From the NCBI GenBank assembly GCA_028284925.1, contig JANQQT010000214.1, positions 1-64,000 of the forward strand: DNA of 64,000 nucleotides. The letters run 5' to 3'. Source of the DNA: Phycisphaeraceae bacterium (GTDB lineage: Bacteria > Planctomycetota > Phycisphaerae > Phycisphaerales > Zrk34). Below the pieces are notes generated by a model. That model saw only the letters and a list, made by a program, of their open reading frames with translations, ran no database searches and was not told the DNA's origin. Numbering within the stretch: position 1 is the first letter of the stretch; the number at the start of each line of letters is the position of its first letter. The translations under genes were made by a program, and so were the position numbers. Positions 1 to 64,000 of this stretch are shown here, piece after piece.

Positions 1-412
<412 letters not shown>

Positions 413-507
413 GCAGATTGGGCGACGGTATCGGGTGTTGCTTATCACCTCGCGATACGTGTCCGGCCATGTCTTTGAATGAATTGAGTCAAACAGGAGT
501 CGTTTTT

Positions 508-1545
508 ATGTCAGACGATGTAACGCAAGTAAACAAAGATGATGTCGCGGCCGTTGAGGTCTGGGCGAAAACCTACAAGGGAATGCGCCAGGAATTGGGC
601 AAGGTCATCGTCGGTCAGGATGACGTGATCGAGCAGATGTGTGTGGCCATCGTGGCGCGCGGCCATGCGTTGCTCGAAGGTGTGCCTGGTCTTGCCAAGA
701 CCTTGATGATCCATTCGCTTGCTTCGGCGATGCATCTTTCTTTTCACCGAATTCAGTTTACACCCGACCTGATGCCTTCTGACATTACCGGCACGGATGT
801 GCTGCAGGAGGATCCCATAACGCATGAACGTTCGTATAATTTTGTGAGAGGACCGATCTTTGCGAATGTTGTATTGGCGGATGAGATCAACCGTACGCCC
901 CCGAAGACGCAGGCGGCCATGTTGGAGGCGATGCAGGAACGCATGATCTCAACAGGTGGCAAGGATTATGAGCTTCCGGAACCCTTCTTTGTGTTGGCAA
1001 CGCAGAACCCGTTGGAGCAGGAAGGAACATATCCGCTTCCCGAAGCCCAGTTGGATCGCTTCCTTCTCTACATCAAGGTGGATTATCCTTCGGACGCCGA
1101 GGAGTGGGATATTGCCCGAAGAGTAACGTCCGGCTCACTGGGTGATATTCAATCGGTTTTGGAGGCCAAGGAGCTAATCGAAGCTCAGAAGCTGGTGGCA
1201 CGCATGCCTGCTTGCGATCAGGTTGTGGGATACGCATGTGCATTGGTTCGTGCGACTCGACCAGGTCGGGATGAAGCTCCGGATTTTGTGAACAAGTGGG
1301 TCAACTGGGGCGCCGGCCCGCGCGGTGTGATGGCATTGATCACGGCGGCGAAATCCCGAGCATTGCTTCAGGGCCGATATCACGCGACGGTCGAGGATAT
1401 TAAGGAGGTCATTTACCCGGCATTGCGACACCGTGTGGCTCCGAATTATGCGGGCTTGGCATCGGGTGTGAACAGCGAAAAGCTGATTGACATGTTGATT
1501 GATGCGATACCCTCCGACCAGCCTTATGAGGCTCCGAAGGGTTAA
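508..1545 (+). CDS. MoxR family AAA+ ATPase
   Basis: 345-residue AAA+ ATPase of the MoxR class, which act as chaperone-like ATPases helping VWA or DUF58 partner proteins mature. Walker A is GVPGLAKT at about residues 58-65, Walker B VVLADEINR at about 121-129, and the sensor stretch ATQNPLEQEGTYPLPEAQ is typical of the family. The ATG at 508 is preferred because AGGAG lies 8 bases upstream (495-499); an in-frame start at 418 would add 30 residues with no family similarity. The DUF58 gene follows 54 bases later on the same strand, the classic MoxR-DUF58 pairing, so the two likely work together, possibly on cell-envelope or metal-insertion functions (inference). Confidence 0.93.
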   Translation: MSDDVTQVNKDDVAAVEVWAKTYKGMRQELGKVIVGQDDVIEQMCVAIVARGHALLEGVPGLAKTLMIHSLASAMHLSFHRIQFTPDLMPSDITGTDVLQEDPITHERSYNFVRGPIFANVVLADEINRTPPKTQAAMLEAMQERMISTGGKDYELPEPFFVLATQNPLEQEGTYPLPEAQLDRFLLYIKVDYPSDAEEWDIARRVTSGSLGDIQSVLEAKELIEAQKLVARMPACDQVVGYACALVRATRPGRDEAPDFVNKWVNWGAGPRGVMALITAAKSRALLQGRYHATVEDIKEVIYPALRHRVAPNYAGLASGVNSEKLIDMLIDAIPSDQPYEAPKG

Positions 1546-1599
1546 TGCGTGATTGAAATTTGTATTGTTAATTAATCCTACAGATTAACGGAATGATTC

Positions 1600-2511
1600 A
1601 TGCCCACACAGGCGGTTCTAAGTCGATACATTCAGCCGGAAGTCCTGACGCGCGTGCAACACGCGAAGTTTGTTCCACGTCAGCTTGTGGAAGGGACGCT
1701 GGCAGGTTCACACAAGTCGCCGTTTCACGGATTTGCGGTCGAGTTCGCTTCGCATCGCGAATATGTGGCCGGCGACGATTTACGTCACCTGGATTGGAAT
1801 GTGTACTATCGGCACCAAAGGCATTTCATCAAGCAGTATGAGATGGAGACAAATCTGGTGTGCCATCTTATGCTGGATGTTTCTGCGTCGATGCGGTATG
1901 GCGAGGATGACGCTCAGAAGCTCTTGTACGCGGCTCGGATGGCGGTGATGCTTTCGTACCTTGTGGTTGAGCAATCAGATAAGGTGTCAATGTCGACGTT
2001 TGACGAAATCGTTCGGGGTTGGCTGGCACCGTCCAACTCACTTGGGCAGGTCATGAATATGACGGAGATGCTGGATGAAGTTGAGCCGGTCAAGAAAACG
2101 AGTATCGGCAGCACGCTGATCGATCTGGCGGGTCGTGTCGGGCGAAGGTCGATTGTAATCGTATTTTCAGATTTTTTTGTGGATTTAGATGACCTTGATT
2201 TTGCGTTGCAAAGATTGCGTTATGACCGACATGAAATTGTTCTGATGCAGACCATGCACCACGATGAGATTGTGTTTGATATGGACGGTATGGTTCGATT
2301 TGTGGGTCTGGAGGAAGACGATCAGTTTCTGACACGTCCTCAGGATGTTCGCGCTGCATATCTCGAGGCCTTGTCCGAACACAATGAGAAGTTGGATCAG
2401 ATTTGCGAGGCGAATCAGTGCGAACGTCTTTTGTGCGATACGTCAAGGCCAATGGCTGAGTTGTTTGCGGATTATTTGCAGAAACGCACGTTAGCGCAGA
2501 GGCGCTGGTGA
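1600..2511 (+). CDS. DUF58 domain protein (VWA-like fold), MoxR partner
   Basis: 303 residues. The N-terminal half carries the DUF58 signature (residues ~40-75, ending in GDDLRHLDWNVYYRH), followed by a VWA-like segment with the MIDAS-type motif LDVSASM at about residues 92-98 and a later FSDFF strand. DUF58 proteins are membrane-associated or cytoplasmic partners of MoxR ATPases; exact substrates are mostly unknown. There is no obvious membrane segment. The upstream ribosome-binding site is weak (ACGGAA region). No BatA or VWA gene follows, so the operon appears to end here, unlike longer Bat-type loci. Confidence 0.9.
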   Translation: MPTQAVLSRYIQPEVLTRVQHAKFVPRQLVEGTLAGSHKSPFHGFAVEFASHREYVAGDDLRHLDWNVYYRHQRHFIKQYEMETNLVCHLMLDVSASMRYGEDDAQKLLYAARMAVMLSYLVVEQSDKVSMSTFDEIVRGWLAPSNSLGQVMNMTEMLDEVEPVKKTSIGSTLIDLAGRVGRRSIVIVFSDFFVDLDDLDFALQRLRYDRHEIVLMQTMHHDEIVFDMDGMVRFVGLEEDDQFLTRPQDVRAAYLEALSEHNEKLDQICEANQCERLLCDTSRPMAELFADYLQKRTLAQRRW

Positions 2512-2586
2512 AGTCCGTTGGAAATGCGGTATGGTACGTTACAACTTGGCGTATTCTTGGAACGCCGAATACCGTTACCTGAAAAA

Positions 2587-3048
2587 TCAGTCATCCAGGT
2601 CTTCGATGTCTTCTTCGTGACCGGATTCGGAAGCCGCCATCGCCGGTGCGTCGGGTGATTCAAGCCAATCTTCGGCATTTTCAAGGTTCAATTCGCTGGC
2701 GGCGGTTTTTCGGTACCCCAACTTGCGGATGACTTCAAGCACTTCAGTCCAGGTGGGGAACGGCTTTCGATTCACGCGTTTGAACGCATCGATGGCCATC
2801 ACAAAGAGGAATTGCTCACCGGTCATTTCGCCTTCTTCGGCTGACCGGGTAAAGTCAGAGCGTCGTCGTCCCGGGCCTCGCAGGTGCTCCAGGCCCGTTT
2901 TGTTGCGACCTCGACGATCTAAGCCGATACGACGATCAACGACTGACTCGCGTCGTCCATCCTGGTCCGCTATGTTGGAGACGGCGTCATCCTCGCCGGA
3001 GCGTCGGTTTTTCTTTCGACGTTCGATCAGGGGCTCTTTCTCTTCCAT
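2587..3048 (-). CDS. Hypothetical protein, charged N-terminus
   Basis: 153 residues, no recognised family. The N-terminal 70 residues are rich in Arg, Glu and Asp (ERRKKNRRSGEDD) and likely disordered. A more ordered segment at ~90-135 (FLFVMAIDAFKRVNRKPFPT, then a WTEVLEVIRKLGYRK helix) could be a small helical domain. The C-terminus is acidic. AGGAG sits 9 bases before the ATG. It lies just upstream of nothing on its own strand except the end of the DUF58 gene, which is convergent. The domain resembles small conserved planctomycete proteins, but I cannot name one. Confidence 0.7.
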   Translation of the reverse strand: MEEKEPLIERRKKNRRSGEDDAVSNIADQDGRRESVVDRRIGLDRRGRNKTGLEHLRGPGRRRSDFTRSAEEGEMTGEQFLFVMAIDAFKRVNRKPFPTWTEVLEVIRKLGYRKTAASELNLENAEDWLESPDAPAMAASESGHEEDIEDLDD

Positions 3049-3118
3049 CCGGCTTTCTCCTCGTCTGGATTATGGGACTACAATAACTTAACGGGTAAGG
3101 TTTCTGTCGAATAAGACC

Positions 3119-3397
3119 TTACAGGTCATCATCATCATCGTCATATTCGACATCGAAATCATCATCTTCTTCGTCGAATTCGTCATCATCCTCGTAATCC
3201 TCATCCAATTCGTCGTCGAGGTTGTCCGAGAGATCATCCTCCTCATCATCGTCAAAATACTCATCTTCATCCAGATCGTCATCGAAGTTTTTCGTTTCGA
3301 GAGGACGTTGGGTTGTTTCCCACCGTCCAGGAGGAAAGTCTTCGGACCATGAAGATGTTACTGGTAATTCCGATTCACTATCTTGAGCAAGCCACAT
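3119..3397 (-). CDS. Small protein with an Asp/Glu-rich C-terminal tail
   Basis: 92 residues from the ATG at 3397, which has GGGAG 8 bases upstream (complement of 3406-3410); a start at 3442 would add 15 residues without a better site. The first ~35 residues are ordinary; from about residue 37 onward nearly every residue is Asp or Glu, interrupted by Phe, Tyr, Leu and Asn. The DNA is GAT/GAA-rich and slippage-prone. Such acidic tails occur in proteins that bind basic partners or nucleic-acid-binding proteins, but no function can be assigned. It is transcribed in the same direction as the 153-residue gene that follows. Confidence 0.7.
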   Translation of the reverse strand: MWLAQDSESELPVTSSWSEDFPPGRWETTQRPLETKNFDDDLDEDEYFDDDEEDDLSDNLDDELDEDYEDDDEFDEEDDDFDVEYDDDDDDL

Positions 3398-3638
3398 GGC
3401 AGTCACTCCCGTTTCTGCTCGATTCGCGGCGTATGCAAACATCCCGGATGACCATCATCGTCGGGGGTACGTTTGGGATAGACTCACCGCGATACTATCC
3501 TTAGTTCATCCTTGCGGTAAAATAGCTCAACCTGACATTGTGTCAAAGGGCTATGGTATTTTCGCAGAAAAAATTTTTAGGGCAACTCTTTGCCCGTTTC
3601 GACTCTGGGTCGCGCATGCAAGAGGCCTGAGTTAGTGA

Positions 3639-4082
3639 GTGAGTGAATTGAGCGACCGTCTGACCAACATGGGGCTACCTTGGCCGATCATCGGCGCAGC
3701 GGCTTGGGTCTTTCCGGGACTCGGGCATTTCCTTTTGGGTGAACGTCTGCGAGGGATCATTGTGGCATGTACGCTAATCCCGTTATTCCTCGCGGGGGTC
3801 TATATTGGCGGGGTGGATGTGGTGGATCGAGAAAAGGATCGACTTTGGTTCGCGGGGCAGGTATTGATTGGGCCGACTGCGCTGGTGGTGGATTATGTTC
3901 GGTCTTCGAATAAGCCGCCCAATCATTCCATCGGGCGCGTTAACGAGTTGGGAACGTTGTATTCGGCCCTCGCAGGTGTCATGAATCTTCTGGTGATACT
4001 GGATGTGGTGGGGCGTACGGAAGAAGAGAATACGTCGAGTGTTGAGCCGCCCGGCGGTGTGGATCGAAGAAGGACGGTCTAA
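3639..4082 (+). CDS. Small membrane protein (DUF6677-like)
   Basis: 147 residues. The segment PIIGAAAWVFPGLGHFLLGE (about 15-34) and the following hydrophobic stretches give two to three membrane helices, with another near 75-95 and 110-125. This pattern, with PGLGH near the N-terminus, resembles planctomycete membrane proteins catalogued as DUF6677; that name is from memory and tentative. The translation start is a GTG at 3639 or an ATG at 3669. AGAGG lies at 3621-3625, a long 13 bases before the GTG. Function unknown. Confidence 0.75.
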   Translation: MSELSDRLTNMGLPWPIIGAAAWVFPGLGHFLLGERLRGIIVACTLIPLFLAGVYIGGVDVVDREKDRLWFAGQVLIGPTALVVDYVRSSNKPPNHSIGRVNELGTLYSALAGVMNLLVILDVVGRTEEENTSSVEPPGGVDRRRTV

Positions 4083-4136
4083 CGAGCGTTTAGATGATGC
4101 GCTCTAGTTCTTTAAAGTTGGATTGTAAATAGACGT

Positions 4137-4388
4137 ATGACGTGGTTTAAATTGACAGCATACCTTGGCGTCCATCGGTCATTCATTGATCCGGTGGAAA
4201 TGCATGACGCGACTGTTGCGATCTGGTTAATCATTCCGTTGATAGTGGCCGTGTCGTTGATCTACAAGACGCTGAAAATGCAGAATCTGAAAAACCTGGC
4301 GTTGGAGACAATAAAGCTATCCGGGTATATCCTGTTACTGATTTTCATCGCGGCGGTTGCTCTTTTTTATATCGTCAAATATGCCTGA
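4137..4388 (+). CDS. Small two-helix membrane protein
   Basis: 83 residues with hydrophobic segments at about 28-45 (ATVAIWLIIPLIVAVSLIY) and 62-82 (GYILLLIFIAAVALFYIV), separated by a Lys-rich loop (KTLKMQNLK). It follows the preceding membrane protein by 54 bases on the same strand and may be co-transcribed. No family recognised. The clear helix-loop-helix layout and ATG start make it a real gene rather than chance. Confidence 0.65.
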   Translation: MTWFKLTAYLGVHRSFIDPVEMHDATVAIWLIIPLIVAVSLIYKTLKMQNLKNLALETIKLSGYILLLIFIAAVALFYIVKYA

Positions 4389-4498
4389 GTATGGCGCACA
4401 GGATAACGGTGAGCAGTAGACTGCGTTCTTTTGCGACAGTCATGAACAGTGGTAGGGAGGTAAGGGAAATGGTCTAAGGGTTGGGGGGATGTAACCGT

Positions 4499-5503
4499 TC
4501 AGTTTCCGAGGTACTTATCCCTTCCTTGCACCAGTGCTTCCATCTTTCTATCCGCGACGGAGCGTGAGAGCATCCAGAATCCACAGTCAGGATGGACCCA
4601 TTTGATCTTTTCTGCGCCGAGCGTTTCGACGGCATGTTCGATACGACGCGCGACTTCGTCGACCTCCTCAACCTCATTGTCCTTAATGTCAATGATGCCG
4701 ACACCGAGCGAAATGCCCTCACGAAGTTCCTTGAAATGCTCCAGTTCTTCATATCCGCGACGGGCAAACTCTAATACCAGGTGATCCACGTGAAGGGCGT
4801 TGAGAAAGCCCATCAGATCACGCCAGAATCCTTTTTGGATAGATGAACCACCATAGTTTCCGAAGCACAGATGAAGGCCACGTTCTCCCTTGATCGCATC
4901 CAAGACGATGTTGATTGGTTCCGCTGCCCAGTCCGCGTCCTGCGGATGTCCCGTCAGATTTGCCTCATCAACCTGGATTACCGGAGCATCGATTTGCCTA
5001 ACTTGCTCGGCCAGCACGCCCGCAATAGCGATGGTTAACTCACGAAGATTGCCATAGTGCACATCGTAAAGCGTTTTGGCCAGCATGTAAGGTGCGGTGA
5101 CGGTGAATTTTGTTGGATGATTGGTCAGAGATTTGACCATCTCCCAGTCGGAGACGAGATCCAAACCACCCAGGTCCAGTTCGTGTCTTACAACACCGGC
5201 AGGCTTGGCACGAAAACTCATACCTTCCTGAGCGCGAAAACCCTCAAGTTCATGTCGGGTCAGATCTTTGTAGATCCCACCGATCGGGCGAATGAAATAG
5301 TCGATCATCCCGTTTGTTTCCGGATGACTGATGTCGAATCGCGAGAGTTCGCCATCTGCAATCAGATCCAGGCCAGCCAACTCCTGCGTTTTCAATACGA
5401 CCATGATGGCGTCCTTGAGTGCAGGCGTGCTGGGCATAACACGAAGCCAGTCGGGGACGGGGTAACTGCCGACAACGGTGGTCTTGATACTGGACTCTTT
5501 CAC
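4499..5503 (-). CDS. Core MetE-like cobalamin-independent methionine synthase family protein
   Basis: 334 residues matching only the C-terminal catalytic barrel of MetE; the N-terminal half found in full-length MetE (about 750 residues) is absent. The zinc ligands of MetE are all visible: His211 and Cys213 (LHLCFGN), Glu245 (LVLEF) and Cys307 (HPDCGF). The N-terminus has TTVVGSYPVP, typical of the barrel. Start: GTG at 5503 with GGAG 6 bases upstream is preferred over TTG at 5515. Core MetE proteins are known or proposed to methylate homocysteine using a corrinoid protein rather than methyl-folate. It lies 40-odd bases downstream of aspartate kinase on the same strand, which fits a role in methionine synthesis. 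Confidence 0.88.
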   Translation of the reverse strand: MKESSIKTTVVGSYPVPDWLRVMPSTPALKDAIMVVLKTQELAGLDLIADGELSRFDISHPETNGMIDYFIRPIGGIYKDLTRHELEGFRAQEGMSFRAKPAGVVRHELDLGGLDLVSDWEMVKSLTNHPTKFTVTAPYMLAKTLYDVHYGNLRELTIAIAGVLAEQVRQIDAPVIQVDEANLTGHPQDADWAAEPINIVLDAIKGERGLHLCFGNYGGSSIQKGFWRDLMGFLNALHVDHLVLEFARRGYEELEHFKELREGISLGVGIIDIKDNEVEEVDEVARRIEHAVETLGAEKIKWVHPDCGFWMLSRSVADRKMEALVQGRDKYLGN

Positions 5504-5546
5504 GGCTGGCTCCAATCAGTGTTGGGGGAAGTGGAAATGGACGGAG

Positions 5547-6857
5547 TCAGGCAACGAACGCTTTGTATATCGCATGGACAGCATTCTCAAAGTCATCCGC
5601 CTCGACGCCAACGATGATATTCAACTCGCCACTGCCCTGATCAATCATTCGAATATTGATATCCGCATCGGCTAGTGCTGCAAATAGCCGACTGGCCATG
5701 CCCGGATGTCGCGACATACCGCGACCCACGGTCGCAATCAGGCTCATGTTGGGGTACACAACAACATTGTCAGGCTTGCATTCGGCCCGGATGTCTGCGA
5801 GGAGATTGTCAAGTTTGCCATCCAACTGATTATCTGCAATTACGACACTCATAGTGTCAATGCCCGATGGCAGATGTTCAAAACTGACCCCGTTCGTCTC
5901 CAGGGCACTTAGAAGCCTTCGACCAAAACCCAGTTCCTGGTTCATCAGTGCCTTGGCGATTGCGATGACGGTGAAGTCTTTTCGGCCGGCAATTCCGGTG
6001 ATGGCGCCGGATTTAATTTCAGCTTCCTCCGCGACGATCATGGTGCCCTTTGCGCCGGGCTCATTCGTGTTGCGGATGTTGACTGGGATTCCAGCCTGTC
6101 TTACAGGGAAGATCGCTTCATCATGAAGCACTGAAGCTCCCATGTACGCCAATTCCCGTAATTCTGCGTAGGTGACGCTTTCGATTTCATTAGGGTTCTC
6201 CACGATACGAGGATCGCACATCAGAAGCCCGGATACGTCAGTCCAGTTTTCATAAACCTCGGCCTCCACACCGCGAGCGACAATGGCGCCGGTGATGTCC
6301 GACCCGCCGCGTGAAAACGTCTTGATACGACCATCGGGTTGTGAGCCATAAAACCCGGGGACGACGGCGTTTTCCAATGTACTAAGGCGCTCATTGACGG
6401 CGGCTTGCGTGCCTTCCGAGTCAAACCGTCCATTGGCATCGAACTTGACGATCTCCGCCGAATCCACATACGTGTATCCTAAGATTTTGGCAATGATTAG
6501 GCCGTTTATGGCTTCACCACGCGATGCGGCGTAATCCGATCCTTCTTCCGCGATTTTCTGTCGTACCTCTTCAAGAGGCGGTGTGAGATCCAAGTCCAGA
6601 TCCAGATCGTTGGCGATCTGCTGATATCGATCCACGATGAGGTTAAAGACATCTTCGTAGGTAATCCCCTGACGCGCATGTTCATGGCAGAGATACAAGA
6701 GGTCCGTAATCTTCTGATCTTTATCGAACCGTTTCCCCGGGGCACTGGGTACGACAAATCGTCGGTCAGGGTCTGATGCGACAATATCTTTGACCTTGCG
6801 GATTTGATCAGCGTCTGCCAGAGACGTTCCGCCGAATTTGCATACCTTGATGCCCAT
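5547..6857 (-). CDS. lysC: Aspartate kinase
   Basis: 436 residues. Phosphorylates aspartate, the first step toward lysine, threonine and methionine. The kinase domain starts with KFGGTS at residues 7-12, and SRGGSDITGAIVARG lies near residues 188-202. The last ~130 residues hold tandem ACT-type regulatory segments (TVIAIAKALMNQELGFGRRL, then LIATVGRGMSRHPGMASRLF), the usual site of lysine or threonine feedback control. No homoserine dehydrogenase domain is fused. The core MetE-like gene follows directly, so the unit feeds methionine. The 127-base space upstream contains no recognisable lysine riboswitch. Confidence 0.95.
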   Translation of the reverse strand: MGIKVCKFGGTSLADADQIRKVKDIVASDPDRRFVVPSAPGKRFDKDQKITDLLYLCHEHARQGITYEDVFNLIVDRYQQIANDLDLDLDLTPPLEEVRQKIAEEGSDYAASRGEAINGLIIAKILGYTYVDSAEIVKFDANGRFDSEGTQAAVNERLSTLENAVVPGFYGSQPDGRIKTFSRGGSDITGAIVARGVEAEVYENWTDVSGLLMCDPRIVENPNEIESVTYAELRELAYMGASVLHDEAIFPVRQAGIPVNIRNTNEPGAKGTMIVAEEAEIKSGAITGIAGRKDFTVIAIAKALMNQELGFGRRLLSALETNGVSFEHLPSGIDTMSVVIADNQLDGKLDNLLADIRAECKPDNVVVYPNMSLIATVGRGMSRHPGMASRLFAALADADINIRMIDQGSGELNIIVGVEADDFENAVHAIYKAFVA

Positions 6858-6984
6858 GTTTCGATAACCACCGTTTCTAACTGGGTTGTTCCTGACTCGT
6901 CACCAATTCCAAACGCGCCGTTGATCTTACTTGATTAGGGTCACGACATTGTTCGGCAAAATACTCTGGATTCTCGCATATGAC

Positions 6985-8829
6985 CTACGCTTCAATTGCC
7001 GCAATTTTGCGAAGATGTCGACGACGATCCGATTCCTTAAGCAATGACTTTCGCAGGCGAATGGATTCAGGTGTCAGTTCAACCAGTTCATCGTCTTCAA
7101 TATACTCCAGAGACATTTCAAGTGATAGTTCTCGGGGAGCCTTCAGCGTGACAGTTGATTCCTTGTTGCTCTGACGTATGTTTGTGAGCTGTTTTTTACG
7201 CACCACATTGACCGGACAATCCTTATCCTTGCAATGTTCACCAACGATCTGACCCTCGTAAACCTGATCTCCCGGTTTGACAAACATCACACCGCGGTCC
7301 GCAAGTTGATCCAGGGCATAGGCTGTTACTGCACCTGTCTCCGTTGCGATCAAGACACCGGCAGGACGCGTGGGCATTGGTCCCAGAAATGGGCCATACT
7401 CCAAGAACGTATGGTGCATAATTGCGTTTCCGCTTGATGCGTTCAGCATTCGAGACCGTAATCCGATCAGCCCCCTTGCCGGTATCTTGAACTCCACGTG
7501 AGTGAATTCCCCCTTGGCTTCCATCTTGGTCATTTCCCCGCGTCTTTCTCCGGCAAGTTGCATGACCGATCCGACGAATTCACCCGGCACCTCCACCGCC
7601 AGTTGTTCGTAGGGTTCACACTTAACACCGTCAATGTCCTTGAAGATCACTTTGGGCTTACCCACCGCGATTTCATAACCCTCACGCCGCATGTTCTCCA
7701 GCAGAATGCCCAGATGCAGAAGCCCTCGACCGGCGACATGAAATTCATCCCGTGTCTCACCGCGCGTTACCTTGAGAGCGACGTTGGATTGCAACTCCTT
7801 TTCGAGTCGATCCGCGACCTGACGGGATGTGACGAATTCACCCTCCTGACCCGCAAATGGGGAATTGTTGACGCGAAAAGTCATATGGAGTGTCGGTTCA
7901 TCAATCGTAACAACACCAAGACTTTCCGGATGATCCGGATTGGCCAGCGTGTCACCTATATCCACGGCGTCCAGCCCCACCACAGCGCAAATGTCGCCGA
8001 CGCTGATTTTATCCACCTCACGTCGGCCCAAGCCTTCAAACTGAAACAACTGCCCCACCTTCATTGGAGTTTGTCCGCCTTCGCGATCCATGCGAATCAC
8101 CTGCTGTCCGGCCTTGATCGAACCGCGCATAACACGCCCAACACCAATCCGTCCAACATACTCCGAATAGTCGAGCGTCGTCACCAACATCTGCAAAGGA
8201 CCATCCGCATCGAATTTTGGGGCTGGGACGTGCTGTATGATGGCGTCGAAGAGAGCTTTGACATTGTCCGTCACTTCGTCCTCATCATTGGACGCCCAAC
8301 CTGAAACACCTGAGGCATATATGACCGGAAAATCCAGAGCATGGTCGTCTGCGCCCAGTTCGACAAGAAGATCGAAGACCTCTTCATACACCTCGGCCGG
8401 ACGCGCCTCCGTACGGTCCATCTTGTTTATGACAACAATGGGTTGGATTCCCGCCGCCAGAGCCTTGGTGAGCACAAACCTTGTTTGGGGCATCGGTCCT
8501 TCGAAGGCGTCCACGATGAGCAGCGCCCCGTCCGCCATACTCATGACACGTTCCACCTCACCGCCAAAATCCGCGTGACCCGGAGTATCAACAATGTTAA
8601 TATGATACTCGGCCCCACTTTCATCCGTATAACGGACTGCGCAGTTCTTCGAGAGGATCGTAATGCCTCGCTCGCGCTCGATAGGGTTGGAATCGAGAAT
8701 ACAGTCACCTTTTAGCTCGTTCTCACGGAACATGCCGCTTTGATGCAACAGGGCGTCCACGAGCGTTGTCTTGCCGTGATCCACGTGCGCAATGATCGCC
8801 ACATTTCGTATGTCAGCCGAACTACTCAT
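6985..8829 (-). CDS. typA: Ribosome-associated GTPase TypA/BipA
   Basis: 614 residues from the ATG at 8829, which puts the family's usual N-terminus (IRNVAIIAHVDHGKTT) at residue 7; an in-frame extension to 9033 is not family-like. GTPase motifs: G1 AHVDHGKT, G3 DTPGHADFGGEV, G4 NKMD, then EF-G-like domains III and V and the BipA-specific C-terminal domain. BipA binds 70S ribosomes and 50S assembly intermediates and matters at low temperature and under stress. The gene lies upstream of aspartate kinase on the same strand with a 127-base gap. Confidence 0.96.
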   Translation of the reverse strand: MSSSADIRNVAIIAHVDHGKTTLVDALLHQSGMFRENELKGDCILDSNPIERERGITILSKNCAVRYTDESGAEYHINIVDTPGHADFGGEVERVMSMADGALLIVDAFEGPMPQTRFVLTKALAAGIQPIVVINKMDRTEARPAEVYEEVFDLLVELGADDHALDFPVIYASGVSGWASNDEDEVTDNVKALFDAIIQHVPAPKFDADGPLQMLVTTLDYSEYVGRIGVGRVMRGSIKAGQQVIRMDREGGQTPMKVGQLFQFEGLGRREVDKISVGDICAVVGLDAVDIGDTLANPDHPESLGVVTIDEPTLHMTFRVNNSPFAGQEGEFVTSRQVADRLEKELQSNVALKVTRGETRDEFHVAGRGLLHLGILLENMRREGYEIAVGKPKVIFKDIDGVKCEPYEQLAVEVPGEFVGSVMQLAGERRGEMTKMEAKGEFTHVEFKIPARGLIGLRSRMLNASSGNAIMHHTFLEYGPFLGPMPTRPAGVLIATETGAVTAYALDQLADRGVMFVKPGDQVYEGQIVGEHCKDKDCPVNVVRKKQLTNIRQSNKESTVTLKAPRELSLEMSLEYIEDDELVELTPESIRLRKSLLKESDRRRHLRKIAAIEA

Positions 8830-9137
8830 TGATGCAAATCCCATCCGGTTTATGGATGGGTATCGTACGGACACCGGAGGACCGAAACAAACAGAAAATC
8901 GTTGATTTTTCCCTTTACGATTGAATGGACTTCGTTTACCGAGATTGAACTGTGAGAGTCCGAGTTTGCAGTTGGCTTCGGGGACGCTTTGGCCTACCAT
9001 CCAACCCATTCGTGCGGAAAATGTCGCCAGCATGATCGTCTGAGCCGGGCGATGCGGCGACGGACAAGATATTCGGTAAAGGGGGCGCGAAATGATTCGC
9101 CCGGGGGGTTAACGATGGCATTGAAGGAGCCAAAACG

Positions 9138-10106
9138 GTGAGAGTTCTCCTCACAACCACAAGTTATCAGGATACGCCTGGGGCGCATCATGAATTGTTG
9201 GCATCAGCGAATCTTGAGGTAGTAACCGCGCGAGGACCGCTGTCCGAGCAGCAGATGCTTGACTTGATCAATTTGGATGGACCATTTGACGCTTTTCTAA
9301 ACGGCGATGATGAGATTACTCCGCAAGTCATTGAAGCATCGCTCCCTACGCTCAAGTGTATCTGTAAGTATGGGATCGGATTGGACTCTATTGACGTCGA
9401 GTGCGCTACTTCCAAGCGGATTCCTGTCTTGTTCACCCCTGGTGTCAACCACACCACCGTGGCCGAACACGCTATCGGATTAATGATTGCTCTTTCGAAA
9501 CACTTTTTTGTCCATATGGCCGTTACGACGGGGGGTCAGTGGAATCGTCAGACGGGGCACGAGCTGATGGGCAAGACGCTGGGGATTCTTGGATTCGGTC
9601 GCATCGGCAAGGAAGTAGCCATTCGCGGCAACGCCTTTGGCATGAACTGCCTCGCTTATGATGTTTATTGGGATGAGCCGTTTGCTCTGAAACATAGGGT
9701 GAAGCGTGCTGAAACCATCGAAGAAGTACTCTCCGCTTGTGATGTCATTTCACTTCACATGCCGATGACGCCGAAGACCGAGAACCTGATCAACACGCAA
9801 TCAATCGGTACGATGAAGGATGGTGCGATCATTATCAACACCGCACGGGGAGGTCTGGTGAACGAAGAAGATATAGCAGCAGCCTGCACGTCCGGGAAGT
9901 TATTTGGATACGGAACGGATGTTCTGGCCCATGAGCCGATGAAGACGCCTCATCCGTTCCAAACCGTGGATAATATCATTGTTACGCCCCACGTTGGCTC
10001 ACGGACGTTTGAGTCGGTGGAGCGTCAGGCGTTGAGGGCGACCCACAATTTGATTAATTTCCTCAATGGTGACGATGATTACATTCAGGCCAATTCTTTT
10101 GACTGA
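9138..10106 (+). CDS. D-2-hydroxyacid dehydrogenase (phosphoglycerate dehydrogenase-like)
   Basis: 322 residues of the NAD-dependent D-2-hydroxyacid dehydrogenase family. Rossmann motif GFGRIG at 152-157; catalytic Arg237 (NTARGG), Glu266 (AHEP) and His285 (TPHVGS) are all present. It lacks the ACT domain of classical SerA, so the substrate could be phosphoglycerate, phosphoerythronate or another hydroxyacid. Start is GTG at 9138 with GAAGGAG 8 bases upstream. It precedes 6-phosphogluconate dehydrogenase by 80 bases on the same strand, pointing toward sugar-acid metabolism. Confidence 0.9.
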   Translation: MRVLLTTTSYQDTPGAHHELLASANLEVVTARGPLSEQQMLDLINLDGPFDAFLNGDDEITPQVIEASLPTLKCICKYGIGLDSIDVECATSKRIPVLFTPGVNHTTVAEHAIGLMIALSKHFFVHMAVTTGGQWNRQTGHELMGKTLGILGFGRIGKEVAIRGNAFGMNCLAYDVYWDEPFALKHRVKRAETIEEVLSACDVISLHMPMTPKTENLINTQSIGTMKDGAIIINTARGGLVNEEDIAAACTSGKLFGYGTDVLAHEPMKTPHPFQTVDNIIVTPHVGSRTFESVERQALRATHNLINFLNGDDDYIQANSFD

Positions 10107-10186
10107 ACAAGTCCGGTTCCACTGACTGGCGGTAGGCGGCGTTGCAACATCTCATGGACAACCCCTTTCTGTAAGAGAGAATAGAT

Positions 10187-11707
10187 ATGGCAAAAAAGAC
10201 CAGCCAACCCAGGGCTGACATTGGATTGATCGGTCTGGCGGTAATGGGACAAAATCTTGCTCTGAATATTGCGGACCACGGTTACAAGATTTCCGTGTTC
10301 AATCGCACGACGAGCGTAACCAATGATTTCGTAGCCAATAATCCCAACACGCCTGGTGGCCTTGTAGGTTGCAATACGCTCAAGGCGTTTGTTGCGTCGC
10401 TCAAAAAGCCGCGCAAGGTGATTATTCTGGTCAAAGCCGGCCCCGCTGTCGATGCCGTTGTCGACCAACTGATTAAGGCTGGGATTCAGAAAAACGACAT
10501 CGTAGTCGATGCCGGCAACTCCCTTTGGACGGACACTATTCGTCGTGAAAAGGAATACGCCGCAAAACTCAAGTTTTTCGGTTCAGGTGTCTCCGGTGGT
10601 GAAATCGGGGCCCGTTTTGGTCCATCCCTCATGCCTGGCGGGGATAAGACCGCCTGGAAGCATCTGGAACCCATCTGGAAGGCAATCTCTGCCAAGGTGG
10701 ACCGAAGGACCGGCAAACCGCTCGACGACTATGCCGAGGGCAAACCTGTAAAGGGAGGTGTTCCATGCACGGCATACGTTGGCGAAAACGGCGCGGGCCA
10801 CTACGTGAAGATGGTGCATAATGGAATTGAGTATGCCGACATGCAGGTGATCTGCGAAGCATATCAACTCCTGTCTCAACTTGGTGGGATCAAACCGGAT
10901 GAGCTTTCGAAGGTCTTTGCCAGTTGGAATAAAGGTGACTTGGCTTCGTACCTGATTGAGATTACCGCTGATATCCTCCAGCAACGCGACCCGGTAAACA
11001 AACGCAATTTCATCGTAGACAAGGTATTGGATACCGCGGGACAGAAAGGTACGGGTAAATGGACAGCGGTCAATGCCCTGGACATGGGGATTCCCGCCAA
11101 TGCCATCGCGGAAGCGGTCTTTGCGCGGTGCATATCCGCCATCAAGGATGAACGTGTCGCGGCGTCCAAACAACTCAAAGGTCCGCGAACGAAGAAATAC
11201 ACAGGCTCGAAGAAGAAGCTGGTTGAGATGGTTCGCGATGCTTTGTATTGCTCAAAGGTCTGTGCTTACGCTCAGGGCTTTCAATTGATGGCAGAGGCAC
11301 AGAAAGAGTACGGCTGGAAACTGAACTTTGGCTCTATTGCGTCTATCTGGCGCGGTGGGTGTATCATTCGAGCCAATTTCTTGCAAAAGATCACCGAAGC
11401 GTTCAAGAATAATCGTAAATTGCCGAATCTCCTACTTGACCCCTATTTCAAACGCAAAGTCAACGCTGCCCAAGCCAATTGGCGGAATGTCGTAACATTG
11501 GCCGCCAACCATGGGGTTGCTGCCCCGGTCTTTATGACCGCACTGGCTTACTACGATGGTTATCGGGCGGATCGGTTACCCGCCAATCTTCTGCAAGCCC
11601 AACGGGATTACTTTGGCGCTCACACTTACGAGCGTATTGATACACCACGTGGAAAGTTCTTCCATATCGATTGGCCCCACCCCGATCGTCCACAGGAGAA
11701 GGCCTAA
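10187..11707 (+). CDS. gnd: 6-phosphogluconate dehydrogenase, decarboxylating
   Basis: 506 residues. Oxidises and decarboxylates 6-phosphogluconate to ribulose 5-phosphate with NADP in the oxidative pentose phosphate pathway. N-terminal nucleotide motif [17 protein letters not shown] starts at about residue 16; the substrate and catalytic region [14 protein letters not shown] is near 205-220; the all-helical C-terminal domain carries [13 protein letters not shown]. Length and order match the long, dimeric form of the enzyme. Start ATG follows AGAGAGAA. Same strand as the hydroxyacid dehydrogenase. Confidence 0.97.
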
Positions 11708-11729
11708 GAAGAAGACCAATGGCCGGATC

Positions 11730-13064
11730 TCATTTGGAAGCAGACGCTTTCTCACGCTTGAGTTTGACGTATTGGCTCTCCGAGGTGTAGACCCCTTTGT
11801 ATAGATCGAACTGGTAAGATCGGACTGAATCGCCAAGCTTGACCGTCAGGACAAAAGTACGTCCCTTAAGACTCCAGCGACCGACGGTCTTATTGCCACG
11901 CAGAACCTTCCCGTTTCGGATAAATCCCAGTCGATAATTTGACGATCTGCCATTGTTAAAGGTGTGCCAGGAAACGGATGTGTCACTTTGTACGGAAGGT
12001 CTGGTGATGATCGAAGGAGCATTCGCCAGTTCCTTATTGACCGACGCCAGTGCTCTGGAAATCTGAGCGCCCAGTAGTTTGGCTTTCGTAGCCTCCAGGG
12101 AACCCTTTTCGTCTTCAAGAGCCAACGCGCGTTTGACTGCCACGTCGGCTCGTTCCAGCAACCATTTCTTCTGGCCGGGCCTGGCTTCACTTGCCAGGCG
12201 TTGGTAATACTCTGCCATTTCAAGTGCGGCCAGCGTATTCAAATCGTTGATATTAAGAATACCGATCATCGTAATGCGTCGCAAACCCGGATCCCGCGTC
12301 ATGGCTGCATAATGCCGAGCTTCTTTCGGATTCGTAAATTCCATGAGGTAGATGCGAACGAGTTCTTTGGCAGCATCAATGTCTTCGGAGTTTTTGGCGA
12401 TGCGATCCGCAAATCGTTTTGCCCGTCTCTGAGCCGCGTGGAGTTTAACGATTTCATCAATACGATCTTTGAGTACTTTCTTGTTCTTGGCTCCCGCCAG
12501 CCGTGCGACGGATTGTGCTTTGCGATACACAACCAAGGCTTCCGAGATCTTTTCTTCAGAGATATGAAGCTCGCCCATTGCCATTATTGCTTTCAGGTAT
12601 AGTGGCGTGATTTGCTTGCGTACCTTGGAGGGGGATCGTTGATATGCTTGCTCAAGCAAAGCAAGCCGTTTTTGTGTTATCTCTTTCAGACGCGTTGGAT
12701 CTACTTCCGCGATATGGGAAAGGGCTGACTCGCCCTCTGCGAAGGCTGACGGAATCCCTGATACCAACGCATAGGCTTTTTCACACATCAGGATTTTCAG
12801 GCCGGGGTTTTCCATTAACTTATCTACACCTTCAAGCAACTGTCTGGCAAGCGAGAGGTTGTCATCATTGCCAGGCGATTTCAAGGCGGCAGTCATTTGG
12901 GCCCCATAGAGCTTGGCAAAAACCTCTGCTTCCTCGGATGTCGCCGCGTCGGTGGTTGGCCCGTACACGCTGAAAATACCAATAGCAATCGCGACAGACA
13001 CGCTAAAGGGGATTAACTTCAATTCTCTGTAAACCATGCCCATTTCTCGAGATAACGACATCAT
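11730..13064 (-). CDS. Secreted helical-repeat protein of unknown function
   Basis: Up to 444 residues. A signal peptide is visible (hydrophobic stretch IPFSVSVAIAIGIFSVYG followed by a small-residue cleavage site near TTDAATS). The first Met codons at 13064 and 13037 are both possible; the second sits nearer the signal sequence. Residues ~50-330 are alpha-helical with TPR-like spacing and many Ala, Lys and Glu residues. The last ~90 residues switch to beta strands (WHTFNNGRSSNYRLGF, VGRWSLKGRTFVLTV), suggesting a small barrel or lipocalin-like domain. It converges with gnd, 22 bases apart. No family recognised. Confidence 0.8.
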   Translation of the reverse strand: MMSLSREMGMVYRELKLIPFSVSVAIAIGIFSVYGPTTDAATSEEAEVFAKLYGAQMTAALKSPGNDDNLSLARQLLEGVDKLMENPGLKILMCEKAYALVSGIPSAFAEGESALSHIAEVDPTRLKEITQKRLALLEQAYQRSPSKVRKQITPLYLKAIMAMGELHISEEKISEALVVYRKAQSVARLAGAKNKKVLKDRIDEIVKLHAAQRRAKRFADRIAKNSEDIDAAKELVRIYLMEFTNPKEARHYAAMTRDPGLRRITMIGILNINDLNTLAALEMAEYYQRLASEARPGQKKWLLERADVAVKRALALEDEKGSLEATKAKLLGAQISRALASVNKELANAPSIITRPSVQSDTSVSWHTFNNGRSSNYRLGFIRNGKVLRGNKTVGRWSLKGRTFVLTVKLGDSVRSYQFDLYKGVYTSESQYVKLKREKASASK

Positions 13065-13365
13065 TTTGCAATGATCGATGTTGTTCTAATTCTAGCTCCG
13101 TAACACGAATCTCACAATGTGAATTTCGAGTTTCCTCAGGGAAAAAGGATACTTTTGTTTGGTAAACAGGACAGCCGATCTGGTCTGGATGTAAGCCGGT
13201 TGATTTATTTTGCCGATTAGTTATAAGTCGAATTCTGGTCATTCATTCTGGGGCTTGAAGTGAATTTTACATTGGGGTGCAAAAAGGTTGGGATTTGATT
13301 TTGTAGAGCGTCGAGCGGCAATAACACCGCCGATGAACCGAAAACGAAAGGATGATTCCTGCGTT
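13065..13365. other. Divergent intergenic region before pckG
   Basis: About 300 bases between two divergent genes. The only element I can point to is a promoter-like pair at 13200-13227 facing pckG, listed separately. No RNA gene or strong hairpin seen. Confidence 0.5.
13200..13227 (+). promoter_or_regulatory. Candidate sigma-70-type promoter for pckG
   Basis: TTGATT at 13200-13205 and TATAAG at 13222-13227 are separated by 16 bases, a fair match to -35 and -10 hexamers. It would give a leader of roughly 130 bases before the preferred pckG start. Prediction by eye only. Confidence 0.35.
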
Positions 13366-15174
13366 ATGACTACGATAACCGTAAATAAACAATTGACAGT
13401 ATGGGTCGATGAAGTCGCCGAACTGACTAAGCCCAGGGATATTCATTGGTGTGATGGCTCAGAGTCCGAGTATGATGCGTTGGCTCAGAAGTTGGTCGAA
13501 GCCGGCAGCTTCAAACGCCTTAATGATGACTTGCGTCCCAATTCTTATCTCTGCTGGTCTGATCCGGGTGATGTCGCTCGTGTGGAGGATCGAACCTACA
13601 TTTGCTCAAAGAACGAAATCGATGCAGGACCTACCAACAATTGGCGTGACCCGGTTGAAATGAAGGAAACGCTCAAAGGGTTGTTCGATGGCTGCATGGC
13701 AGGGCGAACCATGTATGTGATTCCTTTCTCCATGGGCCCCGTCGGTTCGCCTATTGCGCACATCGGTGTGCAAATTACAGATTCACCCTACGTGGTCGTC
13801 AATATGCGCATCATGGCTCGTATCGGTCAGCGTGTCCTTGAAGTTCTCGGCGAGGATGGCAAGTTTGTCCCCTGTCTTCACAGTGTCGGCTACCCGCTCA
13901 ACGATGGTCGTGAGGATGTCGCCTGGCCGTGTGACGCCGAAAACAAATATATCTGCCACTTTCCGGAAACGCGCGAAATCTGGTCCTATGGCTCAGGCTA
14001 TGGCGGAAACGCTCTCCTCGGCAAAAAGTGCTTTGCACTTCGCATCGCCTCCACCATGGCTCGCGAGGAAGGTTGGATGGCTGAGCATATGCTTATTCTG
14101 AAGCTGACCAGCCCAGATGGAGACGTCAAGTATATCGCGGCCGCGTTCCCTTCTGCCTGTGGAAAGACGAATCTCGCCATGCTTGAACCAACTATCGAGG
14201 GATGGAAGGTCGAGTGTGTCGGCGATGATATCGCCTGGATGAAATTCGGTGAGGATGGTCGTCTTTGGGCGATCAATCCTGAAGCTGGTTTCTTCGGTGT
14301 CGCACCGGGTACCAGCGATGCGTCCAATCCCAACGCCATGAAAACACTTGAAGAGAACTGTATCTTCACCAACGTTGCCCTAACCGATGATGGCGATGTC
14401 TGGTGGGAAGAGATGACCGAGAAAACGCCCGCCCACCTCATTGATTGGCTCGGCAATGACTGGACGCCTGATGCCGATCATCCCGCCGCCCACCCCAACT
14501 CGCGATTTACCGCTCCAGCTTCCCAGTGCCCGGTCATCGCCAGTGAATATGATGATCTCGATGGCGTTCCAATCGACGCCATTCTGTTTGGTGGTCGTCG
14601 TGCGGGTGTGGCCCCATTGGTCAGCGAGGCGCTTTCCTGGCGTCATGGGACGTTCCTCGGCGCCATCATGGGGTCGGAAAAAACCGCCGCAGCCGCTGGT
14701 GGGCTCGGTCAGCTACGACGTGACCCCATGGCCATGTTACCTTTCTGTGGTTACAACATGGGTGACTACTGGCAACACTGGCTTGATATGGGCAAGAGAG
14801 GTGGAGCGGGTGATGATTCATTTGGCAACATGCCCCACATCTTCTTTGTCAACTGGTTTCACAAGGATGAGAATGGCCGTATGCTCTGGCCCGGATTCGG
14901 CGAGAACAGCCGTGTTCTCAAATGGATCGTTGAGCGATGCTCTGGTAAAGCGGATGTCGTCAATACTCCCATAGGTAAGCTGCCCACCAAAGAGTCTCTG
15001 GATCTCGATGGAATGGACATTGCCGACGCTGATGTGGATGAATTGCTCCGTGTCGATGTCGAGGGCTGGAAGGCTGATATTCCAGGTATCGAAGAACACT
15101 TCGCCAAATTTGGCGACAAACTTCCCGATGGCTTGGCTGAAGAACTCGATGCCCTTAAACAGCGCCTGGGCTGA
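13366..15174 (+). CDS. pckG: Phosphoenolpyruvate carboxykinase (GTP)
   Basis: 602 residues. Interconverts oxaloacetate and phosphoenolpyruvate with GTP, the first committed step of gluconeogenesis. The GTP-type P-loop with its hallmark cysteine is seen at about 261-270 ([10 protein letters not shown]), followed by the metal-binding [10 protein letters not shown] and the [12 protein letters not shown] segment; a substrate loop [20 protein letters not shown] is near the C-terminus. The ATG at 13366 gives the usual length; AAAGGA lies 13-14 bases upstream, which is long. Earlier in-frame starts at 13333 (ATG) and 13288 (TTG) add unconserved residues. A hairpin terminator follows. Confidence 0.96.
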
Positions 15175-15188
15175 TTTATTCCACTTAG

Positions 15189-15238
15189 GAAGAAATCGCG
15201 AACGCTCTTGGGTCAGTCCCGGGGGCGTTTCTTCTTTT
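15189..15238 (+). terminator. Rho-independent terminator after pckG
   Basis: GAAGAAA-T-CGC (15189-15199) pairs with GCG-TTTCTTC (15225-15234), a ten-pair stem with one bulge, followed by TTTT at 15235-15238. It lies 15 bases after the pckG stop and just before the convergent protease gene. Confidence 0.6.
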
Positions 15239-15250
15239 AAATTCAGACGT

Positions 15251-15979
15251 TTAGAATAGACCCTCGGGAAATCCTTGGGGACGCTCAACAAACAGGACAA
15301 CGTATTCGAGGGCCAGTGTGAATAACCTACCGACGACGGCCGACACAACGCCGAATGCGACGATAAACATCATCATGCACACGCCATGATTCTGTGGCTC
15401 GTAAATAAAATTGGCGTACTTACGATTGAAATTGGCAAGAATGTGTGAGCCGTCAAGAGGTGGTGCCGGAACCATGTTGAATAGGAACAGTACAAGGTTG
15501 TATGCGCCGAAGATCAGTAATCCAAATCGAAGATTACACCAGACCGGTTCCTCCCCATCGAGTGGCTGGCCTTCGGTATGCAGATTAGAAATTGCGTAAA
15601 GCGCATCAAATTTATCCATAGAGCCTACCCATAGGCCAAGTGTTGTCAGTGCAAGGGCGGCAAGAATCAAATTCACAAGCGGACCGGCGAATGAAACGAT
15701 CGCTTCGGCATATTTTCCCTTCAATCTCGTGGGATCAATCGGCATCATTCCCCACGAAATCCCGAATACAAACAACGCAAACAATCCCCAGGGCCCCATG
15801 TGCACCATCGGATCAAGTGTCATTCGATGCAGGTATTTAGGAGTATCATCACCGAGTTTGATTGCCGTCCATCCGTGTGCCAATTCGTGTAACACGATAC
15901 TGACGATCACCGTAAAAACGACGATTGCGTAGAAAAGTGGTGCTTTGCTGATCTCAAAAAGGAACAGATTCTCAAGCAT
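15251..15979 (-). CDS. Site-2 protease family (M50) membrane metalloprotease
   Basis: 242 residues with several membrane helices. The zinc site is complete: HELAH (His31, Glu32, His35) in the first helix region and the third ligand Asp176 in PAPPLDGSHI. Members of this short M50 subgroup cleave transmembrane or membrane-proximal segments; natural substrates are mostly unknown. No PDZ domain is present, unlike RseP. It converges with pckG and is divergent from the PilZ gene. Confidence 0.9.
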   Translation of the reverse strand: MLENLFLFEISKAPLFYAIVVFTVIVSIVLHELAHGWTAIKLGDDTPKYLHRMTLDPMVHMGPWGLFALFVFGISWGMMPIDPTRLKGKYAEAIVSFAGPLVNLILAALALTTLGLWVGSMDKFDALYAISNLHTEGQPLDGEEPVWCNLRFGLLIFGAYNLVLFLFNMVPAPPLDGSHILANFNRKYANFIYEPQNHGVCMMMFIVAFGVVSAVVGRLFTLALEYVVLFVERPQGFPEGLF

Positions 15980-16179
15980 GTCGCCATCATATCACGTTCC
16001 ATTCCCCGGTCGAAAACATAGTCCGATAACCATAGGTTGAATAGCTTGTCTCCCTAAACGTTCTCTTGCTCGTGACCGATGTTAGTAGAGCCGACAATCG
16101 GGCCAGTTGACGTGAAGTTTGTCTCCGATGCCGCATAAAGATAATTCAGGATAACCCGGAAATCCTGTGGGAGATTACG

Positions 16180-16650
16180 ATGTCAGTTGCGGAACCCAAA
16201 AATCTGGTCGATTTGCTTAATCGACTGGAGCAAACGCGCAAGGATCCTACGGATGAACCTCATCGCCGATTCAGGCGGTTCATTATTCGCGGTGATGCCA
16301 TTGTTGAGCCGTTGCAATCCGGCCACTCACATGAAAACCAAACGGTGATGCTTCGCGATATAAGCAGGGGGGGGCTGGCGTTCCTTTCCCGTCAGTTCTT
16401 CGAGCCGGGAACTCTTTGGCGAATTCGTTTTCAGCGAGACGGCATGGATTTTGCATCGCACCCTATTGCTATTCGATTTGCTCGTCGTATTCAGGATGAC
16501 CTGTTTCTGATTGGCGGGCAGTTTGTCATCGAGCCATTCATTCTTACCATGCTTGGCGTTGGTGAAGATCAATTGCGAAATGATTGTCGTTTTGACCCCG
16601 ATGAACGCGACACAAGTGATATGAACGGAATCGAAAAGCTTGCGGATTGA
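16180..16650 (+). CDS. PilZ domain protein, likely c-di-GMP effector
   Basis: 156 residues, essentially a single PilZ domain. The cyclic di-GMP binding motifs are both present: an Arg-rich RRFRR at residues 29-33 and DISRGG at 60-65. PilZ proteins couple c-di-GMP levels to motility, adhesion or polysaccharide output; what this one controls cannot be told. No other c-di-GMP gene lies in the window. Start ATG at 16180 follows GGGAG with 7 bases between. Confidence 0.87.
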   Translation: MSVAEPKNLVDLLNRLEQTRKDPTDEPHRRFRRFIIRGDAIVEPLQSGHSHENQTVMLRDISRGGLAFLSRQFFEPGTLWRIRFQRDGMDFASHPIAIRFARRIQDDLFLIGGQFVIEPFILTMLGVGEDQLRNDCRFDPDERDTSDMNGIEKLAD

Positions 16651-16778
16651 ACACCGTACCAAAGTTGTGCGTAAAAGAACAGTGCCCTTTTTCCGTGCAA
16701 GTTTCGCCTGACTTGGCTTAGTTCAGGCCCCAGTGAATGTAGGTAAGACAGTCACCTTGCACGGAGCCATATAGGGAG

Positions 16779-18248
16779 ATGACCTTGAGTCGACCCGCGC
16801 CTGACCAGAGCCTTGTCGGTCACATCGAACATTTGGGGGTTCTCGATGATCGAACCGATCTCAAGTTTTTCGTTCTTGATACCAACGTTCTGTTACACAA
16901 CTCTAATGCTTTGTTCATGTTTGATGACAATTGTGTTGTCATTCCGTTTCCCGTGATCGAGGAGCTTGATCAATTCAAAAAGAACAACGATGACACCGGT
17001 CGAAACGCCCGGCAAGTCATTCGTCACCTCGATGGCCTCAGGAAAAAAGGAAGTCTGTCAACAGGGGTTGAATGGAATGGTCACGGCGGAATGGTCCTGA
17101 TCGATTTGGGAAATCACTCACGCCCTTCAGCCCTTGCCCACGATACACCTGACAACGCTATTATCTCCGTCGCCCACGCGTATATGAAGGCCGGTCGTCG
17201 TGTAGTCTTCATTTCCAAGGATATTAACGCTCGGATTAAGTCTGACTCGCTTGGCGTTACGACCGAGGATTTTGAGGCCCAAAAGGTCAATGCAGACAAG
17301 CTATACACCGGCTACGTCGAGTGGGATGTGAACGCTGATGTAATCAATAAGCTCTTCGACTCGGGCGAACTTGACGTCGATTCTATTGAGATTCTCCAAG
17401 CCGATGACGAGCTGGAAAATACCAATGGCCTCGAAGACGAGGATGTCGATCGTCCAACCATTCTTGCCAATCAGTTCATCCTTTTGCGAGATCCGGTTGA
17501 CCCATCCCATACCGGATTGGGCCGACGCCATTCCCCGGATGGAGCCGCAATACCTGTCGGTCCTTATCGAAAACCCGTATTCGGCGTTCTTCCTCGTAAT
17601 GTTCAACAGATCATGGCTTTGGATCTCTTGCTCGATGAGAATGTTAAATTAATAACGCTCCTCGGTGCCGCCGGATCAGGCAAGACATTGCTCGCTCTCG
17701 CGGCCGGTATGTCTGCCGTACTCAACGAGGAAAAATACGATCGATTGCTTGTCGCACGACCGATTATGCCGATGGGACGTGACATTGGCTATCTCCCCGG
17801 TGATATTGACGAAAAACTGTCCGCCTGGATGCAGCCGATCTTCGACAATTTAACCTATCTTCTCTCCACACGTGGCGGTGGTTCACAGCACGCCGAATCC
17901 AAAACGGTGGAGCAACGCATCAAAGCCTTAATTGATTCCGGTCGCGTCGTATTAGAGCCTCTGACCTATATTCGTGGCCGATCTATTCCCAACCAGTTCA
18001 TGATTGTTGATGAGGCGCAAAACCTCACACCACATGAGGTCAAGACCATTGCAACGCGTGTAGGCGAAGGAACCAAGCTCATTCTGACCGGCGATGTTCA
18101 ACAGATCGACAATCCTTACCTGGATTCCTCCTCCAACGGTCTTTCGTACATGATCGAGCAACTTAAAGGCTCGCCGCTGGTTGGCCACATCAGGTTGGCC
18201 AAGAGTGAACGCAGCGACTTGGCCAGCCTTGTCGCAGATCGCCTCTAA
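16779..18248 (+). CDS. PIN-domain/PhoH-like ATPase (YlaK type)
   Basis: 489 residues. An N-terminal PIN ribonuclease domain (FVLDTNVLLHN, catalytic Asp34, and VIEELDQFK near 59-67) is joined to a PhoH-like helicase/ATPase domain with Walker A GAAGSGKT near residue 296 and Walker B FMIVDEAQNL near 408. PIN-PhoH fusions are thought to unwind and cleave RNA. A GGGAG directly abuts the ATG at 16779, so initiation may use that ATG with ACGGAG further upstream, or a TTG two codons later. Confidence 0.92.
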   Translation: MTLSRPAPDQSLVGHIEHLGVLDDRTDLKFFVLDTNVLLHNSNALFMFDDNCVVIPFPVIEELDQFKKNNDDTGRNARQVIRHLDGLRKKGSLSTGVEWNGHGGMVLIDLGNHSRPSALAHDTPDNAIISVAHAYMKAGRRVVFISKDINARIKSDSLGVTTEDFEAQKVNADKLYTGYVEWDVNADVINKLFDSGELDVDSIEILQADDELENTNGLEDEDVDRPTILANQFILLRDPVDPSHTGLGRRHSPDGAAIPVGPYRKPVFGVLPRNVQQIMALDLLLDENVKLITLLGAAGSGKTLLALAAGMSAVLNEEKYDRLLVARPIMPMGRDIGYLPGDIDEKLSAWMQPIFDNLTYLLSTRGGGSQHAESKTVEQRIKALIDSGRVVLEPLTYIRGRSIPNQFMIVDEAQNLTPHEVKTIATRVGEGTKLILTGDVQQIDNPYLDSSSNGLSYMIEQLKGSPLVGHIRLAKSERSDLASLVADRL

Positions 18249-18287
18249 TCGCCCCCCCTTCTATTTCCTAAGGCGTGATGTTCAAAC

Positions 18288-19001
18288 TTGTTCACGGTTG
18301 ACATCGGTCGATTCACTGGTTACTTCTATGCTCCCTTGGATATCGAACCTCTTATCTCACGTCTGACGAATCAACTCATAGATCTGCCCCACGAAGCAGC
18401 ACGTTACCTTTTGGGTATTACCGGACCACCCGGTTCCGGCAAGTCGACGCTCGCCGATCAACTGGCAGCGCGGCTAAATACCACCTCCGATCTCTGCGAA
18501 GCATTCCCATTGTCCTCTGCTATCTCTGTTGTCCTACCCATGGATGGTTTCCACCTTACCAACGCTGAGCTTGATGGCCGAAATCTTCGAACGCGAAAAG
18601 GCTCACCCGATTCTTTTCACGCCGACGCGTTCATATCGCTTCTGCATTTCATCAGATCCGATCCCCGTTCGTCAATCTTCGCTCCGCGTTATTCCCGTGA
18701 TCTTCATGAGCCCGTTTCAGACGATCTGACCATTCCTCCTCAAACTCCACTTATCATTGTCGACGGAAATTACCTTTTGTTACGGCGTGAACCTTGGTCC
18801 CGGATCAAACCCCTTTTGGATGAAACCTGGTATCTCGATCTTGATTTGGACAAATGTATGGATCGTGTGAGGAATCGACACGTGGCGGGAGGTACTTCTT
18901 CAGATTTGGCTGACACGCGGATTAAAACCAATGATCGTCCCAATGCCCTTCTGGTTACCGAATCAAAATACCTCGCGGACCACATCATACGGATGGAATG
19001 A
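18288..19001 (+). CDS. P-loop nucleoside/sugar kinase-like protein (uridine kinase/FrcK type)
   Basis: 237 residues. P-loop GITGPPGSGKST at about 43-54, a Walker B-like VVLPMDGFHLTN, and a lid region RNRHVAGG place it with uridine kinase, phosphoribulokinase and pantothenate kinase-like proteins; the MDGFH and RKGSPDSFH motifs are typical of the YggC/FrcK branch. The phosphate acceptor is not predictable from sequence alone. The frame has no ATG at its head; TTG at 18288 with TAAGGCG about 12 bases upstream is the likely start. It follows the phoH-like gene by 39 bases. Confidence 0.82.
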   Translation: MFTVDIGRFTGYFYAPLDIEPLISRLTNQLIDLPHEAARYLLGITGPPGSGKSTLADQLAARLNTTSDLCEAFPLSSAISVVLPMDGFHLTNAELDGRNLRTRKGSPDSFHADAFISLLHFIRSDPRSSIFAPRYSRDLHEPVSDDLTIPPQTPLIIVDGNYLLLRREPWSRIKPLLDETWYLDLDLDKCMDRVRNRHVAGGTSSDLADTRIKTNDRPNALLVTESKYLADHIIRME

Positions 19002-19024
19002 TTTCAGTCACCAACACAGATTCC

Positions 19025-19852
19025 CTATTCGTCGCTATGATTTTTAAGTTCTGGATTCATATTTTCCGTCTCTTTTTCACGAAACGGCATTGCCAATTGG
19101 TCAGTTAGATTGACGGATTCCCGTTCTCCCCATTCCTCCAGACCGAATTCGATCTTCTTAACATCTTTTCTTAATCGAAACGTCCCAAACGTGCGATCCC
19201 AGAATGAAAACATTGCTCCATAATTCGAGTCCGTTTCCTTTTGAATCTGCGAATGATGCACCCAGTGCACACGCGGCGTCGGCAGCACCAGTCGTAACAC
19301 CCGATCCAGCCAACCCCACAACGCTACATTTGAATGATGAAGTAATATGACCGGTTGCAGTGCCACTTCATACAACAGCAATCCTTCGAGTGGAACACCC
19401 AGAAGTGGTACTACCAACATTCTTGCCAACGTTGACAGTACGATTTCTACGGTATGAAAACGTACTGCGGACGACGCGTCCATATCCCGATCCGCGTGAT
19501 GCACAGCGTGAAATCGCCATAGGAAACGCCATTTATGGTTCATCACATGCCACGCGTACATCCACAAATCCAGCAACAGCAGCGAAGCCACGACTGTCCA
19601 CCATCCCCCAATATTCAACCATCGTAACAAGCCAAACTCTGCATCTTCCGCCCATTCGATTAGTCCCACCAGCACAGCCGAAAAACACGCCGCAACCAAG
19701 ACCGCATTCAAAATTCCTAACGCCAGATTACTTGCATCGTGTCGATAGTGTTTTCCCTTCTGGTCAAACATCGGCCAGACGTGCTCGAGCACGATAAGCA
19801 CGCCGAGAACTCCCCCGAACATAACCGGCTTAAACCACCACAATTCCAACAT
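19025..19852 (-). CDS. Sterol desaturase/fatty acid hydroxylase family membrane enzyme
   Basis: 275 residues with four or more membrane helices and the family's histidine clusters for a di-iron site: HVMNHKWRFLWRFHAVHH in the middle and HWVHHSQ near residue 200. Such enzymes hydroxylate or desaturate lipid substrates; in bacteria these include hopanoids, sterols, carotenoids and ornithine lipids. The specific lipid is unknown. The start codon lies 2 bases after the stop of the phosphatase gene, so the two are translated from one message. Confidence 0.9.
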   Translation of the reverse strand: MLELWWFKPVMFGGVLGVLIVLEHVWPMFDQKGKHYRHDASNLALGILNAVLVAACFSAVLVGLIEWAEDAEFGLLRWLNIGGWWTVVASLLLLDLWMYAWHVMNHKWRFLWRFHAVHHADRDMDASSAVRFHTVEIVLSTLARMLVVPLLGVPLEGLLLYEVALQPVILLHHSNVALWGWLDRVLRLVLPTPRVHWVHHSQIQKETDSNYGAMFSFWDRTFGTFRLRKDVKKIEFGLEEWGERESVNLTDQLAMPFREKETENMNPELKNHSDE

Positions 19853-19854
19853 CG

Positions 19855-20382
19855 TTAATGCTCACGCCTGACATATTGGCACACGATACGCTCATGTCGC
19901 CAACTCTTGAGTCCAATTTTACGTGCCTCTGCCACCGCCTGCCCCAATCCCTTCCCCATATCCAACACACGATATGCGATCCAGATCGCCCCTACACGCG
20001 ATGCTTCTCCGCAATGGATCACCAGCCCCTCATCCTTGGTTGACCGGATCACAGCGCGGCACTTTTCAATCACCTTATCCGTCAACTCCCTCGGCCAGAG
20101 AAACGGTACATGATGGTGAACCATTCCCAAACAGTCCAGAACAGCACGTTCATCAAATGGCCACTCTTCTCTTTCCGTCCGAACATTCAATACATGCTTG
20201 ATTCCTACTCCCGACAATAGTCCGAAATCCGTTTCGCTCGGTTGACCCGCCAGATAAATCCTGTCATACTGATGCAAGGGGGCTATCCCGCCTAACCCCA
20301 CTTCTTGAGGTTCGTCCTGCTCATCAGTAACGATGTTCGCACTTCTCAGTCCAGAGTACAAGTTGCGAAAGAACTGTCGCAT
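19855..20382 (-). CDS. Dual-specificity-phosphatase-like protein
   Basis: 175 residues from the ATG at 20382, which has AAAGGTG about 5 bases upstream; a 20412 start is less likely. The core IYLAGQPSETDFGLL and VLNVRTEREEWPF are typical of the DSP-PTPase-like/DUF442 group. The phosphate loop is HCGEASRVG, with four rather than five residues between Cys and Arg; this shorter spacing is shared by that subgroup, so activity is plausible but not certain. It is co-transcribed with the desaturase-like gene downstream. Confidence 0.8.
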   Translation of the reverse strand: MRQFFRNLYSGLRSANIVTDEQDEPQEVGLGGIAPLHQYDRIYLAGQPSETDFGLLSGVGIKHVLNVRTEREEWPFDERAVLDCLGMVHHHVPFLWPRELTDKVIEKCRAVIRSTKDEGLVIHCGEASRVGAIWIAYRVLDMGKGLGQAVAEARKIGLKSWRHERIVCQYVRREH

Positions 20383-20552
20383 GCCACACCTTTTCGTAAT
20401 CGAGGATTTCAATTAGACGGTTTTTTTCTTTCGACGCCATCCTCAATGTGTTCCAAATCCGTTGTCTGTACCGGTATCGGTTTGTTTTTGGTTGGCCGAA
20501 TTGATCACCTTACCTCCGTGAGCATCGGTCCGATCTCTGCTAAACTTGCAAA

Positions 20553-21671
20553 ATGACTACGCCATTAAACAAAGTTATGGATGCTTTGCAACAAATCGCC
20601 CCACTTCAGCTTGCGGAAGAATGGGACAACGTCGGCCTGCTTGTCCCATCCACCAAACGCAAGCGCATCAAACACCTTTTTCTCACCATCGATCTCACGC
20701 CTTCCGTTTTCGATGAGGCGCTCGCGTCCAAGGCCGACATGATCATTGCCTACCACCCTCCCATTTTCACTCCCCTCAAGCGCTTCGACCCCGATTCCCT
20801 CGTACTCCGTGCAATTGAAAATAATATGCTCATTTACTCGCCTCACACGGCTCTTGACGCCGCGCCTGCTGGTCTGTGCGATTTTCTTGCTTCCACTCTT
20901 GGCCCACTTCAGTCCAGTATGCCCATTATCCACGCCTCCTCTTCGTCCAACGAATACAAAATCGTCATCTTCGTCCCCAATTCTCATTTGGATGCTTTAC
21001 GCACAGCCCTTTCCGCCCAAGCCCGCTGCGGCATCATCGGCGCATACTCTCATTGCTCATTTAACATCCCCGGGCAAGGGACATTTAGAGGCGACGCAAC
21101 CACTAATCCTGTCGTTGGCAAAAAGCAGCAACTCGAGTTCGTTACAGAAACCCGCCTTGAAATGATTTGCCCCAAGTCCTCTATTCCTCTTGCTGCTCAG
21201 GTGATCCAGCAACACCATCCGTACGAAGAGCCTGCATGGGATATTTATCCACTCTACGACAAACCAATTCACAACACTGGGCCAGGCAGGATTGCAACGC
21301 TCAGTAAGCCCACGACTCTTGCCACACTCACCCGACGTATCAAAAAAGCCCTCAATCTTAAGCATGTTCGGTTCGCACCGTCTCCGCCTCATGATTCCAA
21401 CACCAATATTTCCAAGGTCGCCCTCTGCCCTGGCGCAGGCGGGAGCCTTTTCCAGAATGTATCCGATGTTGACCTGTACCTTACCGGCGAAATGCGGCAT
21501 CATGATGTTCTTGCCAAAAACAATGCCGGTGCATCAATCATCCTCACCGAACATACCAATTGCGAACGACCCTATCTCAACATTCTTGCGAAGCGCCTCA
21601 AGGCTTCCCTAAACAATTCCACCAAGATTTCTATCGCCAAGAGCGATCATGACCCGATTTCCCTGGCCTAA
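20553..21671 (+). CDS. NIF3-like dinuclear metal-centre protein
   Basis: 372 residues, the long form with a PII-like domain inserted in the middle (about residues 130-235) as in YqfO, rather than the ~250-residue YbgI form. Family motifs: EEWDNVGLL near 22, YHPPIF near 66 (metal ligand His), HTALDA near 98, and TEHTNCERP near the C-terminus. The first position of the usual His-His pair is Tyr, as in eukaryotic NIF3L1. The family is widespread; it has been linked to GTP cyclohydrolase-like hydrolysis but its role is unsettled. No clear ribosome-binding site. Confidence 0.92.
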   Translation: MTTPLNKVMDALQQIAPLQLAEEWDNVGLLVPSTKRKRIKHLFLTIDLTPSVFDEALASKADMIIAYHPPIFTPLKRFDPDSLVLRAIENNMLIYSPHTALDAAPAGLCDFLASTLGPLQSSMPIIHASSSSNEYKIVIFVPNSHLDALRTALSAQARCGIIGAYSHCSFNIPGQGTFRGDATTNPVVGKKQQLEFVTETRLEMICPKSSIPLAAQVIQQHHPYEEPAWDIYPLYDKPIHNTGPGRIATLSKPTTLATLTRRIKKALNLKHVRFAPSPPHDSNTNISKVALCPGAGGSLFQNVSDVDLYLTGEMRHHDVLAKNNAGASIILTEHTNCERPYLNILAKRLKASLNNSTKISIAKSDHDPISLA

Positions 21672-21921
21672 ATTTCTTGTCCGATCGCCCTAAGGAGTCT
21701 TCGTCAGAGTACGCGTGCCTGCAACAACGCCGCAATCTGTGCGCAAGGTCGATTACGCCAAACACCAACATGTCTGTCAGACAAAATTGATCAATGACAT
21801 CCTGCATTTTCGAATGTTTCAATCATACAGATATGGCATGATACCCACCGGACAGGGCAATCTCGTTCAAATGCACCTGGCTCGTCAATGCGACGTGGTG
21901 CGTATTCACCTATAATCGGTT

Positions 21922-22260
21922 ATGAGGTCACCTCAAACACCAACCCCACCTTACTACGCTGTCATCTTTACCTCCACCCGAACTTCCTCAGAACAGGATG
22001 CCTATTTTCGAACGGCTCAACGGATGGACGCGCTGGCCGCCCAGCAACCCGGCTATCTCGGCCACATCTCCACCCAAAATGACTTCGGCCAAAACGTCAC
22101 CATCTCCTATTGGCAATCTCTTCAACACATTGCCGACTGGAAAACCCATCCCGAACATGTCCTCGCCCAATCCAAAGGGAAATCTGTCTGGTATTCAGAC
22201 TACAAACTTGAAGTCTGCCGTGTCGAAACCGCCCATACCTTCAAACTCCCCACCCCATAA
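21922..22260 (+). CDS. Antibiotic biosynthesis monooxygenase (ABM) domain protein
   Basis: 112 residues forming one ferredoxin-like ABM domain. The stretch YYAVIFTSTRT, the helix with AYFRTAQRMDALAAQQPGY, and YWQSLQHIADWKTHPEH are characteristic. Members include small cofactor-free monooxygenases and haem-degrading enzymes, plus many of unknown role. The sulfatase gene starts 18 bases later on the same strand, but a functional link is not evident. Confidence 0.82.
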   Translation: MRSPQTPTPPYYAVIFTSTRTSSEQDAYFRTAQRMDALAAQQPGYLGHISTQNDFGQNVTISYWQSLQHIADWKTHPEHVLAQSKGKSVWYSDYKLEVCRVETAHTFKLPTP

Positions 22261-22278
22261 ACACCTAATTTCGGTATC

Positions 22279-23949
22279 ATGCCTTCCATGAGTTCTCGAT
22301 CTATTTTCTATATCTCATTGGTGGCGGTTGTACATTTTCTAGTCGTCGCGCTCCCGCTACATGCCGCCGATACCGCTTCCCAATCACGTCCCAACATCCT
22401 TTGGATTTCCTGCGAAGACATCAGTCCGCACGTCGGCTCCTATGGCGACAAATTTGCCACCACGCCGAATCTTGATCAATTCGCTTCTGAGGGCATTCGC
22501 TACACGCGATTTTTTGGGCACGCAGGTGTATGTGCCGTTAATCGTTCCGGCATTATCACTGCCATGTATCCCACCTCCATCGGCACCCAACACATGCGTT
22601 GTGCCGGCATCCCCCCTCATTACGTCAAATGCTTTACCGAATACCTCCGTGCGGCCGGTTACTTCTGCACCAACCGATCCAAGACGGACTATAACTTTAC
22701 CCCACCCTTCACCGCATGGGATCGCCAGGGCAATCGTCATGGCGACTGGGCCGGTCGTGCCACCGGTCAACCCTTTTTCTCCGTCATCAATCTTACCACC
22801 ACACACGAATCCCAGATCCGTCTCCCCGATAAGGCGTTTTTCCGAAGAACCAACCGCGTCACCGCTGCCCAACGTCACGACCCCGCAAAAGCACCTCTTC
22901 CGCCCCATTACCCGGATACTCCCGCGTCTCGCCGGGATTACGCCCGCCTGCACGATCTCATTACCCAACTCGACTATCAGGTCGCTGATATTCTCAAGAA
23001 ACTCAAGGACGATGGCCTTGCCGAGAACACCATCGTTTTCTTCTGGTCCGATCATGGCGACGGCTTACCCCGCTCCAAACGCTGGATCTATGACTCAGGC
23101 CTGCACACTCCGCTCATCATCCGTTTCCCCAAAAAACTCGCCCACCTCGCTCCGAACGGCAAAATACCCGGCTCTACCGTCGATGACCTCACTGCATTCA
23201 TTGACCTTGGTCCAACCGTCATGTCTCTTGCCAATGTCCCCGCTCCTAAATACATGCAGGGCCGTGCTTTCCTCGGACCTCACAGGAAACCCGCTCGTAG
23301 TTACATCTACGCTGCCCGCGATCGTATGGATGAGACCTATGACCTCATTCGCGCCGTTCGCGATAAGCGATACAAATATATCCGCAACCTCAAACCCTGG
23401 TTGCCGTACGCCCAATCTATCGAATACATGGACCGAATGCCTACCCTCCGAGATTGGCGTAAGCTCAATCAGCAGGACAAACTTAGTGCAAAGCAAAAAC
23501 TTTTCATGCGAAAAACCAAGTCGCTTGAAGAACTTTACGACACCCGAAATGATCCCTGGGAACTGAACAACCTTGCTGCCTCACCCGACCATCAGCAAAT
23601 TCTCGCACGTCTTCGAACCGAACTTGAGGACTGGCAAAACCGTACGGGTGACCACGGCCTCATCCCCGAAGCGCAAATTTGGCAGGAACGTCGCCCTGAC
23701 GGCAAGTTCGCCGTAACTGCCAAACCCACGCTCAAACTCACTCGCGGAAACGCTAATCGAGTCTTTGCAACACTATCCTGTTCCACCAAAGGGGCTTCAA
23801 TCGCCTACCAACTCGAAGGCCAATCAAACTGGTATCTCTACTCCAAACCAATCTCTGTAAAGCTGAATACCGGCATTAAGTTCCGCGCATGCCGTATCGG
23901 TTTTCGCGATAGTCAAACCGTCAACACCACAATCGAATCCACCCAGTAA
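22279..23949 (+). CDS. Secreted sulfatase with non-canonical active-site motif
   Basis: 556 residues with a signal peptide ending near LPLHAADTA. It has the alkaline-phosphatase-like sulfatase fold: metal site ISCEDISPHVG (Glu46-Asp47), later FFWSDHGDG. The formylglycine motif, normally Cys-x-Pro-x-Arg, reads Cys-Ala-Val-Asn-Arg at residues 85-89, so the proline is missing. This may impair maturation by the standard enzyme or mark a subclass. The final ~75 residues (TLSCSTKGASIAYQLEG) look like a chitobiase-type C-terminal beta domain. The second sulfatase follows 36 bases downstream, probably co-transcribed. Confidence 0.88.
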   Translation: MPSMSSRSIFYISLVAVVHFLVVALPLHAADTASQSRPNILWISCEDISPHVGSYGDKFATTPNLDQFASEGIRYTRFFGHAGVCAVNRSGIITAMYPTSIGTQHMRCAGIPPHYVKCFTEYLRAAGYFCTNRSKTDYNFTPPFTAWDRQGNRHGDWAGRATGQPFFSVINLTTTHESQIRLPDKAFFRRTNRVTAAQRHDPAKAPLPPHYPDTPASRRDYARLHDLITQLDYQVADILKKLKDDGLAENTIVFFWSDHGDGLPRSKRWIYDSGLHTPLIIRFPKKLAHLAPNGKIPGSTVDDLTAFIDLGPTVMSLANVPAPKYMQGRAFLGPHRKPARSYIYAARDRMDETYDLIRAVRDKRYKYIRNLKPWLPYAQSIEYMDRMPTLRDWRKLNQQDKLSAKQKLFMRKTKSLEELYDTRNDPWELNNLAASPDHQQILARLRTELEDWQNRTGDHGLIPEAQIWQERRPDGKFAVTAKPTLKLTRGNANRVFATLSCSTKGASIAYQLEGQSNWYLYSKPISVKLNTGIKFRACRIGFRDSQTVNTTIESTQ

Positions 23950-23985
23950 AATTCCACCAAACCCGCCAACCAAAAGGTACTCTAA

Positions 23986-25542
23986 ATGACTTTCAAACAC
24001 CTTCTACGTTATCTCGTCCTCTTTACGCTGGTGCTTACGTATGTTCTCGCCTCAGCCGCTTCCGCCGACCATCACAAACCTCCCACACTCAAATCCATTC
24101 CAAATGCCAAGAAGCACAACATCGTCTTCATTCTCGCAGATGACCACCGCTACGACGCCATGGGCTTCCTTAATCATCCATTCCTTAAGACGCCCGAAAT
24201 GGACCGCATGGCCAAAGACGGTGCCTACTTCAAGAATGCCTTTGTCACCACATCCCTCTGCTCTCCGTCGCGCGCCTCTATCCTCACCGGCCTCTTCATG
24301 CACAACCACGGCGTCATGGACAACAACACACTCGCAAAGAAAGGATCTGTCTTTTTTCCGCTTTATCTCCAGAAAGCAGGCTACAAGACGGCCTTCGTCG
24401 GTAAGTGGCACATGGGCGGAGCCTCAGACGCGCCTCGACTCGGATTTGACCATTGGGTCAGTTTTCGGGGGCAGGGTCGTTATTACCCAAGAGCCAACTG
24501 GACCCTCAACGTCAACGGAAAACGCATCCCGCAGAAGGGTTACATTACCGATGAATTGACGGACTACGCTGTGAGCTGGCTCAATACACTCAAGAAAGAC
24601 CAGCCGTTTTTCCTCTATCTCTCCCATAAGGCCGTCCACGCTGAATTTGCCCCGGCCAAACGCCATGCCAAACTCTACGCCGATGCCAGAATTCCCACCC
24701 CTGTCACCCAGGCAAACACCCCTCAAAACTACAGGAACAAGCCCAAATGGGTCAAGGACCAACGTAACAGTTGGCACGGCGTCGATTTCCCGTATCACTC
24801 CTCACTCAACGTCAAAGAGTACTTCCGAAAATACTGCCAAACTCTGGCGGCAGTCGACGAGTCTATCGGTCGAGTACGCCAATGGCTCAAGAGAAACAAC
24901 CACGATCAAGACACACTGATCATCTACATGGGCGACAACGGCTTCCTTTTTGGTGAGCATGGTTTGATCGACAAACGAAACGCCTACGAAGAATCCATGC
25001 GAGTTCCCATGCTCGGCATCTTTCCCAAACATTTCAAACCCGGCACCATCGTTGAAGGCATCGTCGCCAACATCGATATCGCTGCCACATGTCTCGAGGC
25101 CGCTGGTCTTCAGTCTCCCGGCTACATGGATGGCCAATCCTTCATCAAACTTGGTTCCGGAAAAACCAAACTCGAGAACTGGCGAAAGTCACTCATGTAT
25201 GAATACTACTGGGAATGGAATTTTCCGCACACGCCGACCACCTTCGCCCTTCGCACCAATGACTACAAGTTCATCACCTACCATGGTGTATGGGATCTTG
25301 ATGAGCTCTATGACATGAAGATGGACACGAAGGAGCAGCGCAACCTTGCATATGACCCCAAATATCGTCAAATCGTTCGGAAAATGCGCACGGAGCTATA
25401 CACCAAGCTCAAGGCTGCAAATGCCGATCGCGTTCCCTTTTCCCCTAAACGACGTGATGGTGCTGTTCTCAGGCGAAAGTCAGGCTCAAAGCCTTCAACC
25501 TTTCCCCCATTCTGGTTAAGAAACAAAGACGGCCGGAACTAG
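23986..25542 (+). CDS. Secreted arylsulfatase, canonical
   Basis: 518 residues with a clear signal peptide (LLRYLVLFTLVLTYVLASAA). Metal ligands ADDHRYD (Asp52-Asp53) and the complete maturation motif Cys-Ser-Pro-Ser-Arg at residues 92-96 indicate a formylglycine-dependent sulfatase; YMGDNGFLFGEHGL carries the further metal ligands. Substrate is probably a sulfated polysaccharide, as for many planctomycete sulfatases (inference). AAGGT lies before the ATG. A strong bidirectional terminator follows. Confidence 0.94.
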   Translation: MTFKHLLRYLVLFTLVLTYVLASAASADHHKPPTLKSIPNAKKHNIVFILADDHRYDAMGFLNHPFLKTPEMDRMAKDGAYFKNAFVTTSLCSPSRASILTGLFMHNHGVMDNNTLAKKGSVFFPLYLQKAGYKTAFVGKWHMGGASDAPRLGFDHWVSFRGQGRYYPRANWTLNVNGKRIPQKGYITDELTDYAVSWLNTLKKDQPFFLYLSHKAVHAEFAPAKRHAKLYADARIPTPVTQANTPQNYRNKPKWVKDQRNSWHGVDFPYHSSLNVKEYFRKYCQTLAAVDESIGRVRQWLKRNNHDQDTLIIYMGDNGFLFGEHGLIDKRNAYEESMRVPMLGIFPKHFKPGTIVEGIVANIDIAATCLEAAGLQSPGYMDGQSFIKLGSGKTKLENWRKSLMYEYYWEWNFPHTPTTFALRTNDYKFITYHGVWDLDELYDMKMDTKEQRNLAYDPKYRQIVRKMRTELYTKLKAANADRVPFSPKRRDGAVLRRKSGSKPSTFPPFWLRNKDGRN

Positions 25543-25561
25543 GAAATCGTAATCTAATTCC

Positions 25562-25598
25562 AAAAAGAAAAACACCCGACCTGCGTCGGGTATTTTTT
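25562..25598. terminator. Bidirectional rho-independent terminator
   Basis: ACCCGAC (25574-25580), loop CTGC, GTCGGGT (25585-25591): a perfect 7-pair stem with an A-rich tract on the left and TTTTTT at 25593-25598 on the right. It can end both the sulfatase transcript and the leftward ompH transcript. Confidence 0.85.
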
Positions 25599-25632
25599 AC
25601 AATCTATTGCATCAATAACGATCTTACAAAGC

Positions 25633-26247
25633 TTACTTCTTCTTGGCCTTGTATTCGTTATTCAACTGCTTTGTCAGGGCACTCGAAATATCCAGCTTCT
25701 CGTTCGAGTACAACACCTTGCGAAGCTGAATCACAGCCGCCGCCTGTTGCTGAGACCGTGAACGGAAGTTACCGGTCTGGTCTTTATACAACACTAGGTC
25801 ATAGCCGTTCTTTTTCGCCATATCGCCGATGGCCTTCACCAATTTGAGGTAAAGCTGCTCAATACGCAACGTTTTCTCAACTTCAAGTTGTCGTTTCGAC
25901 CATTTTTCCCAGACCTGATATTCCAGCACCAATTTTTCAAGCTTCTCGGTGAGCTGTTTGAAGGTCGGGGAATTCACATTCGTGACCTTGATATCGGCTT
26001 CGATTTCCTTCAACTGTGCCTGCCGATTCCGCCCTTCATTTTGGAGCTTTTCCGTCTGCCCGGTAATATCCGCCTCAATTGCGGCCTTTTCATCTAGCTT
26101 GGCAAAAACAGCTTGTACATCCACCACCGCCGCCGTGATTGGACGAGCCGCCGAGCCCCCGGGCTGACCCCAAAGTCTTGAAATTCCTACACTTACAGCG
26201 ACGATGGCCATCACCCCCAAAATCGTCCATGTCTGTCGATGATTCAT
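25633..26247 (-). CDS. OmpH/Skp family periplasmic chaperone
   Basis: 204 residues: an N-terminal signal or anchor (TILGVMAIVAVSVGISRLWG), a short beta segment ITAAVVDVQAVF, then a long coiled coil (about 55-160) as in Skp's tentacles, ending with GYDLVLYKD. Skp-like chaperones carry unfolded outer-membrane proteins to the BAM complex. GGAGA lies 7 bases before the ATG. It follows bamA by 103 bases on the same strand, the classical arrangement. Confidence 0.9.
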   Translation of the reverse strand: MNHRQTWTILGVMAIVAVSVGISRLWGQPGGSAARPITAAVVDVQAVFAKLDEKAAIEADITGQTEKLQNEGRNRQAQLKEIEADIKVTNVNSPTFKQLTEKLEKLVLEYQVWEKWSKRQLEVEKTLRIEQLYLKLVKAIGDMAKKNGYDLVLYKDQTGNFRSRSQQQAAAVIQLRKVLYSNEKLDISSALTKQLNNEYKAKKK

Positions 26248-26350
26248 AATCTGGTCTCCAAATGAGAATGTTTCTTACGTGATCCCTGCCCAAAACCGGA
26301 TTCCATCTATACAACTCGGCTTTATACGCCTTCAACCATAGCTCGGTTCA

Positions 26351-28816
26351 TCAAAATGGCAACGAAATGTCAAAACTAAATACACGTTCCTCGTCGCCAT
26401 CCTCTTTGACGATAGGAACGGCAATATCGAACGCAAACGGCGTCGGACCCAATGCCGGTATCGTCAGTCGAATACCCGTTCCAATCGATACCCGATAAGA
26501 ACTGAACCCAAAGTCATCTTCCACAGTACCTGTATCCACGAATACCACCGCCCGCAGGTAATTGTCAAAGACTGGGAAGTTGTATTCCACGCCCATCAGG
26601 AACATGAAATCACCACCAACCGGGTCGTCCCCTTTCATACCTGCATTGGGGCCACCCGCGATGATCCCCCTCGGCCCTGCCCCCCGAAAGTCATAACCAC
26701 GAAACGTCCGATGTCCACCCGCATAAAACCGCTCAAACAGCGGCGCTTCATCTTCCTGCAAGATATACCCCACCTGCATACGGAATTTCAAGGTCGTCTT
26801 CCGACCGAAGAAGTCCTCATCGATCGTCATGTATGCCGTAAAGCTCGCTGTTACACGCGTGAAGTCAAAGTCATCTGTTAACGCGCCGACCTGCTCAAGA
26901 CCCACTTGCAGTCGCGTCCCCTTATAGGGAATCAGGAAATCATCCACCTTCACCGTGCTTCGCGTCAGGAACAATCCGATGGAATCCACATCATTTGATC
27001 CTCTCACCGCAAAAGCGTCGACCGGACCGTCTACCTCAATGTCCGAGATATCCACCTGCTCAATGCGTAAACGCACATTCGCCGACCACACATCTCCAAA
27101 TCGTCGTCCCAGCCCAAGTTGCCCGCCGATACGTTCTTCATCCCAATCCTCACGCACGCGCGTAAAGAAAAACAGTTGGGCATCCAGAAAGTAGTTTGTA
27201 TCGAATAGGTATGGCTCGCGGAAAGATATCTGGTACCTCTGAAATTCATCGCCCGGCTGTAACGCAATCTGAAAATACTGACCCGCACCCTTAAACGCCT
27301 GCCCGCTCCACAACTCAGACCAACTTTCAGGTGTATCCTGAACATCAAAGTTACGTTGAGTCACGTCAATCGAACCAAATATACCCGAATCACTACTCAC
27401 CGCCGCGCCGAACGTAATGGATCCAGTCTGGCCCTCTTTGACATCCACAAGGATATCTCGCGTCGTACCCTCAAGGTTATCCAGGACCGTAATCTTGACG
27501 TCACGGAACTGTGGCAGCCTTCTGATATCCTTCTCCGCCTTCCCTATCGCAGTACCATCAATCGGTCGACCCGGCGATAGGGTATCTTTCAATACCCGCA
27601 ATATGACCTCTTTTTTGGTCTGAGGATTTCCCTTAATGCGAATCATTCCCGCCGTACTTACCTCTTTTTCTTCAATCGTTACTACCAGATCAACGAGCGG
27701 CTCAGTTTCATGAAAGATTCTCTGAATAATCACCGGAACACCCAGAATCCCTTGCTCATCATAACTGCCGATACGTCCTTCCTTCGCATACCAATCCCTT
27801 ACCGCCTGGCCCGACTCCCTTAACAGTTTGAAACTAAATACATCTCCAACCTTCAGCGGAATCACGCCACGAAGTTGCGCCTCACTCGCGACCTCGTTCC
27901 CCACAAATTTCATCGTGCGAACCGTATACTGGCGCCCCTCATCAATGTAAAACGTAACGGCTGCATCCTTCTGATTATCCGAAAGTTCAATTCGAGGCGT
28001 CCCCACCCGTACATCCAGATATCCCCGATCCAGATAAAACCGTCGTAGTCGAGCCTTATCCTGATCCAAAATCTCTTTAGAAAGCACGCCCTTTTGGAAA
28101 ATAATGATGTACTTCCGCGTCTTGATCTGCGCGAACAACTGGTTGTCCGTAAAAACCTTGTTCCCTTCAAACTTGATTTCCTGCACGCGAATTCGAGGCC
28201 CTTCCCTTACTTGCAACGTCAGAATGCCGTCCTCCCTCAATTGTTTTCGCATTTCCTCATTGAAAGTCACATCCGCGAGGTAAAACCCCTCATCCTGATA
28301 CATTTTCTTAATGCGATCACGAGCCTGGTTAATCAGAAATTCATCCTGCGGATCGCCCGGCTGCAATAAGATAGCCGCTCGCAACTCCTGGTCGCTGAAA
28401 TACTTATTCCCCACTAACTGAACATCTACAAGCAAACGGTGCTCGACCACTAGGTACGTCAATGTCACCGACCCGTCATCATTGGCCGCCACCTTGGCAC
28501 GTACGCTGGAAAATCGTCCCAGGCGGGTGATATTTTGGATGTCCTTATTTACCTGTGCGGCACTCAACGCATCTCCCGCCTTGGTCCCGATCTGATTGCG
28601 GATGAATCGCTCGGGTACTTCTTTCAAACCCTGTACATTCACCGCCTTGATTGGACGGTTTTCGACATCCTGACCTTGTCCATAGACAACAATTGCGCTC
28701 ACAGGAACAACGAACGCTACCATCGTCACGATCTTATTTACTAGCCCCTGAATCAACAGGCCACTCCATCGGTCTGAAAGAAATATCACTAATCCTGATC
28801 GATTGCGCACACGCAT
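26351..28816 (-). CDS. bamA: Outer membrane assembly factor BamA
   Basis: Up to 821 residues. Five POTRA repeats occupy roughly 55-420 (for example VQLVGNKYFSDQELRAAI and IKFEGNKVFTDNQLFAQI), followed by the 16-strand barrel with the conserved GGHRTFRGYDFRG of loop 6 and a C-terminal aromatic (SLPF). It inserts beta-barrel proteins in the outer membrane, so the organism is diderm. The signal sequence (IVTMVAFVVPVSAIVVYGQ) lies near residue 30, so translation may begin at GTG 28729 or ATG 28723 instead. Confidence 0.96.
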   Translation of the reverse strand: MRVRNRSGLVIFLSDRWSGLLIQGLVNKIVTMVAFVVPVSAIVVYGQGQDVENRPIKAVNVQGLKEVPERFIRNQIGTKAGDALSAAQVNKDIQNITRLGRFSSVRAKVAANDDGSVTLTYLVVEHRLLVDVQLVGNKYFSDQELRAAILLQPGDPQDEFLINQARDRIKKMYQDEGFYLADVTFNEEMRKQLREDGILTLQVREGPRIRVQEIKFEGNKVFTDNQLFAQIKTRKYIIIFQKGVLSKEILDQDKARLRRFYLDRGYLDVRVGTPRIELSDNQKDAAVTFYIDEGRQYTVRTMKFVGNEVASEAQLRGVIPLKVGDVFSFKLLRESGQAVRDWYAKEGRIGSYDEQGILGVPVIIQRIFHETEPLVDLVVTIEEKEVSTAGMIRIKGNPQTKKEVILRVLKDTLSPGRPIDGTAIGKAEKDIRRLPQFRDVKITVLDNLEGTTRDILVDVKEGQTGSITFGAAVSSDSGIFGSIDVTQRNFDVQDTPESWSELWSGQAFKGAGQYFQIALQPGDEFQRYQISFREPYLFDTNYFLDAQLFFFTRVREDWDEERIGGQLGLGRRFGDVWSANVRLRIEQVDISDIEVDGPVDAFAVRGSNDVDSIGLFLTRSTVKVDDFLIPYKGTRLQVGLEQVGALTDDFDFTRVTASFTAYMTIDEDFFGRKTTLKFRMQVGYILQEDEAPLFERFYAGGHRTFRGYDFRGAGPRGIIAGGPNAGMKGDDPVGGDFMFLMGVEYNFPVFDNYLRAVVFVDTGTVEDDFGFSSYRVSIGTGIRLTIPALGPTPFAFDIAVPIVKEDGDEERVFSFDISLPF

Positions 28817-29061
28817 CCGATAACGCGGACGTAGTGTATCGGAACTTCAACCTGCCAACAACCCGACCGCTAACAAACTTTACATCACCGTGTTTGCTCG
28901 TCAATCGTTGTTTCTTCAGTAACGGGCTTCGACTCTCGCAATCCGTTCGGGAACACTCACGGATATCCTTTTCCAATGCGCCCTGCATCCATTTATCGGA
29001 CATTTCTCATTTTGATCGTGAGACCACCCGATTGCCGATCCCCATTCAGAGGATCAATACC

Positions 29062-29598
29062 ATGAATTTCATACCAATATCCCAAAAATCGGTATCCAAT
29101 CTCCTTGCCCATCTGGCTGTGATTACCATCATTCTGGTATGCCTGTCCGGATGCTCCACCATCAACGAATGGACTGATTCCATCGGCGACCAGTTCTCCA
29201 GCACTTCCACCGACGATCCCGATCCTGATCGTATCCGGGTAGGCCTCGTTCCCCAACCCCGTCTTGCCATCAAGGATCTGCCGGTCCCGCTGGGTTTTGA
29301 ACTCATCGATGAACAGTCTCGGACCTATTATTTGGGTAAAAACCGCATTATTGACCACATATACGAAGGTAAAGGTACAAGGGGCGACGCAGACCGCTTT
29401 TACAGGCAGCAGATGCTGATCAAAGGCTGGGTCAAGCGGGGCGATAAGACAATCCACGGAAAATCCGTTCTACTCTTTGAAAAGAAATCCGAGTTTTGCG
29501 AGGTTACCATTCACCAGAAATCTCGTACCTTTGGCGGGCACACCGCGACAATCCAGATCAGCGTCCAACCTCTCGATCGAAAGGTGACCGGACGCTGA
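29062..29598 (+). CDS. Conserved lipoprotein of unknown function
   Basis: 178 residues. The ATG at 29062 has AGAGGA 8 bases upstream; an in-frame extension to 28651 lacks support. A lipoprotein signal (LLAHLAVITIILVCLSGC) ends in the lipobox LSGC. After an Asp/Ser-rich linker, a folded domain runs from LPVPLGFELIDEQSRTYYLG to EVTIHQKS; it resembles small planctomycete lipoprotein domains, which I cannot name. It precedes the TPR membrane protein by 35 bases on the same strand. Confidence 0.8.
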   Translation: MNFIPISQKSVSNLLAHLAVITIILVCLSGCSTINEWTDSIGDQFSSTSTDDPDPDRIRVGLVPQPRLAIKDLPVPLGFELIDEQSRTYYLGKNRIIDHIYEGKGTRGDADRFYRQQMLIKGWVKRGDKTIHGKSVLLFEKKSEFCEVTIHQKSRTFGGHTATIQISVQPLDRKVTGR

Positions 29599-29633
29599 TT
29601 CAGCGACCGCCCCCGCATCACGATTGAGAAGCA

Positions 29634-30596
29634 ATGGCTGACGAAAAAAAGAAAGACCAATCCACCGAATCCAAGAAACCCACTCCCCTGACCGGCAAAC
29701 CTCTTGAAGAGGACAATCAGTCCGAAGTACAGGAGTTCTTCGAAGGGCTTGGCGCATGGTGGAAAAAACACGGCACGTTCACCCTCATCATTGTGCTGGT
29801 CTGTATTGGCACGTCCATGCTCTACAACTGGTGGTCCACACGCGATGAACGCAACCGTGAAGCGGCTTATGAAGAACGATCCGGCGCGGCAACCGGTGAT
29901 GCTCTACTCGCCGTTGCTGGCAACCACACGTCCGTTCACGCGTTTGCTGCCAATACCCGTCTACAGGCAGGCAACGCGTTTTATAATCAGACCAAAGGCA
30001 ATCCCTTGGATCCCAGTGCCAAGAGACCCGATGACGCTACACGCGACGCCCTGCTGAAGAAAGCTGCCGAATCCTACGATTTCGTCCTGAACGATCCCAG
30101 TGCCACCACGTCGCAAAAAATTCAGGCTCATAGGGGCCTCGCTGTGGTTAGCGAAGACATCGGCGACAAAAAGAAGGCCGTCGAACATTACAACGAGATC
30201 ATAAGGATCGCGGATGGCTTCCCCAATCTGAAACTCCGCGCCACCAATCGTCGCGATAACATCGATAATATCGAGGTCGTCCACGAAATGCCTGACAAGC
30301 CCTACGTTGACCCCAACGCGAAGAAGATCGAACTCAATGGCTCCGACGATATCTTCAATCTACCCAAAGACAGAGATCCCCAAAAACCGGAACCTGACAA
30401 GACCAGTGGCTCAAAGAAACCCGACGCAAACAAACCCAAGTCACCCGATACAGCTAAACCTAAGATACCAGACAATACCAAGCCCAAGAAACCTGATACA
30501 ACTAAGCCCAAGACGCCAGACACGACCAAACCCAAATCGCCGGAAAATGCCAAAAAACCTGTTCCTGGTAAGGACGATTCGAAATCAAGTCCCTGA
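29634..30596 (+). CDS. YfgM-like TPR membrane protein with Lys-Pro repeat tail
   Basis: 320 residues: a cytoplasmic N-terminus, one membrane helix at about 48-66 (TFTLIIVLVCIGTSMLY), a periplasmic TPR-like helical region (~75-215), then a disordered tail. The tail contains a seven-to-eight-residue repeat of the form Lys-Pro-Lys-x-Pro-Asp-Thr-Thr. The N-terminal half matches the layout of YfgM/tetratricopeptide proteins that help at the Sec translocon (inference). A terminator follows 30 bases after the stop. Confidence 0.8.
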   Translation: MADEKKKDQSTESKKPTPLTGKPLEEDNQSEVQEFFEGLGAWWKKHGTFTLIIVLVCIGTSMLYNWWSTRDERNREAAYEERSGAATGDALLAVAGNHTSVHAFAANTRLQAGNAFYNQTKGNPLDPSAKRPDDATRDALLKKAAESYDFVLNDPSATTSQKIQAHRGLAVVSEDIGDKKKAVEHYNEIIRIADGFPNLKLRATNRRDNIDNIEVVHEMPDKPYVDPNAKKIELNGSDDIFNLPKDRDPQKPEPDKTSGSKKPDANKPKSPDTAKPKIPDNTKPKKPDTTKPKTPDTTKPKSPENAKKPVPGKDDSKSSP

Positions 30597-30627
30597 TGTC
30601 GTCCAAAATTCTCGTATAAACCCCCAC

Positions 30628-30652
30628 ACGGCGACACCCTCGCCGTTTTTTT
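30628..30652 (+). terminator. Rho-independent terminator
   Basis: ACGGCGA (30628-30634), loop CACCC, TCGCCGT (30640-30646), then a T run to 30652. It ends the lipoprotein-TPR unit before the pseudouridine synthase gene. Confidence 0.85.
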
Positions 30653-30698
30653 GTGAATACGAATCTCCCTCTGTCCGCACCTCCAATCTCCTACTCAG

Positions 30699-31925
30699 AT
30701 GCCTTCATCTTCCCAACAGCCCGATTCTGACATCAATTCCAACCAGGTCGAGCGCGCCGAAGATGAATTGGCCGACGACCACACCCTTACCGAATCAGAC
30801 GGCTCGCAACACCGCCGCTTCAAGCTCCAACGCGACCTCGCCAAACGCCTCGACCGCTACCTTCGCGATCGCCTCCCCAATCTCTCCCGATCTCGGCTCC
30901 AAAAACTCATTAACGAAGGCGCCGTCAAGGTCAATGACAAAACCCCAAAAGCCTCCACTATCCTCCACGATGGGGACATTGTCGACGTTATCGCCCCACC
31001 TCCCACCATCAAGAAAATTCCCGCCGACCAGATTCCTCTCCAGATCCTCTACGAAGACGAACACCTCGTCGTAGTCAACAAGCAGGCCGACCTCGTCACT
31101 CATCCTGCTCGCTCCAATACGCGTGGCACGCTCGTCAACGCTCTAGCTTGGTACTATCGAGACATTGATCCCAACGGCCTAGAAGCACTCTCCTCCATCG
31201 GTGTCAACGAATTCAGGCCCGGTATTGTCCATCGCCTCGATAAAGACACGACCGGTGCCATTGTCGTTGCCAAGACCGACACTGCTCACTCGAACCTCCA
31301 ACAGCAATTTGAAAAACGCAACGTACAGAAATACTACCTTGCCATTGTCCATGGCGAGATGAATCCGCCCGGGGATGCTATCGATCAACCCATAGGCAAA
31401 CACCCAACCGTTGCCGAAGCGTACGCCGTTCGAAACGATTCCTTCGGCAGAGATTCCGTCACACTCTACCGAGTACGCGAAATCTTCGACGGTTACTCCC
31501 TCGTCGAGCTCGAACTCAAGACCGGACGCACCCATCAGATTCGCGTCCATCTCACCTGGCTTGGCTTCCCCATCGTTTCCGACATCATTTATGGCGGACA
31601 GCCCGTCGGTCCTGAAGACATTACCAATCCCTCGCCCCCGGCGGGTGCTCAGCCCTATCTCACCTACGCCCGGAACAAAACCCAGGGCCTCCAGATTTGG
31701 AACCAGATGGATACCCGCGAAGACCTTCTCATTCGCCGCCAGGCTCTCCACGCCACCGTCCTTCAATTCAAACATCCCGTGACTCACCAGACCATCGACA
31801 TCACCGCCCCCCTTCACGATGACATGGCTATACTACTTAGATCATTACGAAAACACGCTCCTGGCGATGGAATTGTTGAAAATCCCGGCGCCATTGTAGA
31901 TCTCGATAAAATCCTCCCTGATTAA
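30699..31925 (+). CDS. RluA/RluD family 23S rRNA pseudouridine synthase
   Basis: 408 residues. After a ~35-residue acidic N-terminus comes an S4 RNA-binding domain (LPNLSRSRLQKLINEGAVKV) and the catalytic domain with HRLDKDTTG, whose Asp is the catalytic residue. RLTGRTHQIR-type motif is visible as KTGRTHQIRVHL. RluD modifies helix 69 of 23S rRNA; which uridine this protein targets is not certain. It contains an insertion of ~40 residues near the C-terminus relative to compact members (estimate). Confidence 0.93.
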   Translation: MPSSSQQPDSDINSNQVERAEDELADDHTLTESDGSQHRRFKLQRDLAKRLDRYLRDRLPNLSRSRLQKLINEGAVKVNDKTPKASTILHDGDIVDVIAPPPTIKKIPADQIPLQILYEDEHLVVVNKQADLVTHPARSNTRGTLVNALAWYYRDIDPNGLEALSSIGVNEFRPGIVHRLDKDTTGAIVVAKTDTAHSNLQQQFEKRNVQKYYLAIVHGEMNPPGDAIDQPIGKHPTVAEAYAVRNDSFGRDSVTLYRVREIFDGYSLVELELKTGRTHQIRVHLTWLGFPIVSDIIYGGQPVGPEDITNPSPPAGAQPYLTYARNKTQGLQIWNQMDTREDLLIRRQALHATVLQFKHPVTHQTIDITAPLHDDMAILLRSLRKHAPGDGIVENPGAIVDLDKILPD

Positions 31926-32141
31926 TTTCGCCTGTCACCCCACGCCTCTCACTCATTCTCCCTGTCTAAACAGATACACGCACGGATGGCCTACCTGTTA
32001 TTTCTCCCCATTGATTCCGCTACCTTTCCAGTGGAAATCATCAGTGACCCATCTTTTTTCCTGATCACGCCGCCCAATCTCGTCGAAAACTGACTTGTCC
32101 TTTCTGTCCCACCATTTCCAAAAAGAATTTTCTCTCGTTTC

Positions 32142-33305
32142 TTAACGCAACGCATGTTGCAATGCCAACAGGCAATATCCCGCGCACAGATTCGGGTCAC
32201 CCTCTGACCATCGATCCTTCGAGTTCAGGAACGAACCATCCTTACGCTGCAACTTCGCAATTGTCTTGATAAGGTCATTCTTCCAATCCACCTTTTTTCC
32301 ATTGGCCAGCTTGATCTCATTGGCCCCCCATGCGGACATCGCTCGCGAAAACATGTGCAGGTAGTAATAGTACCCCTGCATACCTGTCCCCGGGTTTTCA
32401 CTTAAATCATAATTCGAGGTGATCCACCCGAACGCATCACGTACACGTTTGTCTTTCTTGTCAAGGTCAGCATACAGGTAACTCATAAATCCCGCGTACG
32501 TCATCGAACCATAAGCACGCAGCCGACTCCTTCCCGATGCATCCGTTACCCTGTCGGGAACCGCATACGATTGCAACTTCCCAATATTTTTCTTGTTCGT
32601 CGAGCTTGCATAAATAAACCCACCACCCTTCTCAATCGCTCCAGAATTTTTCTTATTGGCTTCCGTGCCTTGCAATTGCGTGATGAATGCCAGCGCCTTC
32701 TTATACGCTGGATCGTCCGTATCCAGGCCCGAATCCTTCAACCCCGCAATCATCATCGCCGTGTTAGATAGGTCAGGTCGCCCCTTATTCCCATAACCGG
32801 CGCCACCAAACCACGGATGCCCCTTGGCAATCGTCTTGCCGTCCGCATCTTTCATTCCGTTCGACCATTGCAGGTTTTTCACGAAGGTCTGAGCACGTTT
32901 GATCGCCTGGTCAATCTTCTTATCCCCCCGCAACTGCCCCAACGCCATCAGACAAATCGATGTATTATAGTTTGCCAGAATACTGTCATAAATCCCCCCA
33001 TCCTTTCTCTGACGCGACAGAATATACTTCACGCCCTTCACAATCACAGGGTCCGTCTTATCCACACCCATATCCTTCAGCATCCCAGTAACAATTAGTC
33101 CGGTTACCGCCGGCCCCATCTTTGGAGACCAGCTCCCATCCGGGTTTTGCGTCTGTTTCAGATACGCAATCGTCTTCTTGACCGTCGCTTCCCCCAATTT
33201 TCGGTGCGCTTCATCAATTGCATAGGCCGGACTGCCAACTCCCATCATCACGGTCATTGCCAAAATCAGTATGAGCTGCACACGTCTATTCATTCCCATC
33301 AACAT
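32142..33305 (-). CDS. Secreted prenyltransferase/squalene-oxidase repeat protein
   Basis: 387 residues with a signal peptide (LILILAMTVMMGVGSPAYA). The mature part is an alpha-alpha barrel of terpene-cyclase type repeats: QNPDGSWSPKMG, RQRKDGGIYDS, KLQRKDGSFLN. No DXDD cyclase motif is seen, and it is exported, so it is probably not a cyclase; such proteins in planctomycetes are of unknown role. GGAG lies 7 bases before the ATG at 33305, supporting that start over the ATG at 33293. Confidence 0.88.
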   Translation of the reverse strand: MLMGMNRRVQLILILAMTVMMGVGSPAYAIDEAHRKLGEATVKKTIAYLKQTQNPDGSWSPKMGPAVTGLIVTGMLKDMGVDKTDPVIVKGVKYILSRQRKDGGIYDSILANYNTSICLMALGQLRGDKKIDQAIKRAQTFVKNLQWSNGMKDADGKTIAKGHPWFGGAGYGNKGRPDLSNTAMMIAGLKDSGLDTDDPAYKKALAFITQLQGTEANKKNSGAIEKGGGFIYASSTNKKNIGKLQSYAVPDRVTDASGRSRLRAYGSMTYAGFMSYLYADLDKKDKRVRDAFGWITSNYDLSENPGTGMQGYYYYLHMFSRAMSAWGANEIKLANGKKVDWKNDLIKTIAKLQRKDGSFLNSKDRWSEGDPNLCAGYCLLALQHALR

Positions 33306-33593
33306 TGCATGACTCCAATCCGTAGATTTCCAGCAAACGCTTCATCCCCCGCAGGCGGGATAATCCCCCCATCAGTACTTATTTTACCCGCTTTCAGAGT
33401 CCTGATGGACCAATGTGCATGAATTTTACACCTTTCCATCTACCAGTAAGAATCAAATTAACGCGGTTGAATTTCCATAACTACTGCATCCCTGCCGCTG
33501 GCCCCCTTGCTCCCATCCCGGTCCTTTGATACCTTGCCCTCTCCACGTGCCGGTCGCGGCCTTGGTGTTATTCTTACAGTGCACAGATTCCCA

Positions 33594-34256
33594 ATGGATC
33601 AGGTCGAATCACTCATCACCGACAACCGTAACTACGTCGCCGCCCTTGCGCGCCAGATTGCCGCCAAACTACCTTCAAATGTCGATTTCGACGAACTCGT
33701 CGCATATGGCCAACTCGGACTCGTCGAGGCCGCCAACCAATACCAACCCGATCGAGGTGTCGCATTCACCACATTCGCCTACTACCGTATTCGCGGCGCC
33801 ATTTTCGATGGAGTGCGAAAAAGCACGTGGCTTCCGCCTGCCATGCGAAAGCAATTCACACAGCTCGCGGGTGAAAACACAGCCATCGAACAAACCGCCA
33901 ATCAGGTTCCTACCGACGACCCTGAAATCCTCGCATCTCGCTTCACCGACTCCGTCGCACGCCTCGGCACAGTCTTCCTCCTGTCTCAAGCGACCGATGA
34001 AGATGACAACCCGATAGAGCCGGTAGATGAGTCCTCGCCCGATGAGCCGACGCTCAAGTCCGAAACGCTCTCCCGCGTCAAAAAAGCGTTCGAAAACCTT
34101 CCTCCTGATCAACTCCAGGTAATCCAGCTTCACTACATCGAAGATAAATCCATCACCGAGATCGCCCAAACCCTCGGCAAAAACAAATCCACAATTTCCA
34201 GAAGGCACACTGCTGCTATCGATGCCCTCCGTGCCCAGTTCCTTGACTCTTCTTAG
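33594..34256 (+). CDS. FliA/WhiG-like sigma-70 family factor
   Basis: 220 residues from ATG 33594, where the sigma region begins (DFDELVAYGQLGLVEAA is region 2.1-2.2, FTTFAYYRIRGAIFDGVRK region 2.3-2.4). Region 4 is at the end with a helix-turn-helix (LPPDQLQVIQLHYIEDKSIT, then GKNKSTISRRH). An in-frame extension to 33507 overlaps a GC-rich intergenic sequence and has no similarity. The organisation matches flagellar/sporulation-type sigma factors; no flagellar genes are in the window, so the regulon is open. No anti-sigma gene is adjacent. Confidence 0.9.
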   Translation: MDQVESLITDNRNYVAALARQIAAKLPSNVDFDELVAYGQLGLVEAANQYQPDRGVAFTTFAYYRIRGAIFDGVRKSTWLPPAMRKQFTQLAGENTAIEQTANQVPTDDPEILASRFTDSVARLGTVFLLSQATDEDDNPIEPVDESSPDEPTLKSETLSRVKKAFENLPPDQLQVIQLHYIEDKSITEIAQTLGKNKSTISRRHTAAIDALRAQFLDSS

Positions 34257-34329
34257 ATTATCCGCGCCACCTCTGCGCGCCCAAATAATTTCCTATTCCA
34301 GATTTTAAGAATCACGTTAACCTCGGCAC

Positions 34330-35313
34330 TCAGCTAACCGCTTCCTCACTTCTCTCTTCCTTCTCACGCTTTCTTACCCTCCCATGTAAATACCACAATC
34401 CAATTGACCCCATCACCGTAAATACCAACACCTCCCCCGCGCGATCTGCCACCAGGATTGCAATTGCCTCTTTAAGTTCCGGCGCACTACCACCGAGCAC
34501 ACCCAATTCTGCCAGAAAACCTCCAAGCCATTCCCGTATCCCCATCCCCCCTGGCACAGGCGTCGCCAACACCGCAAAATTACAGATTACACCCATCGTC
34601 AACGAAGCCTCAAACCCCAGTTCATATCCCAGCATTTTCGACGCTAGATAAAACCGCCCTGCAAAACAAAATGAGTCCACCACACGAATGACGTACCAAA
34701 TCCCGATCCACCCAACCACGCTCGGTCCAACCTTCATCGTCCCAAACCGACCTGATCCAAGAACCAGCAACGGATATGAAATTCCCACTCCGATACATAA
34801 TCCTATCACCAGTCCCACCCACCATACTCCATCGAAACTCCCCCGCCAGATCGTTAGTGCTGCCAGCAGTCCATAAACTCCCGTCGTCCCTGCTGCCACA
34901 CCCGCAAGCGTCGCCATATTCCCCTTCACTGTAATCCCATGTTGCTGCTTCATGTACGCAATGCGACCTACCAGTCCCGCCCGCATCGGCAGATAATTCA
35001 GCAGACTCGTTCCCGATACTAATGCTACCCACTCTCCCGCGCTCAAACCCATCCCCTTTTTCTCAAACGGCTTGGTGATCATCCAGAACAACACGGCATT
35101 CAACACCAGGCTTACCACCACCAGCCCCATCAACATCGCTCCATCCGCAATCTCCGCCTCGCGTGCCTTGTCCCAATCCACGGCCCGCGCCCCCATATAA
35201 ACCGCCCACCCAAGCAACACCATCGCAACCACATATCCCGTCCATCTCCACCATCGACGGAAGGGACGTATCCCTCCCTCTACCTCTTCAGGATGCAACA
35301 TCGGATCACTCAT
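34330..35313 (-). CDS. Flippase-like membrane protein (lysylphosphatidylglycerol synthase TM family)
   Basis: 327 residues with about eight hydrophobic helices. Motifs SLLNYLPMRAGLVGRIAYMK and VPGGMGIREW are typical of the UPF0104/AglD-like membrane domain found at the N-terminus of lysylphosphatidylglycerol synthases, here without the aminoacyl transferase domain. Suggested role in lipid translocation (inference). ATG 35313 is preferred to TTG 35319. Divergent from uvrB. Confidence 0.82.
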   Translation of the reverse strand: MSDPMLHPEEVEGGIRPFRRWWRWTGYVVAMVLLGWAVYMGARAVDWDKAREAEIADGAMLMGLVVVSLVLNAVLFWMITKPFEKKGMGLSAGEWVALVSGTSLLNYLPMRAGLVGRIAYMKQQHGITVKGNMATLAGVAAGTTGVYGLLAALTIWRGSFDGVWWVGLVIGLCIGVGISYPLLVLGSGRFGTMKVGPSVVGWIGIWYVIRVVDSFCFAGRFYLASKMLGYELGFEASLTMGVICNFAVLATPVPGGMGIREWLGGFLAELGVLGGSAPELKEAIAILVADRAGEVLVFTVMGSIGLWYLHGRVRKREKEERSEEAVS

Positions 35314-35396
35314 CGTCAATCATACCAACCCGCAACCCATCTCCAACCCTCCTGCCCCAAGCGAATTCCATCCCTCTTCCCCCCTAACATACACCC

Positions 35397-37487
35397 ATGT
35401 TTGACGACCGATCTTTTCAACTCACCTCGGATTTTAAACCTGCAGGCGACCAACCCGCCGCCATCGATCAAATCGTCTCTGCCGTCCAATCCGGCGACCG
35501 CTTTCAAACCCTCCTCGGCGTAACCGGTTCCGGCAAAACCTTCACCATGGCCAATGTCATCCAGCGACTCGAAAAACCAACTCTCATTATCAGCCATAAC
35601 AAAACCCTCGCTGCACAGCTCTACGAGGAATTTAAAGACCTCTTCCCCAACAACGCCGTCTCCTACTTCGTCAGCTACTACGACTACTACCAACCCGAAG
35701 CCTACATTCCTCAGCGCGACATTTACATCGAAAAAGATGCCTCCCGCAACGACGACCTCGATCGCCTTCGTCTCGCCGCCACCACCAATCTCATCTCAAG
35801 ACGCGATGTTATCATCGTTGCCTCCGTCTCATGCATCTTCGGCCTCGGCTCACCCGATGAATACAAACGCCAGGTCATCCGCCTCGACGTTGGCCAAACC
35901 ATCGATCGCCGCGACCTCCTGCTTGAACTCAACGACCTCCAGTACACTCGCAACGACACCGATTTCAAACGTGCCACCTATCGCGTCCGCGGCGACGTCG
36001 TCGAAATCCACCCCGCATACGAACAATTCGCCTACCGCATCGAACTCTTCGGCGACGATATTGACCGGTTGGAAATTATCAATCCTCTCACCGGCGAAAT
36101 ACTCGCTGAGGAGCAAAAACTTTTCATCTTCCCGGCCGTTCACTATGTCATGCCCGAAGACCAGATGGAGTACGCCGTCAATTCCATCAAGGAGGAACTC
36201 GACAAACAGGTCATGCACCTGCGTCATCACGGCAAACTCCTCGAAGCTCAACGCCTTCTCGCCCGAACCAAATACGACTTGGAGATGATTCACGAAGTCG
36301 GTTACTGCTCAGGTATCGAAAACTACTCCCGCCACCTCGATGGTCGTGAACCTGGCTCCAAGCCCTTCACGCTTATCGACTACTTCGCCAGCAACGACTG
36401 GCTTCTCATGATTGACGAATCTCACGCTACGATCCCTCAAATTCGAGCCATGTACAACGGTGATCAGCAAAGAAAAAACGTCCTTGTCGACCACGGCTTT
36501 CGACTCCCTTCCGCTCTCGACAACCGCCCCCTCAAATTCGAGGAATTCCAGGATGCGATGCCCAACACGGTCTTCGTTTCTGCGACGCCCGGTCCATACG
36601 AACTTGAAAAATGCCACGGCTCCGTCGTCGAACAGATCATTCGACCCACCGGTCTCGTGGATCCGCCAATCGAAATCCACTCCGCAACCGGCCAGGTGGC
36701 CCATCTCTACGAAGCCATCAGGCAACGCGCCGACAAAGGCGAGCGCTCCCTGGTCAACACACTGACCAAACGCCTCGCCGAAGATCTCGCCAAATACTTC
36801 GCTGAGCAGGGCCTTCGATGTCGATACCTGCACTCCGAAATCGTCACACTTGATCGCGTGCAAATTCTAAAGGAGCTGCGCGAAGGACATTTCGACGTCC
36901 TCATCGGCGTAAACCTCCTCCGTGAAGGTCTCGACCTGCCTGAAGTCTCTCTTGTTGCCATCATGGATGCCGACAAGACCGGCTTCCTCCGATCCGAGAC
37001 TTCCATGATCCAACAAATGGGCCGCGCCGCCCGAAACGCCGATGCCGTCGTCTATCTTTACGCCGACTCCGTCACACCCGCCATGCAAAAAGCCATCGAG
37101 GAATCCGAACGCCGCCGTAAACTCCAACTCGACTACAACGCCAAGCATAACATTACTCCCCAGACCATACAGAAAGCCATCCGCCAGTCCCTCGAGCTTG
37201 AAGTCAAAGGCCACCAGACCGCGCGCGAAGCCCTCAACGCGTCTGAAACCGAATACGAAACCACCGAACTGATTGCACTCCTCGAAGAACAAATGCTCAC
37301 CGCCGCCCAGGCCCTCGAATTTGAGAAAGCCGCCGCCATCCGCGACCGTATAAAGGAACTCAAAGATGCCCCCGAACTCACCACCACCTCTATTGCTGGC
37401 GATATTCCAAGTCTCATACGTCCTGAAGAAACAAGTATTCCTGGCGCTCCAGGCTCAAGGCCTAAGCCTCCGAAACACAAACGATAA
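35397..37487 (+). CDS. uvrB: Excinuclease ABC subunit UvrB
   Basis: 696 residues, the normal size. Nucleotide excision repair helicase-like protein that receives damage from UvrA and recruits UvrC. Walker A GVTGSGKT at about 41-48, the beta-hairpin region YYDYYQPEAYIPQ at ~93-105, MIDESHAT and the helicase motif QMGRAARN. The C-terminal UVR motif (ALEFEKAAAIRDRIKEL) that contacts UvrC is present near residue 640-656. Confidence 0.98.
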   Translation: MFDDRSFQLTSDFKPAGDQPAAIDQIVSAVQSGDRFQTLLGVTGSGKTFTMANVIQRLEKPTLIISHNKTLAAQLYEEFKDLFPNNAVSYFVSYYDYYQPEAYIPQRDIYIEKDASRNDDLDRLRLAATTNLISRRDVIIVASVSCIFGLGSPDEYKRQVIRLDVGQTIDRRDLLLELNDLQYTRNDTDFKRATYRVRGDVVEIHPAYEQFAYRIELFGDDIDRLEIINPLTGEILAEEQKLFIFPAVHYVMPEDQMEYAVNSIKEELDKQVMHLRHHGKLLEAQRLLARTKYDLEMIHEVGYCSGIENYSRHLDGREPGSKPFTLIDYFASNDWLLMIDESHATIPQIRAMYNGDQQRKNVLVDHGFRLPSALDNRPLKFEEFQDAMPNTVFVSATPGPYELEKCHGSVVEQIIRPTGLVDPPIEIHSATGQVAHLYEAIRQRADKGERSLVNTLTKRLAEDLAKYFAEQGLRCRYLHSEIVTLDRVQILKELREGHFDVLIGVNLLREGLDLPEVSLVAIMDADKTGFLRSETSMIQQMGRAARNADAVVYLYADSVTPAMQKAIEESERRRKLQLDYNAKHNITPQTIQKAIRQSLELEVKGHQTAREALNASETEYETTELIALLEEQMLTAAQALEFEKAAAIRDRIKELKDAPELTTTSIAGDIPSLIRPEETSIPGAPGSRPKPPKHKR

Positions 37488-37509
37488 ACATGATTCCTTA
37501 CATTAGGAA

Positions 37510-38241
37510 CTAACGCTTGGCACCTCCCCTGGGCGAAAACGCCAAGCCTAGAAATATGCACAATCCGCCAATCGTAACGATGACTAACAACTCTTCCAGA
37601 GAATACCCATTCTGCTTCTTGACCTTAGTCTCCAGATTAGCCAATTGATCCGATAATTTTGTGTTCTTGTCCGCGAGGCTTGAATTCCATGTCTCCAGCT
37701 TCTTACCCAGTTTATCAATCTTGTCGCCATACGCCTCGTCCTTCTCTCGTATCACAGATTGCAGTTGTTTAATATCTTTCTCGCGTGATTTTAGATCGTT
37801 AATCTTTTTTGCAAATTCCTTAATCGTTTGACTCGATTTGCCCGTTAGTTCTCCGATGGTTTTTAAGGTAATTCGTTTCTGATCCGCCAGCTTTTGCTCA
37901 ACAACGCTGACGATGGGCTTAATATTGGCCTGTGCCGCAAGTTCAGCTTTGTTCAGCGTTTTTTCCAATGCGGACAATTGCGATTGGATTTCTGACAGTC
38001 GCCTCTCCGTCGTAACGTCGAAAATTACCTGATGATTCAAGCCCGACTGGATCTCATTCAATACGGTTTCCGTTGTATTGAGTTTTGTCCAAAGCTTGGA
38101 AATATCTTTCCTGAGTTCTGTAGTCTGTCTTGCAGTTAATGAGTCTAAATGTCCATTTCTTTTGTCGAGACTCTGTGCTGAGGTGTTGCAACCTGCCCCA
38201 ACCGCAATGACCCATACCAACGCCATTCGAGCTGTACACAT
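37510..38241 (-). CDS. Coiled-coil lipoprotein with C-terminal membrane segment (paralogue B)
   Basis: 243 residues from ATG 38241 with GAGG 6-7 bases upstream (an ORF start at 38277 is inside the hairpin region). Short signal ending in the lipobox-like VGAGC, a long coiled coil (~40-210) rich in Lys, Gln, Thr and Leu, and a C-terminal hydrophobic helix (LEELLVIVTIGGLCIFLGLA) ending in basic residues. Same architecture as the gene immediately upstream, so the two probably arose by duplication or act as a pair. Might bridge membranes across the periplasm (inference). No family recognised. Confidence 0.75.
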   Translation of the reverse strand: MCTARMALVWVIAVGAGCNTSAQSLDKRNGHLDSLTARQTTELRKDISKLWTKLNTTETVLNEIQSGLNHQVIFDVTTERRLSEIQSQLSALEKTLNKAELAAQANIKPIVSVVEQKLADQKRITLKTIGELTGKSSQTIKEFAKKINDLKSREKDIKQLQSVIREKDEAYGDKIDKLGKKLETWNSSLADKNTKLSDQLANLETKVKKQNGYSLEELLVIVTIGGLCIFLGLAFSPRGGAKR

Positions 38242-38266
38242 TTGTGCCTCACAATCTCTTGATGGT

Positions 38267-38306
38267 GGCCCCTCCATGATTGACCATAATCGATCATGAA
38301 GGGGCC
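38267..38306. repeat. Long imperfect palindrome between the two lipoprotein genes
   Basis: GGCCCCT-C-CATGATTGA (38267-38283) pairs with TCGATCATG-A-AGGGGCC (38290-38306), about 16 pairs with one mismatch and one G-U, loop CCATAA. There is no T run on either strand, so it is either an RNA processing or stability hairpin or a protein-binding site, not a typical terminator. Confidence 0.75.
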
Positions 38307-38335
38307 TCCGCTTTCATTTACTCACGTTAATTTCT

Positions 38336-39172
38336 TTAACCTCCAGCCCCGGCGGGTTGGGTCTTTTCTTGAGCATCCAGTCTGGCGTTGATCTTGTCCA
38401 ACTCGCCTTGCGACCTGCTTTTGCCAAGTCGACCTCCTCCCAACCCAATTCCTCCCACGGTCAGCAATGCCATGATTTCGGCTGGCGTGAATCCTTTCAA
38501 TTGCTCCATTTCTTGTTCCGTTAGCTTTAAGTCAGACTTCAGCTTCTCCCTAAATTGCTCATCATTTCCTTTCAACCGCTCCAGCTCCGCAATCAATTCA
38601 GGATTTTTGCTTGCCGCCGCAAACTTCTCCTTCGTCGACTCGCTTAACGAGTCGTATTTTGCCTTCAGTTCTGCATTCACGTCTTGTGCATCCTCAACCT
38701 CCTTAGCCAACTCCTTGTTTTTCTCAATCAACGCTTTCAATTCTGCGTCTGTTTTGCTCATACTATCGCTAATAGCACTAATCCGTTTTGTCGTTTCATC
38801 TACACGCTCATCAATTTTCTTCGTAATCCCTTGGACAATCGGATCAATCTTCCCCCCCGCCGCTAGATCTGTCGCAGTCAACACGGTCTTCCCCAGATTC
38901 CACAAATCAGCCTCAGTCTTCGCCGCCTCCTCCGCCTGCTTCGCGGCACGAGCATTGATGGCCGCCATTTCTTTTCTCGCCTCCTCGGCGTTCTTCAATA
39001 GCCCGTCCCTGTCCTTATTCAACAAATGAATCTGACCCTGTAAAATCTTCCCCTCCGCACTCGTTACCGAATTTACAATCTCCGCCTTCCCCGATTGATA
39101 CTCCGACGACGAAACGCATCCTCCAATCAACATGACAGAACTCAAGACCATTAATAGTTGCCTTTTCTTCAT
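38336..39172 (-). CDS. Coiled-coil lipoprotein with C-terminal hydrophobic segment (paralogue A)
   Basis: 278 residues from ATG 39172, with AAGGA about 9 bases upstream. Signal (LLMVLSSVMLIGGC) ends in lipobox IGGC; then a long coiled coil with Ala/Glu/Lys heptads (AEEARKEMAAINARAAKQAE) through residue ~220; then FTPAEIMALLTVGGIGLGGG, a hydrophobic Gly-rich segment, and a charged tail (GELDKINARLDAQEK). It shares lipobox, coiled coil and C-terminal hydrophobic order with the downstream gene, 94 bases away on the same strand. No known function. Confidence 0.78.
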   Translation of the reverse strand: MKKRQLLMVLSSVMLIGGCVSSSEYQSGKAEIVNSVTSAEGKILQGQIHLLNKDRDGLLKNAEEARKEMAAINARAAKQAEEAAKTEADLWNLGKTVLTATDLAAGGKIDPIVQGITKKIDERVDETTKRISAISDSMSKTDAELKALIEKNKELAKEVEDAQDVNAELKAKYDSLSESTKEKFAAASKNPELIAELERLKGNDEQFREKLKSDLKLTEQEMEQLKGFTPAEIMALLTVGGIGLGGGRLGKSRSQGELDKINARLDAQEKTQPAGAGG

Positions 39173-39813
39173 GATAGACTTCCTTTTGATTTGGTTGGGC
39201 GGTACATCTTCTTCCTGTACGCCCAAAAATTCCTTTGAATCCAGTCGACGATCAGACGCCGACCTCCAACACTGACAAGTATCCATACCAGCGCTACGCA
39301 AAAAAAACTGGCGAAACGCTTCTGCCGGATAGACCGGCTTACTTGCTCCCAGATCAATCAAATCGCCAATTACCCGGTCCTCCCTGGCCCGCTAATCAGC
39401 TCGTCAATTCACGCGTGTTTGAAGTACTTGATTGCTCTTTTTCCAACTTAACCGGATACGATTTCACATCAATGCCCGTCAACGAGTTTCTTCTTTCCCG
39501 TGCCATACTGTTGGCACTCATCGCGCCGAAAATCAGACAAAAGTTAAGTAACTATCGCGATCGCCACACGATTACATGACGATTTCTTAATGACGGAGTG
39601 TTTTAAAGATTCTGTTTCCATCTGCGCTCCGACGTTGGATGCGCGACGCCCACATCTCCAAACCTTCGATATCCCTTATAGTGGCGTCGTCTTCACTTCC
39701 GAAGATTTGCAGCGAGATCTCTACTTCCTTCCACGCCGCGCTCCAATGCTCTTCAATACAATTCGCGCCTTGGTCGCCTATAAAAAAGGCACGTTTTCAA
39801 CCCATCATCCCGC

Positions 39814-39834
39814 GTTGCGCGCTTTGCGCGCAAC
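39814..39834. repeat. Perfect 9-bp inverted repeat
   Basis: GTTGCGCGC and GCGCGCAAC flank TTT. It has the look of a REP-like or stem-loop element in noncoding DNA; no second copy was noticed in this window. Confidence 0.7.
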
Positions 39835-40093
39835 TGCTTTGCCTAGCCACAGGTTTTTCCGCAACTTATTCACCACAACGCCTTGCTTTTCATCAGGAAA
39901 TCGTGTAAATAATTCCCCCCGCCGGATACCGACCAGCGAACGATGGCAATCGGCACATCGATTGCTACGTCCGCTAACTCCCGGTAACCATCGCTGGAGG
40001 TGCATCCTCACGCTTCGTGCTTCCCACGAAGCCTACCCCATTCCATTTGAATGGCTCGGATGAATTAAACCTCATGCTGAAACTTGCGAGGCG

Positions 40094-40123
40094 ACGTCGA
40101 AAACTTCGACGTTTGAATATAAG
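40094..40123 (+). promoter_or_regulatory. Palindrome and -10-like box upstream of glnA
   Basis: ACGTCGAA-AAC-TTCGACGT (40094-40112) lies immediately before TATAAG (40118-40123). If TATAAG is the -10 box, the palindrome covers the -35 and spacer positions, as expected for an operator. The regulator is unknown. Prediction by eye. Confidence 0.35.
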
Positions 40124-40159
40124 AAAAATCACTCCAATCACCCTTCAAGGAGCGTGTCA

Positions 40160-41575
40160 ATGACACCCAAAGAAGTAATCGCGTTGGCCAAGGAGCAAGG
40201 CTGCAAAATTCTCGATCTCCGGTTCATGGACTTTCCGGGAATGTGGCAGAATACCTCATATCCCATTTCAGAACTCACCGAAGACGTATTCGAAGATGGC
40301 TTCGGTTTCGACGGCTCATCCATTCGTGGATGGCAGGCCATCAACGAATCTGACATGCTCCTCATGCCTCAGGCCGAGACCGCATTCATCGATCCATTTC
40401 TTGAGTTTAAAACCCTCTGCCTGATCTGCAATATCCAGGATCCCATTACTCGCCAGGACTACACACGCGATCCAAGAAACATCGCTAAGAAAGCGCTTGC
40501 CCACATGCTCAAGTCCGGCGTTGCTGACACCTGCTACATTGGCCCCGAAGCCGAGTTCTTCCTCTTCGATGATGTCCGTTATGACTCTACCCCAAATGGT
40601 ACCTTCTACCAGGTCGATTCAAACGAAGGCATCTGGAACTCCGGTCGGCAGGAAGAAGGCGGCAACCTCGGTTACAAGATCCGATACAAGGAAGGCTACT
40701 TCCCCACACCGCCCACCGACACACTCATGGATGTCCGGTCGGAAATGGTCCTCCACATGATCGATGCAGGCATCGATGTCGAGTGTCATCACCACGAGGT
40801 CGCTTCAGGCGGACAGTGCGAAATCGACATGCGATTCTCTGATCTTCTTGACATGGCCGACAAGCTCATGAAGTACAAGTACATCGTCAAGAACACCGCC
40901 GCCAAATACGGCCTCTCAGCCTGCTTCATGCCCAAGCCCGTCTATGCCGACAACGGCTCCGGTATGCACACCCACCTTTCCCTCTGGAAGGAAAACCAGC
41001 CTCTCTTCGCGGGGGACGGCTATGCTGGCATGAGTGAAACCGCCATGCACGCGATCGGTGGTATCCTCAAACACGCTAAGGCACTCATCGCCTTTACAAA
41101 TCCCTCCACCAACTCCTTCAAGCGACTCGTCCCCGGATACGAAGCTCCCGTCAACATTGCTTACTCACAGCGTAACCGTTCCGCTTCCGTCCGTATCCCG
41201 ATGTACTCACCTTCTCCCAAAGCCAAGCGATTTGAATTCCGCTGCCCAGATCCCACCGCCAACCCATACCTCGCGTTTTCCGCGTTGCTCATGGCGGCCC
41301 TCGATGGCATTGAAAACAAACTTGATCCCGGCAAGCCGCTTGATGTCAATATCTACGATCTCTCACCTTCGGAAGCCGCGGAAATTCCCAAGACCCCCGC
41401 ATCTCTCGAAGAAGCGCTCGACGCCCTCGGCGACGACCACGAATTCCTTCTCAAAGGTGATGTCTTTACCAAAGATGTCATCGAGACTTGGATCGACTAC
41501 AAGATGGAGAACGAAGTCGACGCCTTGCGTCTCCGTCCCCACCCCTACGAGTTCATGCTTTACTACGACATCTAA
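40160..41575 (+). CDS. glnA: Glutamine synthetase type I
   Basis: 471 residues from ATG 40160 with AAGGAG 7 bases upstream; the GTG at 40154 is too close to that site. Makes glutamine from glutamate, ammonia and ATP. Motifs: FDGSSIRGW near the N-terminus, EAEFFLFD metal ligands, the ATP-binding region [23 protein letters not shown], and an adenylylation-type tyrosine in NIYDLSPSE near residue 399. The latter suggests control by adenylyltransferase GlnE (inference). A terminator follows. Confidence 0.97.
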
Positions 41576-41625
41576 ACCCAAGAATTTCTATTGCGACCAA
41601 TGCTGTCGTACCATTCGAAACCCGG

Positions 41626-41656
41626 AAAGATCCACGCCCCGTGCGTGGGTCTTTTT
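41626..41656 (+). terminator. Rho-independent terminator after glnA
   Basis: AGATCCACGC (41628-41637), loop CCCGT, GCGTGGGTCT (41643-41652), a ten-pair stem with one G-U, followed by TTTTT to 41656. Confidence 0.85.
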
Positions 41657-41813
41657 CATTCCTTCACATGCATTTGGTTACCCACATCAATCTTTGGTTC
41701 TCACTTTATGGCCAAAATTCCCAACCAAAAGCGTGCCATATCTCCTACCGACACGCCTAGACTCCTACCCCGAACGAGCAAGAGTTGTTACAACCAAATA
41801 AGAGCGTTATCCC

Positions 41814-42758
41814 GTGAACCACCTCTCCCAAATAACCACCGATCATCTTCGCCAGTCCGTTATTGCCGTCCCACCCCTCGCACGCAACATCGACCTCTCC
41901 ATCAACGAATCAGAAAATCAGAAAATCATCAACCATCTCGAACACGGCGGTATCACGTTTCTCCTTTACGGCGGGAATGCGAACTACTACCACATCGCCC
42001 TTAACGAATACGAATCCCTCCTCAACCTCCTCGACCATGCCACCGCACCTCAAACCATCGTCGTCCCCGCCGTCGGCCCAAGCTTTGCACTCGCAATCGA
42101 ACAAGCCGCCATCCTCCGCAACACAGTCTTCTCCACCGCAATGTACCTCCCACCAACCGCCGCCTTTACCCCCGATGGCTTCGTCGATGGCTTCCGTCGT
42201 TTCGTGAAGGCATACGCCAAACCCGCCGTCCTCTACATCAAACACGACAACATGATCCACGTCCCGCAGGTTAAGGCTCTCGTCCGCGAAGGCCTGGTCT
42301 CATGGATCAAATACGCTATCGTCCGCGAAGACCCCGCCGAGGATCCTTACCTCTCTCATCTTACCAACGAAGTCGATCCTAACCTCATAGTCTCCGGCAT
42401 CGGAGAGCAACCCGCCATCATCCACACCCGCGACTTCAACCTTGCCGGTTTCACCGCAGGTTGTGTCTGCGTCGCCCCGACCCTCTCCATGAACATGCTC
42501 CTTGCCATCAAAGATCGAGATTACGAGACCGCCGAATCAATCCGAGAACAGTTCGAACCCCTCGAAGATCTCCGCAATGCAATCCACCCCGTCCGCGTCC
42601 TCCACGATGCCATCACTCTCGCCCAAATCGCAGACGCCGGCCCGATTCTACCCTTACTTTCCAATCTCAAACCGGATGAATCCACTCCGGTCAAGCGCGC
42701 TGCTATCGAACTCCTCCAAATCGAAAACAACCTGCGCTCCCCCGCAACATCCCAATAA
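41814..42758 (+). CDS. Dihydrodipicolinate synthase family aldolase/dehydratase
   Basis: 314 residues of the class I aldolase family that includes DapA, N-acetylneuraminate lyase and hydroxy-pyrroline-carboxylate deaminase. A putative Schiff-base lysine is Lys166 (LVSWIKYAIV) with Tyr141 (VLYIKHDN) in the usual position; the N-terminal GGIT region and YGG motif near residue 45-54 are also present. It is unlikely to be the biosynthetic DapA since the pocket motifs differ. Start is GTG 41814. The racemase/dehydratase gene follows 15 bases later, so the two probably form one catabolic pair. Confidence 0.85.
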   Translation: MNHLSQITTDHLRQSVIAVPPLARNIDLSINESENQKIINHLEHGGITFLLYGGNANYYHIALNEYESLLNLLDHATAPQTIVVPAVGPSFALAIEQAAILRNTVFSTAMYLPPTAAFTPDGFVDGFRRFVKAYAKPAVLYIKHDNMIHVPQVKALVREGLVSWIKYAIVREDPAEDPYLSHLTNEVDPNLIVSGIGEQPAIIHTRDFNLAGFTAGCVCVAPTLSMNMLLAIKDRDYETAESIREQFEPLEDLRNAIHPVRVLHDAITLAQIADAGPILPLLSNLKPDESTPVKRAAIELLQIENNLRSPATSQ

Positions 42759-42773
42759 GGAACTCCCCCAACA

Positions 42774-43880
42774 ATGAAAATCACACGCATCGCCGCCTAT
42801 CAGGTCGATCTCCCCCTCCACGAAGGCAACTACAACTGGTCAGGCGGAAAGTCCGTCAAAGTTTTCGACTCCACCATTGTCCGGATCGACACCGATGCCG
42901 GCATCACCGGTTATGGCGAAATCTGCCCCCTCGGCCCCGTCTACCTCCCAAGTTACGCCGCCGGAGCACGCGCAGGCATCAAGGAAATCGCACCGAACCT
43001 AATCGGCGAAGACCCCCGCGAACTCATCAAAATCAACCAGCGCATGGACACCCTCCTCAAAGGCCACCCCTACGCCAAATCTGCAATCGACGTCGCCTGT
43101 TGGGACATTCTCGGCCAGGCCTCAAACCAGCCCATTTGCACACTACTCGGTGGCAGATATGCCGACGACTTCATCCTCTACCGCGCCATCTCCCAGGAAG
43201 CTCCCGAACAAATGGCCGCCAAGGTCGCCGGCTACCGCGCCGAAGGCTACCGACGATTCCAACTCAAAGTTGGTGGCGACCCGGATACCGACATCCAGCG
43301 CATCAAAGCTGTATCTGTTGAACTCCAGCACGGTGATAAACTTATCGCCGATGCAAACACCGGCTGGCTCATGCACGAAGCCGCCCGTGTCGTTCGCGCC
43401 GTCGAAGACATCGATGTCTACATCGAACAACCCTGCCTCACCTATGAAGAATGCCTCTCTCTTCGACGGAACAACTGCACTCATCCCTTCGTCCTCGATG
43501 AATGCATCGACGGCCTCGACACACTCATCCGCGGCAAGAACGACCTCGCCATGGATGTCGTCAACATCAAGATCAGCAAATTCGGCGGCCTCACCCGTGC
43601 CAAACAGGCCCGGGACCTCTGCGTCTCACTAGGCATCGCCATGACAATTGAAGATACATGGGGAGGCGACTTTACCACTGCCGCCATCGCCCACCTTGCA
43701 CATTCCACACCCACCGAATTTCTCTTTACCTCTACCGACTTCAATTCATACGTCACCGTCTCTACCGCCGAAAATGCCCCCCAACGCATCAACGGCCGCA
43801 TGTCCGCCCCCTTCACTCCCGGTCTCGGCCTGACTCCCAAAACAGACACCCTCGGCCGGCCTGTCATCGAAATCTCATAA
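42774..43880 (+). CDS. Enolase-superfamily (mandelate racemase/muconate lactonising) dehydratase or epimerase
   Basis: 368 residues. Catalytic set visible: Lys165 (FQLKVGG), metal ligands Asp193 (IADAN), Glu218 (IEQP), Asp242 (LDEC) and Lys266 (NIKISKFGG). N-terminal capping segment [16 protein letters not shown] and [18 protein letters not shown] are close in style to the cis-3-hydroxy-L-proline dehydratase branch and related racemases; substrate remains a guess. Paired with the DHDPS-family gene upstream. Confidence 0.88.
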
Positions 43881-44654
43881 AGCCACCCGCATTAAATCAC
43901 CCACACCAACGTAATACTTCTCGTACCTTCTCCCATCACTGTACAACCGGCCGTCTCGGCTAGGCGCCAATACCGTCGCCCGCCGCGTAATCCGATTCAC
44001 TCTTCCCTCCACTCGTCGTCCCTCAAATTCAAACCAAACCCAATCGCCGATCTCCACCTCATACGCCCTCAACACTGCCTCTCTCCTCGTCATCAACTCA
44101 TGCGTCGCCTCCAAATGCCCAAACCACTTGCCCACCAGCCCCTTGAACCTCGCCTGCTTACAACTCGATCTCTCCCAGACTAGCATCTCAAACAAATGCC
44201 CTAACTCATGCTCAAACACCCTCTGCAATCCCTCCAGGCGATTCTCACATACCAACCCACACGCCTTCGCCTCGCGCCTCCCTTCTCCAAAATTATCCAG
44301 CAACATTCCCGCCCCAATCACAATCTCATACCGCACGTCTTCCTTTCGCCTCCCCTCCCCCTTAACCATCCTTCGCGTCTTTCCCGCCGACCGTGTCAGC
44401 CGATTCGACATCCGAAACTTAACCCCCACTTTACTTTGCTCTCTAACCATCTCTCCCAACATTCCTCCAAAAAACATCTCATCATACAGTTCGAACATCC
44501 TCTCCAAATCCACCGTCGACAATCTTTCAAAATTCACCCCACCCATATGCCGAGACCCAGCTAACAGGATTTCGCCCACGTCAGCCTGCTTCTCACGAAT
44601 CACCCGCTTATCCCATCCCTCCGAATCAATAAATTCCTGAATCCGTTCAGTCAT
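43875..44654 (-). CDS. SprT-like zinc metalloprotease-fold protein
   Basis: 259 residues. The zinc motif HELGH (His150, Glu151, His154 in the numbering from a GTG at 44657; the ATG at 44654 is preferred) follows an N-terminal helical region containing [10 protein letters not shown], as in SprT-like families. The C-terminal ~60 residues ([20 protein letters not shown]) form an SH3-like beta segment. Related domains in eukaryotic Spartan cleave DNA-protein crosslinks; bacterial roles are unclear. It overlaps the end of the enolase-family gene by six bases, tail to tail. Confidence 0.8.
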
Positions 44655-44743
44655 CACCCAAGTCTATCACACCTCGCCTCACAACCAAAACCTTCACAAA
44701 CGGATCAAGTCGACATCCCATTTCGAAACTCTCCCTCTCCAAC

Positions 44744-45427
44744 ATGCCAATCCCGTTTGGCCAATTCCCCATCCCTCCATATCATGGTCCCATGTTCGCA
44801 GACATCTACAACCTCATCGAACGCGGAGGATGGGTCATGTGGCCCCTCCTCGCCCTCTCGCTCATAAGCCTCACCCTCATACTCGAACGATTCTACTTCT
44901 GGATCCGAACGAACGGCGGAGACACCCAATACAAACTCGACCAACTCAACCAACATCTCCTCACCGGTCGACATCAGGAAGCCCGCCAACTCATCGATAC
45001 CGACAACTCCATCTACGCTGATATTGTCCGCAAAATTCTTGCCGACGATGCCCAACCCGCCTCGGCATCCGCCGCCATCGAATCCCAACGCGCCCGCCTC
45101 GAACGATTCATGCCCACGCTCGGAACTGTCATCACCGCCGCCCCCATGCTCGGCATTCTCGGGACGGTCATTGGCATTATCCGCGCATTCAAAGGACTTC
45201 CCGATGCCCAGCAAATGACCGACATGACGATGGTCTCCCAGGGCATTAGCGAAGCCCTCCTCACCACCGTCGCCGGCCTCATCGTCGCCCTCATCGTCCT
45301 CTTCCCCTTCAATGCATTCCGCGCCCAGATCAGCCGCACACTAGGCAAGATCGAAGTCCTGGCCGAAAGCGCCGCCGGTGGAAATAACACACCTCCCCAA
45401 TTCAATCCCTCCAACGCCCCCGATTGA
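44744..45427 (+). CDS. MotA/TolQ/ExbB family proton channel protein
   Basis: 227 residues with three membrane helices: at ~25-50 (WVMWPLLALSLISLTLILER), ~125-150 (TLGTVITAAPMLGILGTVIG) and ~175-195 (LTTVAGLIVALIVLFPF). The GTVIGIIRAF and TTVAGLIVAL motifs are the ExbB/TolQ channel signature. A start at ATG 44744 or 44792 (MFADIY) is possible. No ExbD/TolR, TolA or TonB gene is nearby, so its partner lies elsewhere. Confidence 0.88.
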   Translation: MPIPFGQFPIPPYHGPMFADIYNLIERGGWVMWPLLALSLISLTLILERFYFWIRTNGGDTQYKLDQLNQHLLTGRHQEARQLIDTDNSIYADIVRKILADDAQPASASAAIESQRARLERFMPTLGTVITAAPMLGILGTVIGIIRAFKGLPDAQQMTDMTMVSQGISEALLTTVAGLIVALIVLFPFNAFRAQISRTLGKIEVLAESAAGGNNTPPQFNPSNAPD

Positions 45428-45552
45428 AAACACACACCAGGCCGATAGCCGAAAAAACCAGTAGGCGGGTGGCAGTAGGGGAGTAAAAGGAGATTACCTT
45501 TCAATCCCCGGCCTGCTTTCAATAACCATCACTAATCAAACGAAAACCACCC

Positions 45553-46386
45553 ATGCCCGTAATACACATCGACGACATTGATGACCCTCGCCTTGAAAAA
45601 TACAGGAACGTTCGCGACAAGGACATGCGCCAACGCTACAGCCGATTCCTCACCGAAGGTAAACGTGTCACCCTCCGACTCTTCCGATGCGGCTTCCAGG
45701 CCGAATCCGTCCTTACCACACCCAAACGTCTCCCCCAAATCCAGGACGAAATCCCACCCGACATCCCTATATACCTTGTCGATGAACAGCTCATGATCCA
45801 GACCGCCGGTTTCGCCGTCCATACGGGTATTCTTGCCGTCGGTATCCCGCCCGATCCAATCTCAATTGATGAACTCGTCGAACGTCTATCTGGGAAAAAA
45901 GGCCCCCTCACATTCTTTGTCGGCGAATCATTCAAGGAAGCCGTCAATCTCGGCGCCGTCATTCGCACCTCCGCTGCCGCAGGCATCGACGCCATTATCC
46001 TCGGCGAACACTGCGTTGATGCATTTTCCAGACGTGGACTCCGCTCTGCTATGGGTGCCGCCTTCCGGATTCCCATTGTCAAGAGTACCGACCTCGCCGC
46101 CGACCTCCATATCCTCCAATCCAAACACAACTTTAAACTTCACGCCACTGTCATATCCGATCGCGCCATCCCACTCGATCACGTTGAACGCTCCGCCGAC
46201 TACAACGACCGTATCGCTATTCTCCTCGGCCATGAAGTTTCAGGCCTCTCAGATACCCTTATTGATCTGGCAGACGAACACATCACCATCCCCATACGTG
46301 ATAACATCGACTCTCTCAACGTAAACGCTGCTGCCGCGCTTTGCGCATACCACTATTGCTACATATGTGGAAAAAGCCCCGCCTAG
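45553..46386 (+). CDS. SpoU/TrmH family RNA 2'-O-methyltransferase
   Basis: 277 residues. N-terminal substrate domain (RYSRFLTEGKRVTLRLFRCG) and a trefoil-knot SPOUT domain with NLGAVIRTSAAAG, LLGHEVSGLS and IPIRDNIDSLNVNAAAA, the three TrmH motifs. Methylates 2'-hydroxyls in tRNA or rRNA; which nucleotide cannot be told. Its end converges with the unknown gene at 46402, 15 bases apart. Confidence 0.92.
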   Translation: MPVIHIDDIDDPRLEKYRNVRDKDMRQRYSRFLTEGKRVTLRLFRCGFQAESVLTTPKRLPQIQDEIPPDIPIYLVDEQLMIQTAGFAVHTGILAVGIPPDPISIDELVERLSGKKGPLTFFVGESFKEAVNLGAVIRTSAAAGIDAIILGEHCVDAFSRRGLRSAMGAAFRIPIVKSTDLAADLHILQSKHNFKLHATVISDRAIPLDHVERSADYNDRIAILLGHEVSGLSDTLIDLADEHITIPIRDNIDSLNVNAAAALCAYHYCYICGKSPA

Positions 46387-46401
46387 ACCTGAGTGGGATA
46401 C

Positions 46402-47235
46402 TCACACCCCTCCGAATGTCCCCTTACGAACTTTCCTGCGCAGACCCGGCTTCTCTGACTTCTTGCCGCGCCCGGTTGGCCCCTTTGTCTTGCCTCCGCC
46501 TCTTCCCCCAGACGCGCTGGCCTGAGGTGTCGCGACCGGCGCCATCGCCTCAATTCCCTCCGCACGGCCCTGAATTGACGCCGCATGATTCACAATCTCG
46601 ACGATCAGATCCGCCAACACCCGTCCCGCGATGGAATACTTCGCAGCAAGAATCCGAGCCTCACCGTAAAGACCCCAGAAGTGATTCATATCCGACATTT
46701 CCTGACGAAGTTCGTTCTCGGCCAGGCTGATCTTGTCTACCAACCGAGTTCGGTAATTCTCATCAACGTCCTCTTCATTCAACAATGCTCCACGCAAATC
46801 ACCAATCAATCGATGCATCTGATAAAAGTCGTCATCCGAAATCTCAATCACATACGAGTTCGAAACTGAAGTTCCCTGATAACGTTCTTTGGACCGATTG
46901 AAAATATCAGAAGCTCGATTCTTCCTCGATATCTCGCGCGATCGATAAAATACAGTTTGTGCCGCATCAACAATCGCGTCACAATCCGCCCGTACATCAC
47001 CACATGGTTCGGGCAAATCAACGTTTAGATCTTCAATTTTATCGACATAAGATGCAATCAACCCATAGGCGTCAATGAGTGTCGAGTACATCTTATTCCT
47101 GATTTCAGGATGTGAAAGCGATTTACGATTGAAGCGTTTGATAAAGTACTGGCTTACTTCATATAGGCCTTCCCATGGATTGGGAGGCAATTCTTTCAAA
47201 AACTGCTCGGAGTAGAACTCGCCAACGGATGACAT
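46402..47235 (-). CDS. Unknown helical protein with basic C-terminal tail
   Basis: 277 residues, no family recognised. Residues 1-225 are predicted helical by eye, with regular spacing of hydrophobics (YSTLIDAYGLIASYVDKI, ADCDAIVDAAQTVFYR, and SLAENELRQEMSDMNHFWGL). The last ~50 residues are Gly, Lys and Arg rich (GGRGGGKTKGPTGRGKKSEK) and look disordered, as in nucleic-acid-binding or targeting tails. GAGGA is 6 bases before the ATG. It lies 286 bases downstream of a PAAR-like gene on the same strand, a possible partner. Confidence 0.7.
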   Translation of the reverse strand: MSSVGEFYSEQFLKELPPNPWEGLYEVSQYFIKRFNRKSLSHPEIRNKMYSTLIDAYGLIASYVDKIEDLNVDLPEPCGDVRADCDAIVDAAQTVFYRSREISRKNRASDIFNRSKERYQGTSVSNSYVIEISDDDFYQMHRLIGDLRGALLNEEDVDENYRTRLVDKISLAENELRQEMSDMNHFWGLYGEARILAAKYSIAGRVLADLIVEIVNHAASIQGRAEGIEAMAPVATPQASASGGRGGGKTKGPTGRGKKSEKPGLRRKVRKGTFGGV

Positions 47236-47521
47236 TCGATATCCTCATGCCCGGGGTATCGCCGATGTCCTGAACCCCTAATAGGTTTTATCGGCCAATT
47301 TCACACCAATTGCGCTTATTACCACAAGGTGTATCGACGAAAAAAAGGCAAGACATTACTTCTGACTAACCTCAAATTCACCCCGATTCGGACACAAACT
47401 TGCCATCCAGCCCGAACATTTCACTCATAGATCGTCGAGCGCGCCGATTGTGCGGATTACACCGATTTTGACACGGAAAATCCCTGAATCTCAGACCCGA
47501 TAAACTCCACAAATGTATACG

Positions 47522-47911
47522 CTAGGGTATGTTCGTCTTCGTTGTCCCCGCGTTTGTAATCGATATAACGCCAGCCCAGTTACACATACATTTCGAAGTA
47601 TTATTCAATGCCGGTTGCCCACCGATCATCACCGTCGGAGAACCCGGCATCCATGGTGCCGTAGTCATTGGCACGCAGGGCATTGGCGTCAAGACTCCCA
47701 GTGCTGCCGAGGTTGCACTCGCAGTCGCGGGAAATGCCAGTGACTTACACGGACCAAACGTCGGAATATTAACCATCGGCTTGTGGTCCATAATGTTCGC
47801 CGCCGGCTGATTCTCTGCATTCACCCTGTTCACTGGCAGCACAATCAGGCTCGCCGGAGTCGAACCCATCGTACATTGCATCTGCGCGCCATTAACAACT
47901 TGCTGAGCCAT
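47522..47911 (-). CDS. PAAR-like (DUF4280) spike protein
   Basis: 129 residues. Cys, Pro and Gly rich with pattern MAQQVVNGAQMQCTMG near the N-terminus, PTFGPCKS, LTPMPCVPMT, PWMPG and MCNWAGVI, matching DUF4280. These PAAR-like domains cap the spikes of type VI or extracellular contractile injection systems or accompany toxins. The Cys-Met-Cys near the C-terminus and other Cys residues probably bind metal. GGA lies 6 bases before the ATG. No tube, sheath, VgrG or AAA+ gene is present in the window. Confidence 0.85.
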   Translation of the reverse strand: MAQQVVNGAQMQCTMGSTPASLIVLPVNRVNAENQPAANIMDHKPMVNIPTFGPCKSLAFPATASATSAALGVLTPMPCVPMTTAPWMPGSPTVMIGGQPALNNTSKCMCNWAGVISITNAGTTKTNIP

Positions 47912-48028
47912 GATAATCCTACACTTTCATTCACGACCTTACGTGGTATAACACCTGTCCATTCGGGTCGTATAGCTTATTGTAACACCTGCATTATCGC
48001 ATGAACGGATGCGTTGTTTCCTCATGGT

Positions 48029-48050
48029 CTCCAATTTCTTGGAGTTTTTT
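48029..48050 (+). terminator. Terminator-like hairpin with no gene upstream
   Basis: CTCCAA (48029-48034), TTTC, TTGGAG (48039-48044), then TTTTTT (48045-48050). On the + strand no protein gene precedes it; it may end a short RNA or act on a leader. Confidence 0.5.
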
Positions 48051-48123
48051 CCTCGTCAGGCTTATCAAGCTTAATAACGTGCAACCCGTCTTACCAATTT
48101 GGACCTTGCAAGTAATGCGCATC

Positions 48124-48153
48124 TTGTGAGTACGTAAGAGTCTCTGTTAAGAT
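48124..48153 (+). promoter_or_regulatory. Candidate promoter for the proline-rich membrane protein
   Basis: TTGTGA (48124-48129) and TAAGAT (48148-48153), spacer 18. The ATG at 48218 follows with AAGGA just upstream. Read by eye. Confidence 0.35.
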
Positions 48154-48217
48154 AAGTCATACGTCGGGCTTTCAACTCGTCTATCATTGGAACGAATTCA
48201 ATCAAAAGGATCAAACG

Positions 48218-49408
48218 ATGAGCCAGCAACCACCCTATCCACCGCAGGGCCCAAACCCGGGCCAGCCTTATCCGCCTCAGGGAAACTCCGTCCCTCCGTC
48301 AGCCGGTTACGGCTCGCCCGGCGGCTCTCCTCATTATCCTCCACATCCGCAAGGGGCCCCGCCTTCAGGCGCGCCAGGCGGACAATATGCCCCGCCGCCA
48401 GGAGCCCCATATGGCCAACCCATGCCCCGACCCAAAGGCTCCGTAGGTAAACTCATTGCCATCATCGCCGTTATACTTGTCATTGCCGGCGTTGGCGTCG
48501 GCGCCCTCATGTTCACCGGCGGCTTCTCCTCCGGCCTCGGGTCAGACGTCCAGAAATTCTTCCACGATGATACCTATGCCATCGTTGTGTTCGATGTCGA
48601 TACCCTGCATTCCAGTTCCTTGTCCAAGGCACTTCAGGCTGCAATGGAAGAAAACAAAAAACACATCTCGAAAGATTTCAGCATGATGGAATTGGAAAAG
48701 GGTTTTAAACGTGAGTATGGCGTCGACTTGAAAAAAGTCGATCGCATCGTCATGGCCTCACATGATGATCGAAATTCACGCGAAGTGATGGTCATGGATC
48801 TCAAGGATTCCATGTCAAATGGCGATTTTGAAAAACTCATCAAGGACAAGGGATTCGCCGATCAGCGTTTTGAGACTGGCGACGAAAAAATCAAAGGTAC
48901 AACCGTCTATTGGCGTAAGAGCAAGTTCGGAGATGCCGTAAAACAGGCCATGTGTCTCATCGATGGCAAACGGATCGTAAGGGGCGAGTTTAGCGTCATC
49001 GAAGAAGCTCTTGACGGAAGTCGTAAGATCGAATTCTCCAAACATCTCTTACACGCCATCGGCAACGCAGATTTTTCCAAACCACTCGTCATGGTCGGCG
49101 CGCGTAATGACGAGGGTGAGGAAAAAACCACCAAGACCAATCCGATACTCCCACGTGGAGTCAATAGGATGTTCATGGGCGGAGCTGCTTTTGGGGCTGA
49201 AGTCGGGTCTGGTGTTCTCGAACTCTCCATCTCTTCTTCCGTTACCGCAAACATCAGAATGTTCGATGATTCTTCGTCACCCAAACAGGTCGGAACCATG
49301 GACATCGATCTTTCCTCCACTTGGATCACCTCTGCCGTGATCGAAATGGCGAAACAACAGGAAAAAAACAGGAACGGAAGAAACGTACGCCCTGGTCCCA
49401 GGAGGTGA
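48218..49408 (+). CDS. Membrane protein with proline-rich cytoplasmic N-terminus
   Basis: 396 residues. Residues 1-72 are Pro, Gly, Gln and Tyr rich (YPPQGPNPGQPYPPQG) and likely disordered. One membrane helix at ~77-98 (LIAIIAVILVIAGVGVGALM) leads to an extracytoplasmic domain of ~290 residues (DDTYAIVVFDVDTLHSSSLS onwards) with alternating strands and helices. The layout recalls DUF3352-like or planctomycete membrane-anchored proteins, but I cannot name it. AAAAGGA precedes the ATG. Signal peptidase I follows 69 bases downstream. Confidence 0.75.
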   Translation: MSQQPPYPPQGPNPGQPYPPQGNSVPPSAGYGSPGGSPHYPPHPQGAPPSGAPGGQYAPPPGAPYGQPMPRPKGSVGKLIAIIAVILVIAGVGVGALMFTGGFSSGLGSDVQKFFHDDTYAIVVFDVDTLHSSSLSKALQAAMEENKKHISKDFSMMELEKGFKREYGVDLKKVDRIVMASHDDRNSREVMVMDLKDSMSNGDFEKLIKDKGFADQRFETGDEKIKGTTVYWRKSKFGDAVKQAMCLIDGKRIVRGEFSVIEEALDGSRKIEFSKHLLHAIGNADFSKPLVMVGARNDEGEEKTTKTNPILPRGVNRMFMGGAAFGAEVGSGVLELSISSSVTANIRMFDDSSSPKQVGTMDIDLSSTWITSAVIEMAKQQEKNRNGRNVRPGPRR

Positions 49409-49477
49409 ATACAACTTGATTCGCGCTATTTCAATTTGAGCGTGTAAAATGGTCGAACCCTTTGAGATCGACCAACC

Positions 49478-51274
49478 ATGACCCAAACGCAGGATCCAAC
49501 ACAGCAAGACATACAAACCTCCTCAGCCGACGCCGAGACCCCCTCGACGTCGGCTGATTCTACTTCCAATTCCGTATCTCCCACCTCCAATCGACCCCAA
49601 AGACCCCACGAAGCCTCCATCCGCGAAACACTCGAATCCATCGTCATCGCTTTCGTTCTCGCCTTCGTCTTCCGTGCGTTCGTCGTCGAGGCATTCGTCA
49701 TTCCCACTGGCTCCATGGCCCCCACACTCCTGGGCAAACACGTCCAGGTGACGTGTCCGCAATGCGGCTACACATTCACGCTCGGACCGGCACAATATGG
49801 CACGGGCGATGAACGAGTAGACCGCTTCGCTCAACAGCAGGGGGCAAGATTGGAACCCAAAGCGATTCAGTCCGGCTTGGTAATGCAATGCCCCATGTGC
49901 GAATACACCATTCGCGAACCCCGCCTGTCCACCAGGCAGGGTGACCGCATCCTCGTTCTTAAGTACATCTACGCCCTCACCGAGCCGAAACGCTGGGACG
50001 TCGTCGTCTTCAAAAATCCTGAAAACCCGCTGGATAACTACATCAAGCGTCTTGTCGGACTCCCCAACGAACAACTGCGCATCATAAGAGGCGATATCTA
50101 CACCCGAAAAACCAACAAAGACCTCTGGGTTATCCAACGTAAACCTGATCGTATCCAACGCGCCGTCTGGCAGCCTGTCTACCATTCACGATATACCCCC
50201 CGCGATGGCGGTAAACCTTCCACCCAACGCCAAACGGAGTGGAAATTCCCCTGGCGCGATTCCATCGCAGAAAAGTCAGGCGAATCTTCCCCCTTCAAGT
50301 ATATCAATGAGGGGCAAGCCATAGACTTCATTCCCAACGCAGACAGACCCGCATTCCTTGATTTCAACTTCTCCCCCGAAAAGCTAATCACCTTTTATGC
50401 CTACAACCAGTTTGACAACAGGGTCGACAATTCAAGGGGAGCGCCCGGCCCCTATCACGATGTCCGCGTAGCTGCTGCCGTTAAACCTCTCGATAAAAAT
50501 CTTACCACCCAATTCGTCATCGGTACTTCATACGCCTTCTTCCGCGCAATCATTTCGCCCGATGGCTCCGCCAAACTCCAACGACAGCCCCGCGCCGGCG
50601 TTGCATTCACCAAACCCATCGAATCCAAATGGCAAACCGTCAAGTCCACAGATGGCGCTGTAGTCCAATCCAAAGGCGATCCCCTTCCCTTGAACCGCGG
50701 CACAGCCGTCGAATTCTGGCACGTCGATCAAAAACTCTCACTCTGGATCAGGGATGAAAAATTCCTTGAGTGGAACTACGAACTTCAGGATCTCCTTGAC
50801 GAAGCACGCTTCGCCGACCATGCCCTCCTGCAAAACCGCTTCAAACTCCATGATTCAGACTTCGATACCGAGATGCCGGCCCTTACCATCCGCATCGGCC
50901 TCTCCGGTGCGCCCGCCCGCCTCCGTAACCTCGAACTTGATCGTGACCTCTACTACACCTTTCAAAACCGAGGCAATGAAGACGGACTCGGCAACGGTCA
51001 AAACATTGCCAGGATCGGCAAGGACGAGTTCTACTGCCTCGGCGACAACTCCCCCGCCAGTAAAGATTCCAGAATGTGGACCGGTGTCCACTCGCTTGTC
51101 AAAGGCGTCGTTAATCCCAATCGAAACAAAGACAACTACATTCAACCCGGCCTCGTTCCCCGCGAACTCATGATCGGAAAAGCATTCTTTGTTTACTTCC
51201 CCGCCCCACACTCCATCTCCAAAGACAGTTGGGGTGTCATCCCCAACTTTGGCAAGATGCGATTCATCCACTGA
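49478..51274 (+). CDS. lepB: Signal peptidase I with zinc-ribbon and large insertions
   Basis: 598 residues, about twice the usual length. A membrane helix at ~50-73 is followed by the catalytic serine motif IPTGSMAPTL (Ser79) and the general-base lysine Lys190 in NYIKRLVGLP; the C-terminal GDNSPASKDSR motif is at ~522-532. Two insertions stand out: residues ~92-145 with CPQC and CPMC (Cys93, 96, 138, 141), a likely zinc ribbon, and ~300 residues (215-515) of beta-rich sequence before the last motif. It removes signal peptides from exported proteins, of which this region encodes many. Confidence 0.9.
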   Translation: MTQTQDPTQQDIQTSSADAETPSTSADSTSNSVSPTSNRPQRPHEASIRETLESIVIAFVLAFVFRAFVVEAFVIPTGSMAPTLLGKHVQVTCPQCGYTFTLGPAQYGTGDERVDRFAQQQGARLEPKAIQSGLVMQCPMCEYTIREPRLSTRQGDRILVLKYIYALTEPKRWDVVVFKNPENPLDNYIKRLVGLPNEQLRIIRGDIYTRKTNKDLWVIQRKPDRIQRAVWQPVYHSRYTPRDGGKPSTQRQTEWKFPWRDSIAEKSGESSPFKYINEGQAIDFIPNADRPAFLDFNFSPEKLITFYAYNQFDNRVDNSRGAPGPYHDVRVAAAVKPLDKNLTTQFVIGTSYAFFRAIISPDGSAKLQRQPRAGVAFTKPIESKWQTVKSTDGAVVQSKGDPLPLNRGTAVEFWHVDQKLSLWIRDEKFLEWNYELQDLLDEARFADHALLQNRFKLHDSDFDTEMPALTIRIGLSGAPARLRNLELDRDLYYTFQNRGNEDGLGNGQNIARIGKDEFYCLGDNSPASKDSRMWTGVHSLVKGVVNPNRNKDNYIQPGLVPRELMIGKAFFVYFPAPHSISKDSWGVIPNFGKMRFIH

Positions 51275-51303
51275 TCTCTTTGCGTACACTTCGCCTTCGC
51301 TAC

Positions 51304-52743
51304 CTATTTCAATTCACCCCAAACCCGAAGCGCTCGAAAATCTCCCTTATCATCAAAGCTCCCCACTCCCACACGCCCCCACGTGAAAGTCTTATCCTTC
51401 GCGGTCATCACCGGCTTCGACATATCGTCAAAATACACCTCAATCTTTCCGCTCTTTACATCACGCCGAATCCGCGCGTGGTGCCACCCCTTCGACCAGT
51501 CCGTCCCCTTCGTACGCCACTTGGCAATCGAAACCCGTGGCTTGCCGTTCACCAGAAACACCGAGTTCGCGTGCTTATCCGCCTTCCTCCCGAAATGCAC
51601 ATAATAGAAATGCTCCGCATCCTGATACCCAAAAAACAAGCACAGCGATTGATGCCCATAAGGCTTATTCGTCGATCGCATATCCACATCCAACACAAAA
51701 TCCTTCACCTCAACATTCTTTAACAGGCTGACATTGTGTGGCGACCTCACCTTCGGTTTGTAATTACTCACTTTCTTGATCAATGAGTAATAAGACGCTC
51801 CTCCGTTCACCTTCACCAACTTCCATGCCTTCTTATCCGTAGGTTCCCATCTCCCAATCCCTTCCCCAAAATTCTCCGCCGCAACCATCTTCAATCCGCT
51901 TGGCTTCAAATACGTCGCAAAAAACGAGTTCAACTTGGCATATACCCTCGCCGGCTCTTTCCCCAGATCATGCCCGACATCTTTCATCACCACATAGTCA
52001 TGCGGCACCTGCGCCTTCTTGAGCGCCGCATCCAGTATCCCCGCTTGCGCAAAAGGCACGATCGGGTCCACCGTACCGTGAAACGTCAACACCGCCGGGT
52101 CCGTCCGATCCACATAAACCACCGGTGATGCGGACCGCAACGCCTTCATATTTTCCTCAAGTTTCCCGCCCACCAACGCCTCCACCAATCCTCGCACATG
52201 CTCATACGTCTTTGGATTTGTCAGATCCGTCGGCCCGAAAATATTCCCGATACAACGTGGGCGAATCTCATCACTTCCCTCGCTCCCTCCCAATCCCAAC
52301 ATCAAACTCAAGTGCCCGCCCGCACTCTCACCCATCACCGCAATACGATGCACATCCAAACCCAGTTCCTTTGCATTTTCCAAAAAGTACTTAAACCCGG
52401 CTTTCGCATCCTCAATCTGCGCAGGCCATTTCGCGACATGCGTTAAACGGTAATTAATGGTCATCGCCACATATCCCCGCTTACCCAGTTCCCGAATCAT
52501 TCGTTCGTGCGCTTTACGACTCCCACCCGCCCAACCACCTCCATGGATCAAAAAAACACCCGGTCGCATTTTCTTCCCATCACCCGGAATCACAATATCC
52601 GCCTTCAATTCAATATTGCCGCGCTTCACATACGTCACCCCTTCTCTGACCTCAATGCCCTTTCCAAACGCCCCTGAAGATGGCGCCAATAACACCCCAA
52701 CAAGCAAAGCCAGGCCAAACCACTTCCGTTTCACAACACGCAT
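51304..52743 (-). CDS. Secreted alpha/beta hydrolase with C-terminal beta domain
   Basis: 479 residues with a signal peptide (LALLVGVLLAPSSGAFG). BD-FAE-like esterase domain: oxyanion HGGGW, nucleophile GESAG, acid Asp in GTVDPIV and His in VGHDLG. Residues ~290-479 form a second, beta-rich domain resembling DUF1080/3-keto-disaccharide hydrolase or LamG-like sandwich (LCLFFGYQDAEHFYYVHFG). Together it suggests an esterase acting on decorated glycans (inference). GGAGA lies 7 bases before the ATG. Confidence 0.87.
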   Translation of the reverse strand: MRVVKRKWFGLALLVGVLLAPSSGAFGKGIEVREGVTYVKRGNIELKADIVIPGDGKKMRPGVFLIHGGGWAGGSRKAHERMIRELGKRGYVAMTINYRLTHVAKWPAQIEDAKAGFKYFLENAKELGLDVHRIAVMGESAGGHLSLMLGLGGSEGSDEIRPRCIGNIFGPTDLTNPKTYEHVRGLVEALVGGKLEENMKALRSASPVVYVDRTDPAVLTFHGTVDPIVPFAQAGILDAALKKAQVPHDYVVMKDVGHDLGKEPARVYAKLNSFFATYLKPSGLKMVAAENFGEGIGRWEPTDKKAWKLVKVNGGASYYSLIKKVSNYKPKVRSPHNVSLLKNVEVKDFVLDVDMRSTNKPYGHQSLCLFFGYQDAEHFYYVHFGRKADKHANSVFLVNGKPRVSIAKWRTKGTDWSKGWHHARIRRDVKSGKIEVYFDDMSKPVMTAKDKTFTWGRVGVGSFDDKGDFRALRVWGELK

Positions 52744-53059
52744 AACACGATCTCCAGGAGACTTTTTCTAACAACAAGGTAAGTGCCCACGCCCACATTC
52801 ACAGGGCAACCTACGATAACTTCACCCTGAAGCGCATGGACTACACAATCAACCCCTCTCAAACGCTAATTTAGCACACAATTCGCCCTCTGGGTGAAGC
52901 TTCCGTTCCAAAAATCAGTTGTGATTCCGACTCACCTACGCTATCCTATAACCATAGGTTGTGTGAGTAACCTCACCTCTCTCGCACGGTAAATCGTCTA
53001 ATCCCGAAAGCAGGAATTTGATTCAATCCTGGTATTGGATCATCGCACGGAGATTTCTG
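52744..53059. other. Intergenic region before the collar-repeat genes
   Basis: About 316 bases between divergent genes; contains a promoter-like element at 52919-52947 facing the first collar-repeat gene. Nothing else recognised. Confidence 0.5.
52919..52947 (+). promoter_or_regulatory. Candidate promoter for the collar-repeat genes
   Basis: TTGTGA (52919-52924) and TATCCT (52942-52947), spacer 17. The -35 hexamer is the same as that proposed before the gene at 48218. Read by eye. Confidence 0.35.
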
Positions 53060-54814
53060 ATGTCCGCCAGATTCACCAAATCGCTGATCGCTTGTAGCGT
53101 GCTGTTTATCTCGTTCGCCTCTCACTTTACTTTCGCCGATTTCATCACCGAATCCACCGGCGGAGGTCAACCCCACAACAACTACCAACCCTCATTGGGC
53201 CTCAATCACATCATCGCTCTTCAGGGAACATACCCCTCTCGCTCCGCCCAGGCGTCAAGCCCATACATTGGCGAGATTCAGATGTTCGCCGGAAACTTCG
53301 CCCCGCGCGGCTGGGCATTGGCAGACGGACAATTACTCTCAGTCTCGAGCAACGAAGCACTCTTCTCAATCTTGGGAACCACCTATGGTGGTGACGGTCG
53401 TACAACGTTCGGCCTCCCCGACCTTCGCGGTAGAACGGTCGTCCATCAAGGCCACGGGCCCGGCCTGACCAGTCGCCGCCTGGGTGATGATTTTGGAGCA
53501 TCTAATCACACGCTTACCCTCGATCAATTACCCTCTCACACCCATAACATCATCTTACCCGTTGACGACGGGACAGGCGGCACAACCAACCGACCTTTCG
53601 GTCAAACCCTGCCAGCGGGTGGTGGCCGGCCCCACAACAACATTCAGCCTTCTCTCGCCATGACCCGCTACGTTTCGCGAACAGGCCTTTTCCCTTCCCG
53701 AAATGGATCCGTGGATGGACTCGTCGATGGCGGAGGTGCAGGTGGATTTTTCGGCGAACCGTTTCTCGCCTCCGTCCGAACTTTCGCGGGGAACTTCGTT
53801 CCCGGCAACGATGATGGCCACGCCGCTGCCGCCGATGGTCAGATATTGCCAATTAACCAAAATCAGGCTCTGTTCTCCCTGATGGGAACCACCTACGGTG
53901 GCGATGGACGAACGTCCTTCGGCCTTCCCGATCTCCGCGGCCGCGCCGTGACCTCCTCTGGCACAGGCCCTGGCCTGCCCACGCATCCCTTGGGCGAGAC
54001 ATTCGGCAGCGAAAACTCAGCATTGTTAAGCAGTAACCTGCCTCCCCATACCCATCCTATCACCAAATTCGATACGGATACCCTAGTACAATACGCCGGG
54101 GATGGACAACCTCTCGACAACCACCAACCCACCGAAACGCTGAATTACATCATCAGGCTCGTCGGCACATTCCCGTCCAGAAACGGTTCCGTCGATGACG
54201 GCTCGGGCGAAGGTGGCGGAAACGCATCAGTCGAGGGCTTCATTGGCGAAGTCGCCCTGTTCGCAGGAAACTTCGCCCCAAGAGGCTGGGCCTTAGCCAA
54301 TGGACAACTCCTCCCGATTGCCCAAAACACAGCCCTTTTCTCTATACTCGGCACCACTTACGGTGGTGATGGCCGAAACAACTTCGGTCTCCCCGACCTC
54401 CGCGGACGCATCCCCGTTCACCCCGATACTCGACCTCCCGGGACGCTCAATGATATTCGTCTTGGTCAGAAGTTTGGCGATCACGAAGAGTTATTAACTC
54501 TCCTCCAAATGCCCGCCCACAGTCACCTCACACCCGTCCCAGGCGACGCCGATCTGGACCGTGATGTCGACATCGTCGACTACAAAATCTTCTTCAACGC
54601 ATTGGGGAAATCGCTGCATGGCCCTTCGAGTGGCGACTTCAATTACGATGGCGCCATCGATGGTTTCGACTTTTCCATCTGGCAGGAACACTATGGCGTG
54701 GGTCTTGGTAATCCAGGATTTGTCGAGGGTAATCCCATTCCCGAGCCCGCCACATTAACCCTGATCGCAGCAGTCTTGATCGGCTATAATGCACGTAGAC
54801 AACGAAAAACCTGA
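53060..54814 (+). CDS. Secreted tandem phage-tail-collar protein with dockerin-like and PEP-CTERM ends
   Basis: 584 residues from ATG 53060, with GGAGA 6 bases upstream. A signal peptide precedes three tail-collar (microcystin-dependent protein type) modules at ~70-126, 235-296 and 396-450; each has GEIQMFAGNFAPRGWALADG-like sequence and GTTYGGDG-FGLPDLRGR. Between them lie repeats of QPHNNYQPSLGLNHIIALQG type. Residues ~495-546 resemble a dockerin (DADLDRDVDIVDYKIFF, then FNYDGAIDGFDFSIW). The end (IPEPATLTLIAAVLIGY plus RRQRK) is a PEP-CTERM sorting signal, so an exosortase should anchor it. Such modules normally sit in phage tails; here they are cell-surface proteins. Confidence 0.88.
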   Translation: MSARFTKSLIACSVLFISFASHFTFADFITESTGGGQPHNNYQPSLGLNHIIALQGTYPSRSAQASSPYIGEIQMFAGNFAPRGWALADGQLLSVSSNEALFSILGTTYGGDGRTTFGLPDLRGRTVVHQGHGPGLTSRRLGDDFGASNHTLTLDQLPSHTHNIILPVDDGTGGTTNRPFGQTLPAGGGRPHNNIQPSLAMTRYVSRTGLFPSRNGSVDGLVDGGGAGGFFGEPFLASVRTFAGNFVPGNDDGHAAAADGQILPINQNQALFSLMGTTYGGDGRTSFGLPDLRGRAVTSSGTGPGLPTHPLGETFGSENSALLSSNLPPHTHPITKFDTDTLVQYAGDGQPLDNHQPTETLNYIIRLVGTFPSRNGSVDDGSGEGGGNASVEGFIGEVALFAGNFAPRGWALANGQLLPIAQNTALFSILGTTYGGDGRNNFGLPDLRGRIPVHPDTRPPGTLNDIRLGQKFGDHEELLTLLQMPAHSHLTPVPGDADLDRDVDIVDYKIFFNALGKSLHGPSSGDFNYDGAIDGFDFSIWQEHYGVGLGNPGFVEGNPIPEPATLTLIAAVLIGYNARRQRKT

Positions 54815-54863
54815 CTTGCAAAAGTCCCCCTTAACCTAACCTGAAAAAGATGAAGGATTGACC

Positions 54864-56408
54864 ATGCCCGTCAAACTTAAGACGCTATCGTTTATGATTC
54901 TTGTGTCCTTTTTCGCGGTGACTTCCGTTCCCCTCCACGCGGCCCTCGCCACCCTCCCCACAGGTGGTTCACAACCCCACAACAATTACCAGCCTTCGCT
55001 TGGCCTCAACCACATCATTGCCCTTCAGGGAGTCTTCCCGGAAATCAACGGCAGTCAATCCGTCCCCACACTCGGCGAGGTTCAACTCTTTGCCGGCAAC
55101 TTTGCGCCACGCGGCTGGGCTTTTGCCAATGGGCAGGAGCTTTCCATTGCACAGAACAGCGCGCTCTTCTCTCTCATCGGCACGACCTATGGCGGCGATG
55201 GTGAATCAACATTCAAGCTCCCTGATCTCCGTGGACGAACGGTCGTCGGTACGGTCGGTATCAATGCGAACACCTCAGGCCTCACCGCCCGTTCAATTGG
55301 CGATGCGTTTGGCAATTCAACGCACACGCTCACCTCAAACCAAATCCCCACACACCGCCACGACATCAACAACGTCGTAGACGATGGAATGGGCGGCCAG
55401 ATCGTGACCCCTGCCGGCAAAACCTTCTCCACAGGTGGCGGTGCTTCACACCCCAACATACAACCCTCATTCGCACTCCACACCAATCTCGCCCCAATCG
55501 GTATTTTTCCTTCTCCAGGCGGCTCCGTCGATGGCGATGTTGATTCGGGCGGCGGTTCAGGCCTCTTAGGCGGCGAGCCGTTCATCGCCTCAATCAGAAG
55601 ATCAATAAACCAATCACCAGGTTTCACGGGTAATGGTCTCCCCGCAGATGGTCGTCTTCTACCTATTGCACAAAACACCGCACTCTTCTCACTAATCGGA
55701 ACGATCTATGGCGGTGATGGCGAGACCAACTTTGCTCTGCCCGATGCCCGCGGCCGTGCCATCACCTCTTCAGGCAACGGCCCAGGCCTGCCCTCGCGTA
55801 CTATTGGCTCAAAATTTGGCGCAGAGGACATCACACTTACTATCGATAACCTCCCGCCACACTCCCATTCCCTCCCGTTCACCTCTGACTCAATCCTCGC
55901 CGATACGGGATCAGGCAACCCCCATGAGAATCACCAACCCACCATTACGCTTAATTACATGATTCGCCTCACGGGAATCTTCCCCTCTCAGAATGGCTCA
56001 ATCGACGACGGCTCAGGCGAAGGTGGTGGAAATGCAGGCGTCGAAGGCTTCATAGGTGAAGTCGCCCTATTCGCCGGAAACTTCGCACCGCGAGGGTGGA
56101 CGCTTGCTAACGGTCAACTTCTCCATATCTCCCAAAACCAGGCACTCTTCTCCATTCTCGGCACAACCTTTGGCGGTGATGGCGAAACAACATTCGGACT
56201 CCCCGACCTCCGTGGCCGCGTTCCCGTCCACCCTGGAGCAGACGGCATCTCACTCGGTCATAAGTTCGGGTCACCAACACAGGCGCTCACCATCCAAACT
56301 ATACCCTCCCACGCCCACGATATCCCTGAACCCACAACCGCCCTAATCCTCCTTTCCGCCGCCCTTACTTGCATCCCGAGACGACAAAGCACTCGAGGGA
56401 TTTCCTGA
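54864..56408 (+). CDS. Secreted tandem phage-tail-collar protein with PEP-CTERM end
   Basis: 514 residues from ATG 54864 with AAGGA 6 bases upstream. A close paralogue of the preceding gene, 49 bases away and same strand: signal peptide (SFMILVSFFAVTSVPLHA), then the same alternation of QPHNNYQPSLGLNHIIALQG and collar modules (LFAGNFAPRGWAFANGQ, GTTYGGDGESTFKLPDLRGR), three in all. It lacks the dockerin-like segment. The C-terminus IPEPTTALILLSAALTCI followed by PRRQ is a PEP-CTERM signal. The pair arose by duplication and is likely co-expressed. Confidence 0.87.
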   Translation: MPVKLKTLSFMILVSFFAVTSVPLHAALATLPTGGSQPHNNYQPSLGLNHIIALQGVFPEINGSQSVPTLGEVQLFAGNFAPRGWAFANGQELSIAQNSALFSLIGTTYGGDGESTFKLPDLRGRTVVGTVGINANTSGLTARSIGDAFGNSTHTLTSNQIPTHRHDINNVVDDGMGGQIVTPAGKTFSTGGGASHPNIQPSFALHTNLAPIGIFPSPGGSVDGDVDSGGGSGLLGGEPFIASIRRSINQSPGFTGNGLPADGRLLPIAQNTALFSLIGTIYGGDGETNFALPDARGRAITSSGNGPGLPSRTIGSKFGAEDITLTIDNLPPHSHSLPFTSDSILADTGSGNPHENHQPTITLNYMIRLTGIFPSQNGSIDDGSGEGGGNAGVEGFIGEVALFAGNFAPRGWTLANGQLLHISQNQALFSILGTTFGGDGETTFGLPDLRGRVPVHPGADGISLGHKFGSPTQALTIQTIPSHAHDIPEPTTALILLSAALTCIPRRQSTRGIS

Positions 56409-56527
56409 TTTCAATTCCCGCGCATCTTCAACCTGACCTTCGGATATTGCAAGTTTCTTTTGACGTCTACAGCAAATAAATCATCACTGTCCTGCCTTGT
56501 CGGTGAAATCTCCGGGCACTCTTCCGA

Positions 56528-56585
56528 GGGTTTGTCCGGGGGGGCTTCCGCGGGGACTAAGGGAGAACTTCCGGGGGCGGGGGGG
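56528..56585 (+). other. G-tract cluster with G-quadruplex potential
   Basis: Six G runs of three to seven bases lie within 58 bases between the convergent ends of the collar-repeat gene and the Kelch gene. It is a striking exception in a + strand that is otherwise C-rich. It directly abuts the stop codon of the Kelch gene, so the transcribed strand there gives a C-rich 3' tail. Confidence 0.6.
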
Positions 56586-58727
56586 TTATTGGTGCCAGTC
56601 TTTGATAAAAGGTTTGTAGTATTTCGCCCACTCCCGCAGGTACCAAACCGGAGAAGACGGCGCCCCTTCCTGTCCCAACCCGTCCACTGACACCACGTAG
56701 TACCTCCGCGTCGACTTCCCGGCCGTCTCATCCTTATAAGTTGTCTCGCCAATCGGTTCCGCCGTAAGCCTCCGTATCCTCGCCCTCGAAAACCGACCAT
56801 CCATCCGATATACCCGATACCCTTTGATTCCCTTCACCTTACTCTTTCGCCACTTCAATTCACACACCCCACCACCACTCTCTTTCGAAAACAGATACTC
56901 CGGTCCTTCCGGAAACGTAAACCTCATCGCAGACGGTCCTGACACCACACCCATCCCATTCACCGCCCTCACCCGATACGCGTAAACCCCATAGCGATAC
57001 CCCTTCCCCCCGTGGTGCATCTGTGACTTATGAAACCGCCGCTCATATATCGTCTTTTCAATCTCCACCTGCCCCTTCCCCAAATCCACCGTCCGGTCCA
57101 CGTACGATTCTCCATTAATATCCTTACCCGCCAACGGCTCAAACACCCCAATCCTCCTCACCGCCCCAATCGATGGCTCCGCCAGCGACCCCGTTTGCGA
57201 CCGTATCTTCACCAGTTGATCATTCGTATAGACTTCCACCGGTGCCCTCTCCACCACATACCTCACCACATCCTTCGCTTCCTTCTCTTTCTCCCAGGTA
57301 ATCAAAATCTCATCCACCTTTAACGCCACTACACTCACCCCTCTCACCACCCGGGGTCTCGTCGAAACCAGATGCGACCGTTTCGACACTCGTCCTTTCC
57401 TATCTCCCGCCGATATTGCATACGTATAAACCTCTCCCTTCTTTGCCCCCTTATCCACAAACACCAGCTTATTGACTGCCACCCGCCCAACATCCTCAAA
57501 CTCACCCTCCCAACGCTTCTTACCCTTTACACGATGGACCGTGTAATACGCAATATCTTTTGACTTCGATGCATTCCAGTTCAACCGTACCACCCCGCCC
57601 TGAGTCAAAAGTTTCACCCCACTCGGCGGTGCCACTTCCTCCACGCCTCTCCTGGCCAGACGCAACGTCCAGACCTGCTGTTCTGCAGGCCGCTTGGTCC
57701 GATTCTCCAGAATCACGGCATTCAATACACGCGAATACGTTAATTGCCTTGATCGGTTCGAGGATGAATCCGGTTCCGCCTTCACACCAACCTTCTCCCA
57801 TACATTCCACTTCGTATCATAACTCCACGTATGCAAGTGATGTTTCGTCTTATCCTCCGACCCGCTCGTCGTTTTCACGATCGCCACAACCCGCTTCGCT
57901 ACCGAGTCATACGTCAACACCGCATCATTCTTCTTCGTCGGCGGCTGAATCTTTGGCTTCGCATCCCGCCACAGATTCTTCCTCACATCATAAATCCATG
58001 TATGAGGATCATCCGAAAACTGCGACCCAAACATCACATGCTTCTTCGCTACCTCGTCATACGCCATATTCCCACCCGACCTCCGTGCCGGCTCAGCCCT
58101 CGGCTTCATCGACCACCACTCATTCCCATGCGGATCATAAATTCGCGTCCCTTCCCGATTCCCCTCACCCCCAAACATCACCACCACCTCATACTCCGAA
58201 TCCCACGAGGCACAACGCAGTGGCGACACCTTGGGCGTAGGTATAGGCCGCATATTTCTCCACTTATCCTTGTACGGATCAAACACCCACGCCGTCGAAT
58301 CATTCAGGTATATCTCCCGAAACCACTGCCAACCGTGGCTCCCCGAAAAGGATGGAAACCGAATGTACTCACTCGTCACCGGGTTCACCACATTCTGCTG
58401 CTCGCAACAAACACCGGGCGGGGAAATATTCGTATGTCTCAGCGACCACTTCGCATCCAACGGATTATAAAACCATACCTCGCTACCTTGTTCCCCCCCG
58501 CCTCCCTGGTTATGACCTCCGTATCTCAGCAGTCGCTTGATCCCCGGTATCCACCGACAATCTCCCTCATAACCGAGCCTCGGCGACACCGGCGCGCCAG
58601 CCTTCGGCGAATGCTTCACCCACTCCTTCAATGGATGTCCCTCGTCAAACCGCGGCCCCGCCCAACAGACCGCCCCCATCAATACCACTACCAATCCCAA
58701 TACCGTCGATCGTATATTCACCAGCAT
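56586..58727 (-). CDS. Secreted Kelch-repeat and fibronectin type III protein
   Basis: 713 residues from ATG 58727 with GGAGG 7 bases upstream. Signal peptide (STVLGLVVVLMGAVCWA), Kelch-type beta-propeller blades across ~50-360 (WVFDPYKDKWRNMRPIPTP, TRIYDPHGNEWWSMKPRA, TWIYDVRKNLWRDAKPK), then three fibronectin III-like domains (WNASKSKDIAYYTVHRVKG and DVVRYVVERAPVEVY among their strands). Probably extracellular binding. It starts 15 bases after the G8-domain gene stops; one operon. Confidence 0.87.
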   Translation of the reverse strand: MLVNIRSTVLGLVVVLMGAVCWAGPRFDEGHPLKEWVKHSPKAGAPVSPRLGYEGDCRWIPGIKRLLRYGGHNQGGGGEQGSEVWFYNPLDAKWSLRHTNISPPGVCCEQQNVVNPVTSEYIRFPSFSGSHGWQWFREIYLNDSTAWVFDPYKDKWRNMRPIPTPKVSPLRCASWDSEYEVVVMFGGEGNREGTRIYDPHGNEWWSMKPRAEPARRSGGNMAYDEVAKKHVMFGSQFSDDPHTWIYDVRKNLWRDAKPKIQPPTKKNDAVLTYDSVAKRVVAIVKTTSGSEDKTKHHLHTWSYDTKWNVWEKVGVKAEPDSSSNRSRQLTYSRVLNAVILENRTKRPAEQQVWTLRLARRGVEEVAPPSGVKLLTQGGVVRLNWNASKSKDIAYYTVHRVKGKKRWEGEFEDVGRVAVNKLVFVDKGAKKGEVYTYAISAGDRKGRVSKRSHLVSTRPRVVRGVSVVALKVDEILITWEKEKEAKDVVRYVVERAPVEVYTNDQLVKIRSQTGSLAEPSIGAVRRIGVFEPLAGKDINGESYVDRTVDLGKGQVEIEKTIYERRFHKSQMHHGGKGYRYGVYAYRVRAVNGMGVVSGPSAMRFTFPEGPEYLFSKESGGGVCELKWRKSKVKGIKGYRVYRMDGRFSRARIRRLTAEPIGETTYKDETAGKSTRRYYVVSVDGLGQEGAPSSPVWYLREWAKYYKPFIKDWHQ

Positions 58728-58742
58728 CACAGGACCTCCAGT

Positions 58743-61124
58743 TCACTCTACCAACTTCATGCGCATCACATGAGCCGTCTTCTCAACATTCCCCGCCTCA
58801 TCCATTCCATACGCCTTAATCTCAAACTTCCCAGCCTTTAACCCACTCAACTCCACGGCCCATTTTCCATATCCATACTCCAAACTCTTCGCATCCTTCC
58901 CGTTCACCAATACCTTCACAACCTTCCCGTTATCCGTTGCAGTCCCCTCAATCCGCAACTTCCCACCCCTAATCTTCACCACACCACCCTTCTCCACGTT
59001 AGGCCACGTCACAATCGTCGCCGGCGCCTCATCGTCCACCGGGTCCAGCAATTTCGGAAACTTTACACCCTTCAACTCCGCCACCCGCGCATCCCTCCCC
59101 GTCAATCCCGGATACGATTTATATCCACCACTCTCTCCCCCAAAATCCTTAGCCTTCACACTCGATACCTTCGCATCTCGCCCCGCTCCAAAATAATCAT
59201 GCAAATACACCGGTACACCTCTGGCTGTACGCGGCTCAACCCGGGCGCCACCGCCACGATTTACCAACGGCCACCGCCGCGCATCCTTCCGCCCCAATAC
59301 CTTCACATTCCGAAAATGCGACTCCGCATCACCAGACAAATTATTATCACTGATCTGAATCAACGGCATCTGCCCCCCATAACTCAACTTCTCAAACCGC
59401 AACCCATCCACCGTAATGCGACCATGCTGCTCGCTACGGTCATCCATACCCCGATTAAATGGTTCAGCTCCAGTCGCCGCAATTCGAATATTCCGGTACA
59501 CATGATCCTTAAACCACGGCCGATACACCCCATACGCCGCCCCCTCAATATCCACATCCTCAATCAACATCGTTGGTAACCCCACTCTTAACGCATAATG
59601 CGTTTCCCATGCTTTCAGTCGACCCAGCCGATGCGGATGCCTTACATCAGGCCCCACTCCTTCCGTCCCGGCAAACGCAAACGAATACAAACCCTCGGTA
59701 TGCGATTCATTATCCTCGAATTTGAAAATCGGAATACGCCTGATGTCAACCTTCTTTCTCTTCCCATCCTCCGTCCGAATCATCAGGTTCGAATCGAAAT
59801 TCGACCGCTTCTGACTGTCATACCGATACCCATACCGAAAATTCTCACACGCCACATTCCGCGTAAACGTATTCTTCCCGTTCGCCCACCAGAATGCCGC
59901 CCCGTCATTCGGATCAAACGGCAACGCCATCCCTTTCATTCGCGGCCCGTTAAACGCCTGAACTCCCAGATTCCTGTCCAGCACGTTATAAACCTCCGTC
60001 CCGTCCTCCAGAAAAAATCCATGCCCGTAAGACTGATACCCCACCGTATCCCGCACTACCAGATACTGTGTCCCGTGAACCGTCACCCACCGGTTATGCG
60101 AATCCACCACCGCCGCCCCAATCACCGATGACCCACGCATCGTGTCCCGCACCAGATGAAAATGAATCGGATAACGGCCCAGCGTATTCTTCTTCCCCAA
60201 ACCCGCAAACCGCGCATAACTAATCGACCCTCCCGCATATCGATGATACATCGTGTGTCCCCGCACACCCTTCGGATCCGCGCTTCTCACCACCACGTTC
60301 CTTGATAAATTCGCGACCTCACTCCGATAGTTACCCTTCCCCCAGTGCTCTTTCTTCAACGCCTTGTCAAGCGCAATCGTCTTCCCCTTGATCCCCTGGA
60401 TCACACGCTTCTCCGTCTCCACAGGCTGATGATCATAGTACTTCTTACCACGAGGACGATATTGCTTCTTCGATCCCGTCACAATGATCTCATCCCCCAC
60501 ACCCCAACCCTTTACTTCCTCCGCCAGCTCAATCATCTTGTCTCCAACCTTCGCCGTCTTTCCAAGCTTTACCCACGTTCGGCTCATCACCGCCCCCGCA
60601 AACGTCATCCGACCACCAGGCCGCGCAATAATCGCTGGCGCATTCTTCTTATTCATACCCTCCAAATAATGCAACACAATCTCCGCACGCTTCCCCCGCA
60701 CAATCGGATGATCCAACGTCCCCACCGTCAACGCTGCGCCTGTCCCTCCGCCTCCCGGTAGAGGCCCATGGTGATGATGGACATCCTCCACAGTACGCGC
60801 ATCCGCCCCCGGTGAAACCTTCAACACGCCCACATGCAATGCCGTATCCCGATCCCGCGCAAAATCCAGCCGCCCCGCAACATGCACCGAATAAATCACC
60901 TCCTTCGACACCACGTCATACTTCACCCGCATCCCCTTACCAATCAGTACCCGATCTCCACTTTTCGGCAGATGCCCGCCGGACCATATCTTCCCATCCG
61001 ACCAATCCCCCGACTTCACCGCCCTCACCGTCGCCTCTGCCCCAACCGCCCATGCCTCTGAAACGCCCGCGATTAACAAAAACACCATCGCACCAACTTG
61101 CGGTAGGGGGGTAAAACGCAACAT
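58743..61124 (-). CDS. Secreted G8-domain parallel beta-helix protein
   Basis: 793 residues with AAAGGAG 6 bases before the ATG. Signal peptide ends after SEAWA. A G8 domain occupies about 30-150 (SGDWSDGKIWSGGHLPKSGD, then VHVAGRLDFARDRDTALHVG). The middle carries parallel beta-helix repeats (FHLVRDTMRGSSVIGAAVVD, VVRDTVGYQSYGHGFFLEDG) as in CEMIP/TMEM2 and PKHD1L1. The last ~90 residues look like an Ig-type domain (VVKIRGGKLRIEGTATDNGK). The family includes hyaluronan-binding or -degrading animal proteins, so a glycan substrate is plausible (inference). Co-transcribed with the Kelch/FnIII gene. Confidence 0.85.
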   Translation of the reverse strand: MLRFTPLPQVGAMVFLLIAGVSEAWAVGAEATVRAVKSGDWSDGKIWSGGHLPKSGDRVLIGKGMRVKYDVVSKEVIYSVHVAGRLDFARDRDTALHVGVLKVSPGADARTVEDVHHHHGPLPGGGGTGAALTVGTLDHPIVRGKRAEIVLHYLEGMNKKNAPAIIARPGGRMTFAGAVMSRTWVKLGKTAKVGDKMIELAEEVKGWGVGDEIIVTGSKKQYRPRGKKYYDHQPVETEKRVIQGIKGKTIALDKALKKEHWGKGNYRSEVANLSRNVVVRSADPKGVRGHTMYHRYAGGSISYARFAGLGKKNTLGRYPIHFHLVRDTMRGSSVIGAAVVDSHNRWVTVHGTQYLVVRDTVGYQSYGHGFFLEDGTEVYNVLDRNLGVQAFNGPRMKGMALPFDPNDGAAFWWANGKNTFTRNVACENFRYGYRYDSQKRSNFDSNLMIRTEDGKRKKVDIRRIPIFKFEDNESHTEGLYSFAFAGTEGVGPDVRHPHRLGRLKAWETHYALRVGLPTMLIEDVDIEGAAYGVYRPWFKDHVYRNIRIAATGAEPFNRGMDDRSEQHGRITVDGLRFEKLSYGGQMPLIQISDNNLSGDAESHFRNVKVLGRKDARRWPLVNRGGGARVEPRTARGVPVYLHDYFGAGRDAKVSSVKAKDFGGESGGYKSYPGLTGRDARVAELKGVKFPKLLDPVDDEAPATIVTWPNVEKGGVVKIRGGKLRIEGTATDNGKVVKVLVNGKDAKSLEYGYGKWAVELSGLKAGKFEIKAYGMDEAGNVEKTAHVMRMKLVE

Positions 61125-61343
61125 CGTCGTCTCCTTTCGGAAAATAGACCCTTCATAGTCAACCCTTTCAACACTCCATCATACTAATGACTTTTGAGAC
61201 CTTAGGGTTACATCGTCGCAATATGCGTTCGTTACGTACACCCCAAACCATTGCGTTCCAAATCAATTCTCCAGTTCTCACTCGACAAAACGTCTGATTT
61301 CGTGTCTCATACACATCCACAACAGCCTTCAAGGAGCCTCACG

Positions 61344-63629
61344 ATGGTAAAGGCAAAATACCTGCCTCTGATCAGTCTCATCACCCTCATCTTCTCGCCT
61401 TTCACCGCTCCCTCCCGCGCCGCCGACCCGCTCCCCCTCATCAATTCCGTCCCCACTCAGCCACTCAAGGTCCAGATCAATCGCCTCATCACCGCCCTCG
61501 ACTACCTCGGCCGCCCCCTCTCCAAATCAGACAAACAAAAACTCAACAAAGCATTCGCTTCCCAAAATCCCGCCCAAACCATCAAAACCGTACAGGCCGT
61601 CCTGGACCCTCACTGTCTCGCCGCCGTCGTCATTTCTCCCGAATCCCGCGTCAAGGTGCTTCCCGGCCCCGCCAAACCCAACCTCGTACAACTCGGCTGG
61701 CGACAGTTCCTCGTCAAGGTTTACAACAAGGCAGGCGTCACCTCCAAACTCGCCGCCCACTCCAAACAAGCCCTCCCACTCCGAAACTCACCCCAATCCG
61801 CCGTCCCCGACCGATGGATGGGACTCCAGATGTTTGAAGGCCGACCCCTCGCTGCCGCCCTCAGCGGCATCAATCTCGAATACCGCATCATCCAGATCTA
61901 CTCCCGCGATAAGGGCAAACGTTCCGCCGTCCTCGCATTCAACGTCGGCCAGGGCACGCAGGACATCGGCTTCCGAAACGACATCACCCTTACCTTCACC
62001 GCCGCTCGCTCCACACCCGTCAAGATAAACCTCCTTGACACCGATGGCAAACCCACCACCGCCGCATTCACCATCCGTGACCTACAGGGCCGCGTCTACC
62101 CCTCCCAGGCCAAACGCCTTGCTCCCGATTTCGCCTTCCACCCGCAAATCTATCGCTCACACGGCGAAACCCTAACACTCCCGCCCGGTAAATACCACAT
62201 CAAGGTCCAACGCGGTCCCGAATATTACACCACGTGGAAAACCATCAATGTCACCAACAAACCCTCCGAACTCAAAGTTAAACTCCAACGCTGGATCGAT
62301 CCCGCCAAGAACGGCTGGTGGTCCGGCGACCACCACATTCACGCCGCCGGTTGCGCCCACTACACCAACCCCACCGAAGGCGTTCACGCCTCCGACATGA
62401 TGCGACACATCCTTGGCGAAGATCTCAAAATCGGCGCTAACCTCACTTGGGGCCCGTGCTTCGATTACCAAAAACAATTCTTCACCGGCAAAGACGACAA
62501 GGTTTCCAAATATCCCTACATCCTCCGATACGATGTCGAAGTTTCCGGCTTCGGCTCTCACCAGTCAGGCCACCTCTGCCTCCTCCGCCTCAAGGAACAA
62601 ATCCATCCTGGCGGCAAATCCAAACATCACTGGCCAAAACTCTGCCTCAACACACTCAAGTGGGCGCAAAAACAAGGCGCCGTCTGCGGCCCCGCTCACT
62701 CCGGATGGGGACTCGACGTCAAAACCGATAAACTACCCAACTACATCATCCCACCCTTCTCCGGCATCGGCGCAAACGAATACATCGTCGACGTCACCCA
62801 CATGGTCGAGGGCCCCAACAGAACCAAAGTCCCCGCCGTTGACTTCATGTCCACCGTAGACACACCCATCGTCTGGGAACTTAACATCTGGTATCACACA
62901 CTCAACTGCGGCTTCCGAACACGAATCAGCGGTGAAACCGACTTCCCCTGTATCTACGGCGAACGCGTCGGCCTCGGTCGCTCCTACGTAAAACTCGATG
63001 GCAAACTCACCTACGATGACTGGTGCGCGGGCATCGAAAAAGGACGAGCCTACGTAGGCGATGGACGCTCACATCTCATGGATTTCACCGTCGGCAACCG
63101 CGAAGTTGGAACCAAAAACAGCGAACTTCATCTCAAAAAACCCTCGACCGTCAAAGTCACCGCAAACGTCGCCGCGCTCCTAGCCAAAAACCCCGTCCCA
63201 CACATCAAAGCCATCCGGAAACGACATTACACACAAAAACCCTACTGGCATATCGAACGTGCGCGCATCGGTGATTCCCGACAGGTCAAGGTCGAACTAC
63301 TCCTCAATGGCTATCCTGTCGCTTCCAAGGACATAACCGCCGATGGCAAGACGCAACAAATCGCATTCAACCTACCCATCAAACATTCCAGTTGGGTCGC
63401 CATGCGTATCTACGGCTCATCCCACACCAATCCAATCTTCGTCCTCGTCGACAACAAACCCATCCGCGCCTCAAAACGCAGCGCAGAATGGTGCCTCAAG
63501 AGCGTCGAACAATGCTGGAAGCAAAAACAGCGCTTCATCCCACCCAACGAAATGAAAGATGCTGTCTCCGCCTACGACCACGCCCGCAAAACTTACAAGA
63601 AAATCATCACGCAAAGTATCTCGGATTAA
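61344..63629 (+). CDS. Secreted CehA/McbA-type PHP metallohydrolase
   Basis: 761 residues from ATG 61344 with AAGGAG 7 bases upstream. Signal peptide (YLPLISLITLIFSPFTAPSR AA in outline), an N-terminal ~290-residue region with beta strands (TLTLPPGKYHIKVQRGPEYY), then the PHP-like zinc site beginning DHHIH near residue 330, with HQSGH and further His/Asp motifs, as in CehA carbaryl hydrolase. Natural substrates in this family are mostly unknown. The C-terminal ~150 residues are a beta domain. Divergent from the G8 operon. Confidence 0.82.
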   Translation: MVKAKYLPLISLITLIFSPFTAPSRAADPLPLINSVPTQPLKVQINRLITALDYLGRPLSKSDKQKLNKAFASQNPAQTIKTVQAVLDPHCLAAVVISPESRVKVLPGPAKPNLVQLGWRQFLVKVYNKAGVTSKLAAHSKQALPLRNSPQSAVPDRWMGLQMFEGRPLAAALSGINLEYRIIQIYSRDKGKRSAVLAFNVGQGTQDIGFRNDITLTFTAARSTPVKINLLDTDGKPTTAAFTIRDLQGRVYPSQAKRLAPDFAFHPQIYRSHGETLTLPPGKYHIKVQRGPEYYTTWKTINVTNKPSELKVKLQRWIDPAKNGWWSGDHHIHAAGCAHYTNPTEGVHASDMMRHILGEDLKIGANLTWGPCFDYQKQFFTGKDDKVSKYPYILRYDVEVSGFGSHQSGHLCLLRLKEQIHPGGKSKHHWPKLCLNTLKWAQKQGAVCGPAHSGWGLDVKTDKLPNYIIPPFSGIGANEYIVDVTHMVEGPNRTKVPAVDFMSTVDTPIVWELNIWYHTLNCGFRTRISGETDFPCIYGERVGLGRSYVKLDGKLTYDDWCAGIEKGRAYVGDGRSHLMDFTVGNREVGTKNSELHLKKPSTVKVTANVAALLAKNPVPHIKAIRKRHYTQKPYWHIERARIGDSRQVKVELLLNGYPVASKDITADGKTQQIAFNLPIKHSSWVAMRIYGSSHTNPIFVLVDNKPIRASKRSAEWCLKSVEQCWKQKQRFIPPNEMKDAVSAYDHARKTYKKIITQSISD

Positions 63630-63641
63630 CGCTCCGACCCC

Positions 63642-64000
63642 TCACTTCTTCTTCCTTCGTTTCAAGGCATGATCGATCGCAAACGGTCCAGGCCCGCCCA
63701 AGAATAACGCCACGCTACACACCCCAAGAACCAGCACATACTCCATACCACCATCCTTCAGAAAGAACGCGTTCGGGTGCGCCGTAGCCCCGGCAACCGC
63801 CATCGTAAATGCCAGCGGAATTGCAGCCAGTCGGGTAAATGCCCCCACCACCAACAACAACCCGCCAATCAACTCCGTTAACGCCGCCGCCAGCGCCGAA
63901 GCATACGGAACCGGAATATTGAGGTTTTCAAATGCATTCGCAACGCCGGCTATTCCCTCCCCGGAAATAAACTTCGCCAAACCATGCGCCGCAAAAACGC
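63642..64000 (-). CDS. DoxX family membrane protein, 5' end cut by window
   Basis: The frame stays open to the right edge and reads into FAAHGLAKF, a DoxX N-terminal motif, so the apparent TTG start at 63980 is internal. At least 119 residues with three or more membrane helices (LTELIGGLLLVVGAFTRLAA, PLAFTMAVAGATA, EYVLVLGVCSVALFLGG) and a basic C-terminus. DoxX-like proteins are small quinone- or thiosulfate-related membrane proteins of varied roles. It ends 13 bases after the metallohydrolase, tail to tail. Confidence 0.8.
   Translation of the reverse strand, partial: VFAAHGLAKFISGEGIAGVANAFENLNIPVPYASALAAALTELIGGLLLVVGAFTRLAAIPLAFTMAVAGATAHPNAFFLKDGGMEYVLVLGVCSVALFLGGPGPFAIDHALKRRKKK

Follow-up and report, generated by a model that had tools for sequence, protein, structure and literature searches.

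Two neighbouring predicted lipoproteins with helical stalks in a planctomycete: a candidate membrane tether beside a member of a small lipoprotein family

The Braun lipoprotein, Lpp, is a helical lipoprotein of the outer membrane that acts as a spacer. In Omp-alpha of Thermotoga maritima a long coiled-coil spacer has been observed to span the periplasm (PMC5082667). A third design, that of the unimolecular spanins (u-spanins), places an N-terminal lipobox and a C-terminal transmembrane segment in one protein (PMC6139136). Here we consider two adjacent genes, A and B (table 1), in a 64,000-nucleotide stretch of planctomycete DNA (the window), and compare their products with these systems.

How close is the resemblance? 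Both proteins share with Omp-alpha a long coiled-coil spacer and with Lpp the build of a helical lipoprotein; each is a functional analogue only. Omp-alpha is not known to have a lipid anchor, and its domain order is different. A and B are about four times longer than Lpp and do not end in the lysine by which Lpp is attached to the wall. In the comparison with the PDB, Lpp chains appeared only at E 0.25–0.45, among coiled-coil noise. The unimolecular spanin of phage T1, gp11, resembles A alone, in carrying a lipid anchor and a C-terminal transmembrane segment on one polypeptide; B does not have the latter. However, the periplasmic part of A is predicted to be helical whereas that of T1 gp11 is beta-rich, the gene is chromosomal without a lysis cassette, and no sequence relation was found.

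Might A, and B with it, be left-over phage lysis proteins of the u-spanin kind? A has the topology that u-spanins are described as having (PMC6139136), but a helical periplasmic part departs from the beta prototype. The pair lies, moreover, between uvrB (ending at 37487, + strand) and glnA (starting at 40154, + strand), no holin or endolysin was seen among the window genes, neither B nor its family has homologs in viral contigs or phage records, A has no relative in viral contigs, and the PHROGs matches stand at the level of coiled-coil noise only. A search of plasmids with one relative of B (P0010) also gave no homologs. Null viral searches and housekeeping neighbours rule against a phage or mobile origin, and we consider the lysis-protein reading very improbable.

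Table 1. Positions in the window of the two genes and of the features discussed in the text.
Feature	Position	Strand	Evidence
Gene A, 243-residue predicted lipoprotein with helical stalk and C-terminal transmembrane helix (residues about 215–236)	37510–38241	-	ORF, ribosome-binding site, hydrophobicity, AlphaFold2
C-terminal segment of A, QNGYSLEELLVIVTIGGLCIFLGLAF: capping box at the helix start, strongly transmembrane in character	37531–37608	-	hydrophobicity; in-register match to B
Hairpin between the genes: stem of 14 bp with one mismatch, loop of 12 nt, no following T run	38267–38306	-	folding, genome and Rfam searches
Gene B, 278-residue predicted lipoprotein with helical stalk and conserved C-terminal module	38336–39172	-	ORF, ribosome-binding site, family, AlphaFold2
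Conserved C-terminal module of B (residues about 175–253), PELIAELERLKGNDEQFREKLKSDLKLTEQEMEQLKGFTPAEIMALLTVGG...GKSR	38414–38650	-	alignments and AlphaFold2 pLDDT

The genes are read from the minus strand, B first and A after a gap of 94 bases. B starts at ATG 39172, with AAGGAAG upstream and the signal MKKRQLLMVLSSVMLIGGC followed by V. For A the most likely start is ATG 38241, with GAGG just upstream and the signal MCTARMALVWVIAVGAGC followed by N; it gives 243 residues and is preferred to the start of a longer reading frame at 38277, a position within the hairpin. The adjacent lipoprotein pair of the preliminary description, drawn from the sequence before any search, is borne out: each reading frame is preceded by a ribosome-binding site and opens with a signal peptide of the lipoprotein type. 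The lipobox it gave to each stands as such a signal, but the strict form [LVI][ASTVI][GAS]C is matched exactly by neither protein (GAGC in A, IGGC in B). Judging from these predicted signals, both would be acylated at the N-terminal cysteine. The two genes are probably co-transcribed.

Other genes of the window deserve a brief record. A tandem pair of tail-collar-like secreted proteins (53018–54814 and 54858–56408, +) has three internal repeats in each, with PEP-CTERM-like sorting signals at both C-terminal ends of the chains. A 598-residue signal peptidase I-like protein (49478–51274, +) has a Cys-rich insert (CPQCGYTF ... CPMCEYTI), and a TPR-like membrane protein (29634–30596, +) ends in a Pro/Lys/Thr repeat tail (KPKSPDT).

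The palindrome that had been remarked between the genes is real. As RNA it folds at -33.6 kcal/mol (z -4.9); its stem is the second longest found in the window, and about 25 bases separate its end from the A start downstream. It is present in a single copy, with no match as a repeated element in the genome or as a family in Rfam. An intrinsic terminator was considered and rejected, a terminator scan having found none here and the hairpin having no T run behind it. It is possible that the hairpin sets the ratio of B to A, as an mRNA stabiliser or a partial barrier.

What shape might the two proteins take? In the AlphaFold2 models A and B are almost wholly helix, in keeping with the long coiled coils first proposed. 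A is modelled as helices 3–102, 108–211 and 215–234 (pLDDT mostly 50–78), and B as helices 22–105 and 111–174 followed by short helices, so that the stalk is broken near its middle in both (about 103–107 in A, about 106–110 in B). As one straight helix the mature stalk of A, about 195 residues, would measure about 29 nm (at 0.15 nm per residue). Confidence in both stalks is low, however (pLDDT about 35–78; pTM 0.37 and 0.28), and the stalks might equally be rods or be bent back on themselves. A and B might then be lipoproteins of one membrane, whose stalks fold back at the central break as a helical hairpin, with lipid and C-terminal helix in that one membrane, and serve as local scaffolds instead of tethers. 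The two arms of A are similar in length (about 85 and 104 residues) and the charges would also fit a hairpin at the inner membrane; but the break is taken from a model of low confidence and the alignment is too shallow for covariation between paired arms. We regard the fold-back reading as unlikely, though far from fanciful. Structure searches with both models gave nothing significant (best E 1.9 and 0.91 in the PDB, 0.27 among viral models).

The preliminary description gave A and B terminal hydrophobic segments of similar character, by which they could span the periplasm. Both segments exist, but they differ in character. That of A, near the protein end, is a strong transmembrane helix (KD19 2.53, Wimley–White octanol -9.3) and is followed by a short basic tail (charges +3/-0). 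That of B lies about 30 residues before the C-terminus and is not transmembrane-like (KD19 1.28, octanol +2.2); in some relatives of B the C-terminal segment comes closer to a transmembrane helix. In the model the B segment closes a small helical domain as its final helix. This domain is formed by the C-terminal module, the sole confident part of the prediction (pLDDT 85–93 over residues 171–230 and, lower at the hydrophobic helix, 78 over 231–240), and the segment is better read as part of it. Spanning therefore fits A, with its lipid anchor, helix, strong transmembrane segment and basic tail, and is a weak proposition for B.

If B does not end in a membrane helix, to what does it belong? A paralog of 350 residues (P0003) is encoded on another contig (C291) of the same genome; it is found from B alone at E 2e-7 with 30% identity, and the similarity remains significant against a control that preserves the hydrophobic pattern (z 4.1–4.3). 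By eye, genes near the paralog look like those of an iron-type ABC transporter and a TetR-like regulator. A profile of two rows then recovered four relatives (L012–L015) in another family of the same class, and re-searching that family gave eight credible genomes of 51, adding L027–L030. Outside the class the same design was met in one genome of 392 in the phylum and in a second genome of its order (L019 and L051). Relatives of B thus occur in ten other Planctomycetota genomes of two classes; two of the family loci come from Phycisphaerae MAGs. Four further matches, L008 (an ATP synthase b subunit), L016 (HlyD-like), L031 and L032, were rejected as noise. In genome G810 the signal and the stalk of L051 (about 2150–2480, -) lie in different frames, a frameshift that is either real or derived from the assembly.

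A lipoprotein signal is present at the N-terminus of B, of the paralog and of nine relatives, L030 being left out of the count as its N-terminus is unreadable. All share a C-terminal module, LT..E(I/M)..L...(T/S)..EI..LL.(GG)...G.SR. By alignment its order is an amphipathic helix, LT/LS..E(I/M)..L, a helix start of the form [FLMY]-[ST]-x-x-[EQD]-[IL], G-x-S-R and a charged tail; in most members the helix so opened is Gly-rich and hydrophobic. B has both the capped Gly-rich helix and the G-x-S-R by alignment and model, while the paralog has GKSG where B has GKSR. A helix start of this type combines a hydrophobic staple and a capping box; this would account for the similar look of unrelated membrane helices, prepilins included. 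Both A and B fall below the curated cut-offs of Pfam and NCBIfam, our standard there, and neither rises above coiled-coil noise in PHROGs. The earlier statement that no family could be recognised holds for these libraries, but B itself has relatives in two classes. We conclude that B founds a small, previously undescribed and unnamed family of Planctomycetota lipoproteins, the kind of protein itself being known.

Is A, then, a diverged copy of B? It is without the C-terminal module of the B family and the G-x-S-R, having only the helix start and the transmembrane helix, and its corresponding region is modelled as a continuous helix. Nonetheless, the C-termini of A and B are reciprocal best ungapped matches among the 41 window proteins compared (41/40, runner-up 33/35). 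Alignment of the pair is collinear along the whole length and scores z 4.5–6 against window shuffles. The stretches it links are LAA..I.PIV in the middle of the chain and, where the C-terminal helix starts, G(Y/F)(S/T)..E(L/I); hhalign places the same two stretches in register, and the stalk break falls at the LAA..I.P site in both proteins. Under a stricter control, in which the hydrophobic and polar pattern was preserved in 28-residue windows, the pair alignment becomes marginal (p 0.06–0.12).

Alternatively B is a lipoprotein of its family and A an unrelated coiled-coil membrane lipoprotein that adjoins it by chance, the similarity reflecting the heptad pattern and a widespread way of starting a helix, with a hydrophobic staple plus an S/T-x-x-E capping box. 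This would accord with the marginal stricter control and with the lack of signal between A and the other nine members of the B family. The motif, moreover, arises easily: near its C-terminus A carries a form of it that is matched by the N-terminus of a prepilin as well (KKQSGFTLVEILIVVVILGIL, L041). Coincidence accounts less well for collinear matches at two separate places, a common stalk break and adjacency on one strand, and we judge it a real but somewhat improbable alternative. Nor do other genomes supply A with convincing relatives: the matches inspected in 298 genomes of the class, among them an MCE-type protein and a prepilin, were coiled-coil or prepilin noise and were rejected.

The prepilin likeness raises the further question of whether A is related to pili, its C-terminal segment being a type III (prepilin) signal. 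Its G-Y-S-L-E-E-L does resemble the prepilin consensus, in which cleavage at G is followed by F-T-x-x-E, and residues 200–226 of P0001 give a weak PHROG 'pilin' match (E 0.016). But for prepilin peptidase the motif is wrongly oriented and wrongly placed, at the other end of the chain, and the B family has the same helix start without pilin features; this reading is scarcely credible. We think it rather probable, from the alignments, that A is paralogous to B, as a far-diverged tandem copy.

The preliminary description had let the case for a pair turn on homology between the two and on conserved pairing in relatives. The homology is suggestive; the pairing was not conserved, as none of the other B-family loci examined (about 1.5 kb or more on each side) has an A-like neighbour. 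As far as can be seen among these loci, no other genome shares the pairing of A and B. Nor is any neighbourhood conserved across the family loci. In L027 (2256–3584), L028 (288–1448) and L029 (2–1270) the B-type gene and a hybrid histidine kinase-like gene are arranged tail to tail; this kinase neighbour is common only to these three loci of one genus (three genomes).

How might such a pair work? In the explanation that we prefer, A and B would be neighbouring lipoproteins in the envelope of a Phycisphaerae-like planctomycete and most likely a far-diverged tandem pair, each acylated at its N-terminal cysteine and standing on the membrane as a helical stalk broken once near the middle. B would end in a small helical docking module, whose Gly-rich capped helix and basic G-x-S-R stretch probably serve to bind a partner or a second membrane at its face. 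A would have lost this module, or never had it, and would bear at that end a true transmembrane helix and basic tail. Given such an end, A with its lipid in the outer membrane would reach across the periplasm to an anchorage in the inner membrane, its tail inside, as a passive tether or spacer between the membranes. Geometry is the chief doubt here, since a stalk folded back at the central break would leave both ends of A in one membrane. The hairpin would allow different levels of B and A. We infer the functions of A and B from anatomy only, and infer likewise the choice of membrane, the extended shape, the tethering, the binding of a partner and the role of the hairpin; sorting to the outer membrane in planctomycetes is unreadable from sequence. 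As a whole, a diverged tandem pair with A as membrane tether and B as a stalk with a docking module is an account we hold tentatively. The bolder version, in which both paralogs are periplasm-spanning tethers, a transmembrane helix has replaced the docking module in one, and the pair offers a cellular counterpart of the u-spanin layout, seems to us distinctly unlikely.

The B family is absent from the curated libraries, but it is not a new kind of system. Little is known of the means by which planctomycetes keep their unusual, variably spaced membranes together. The small family described here, of helical stalks anchored by lipid and sharing a conserved C-terminal module, supplies defined candidates.
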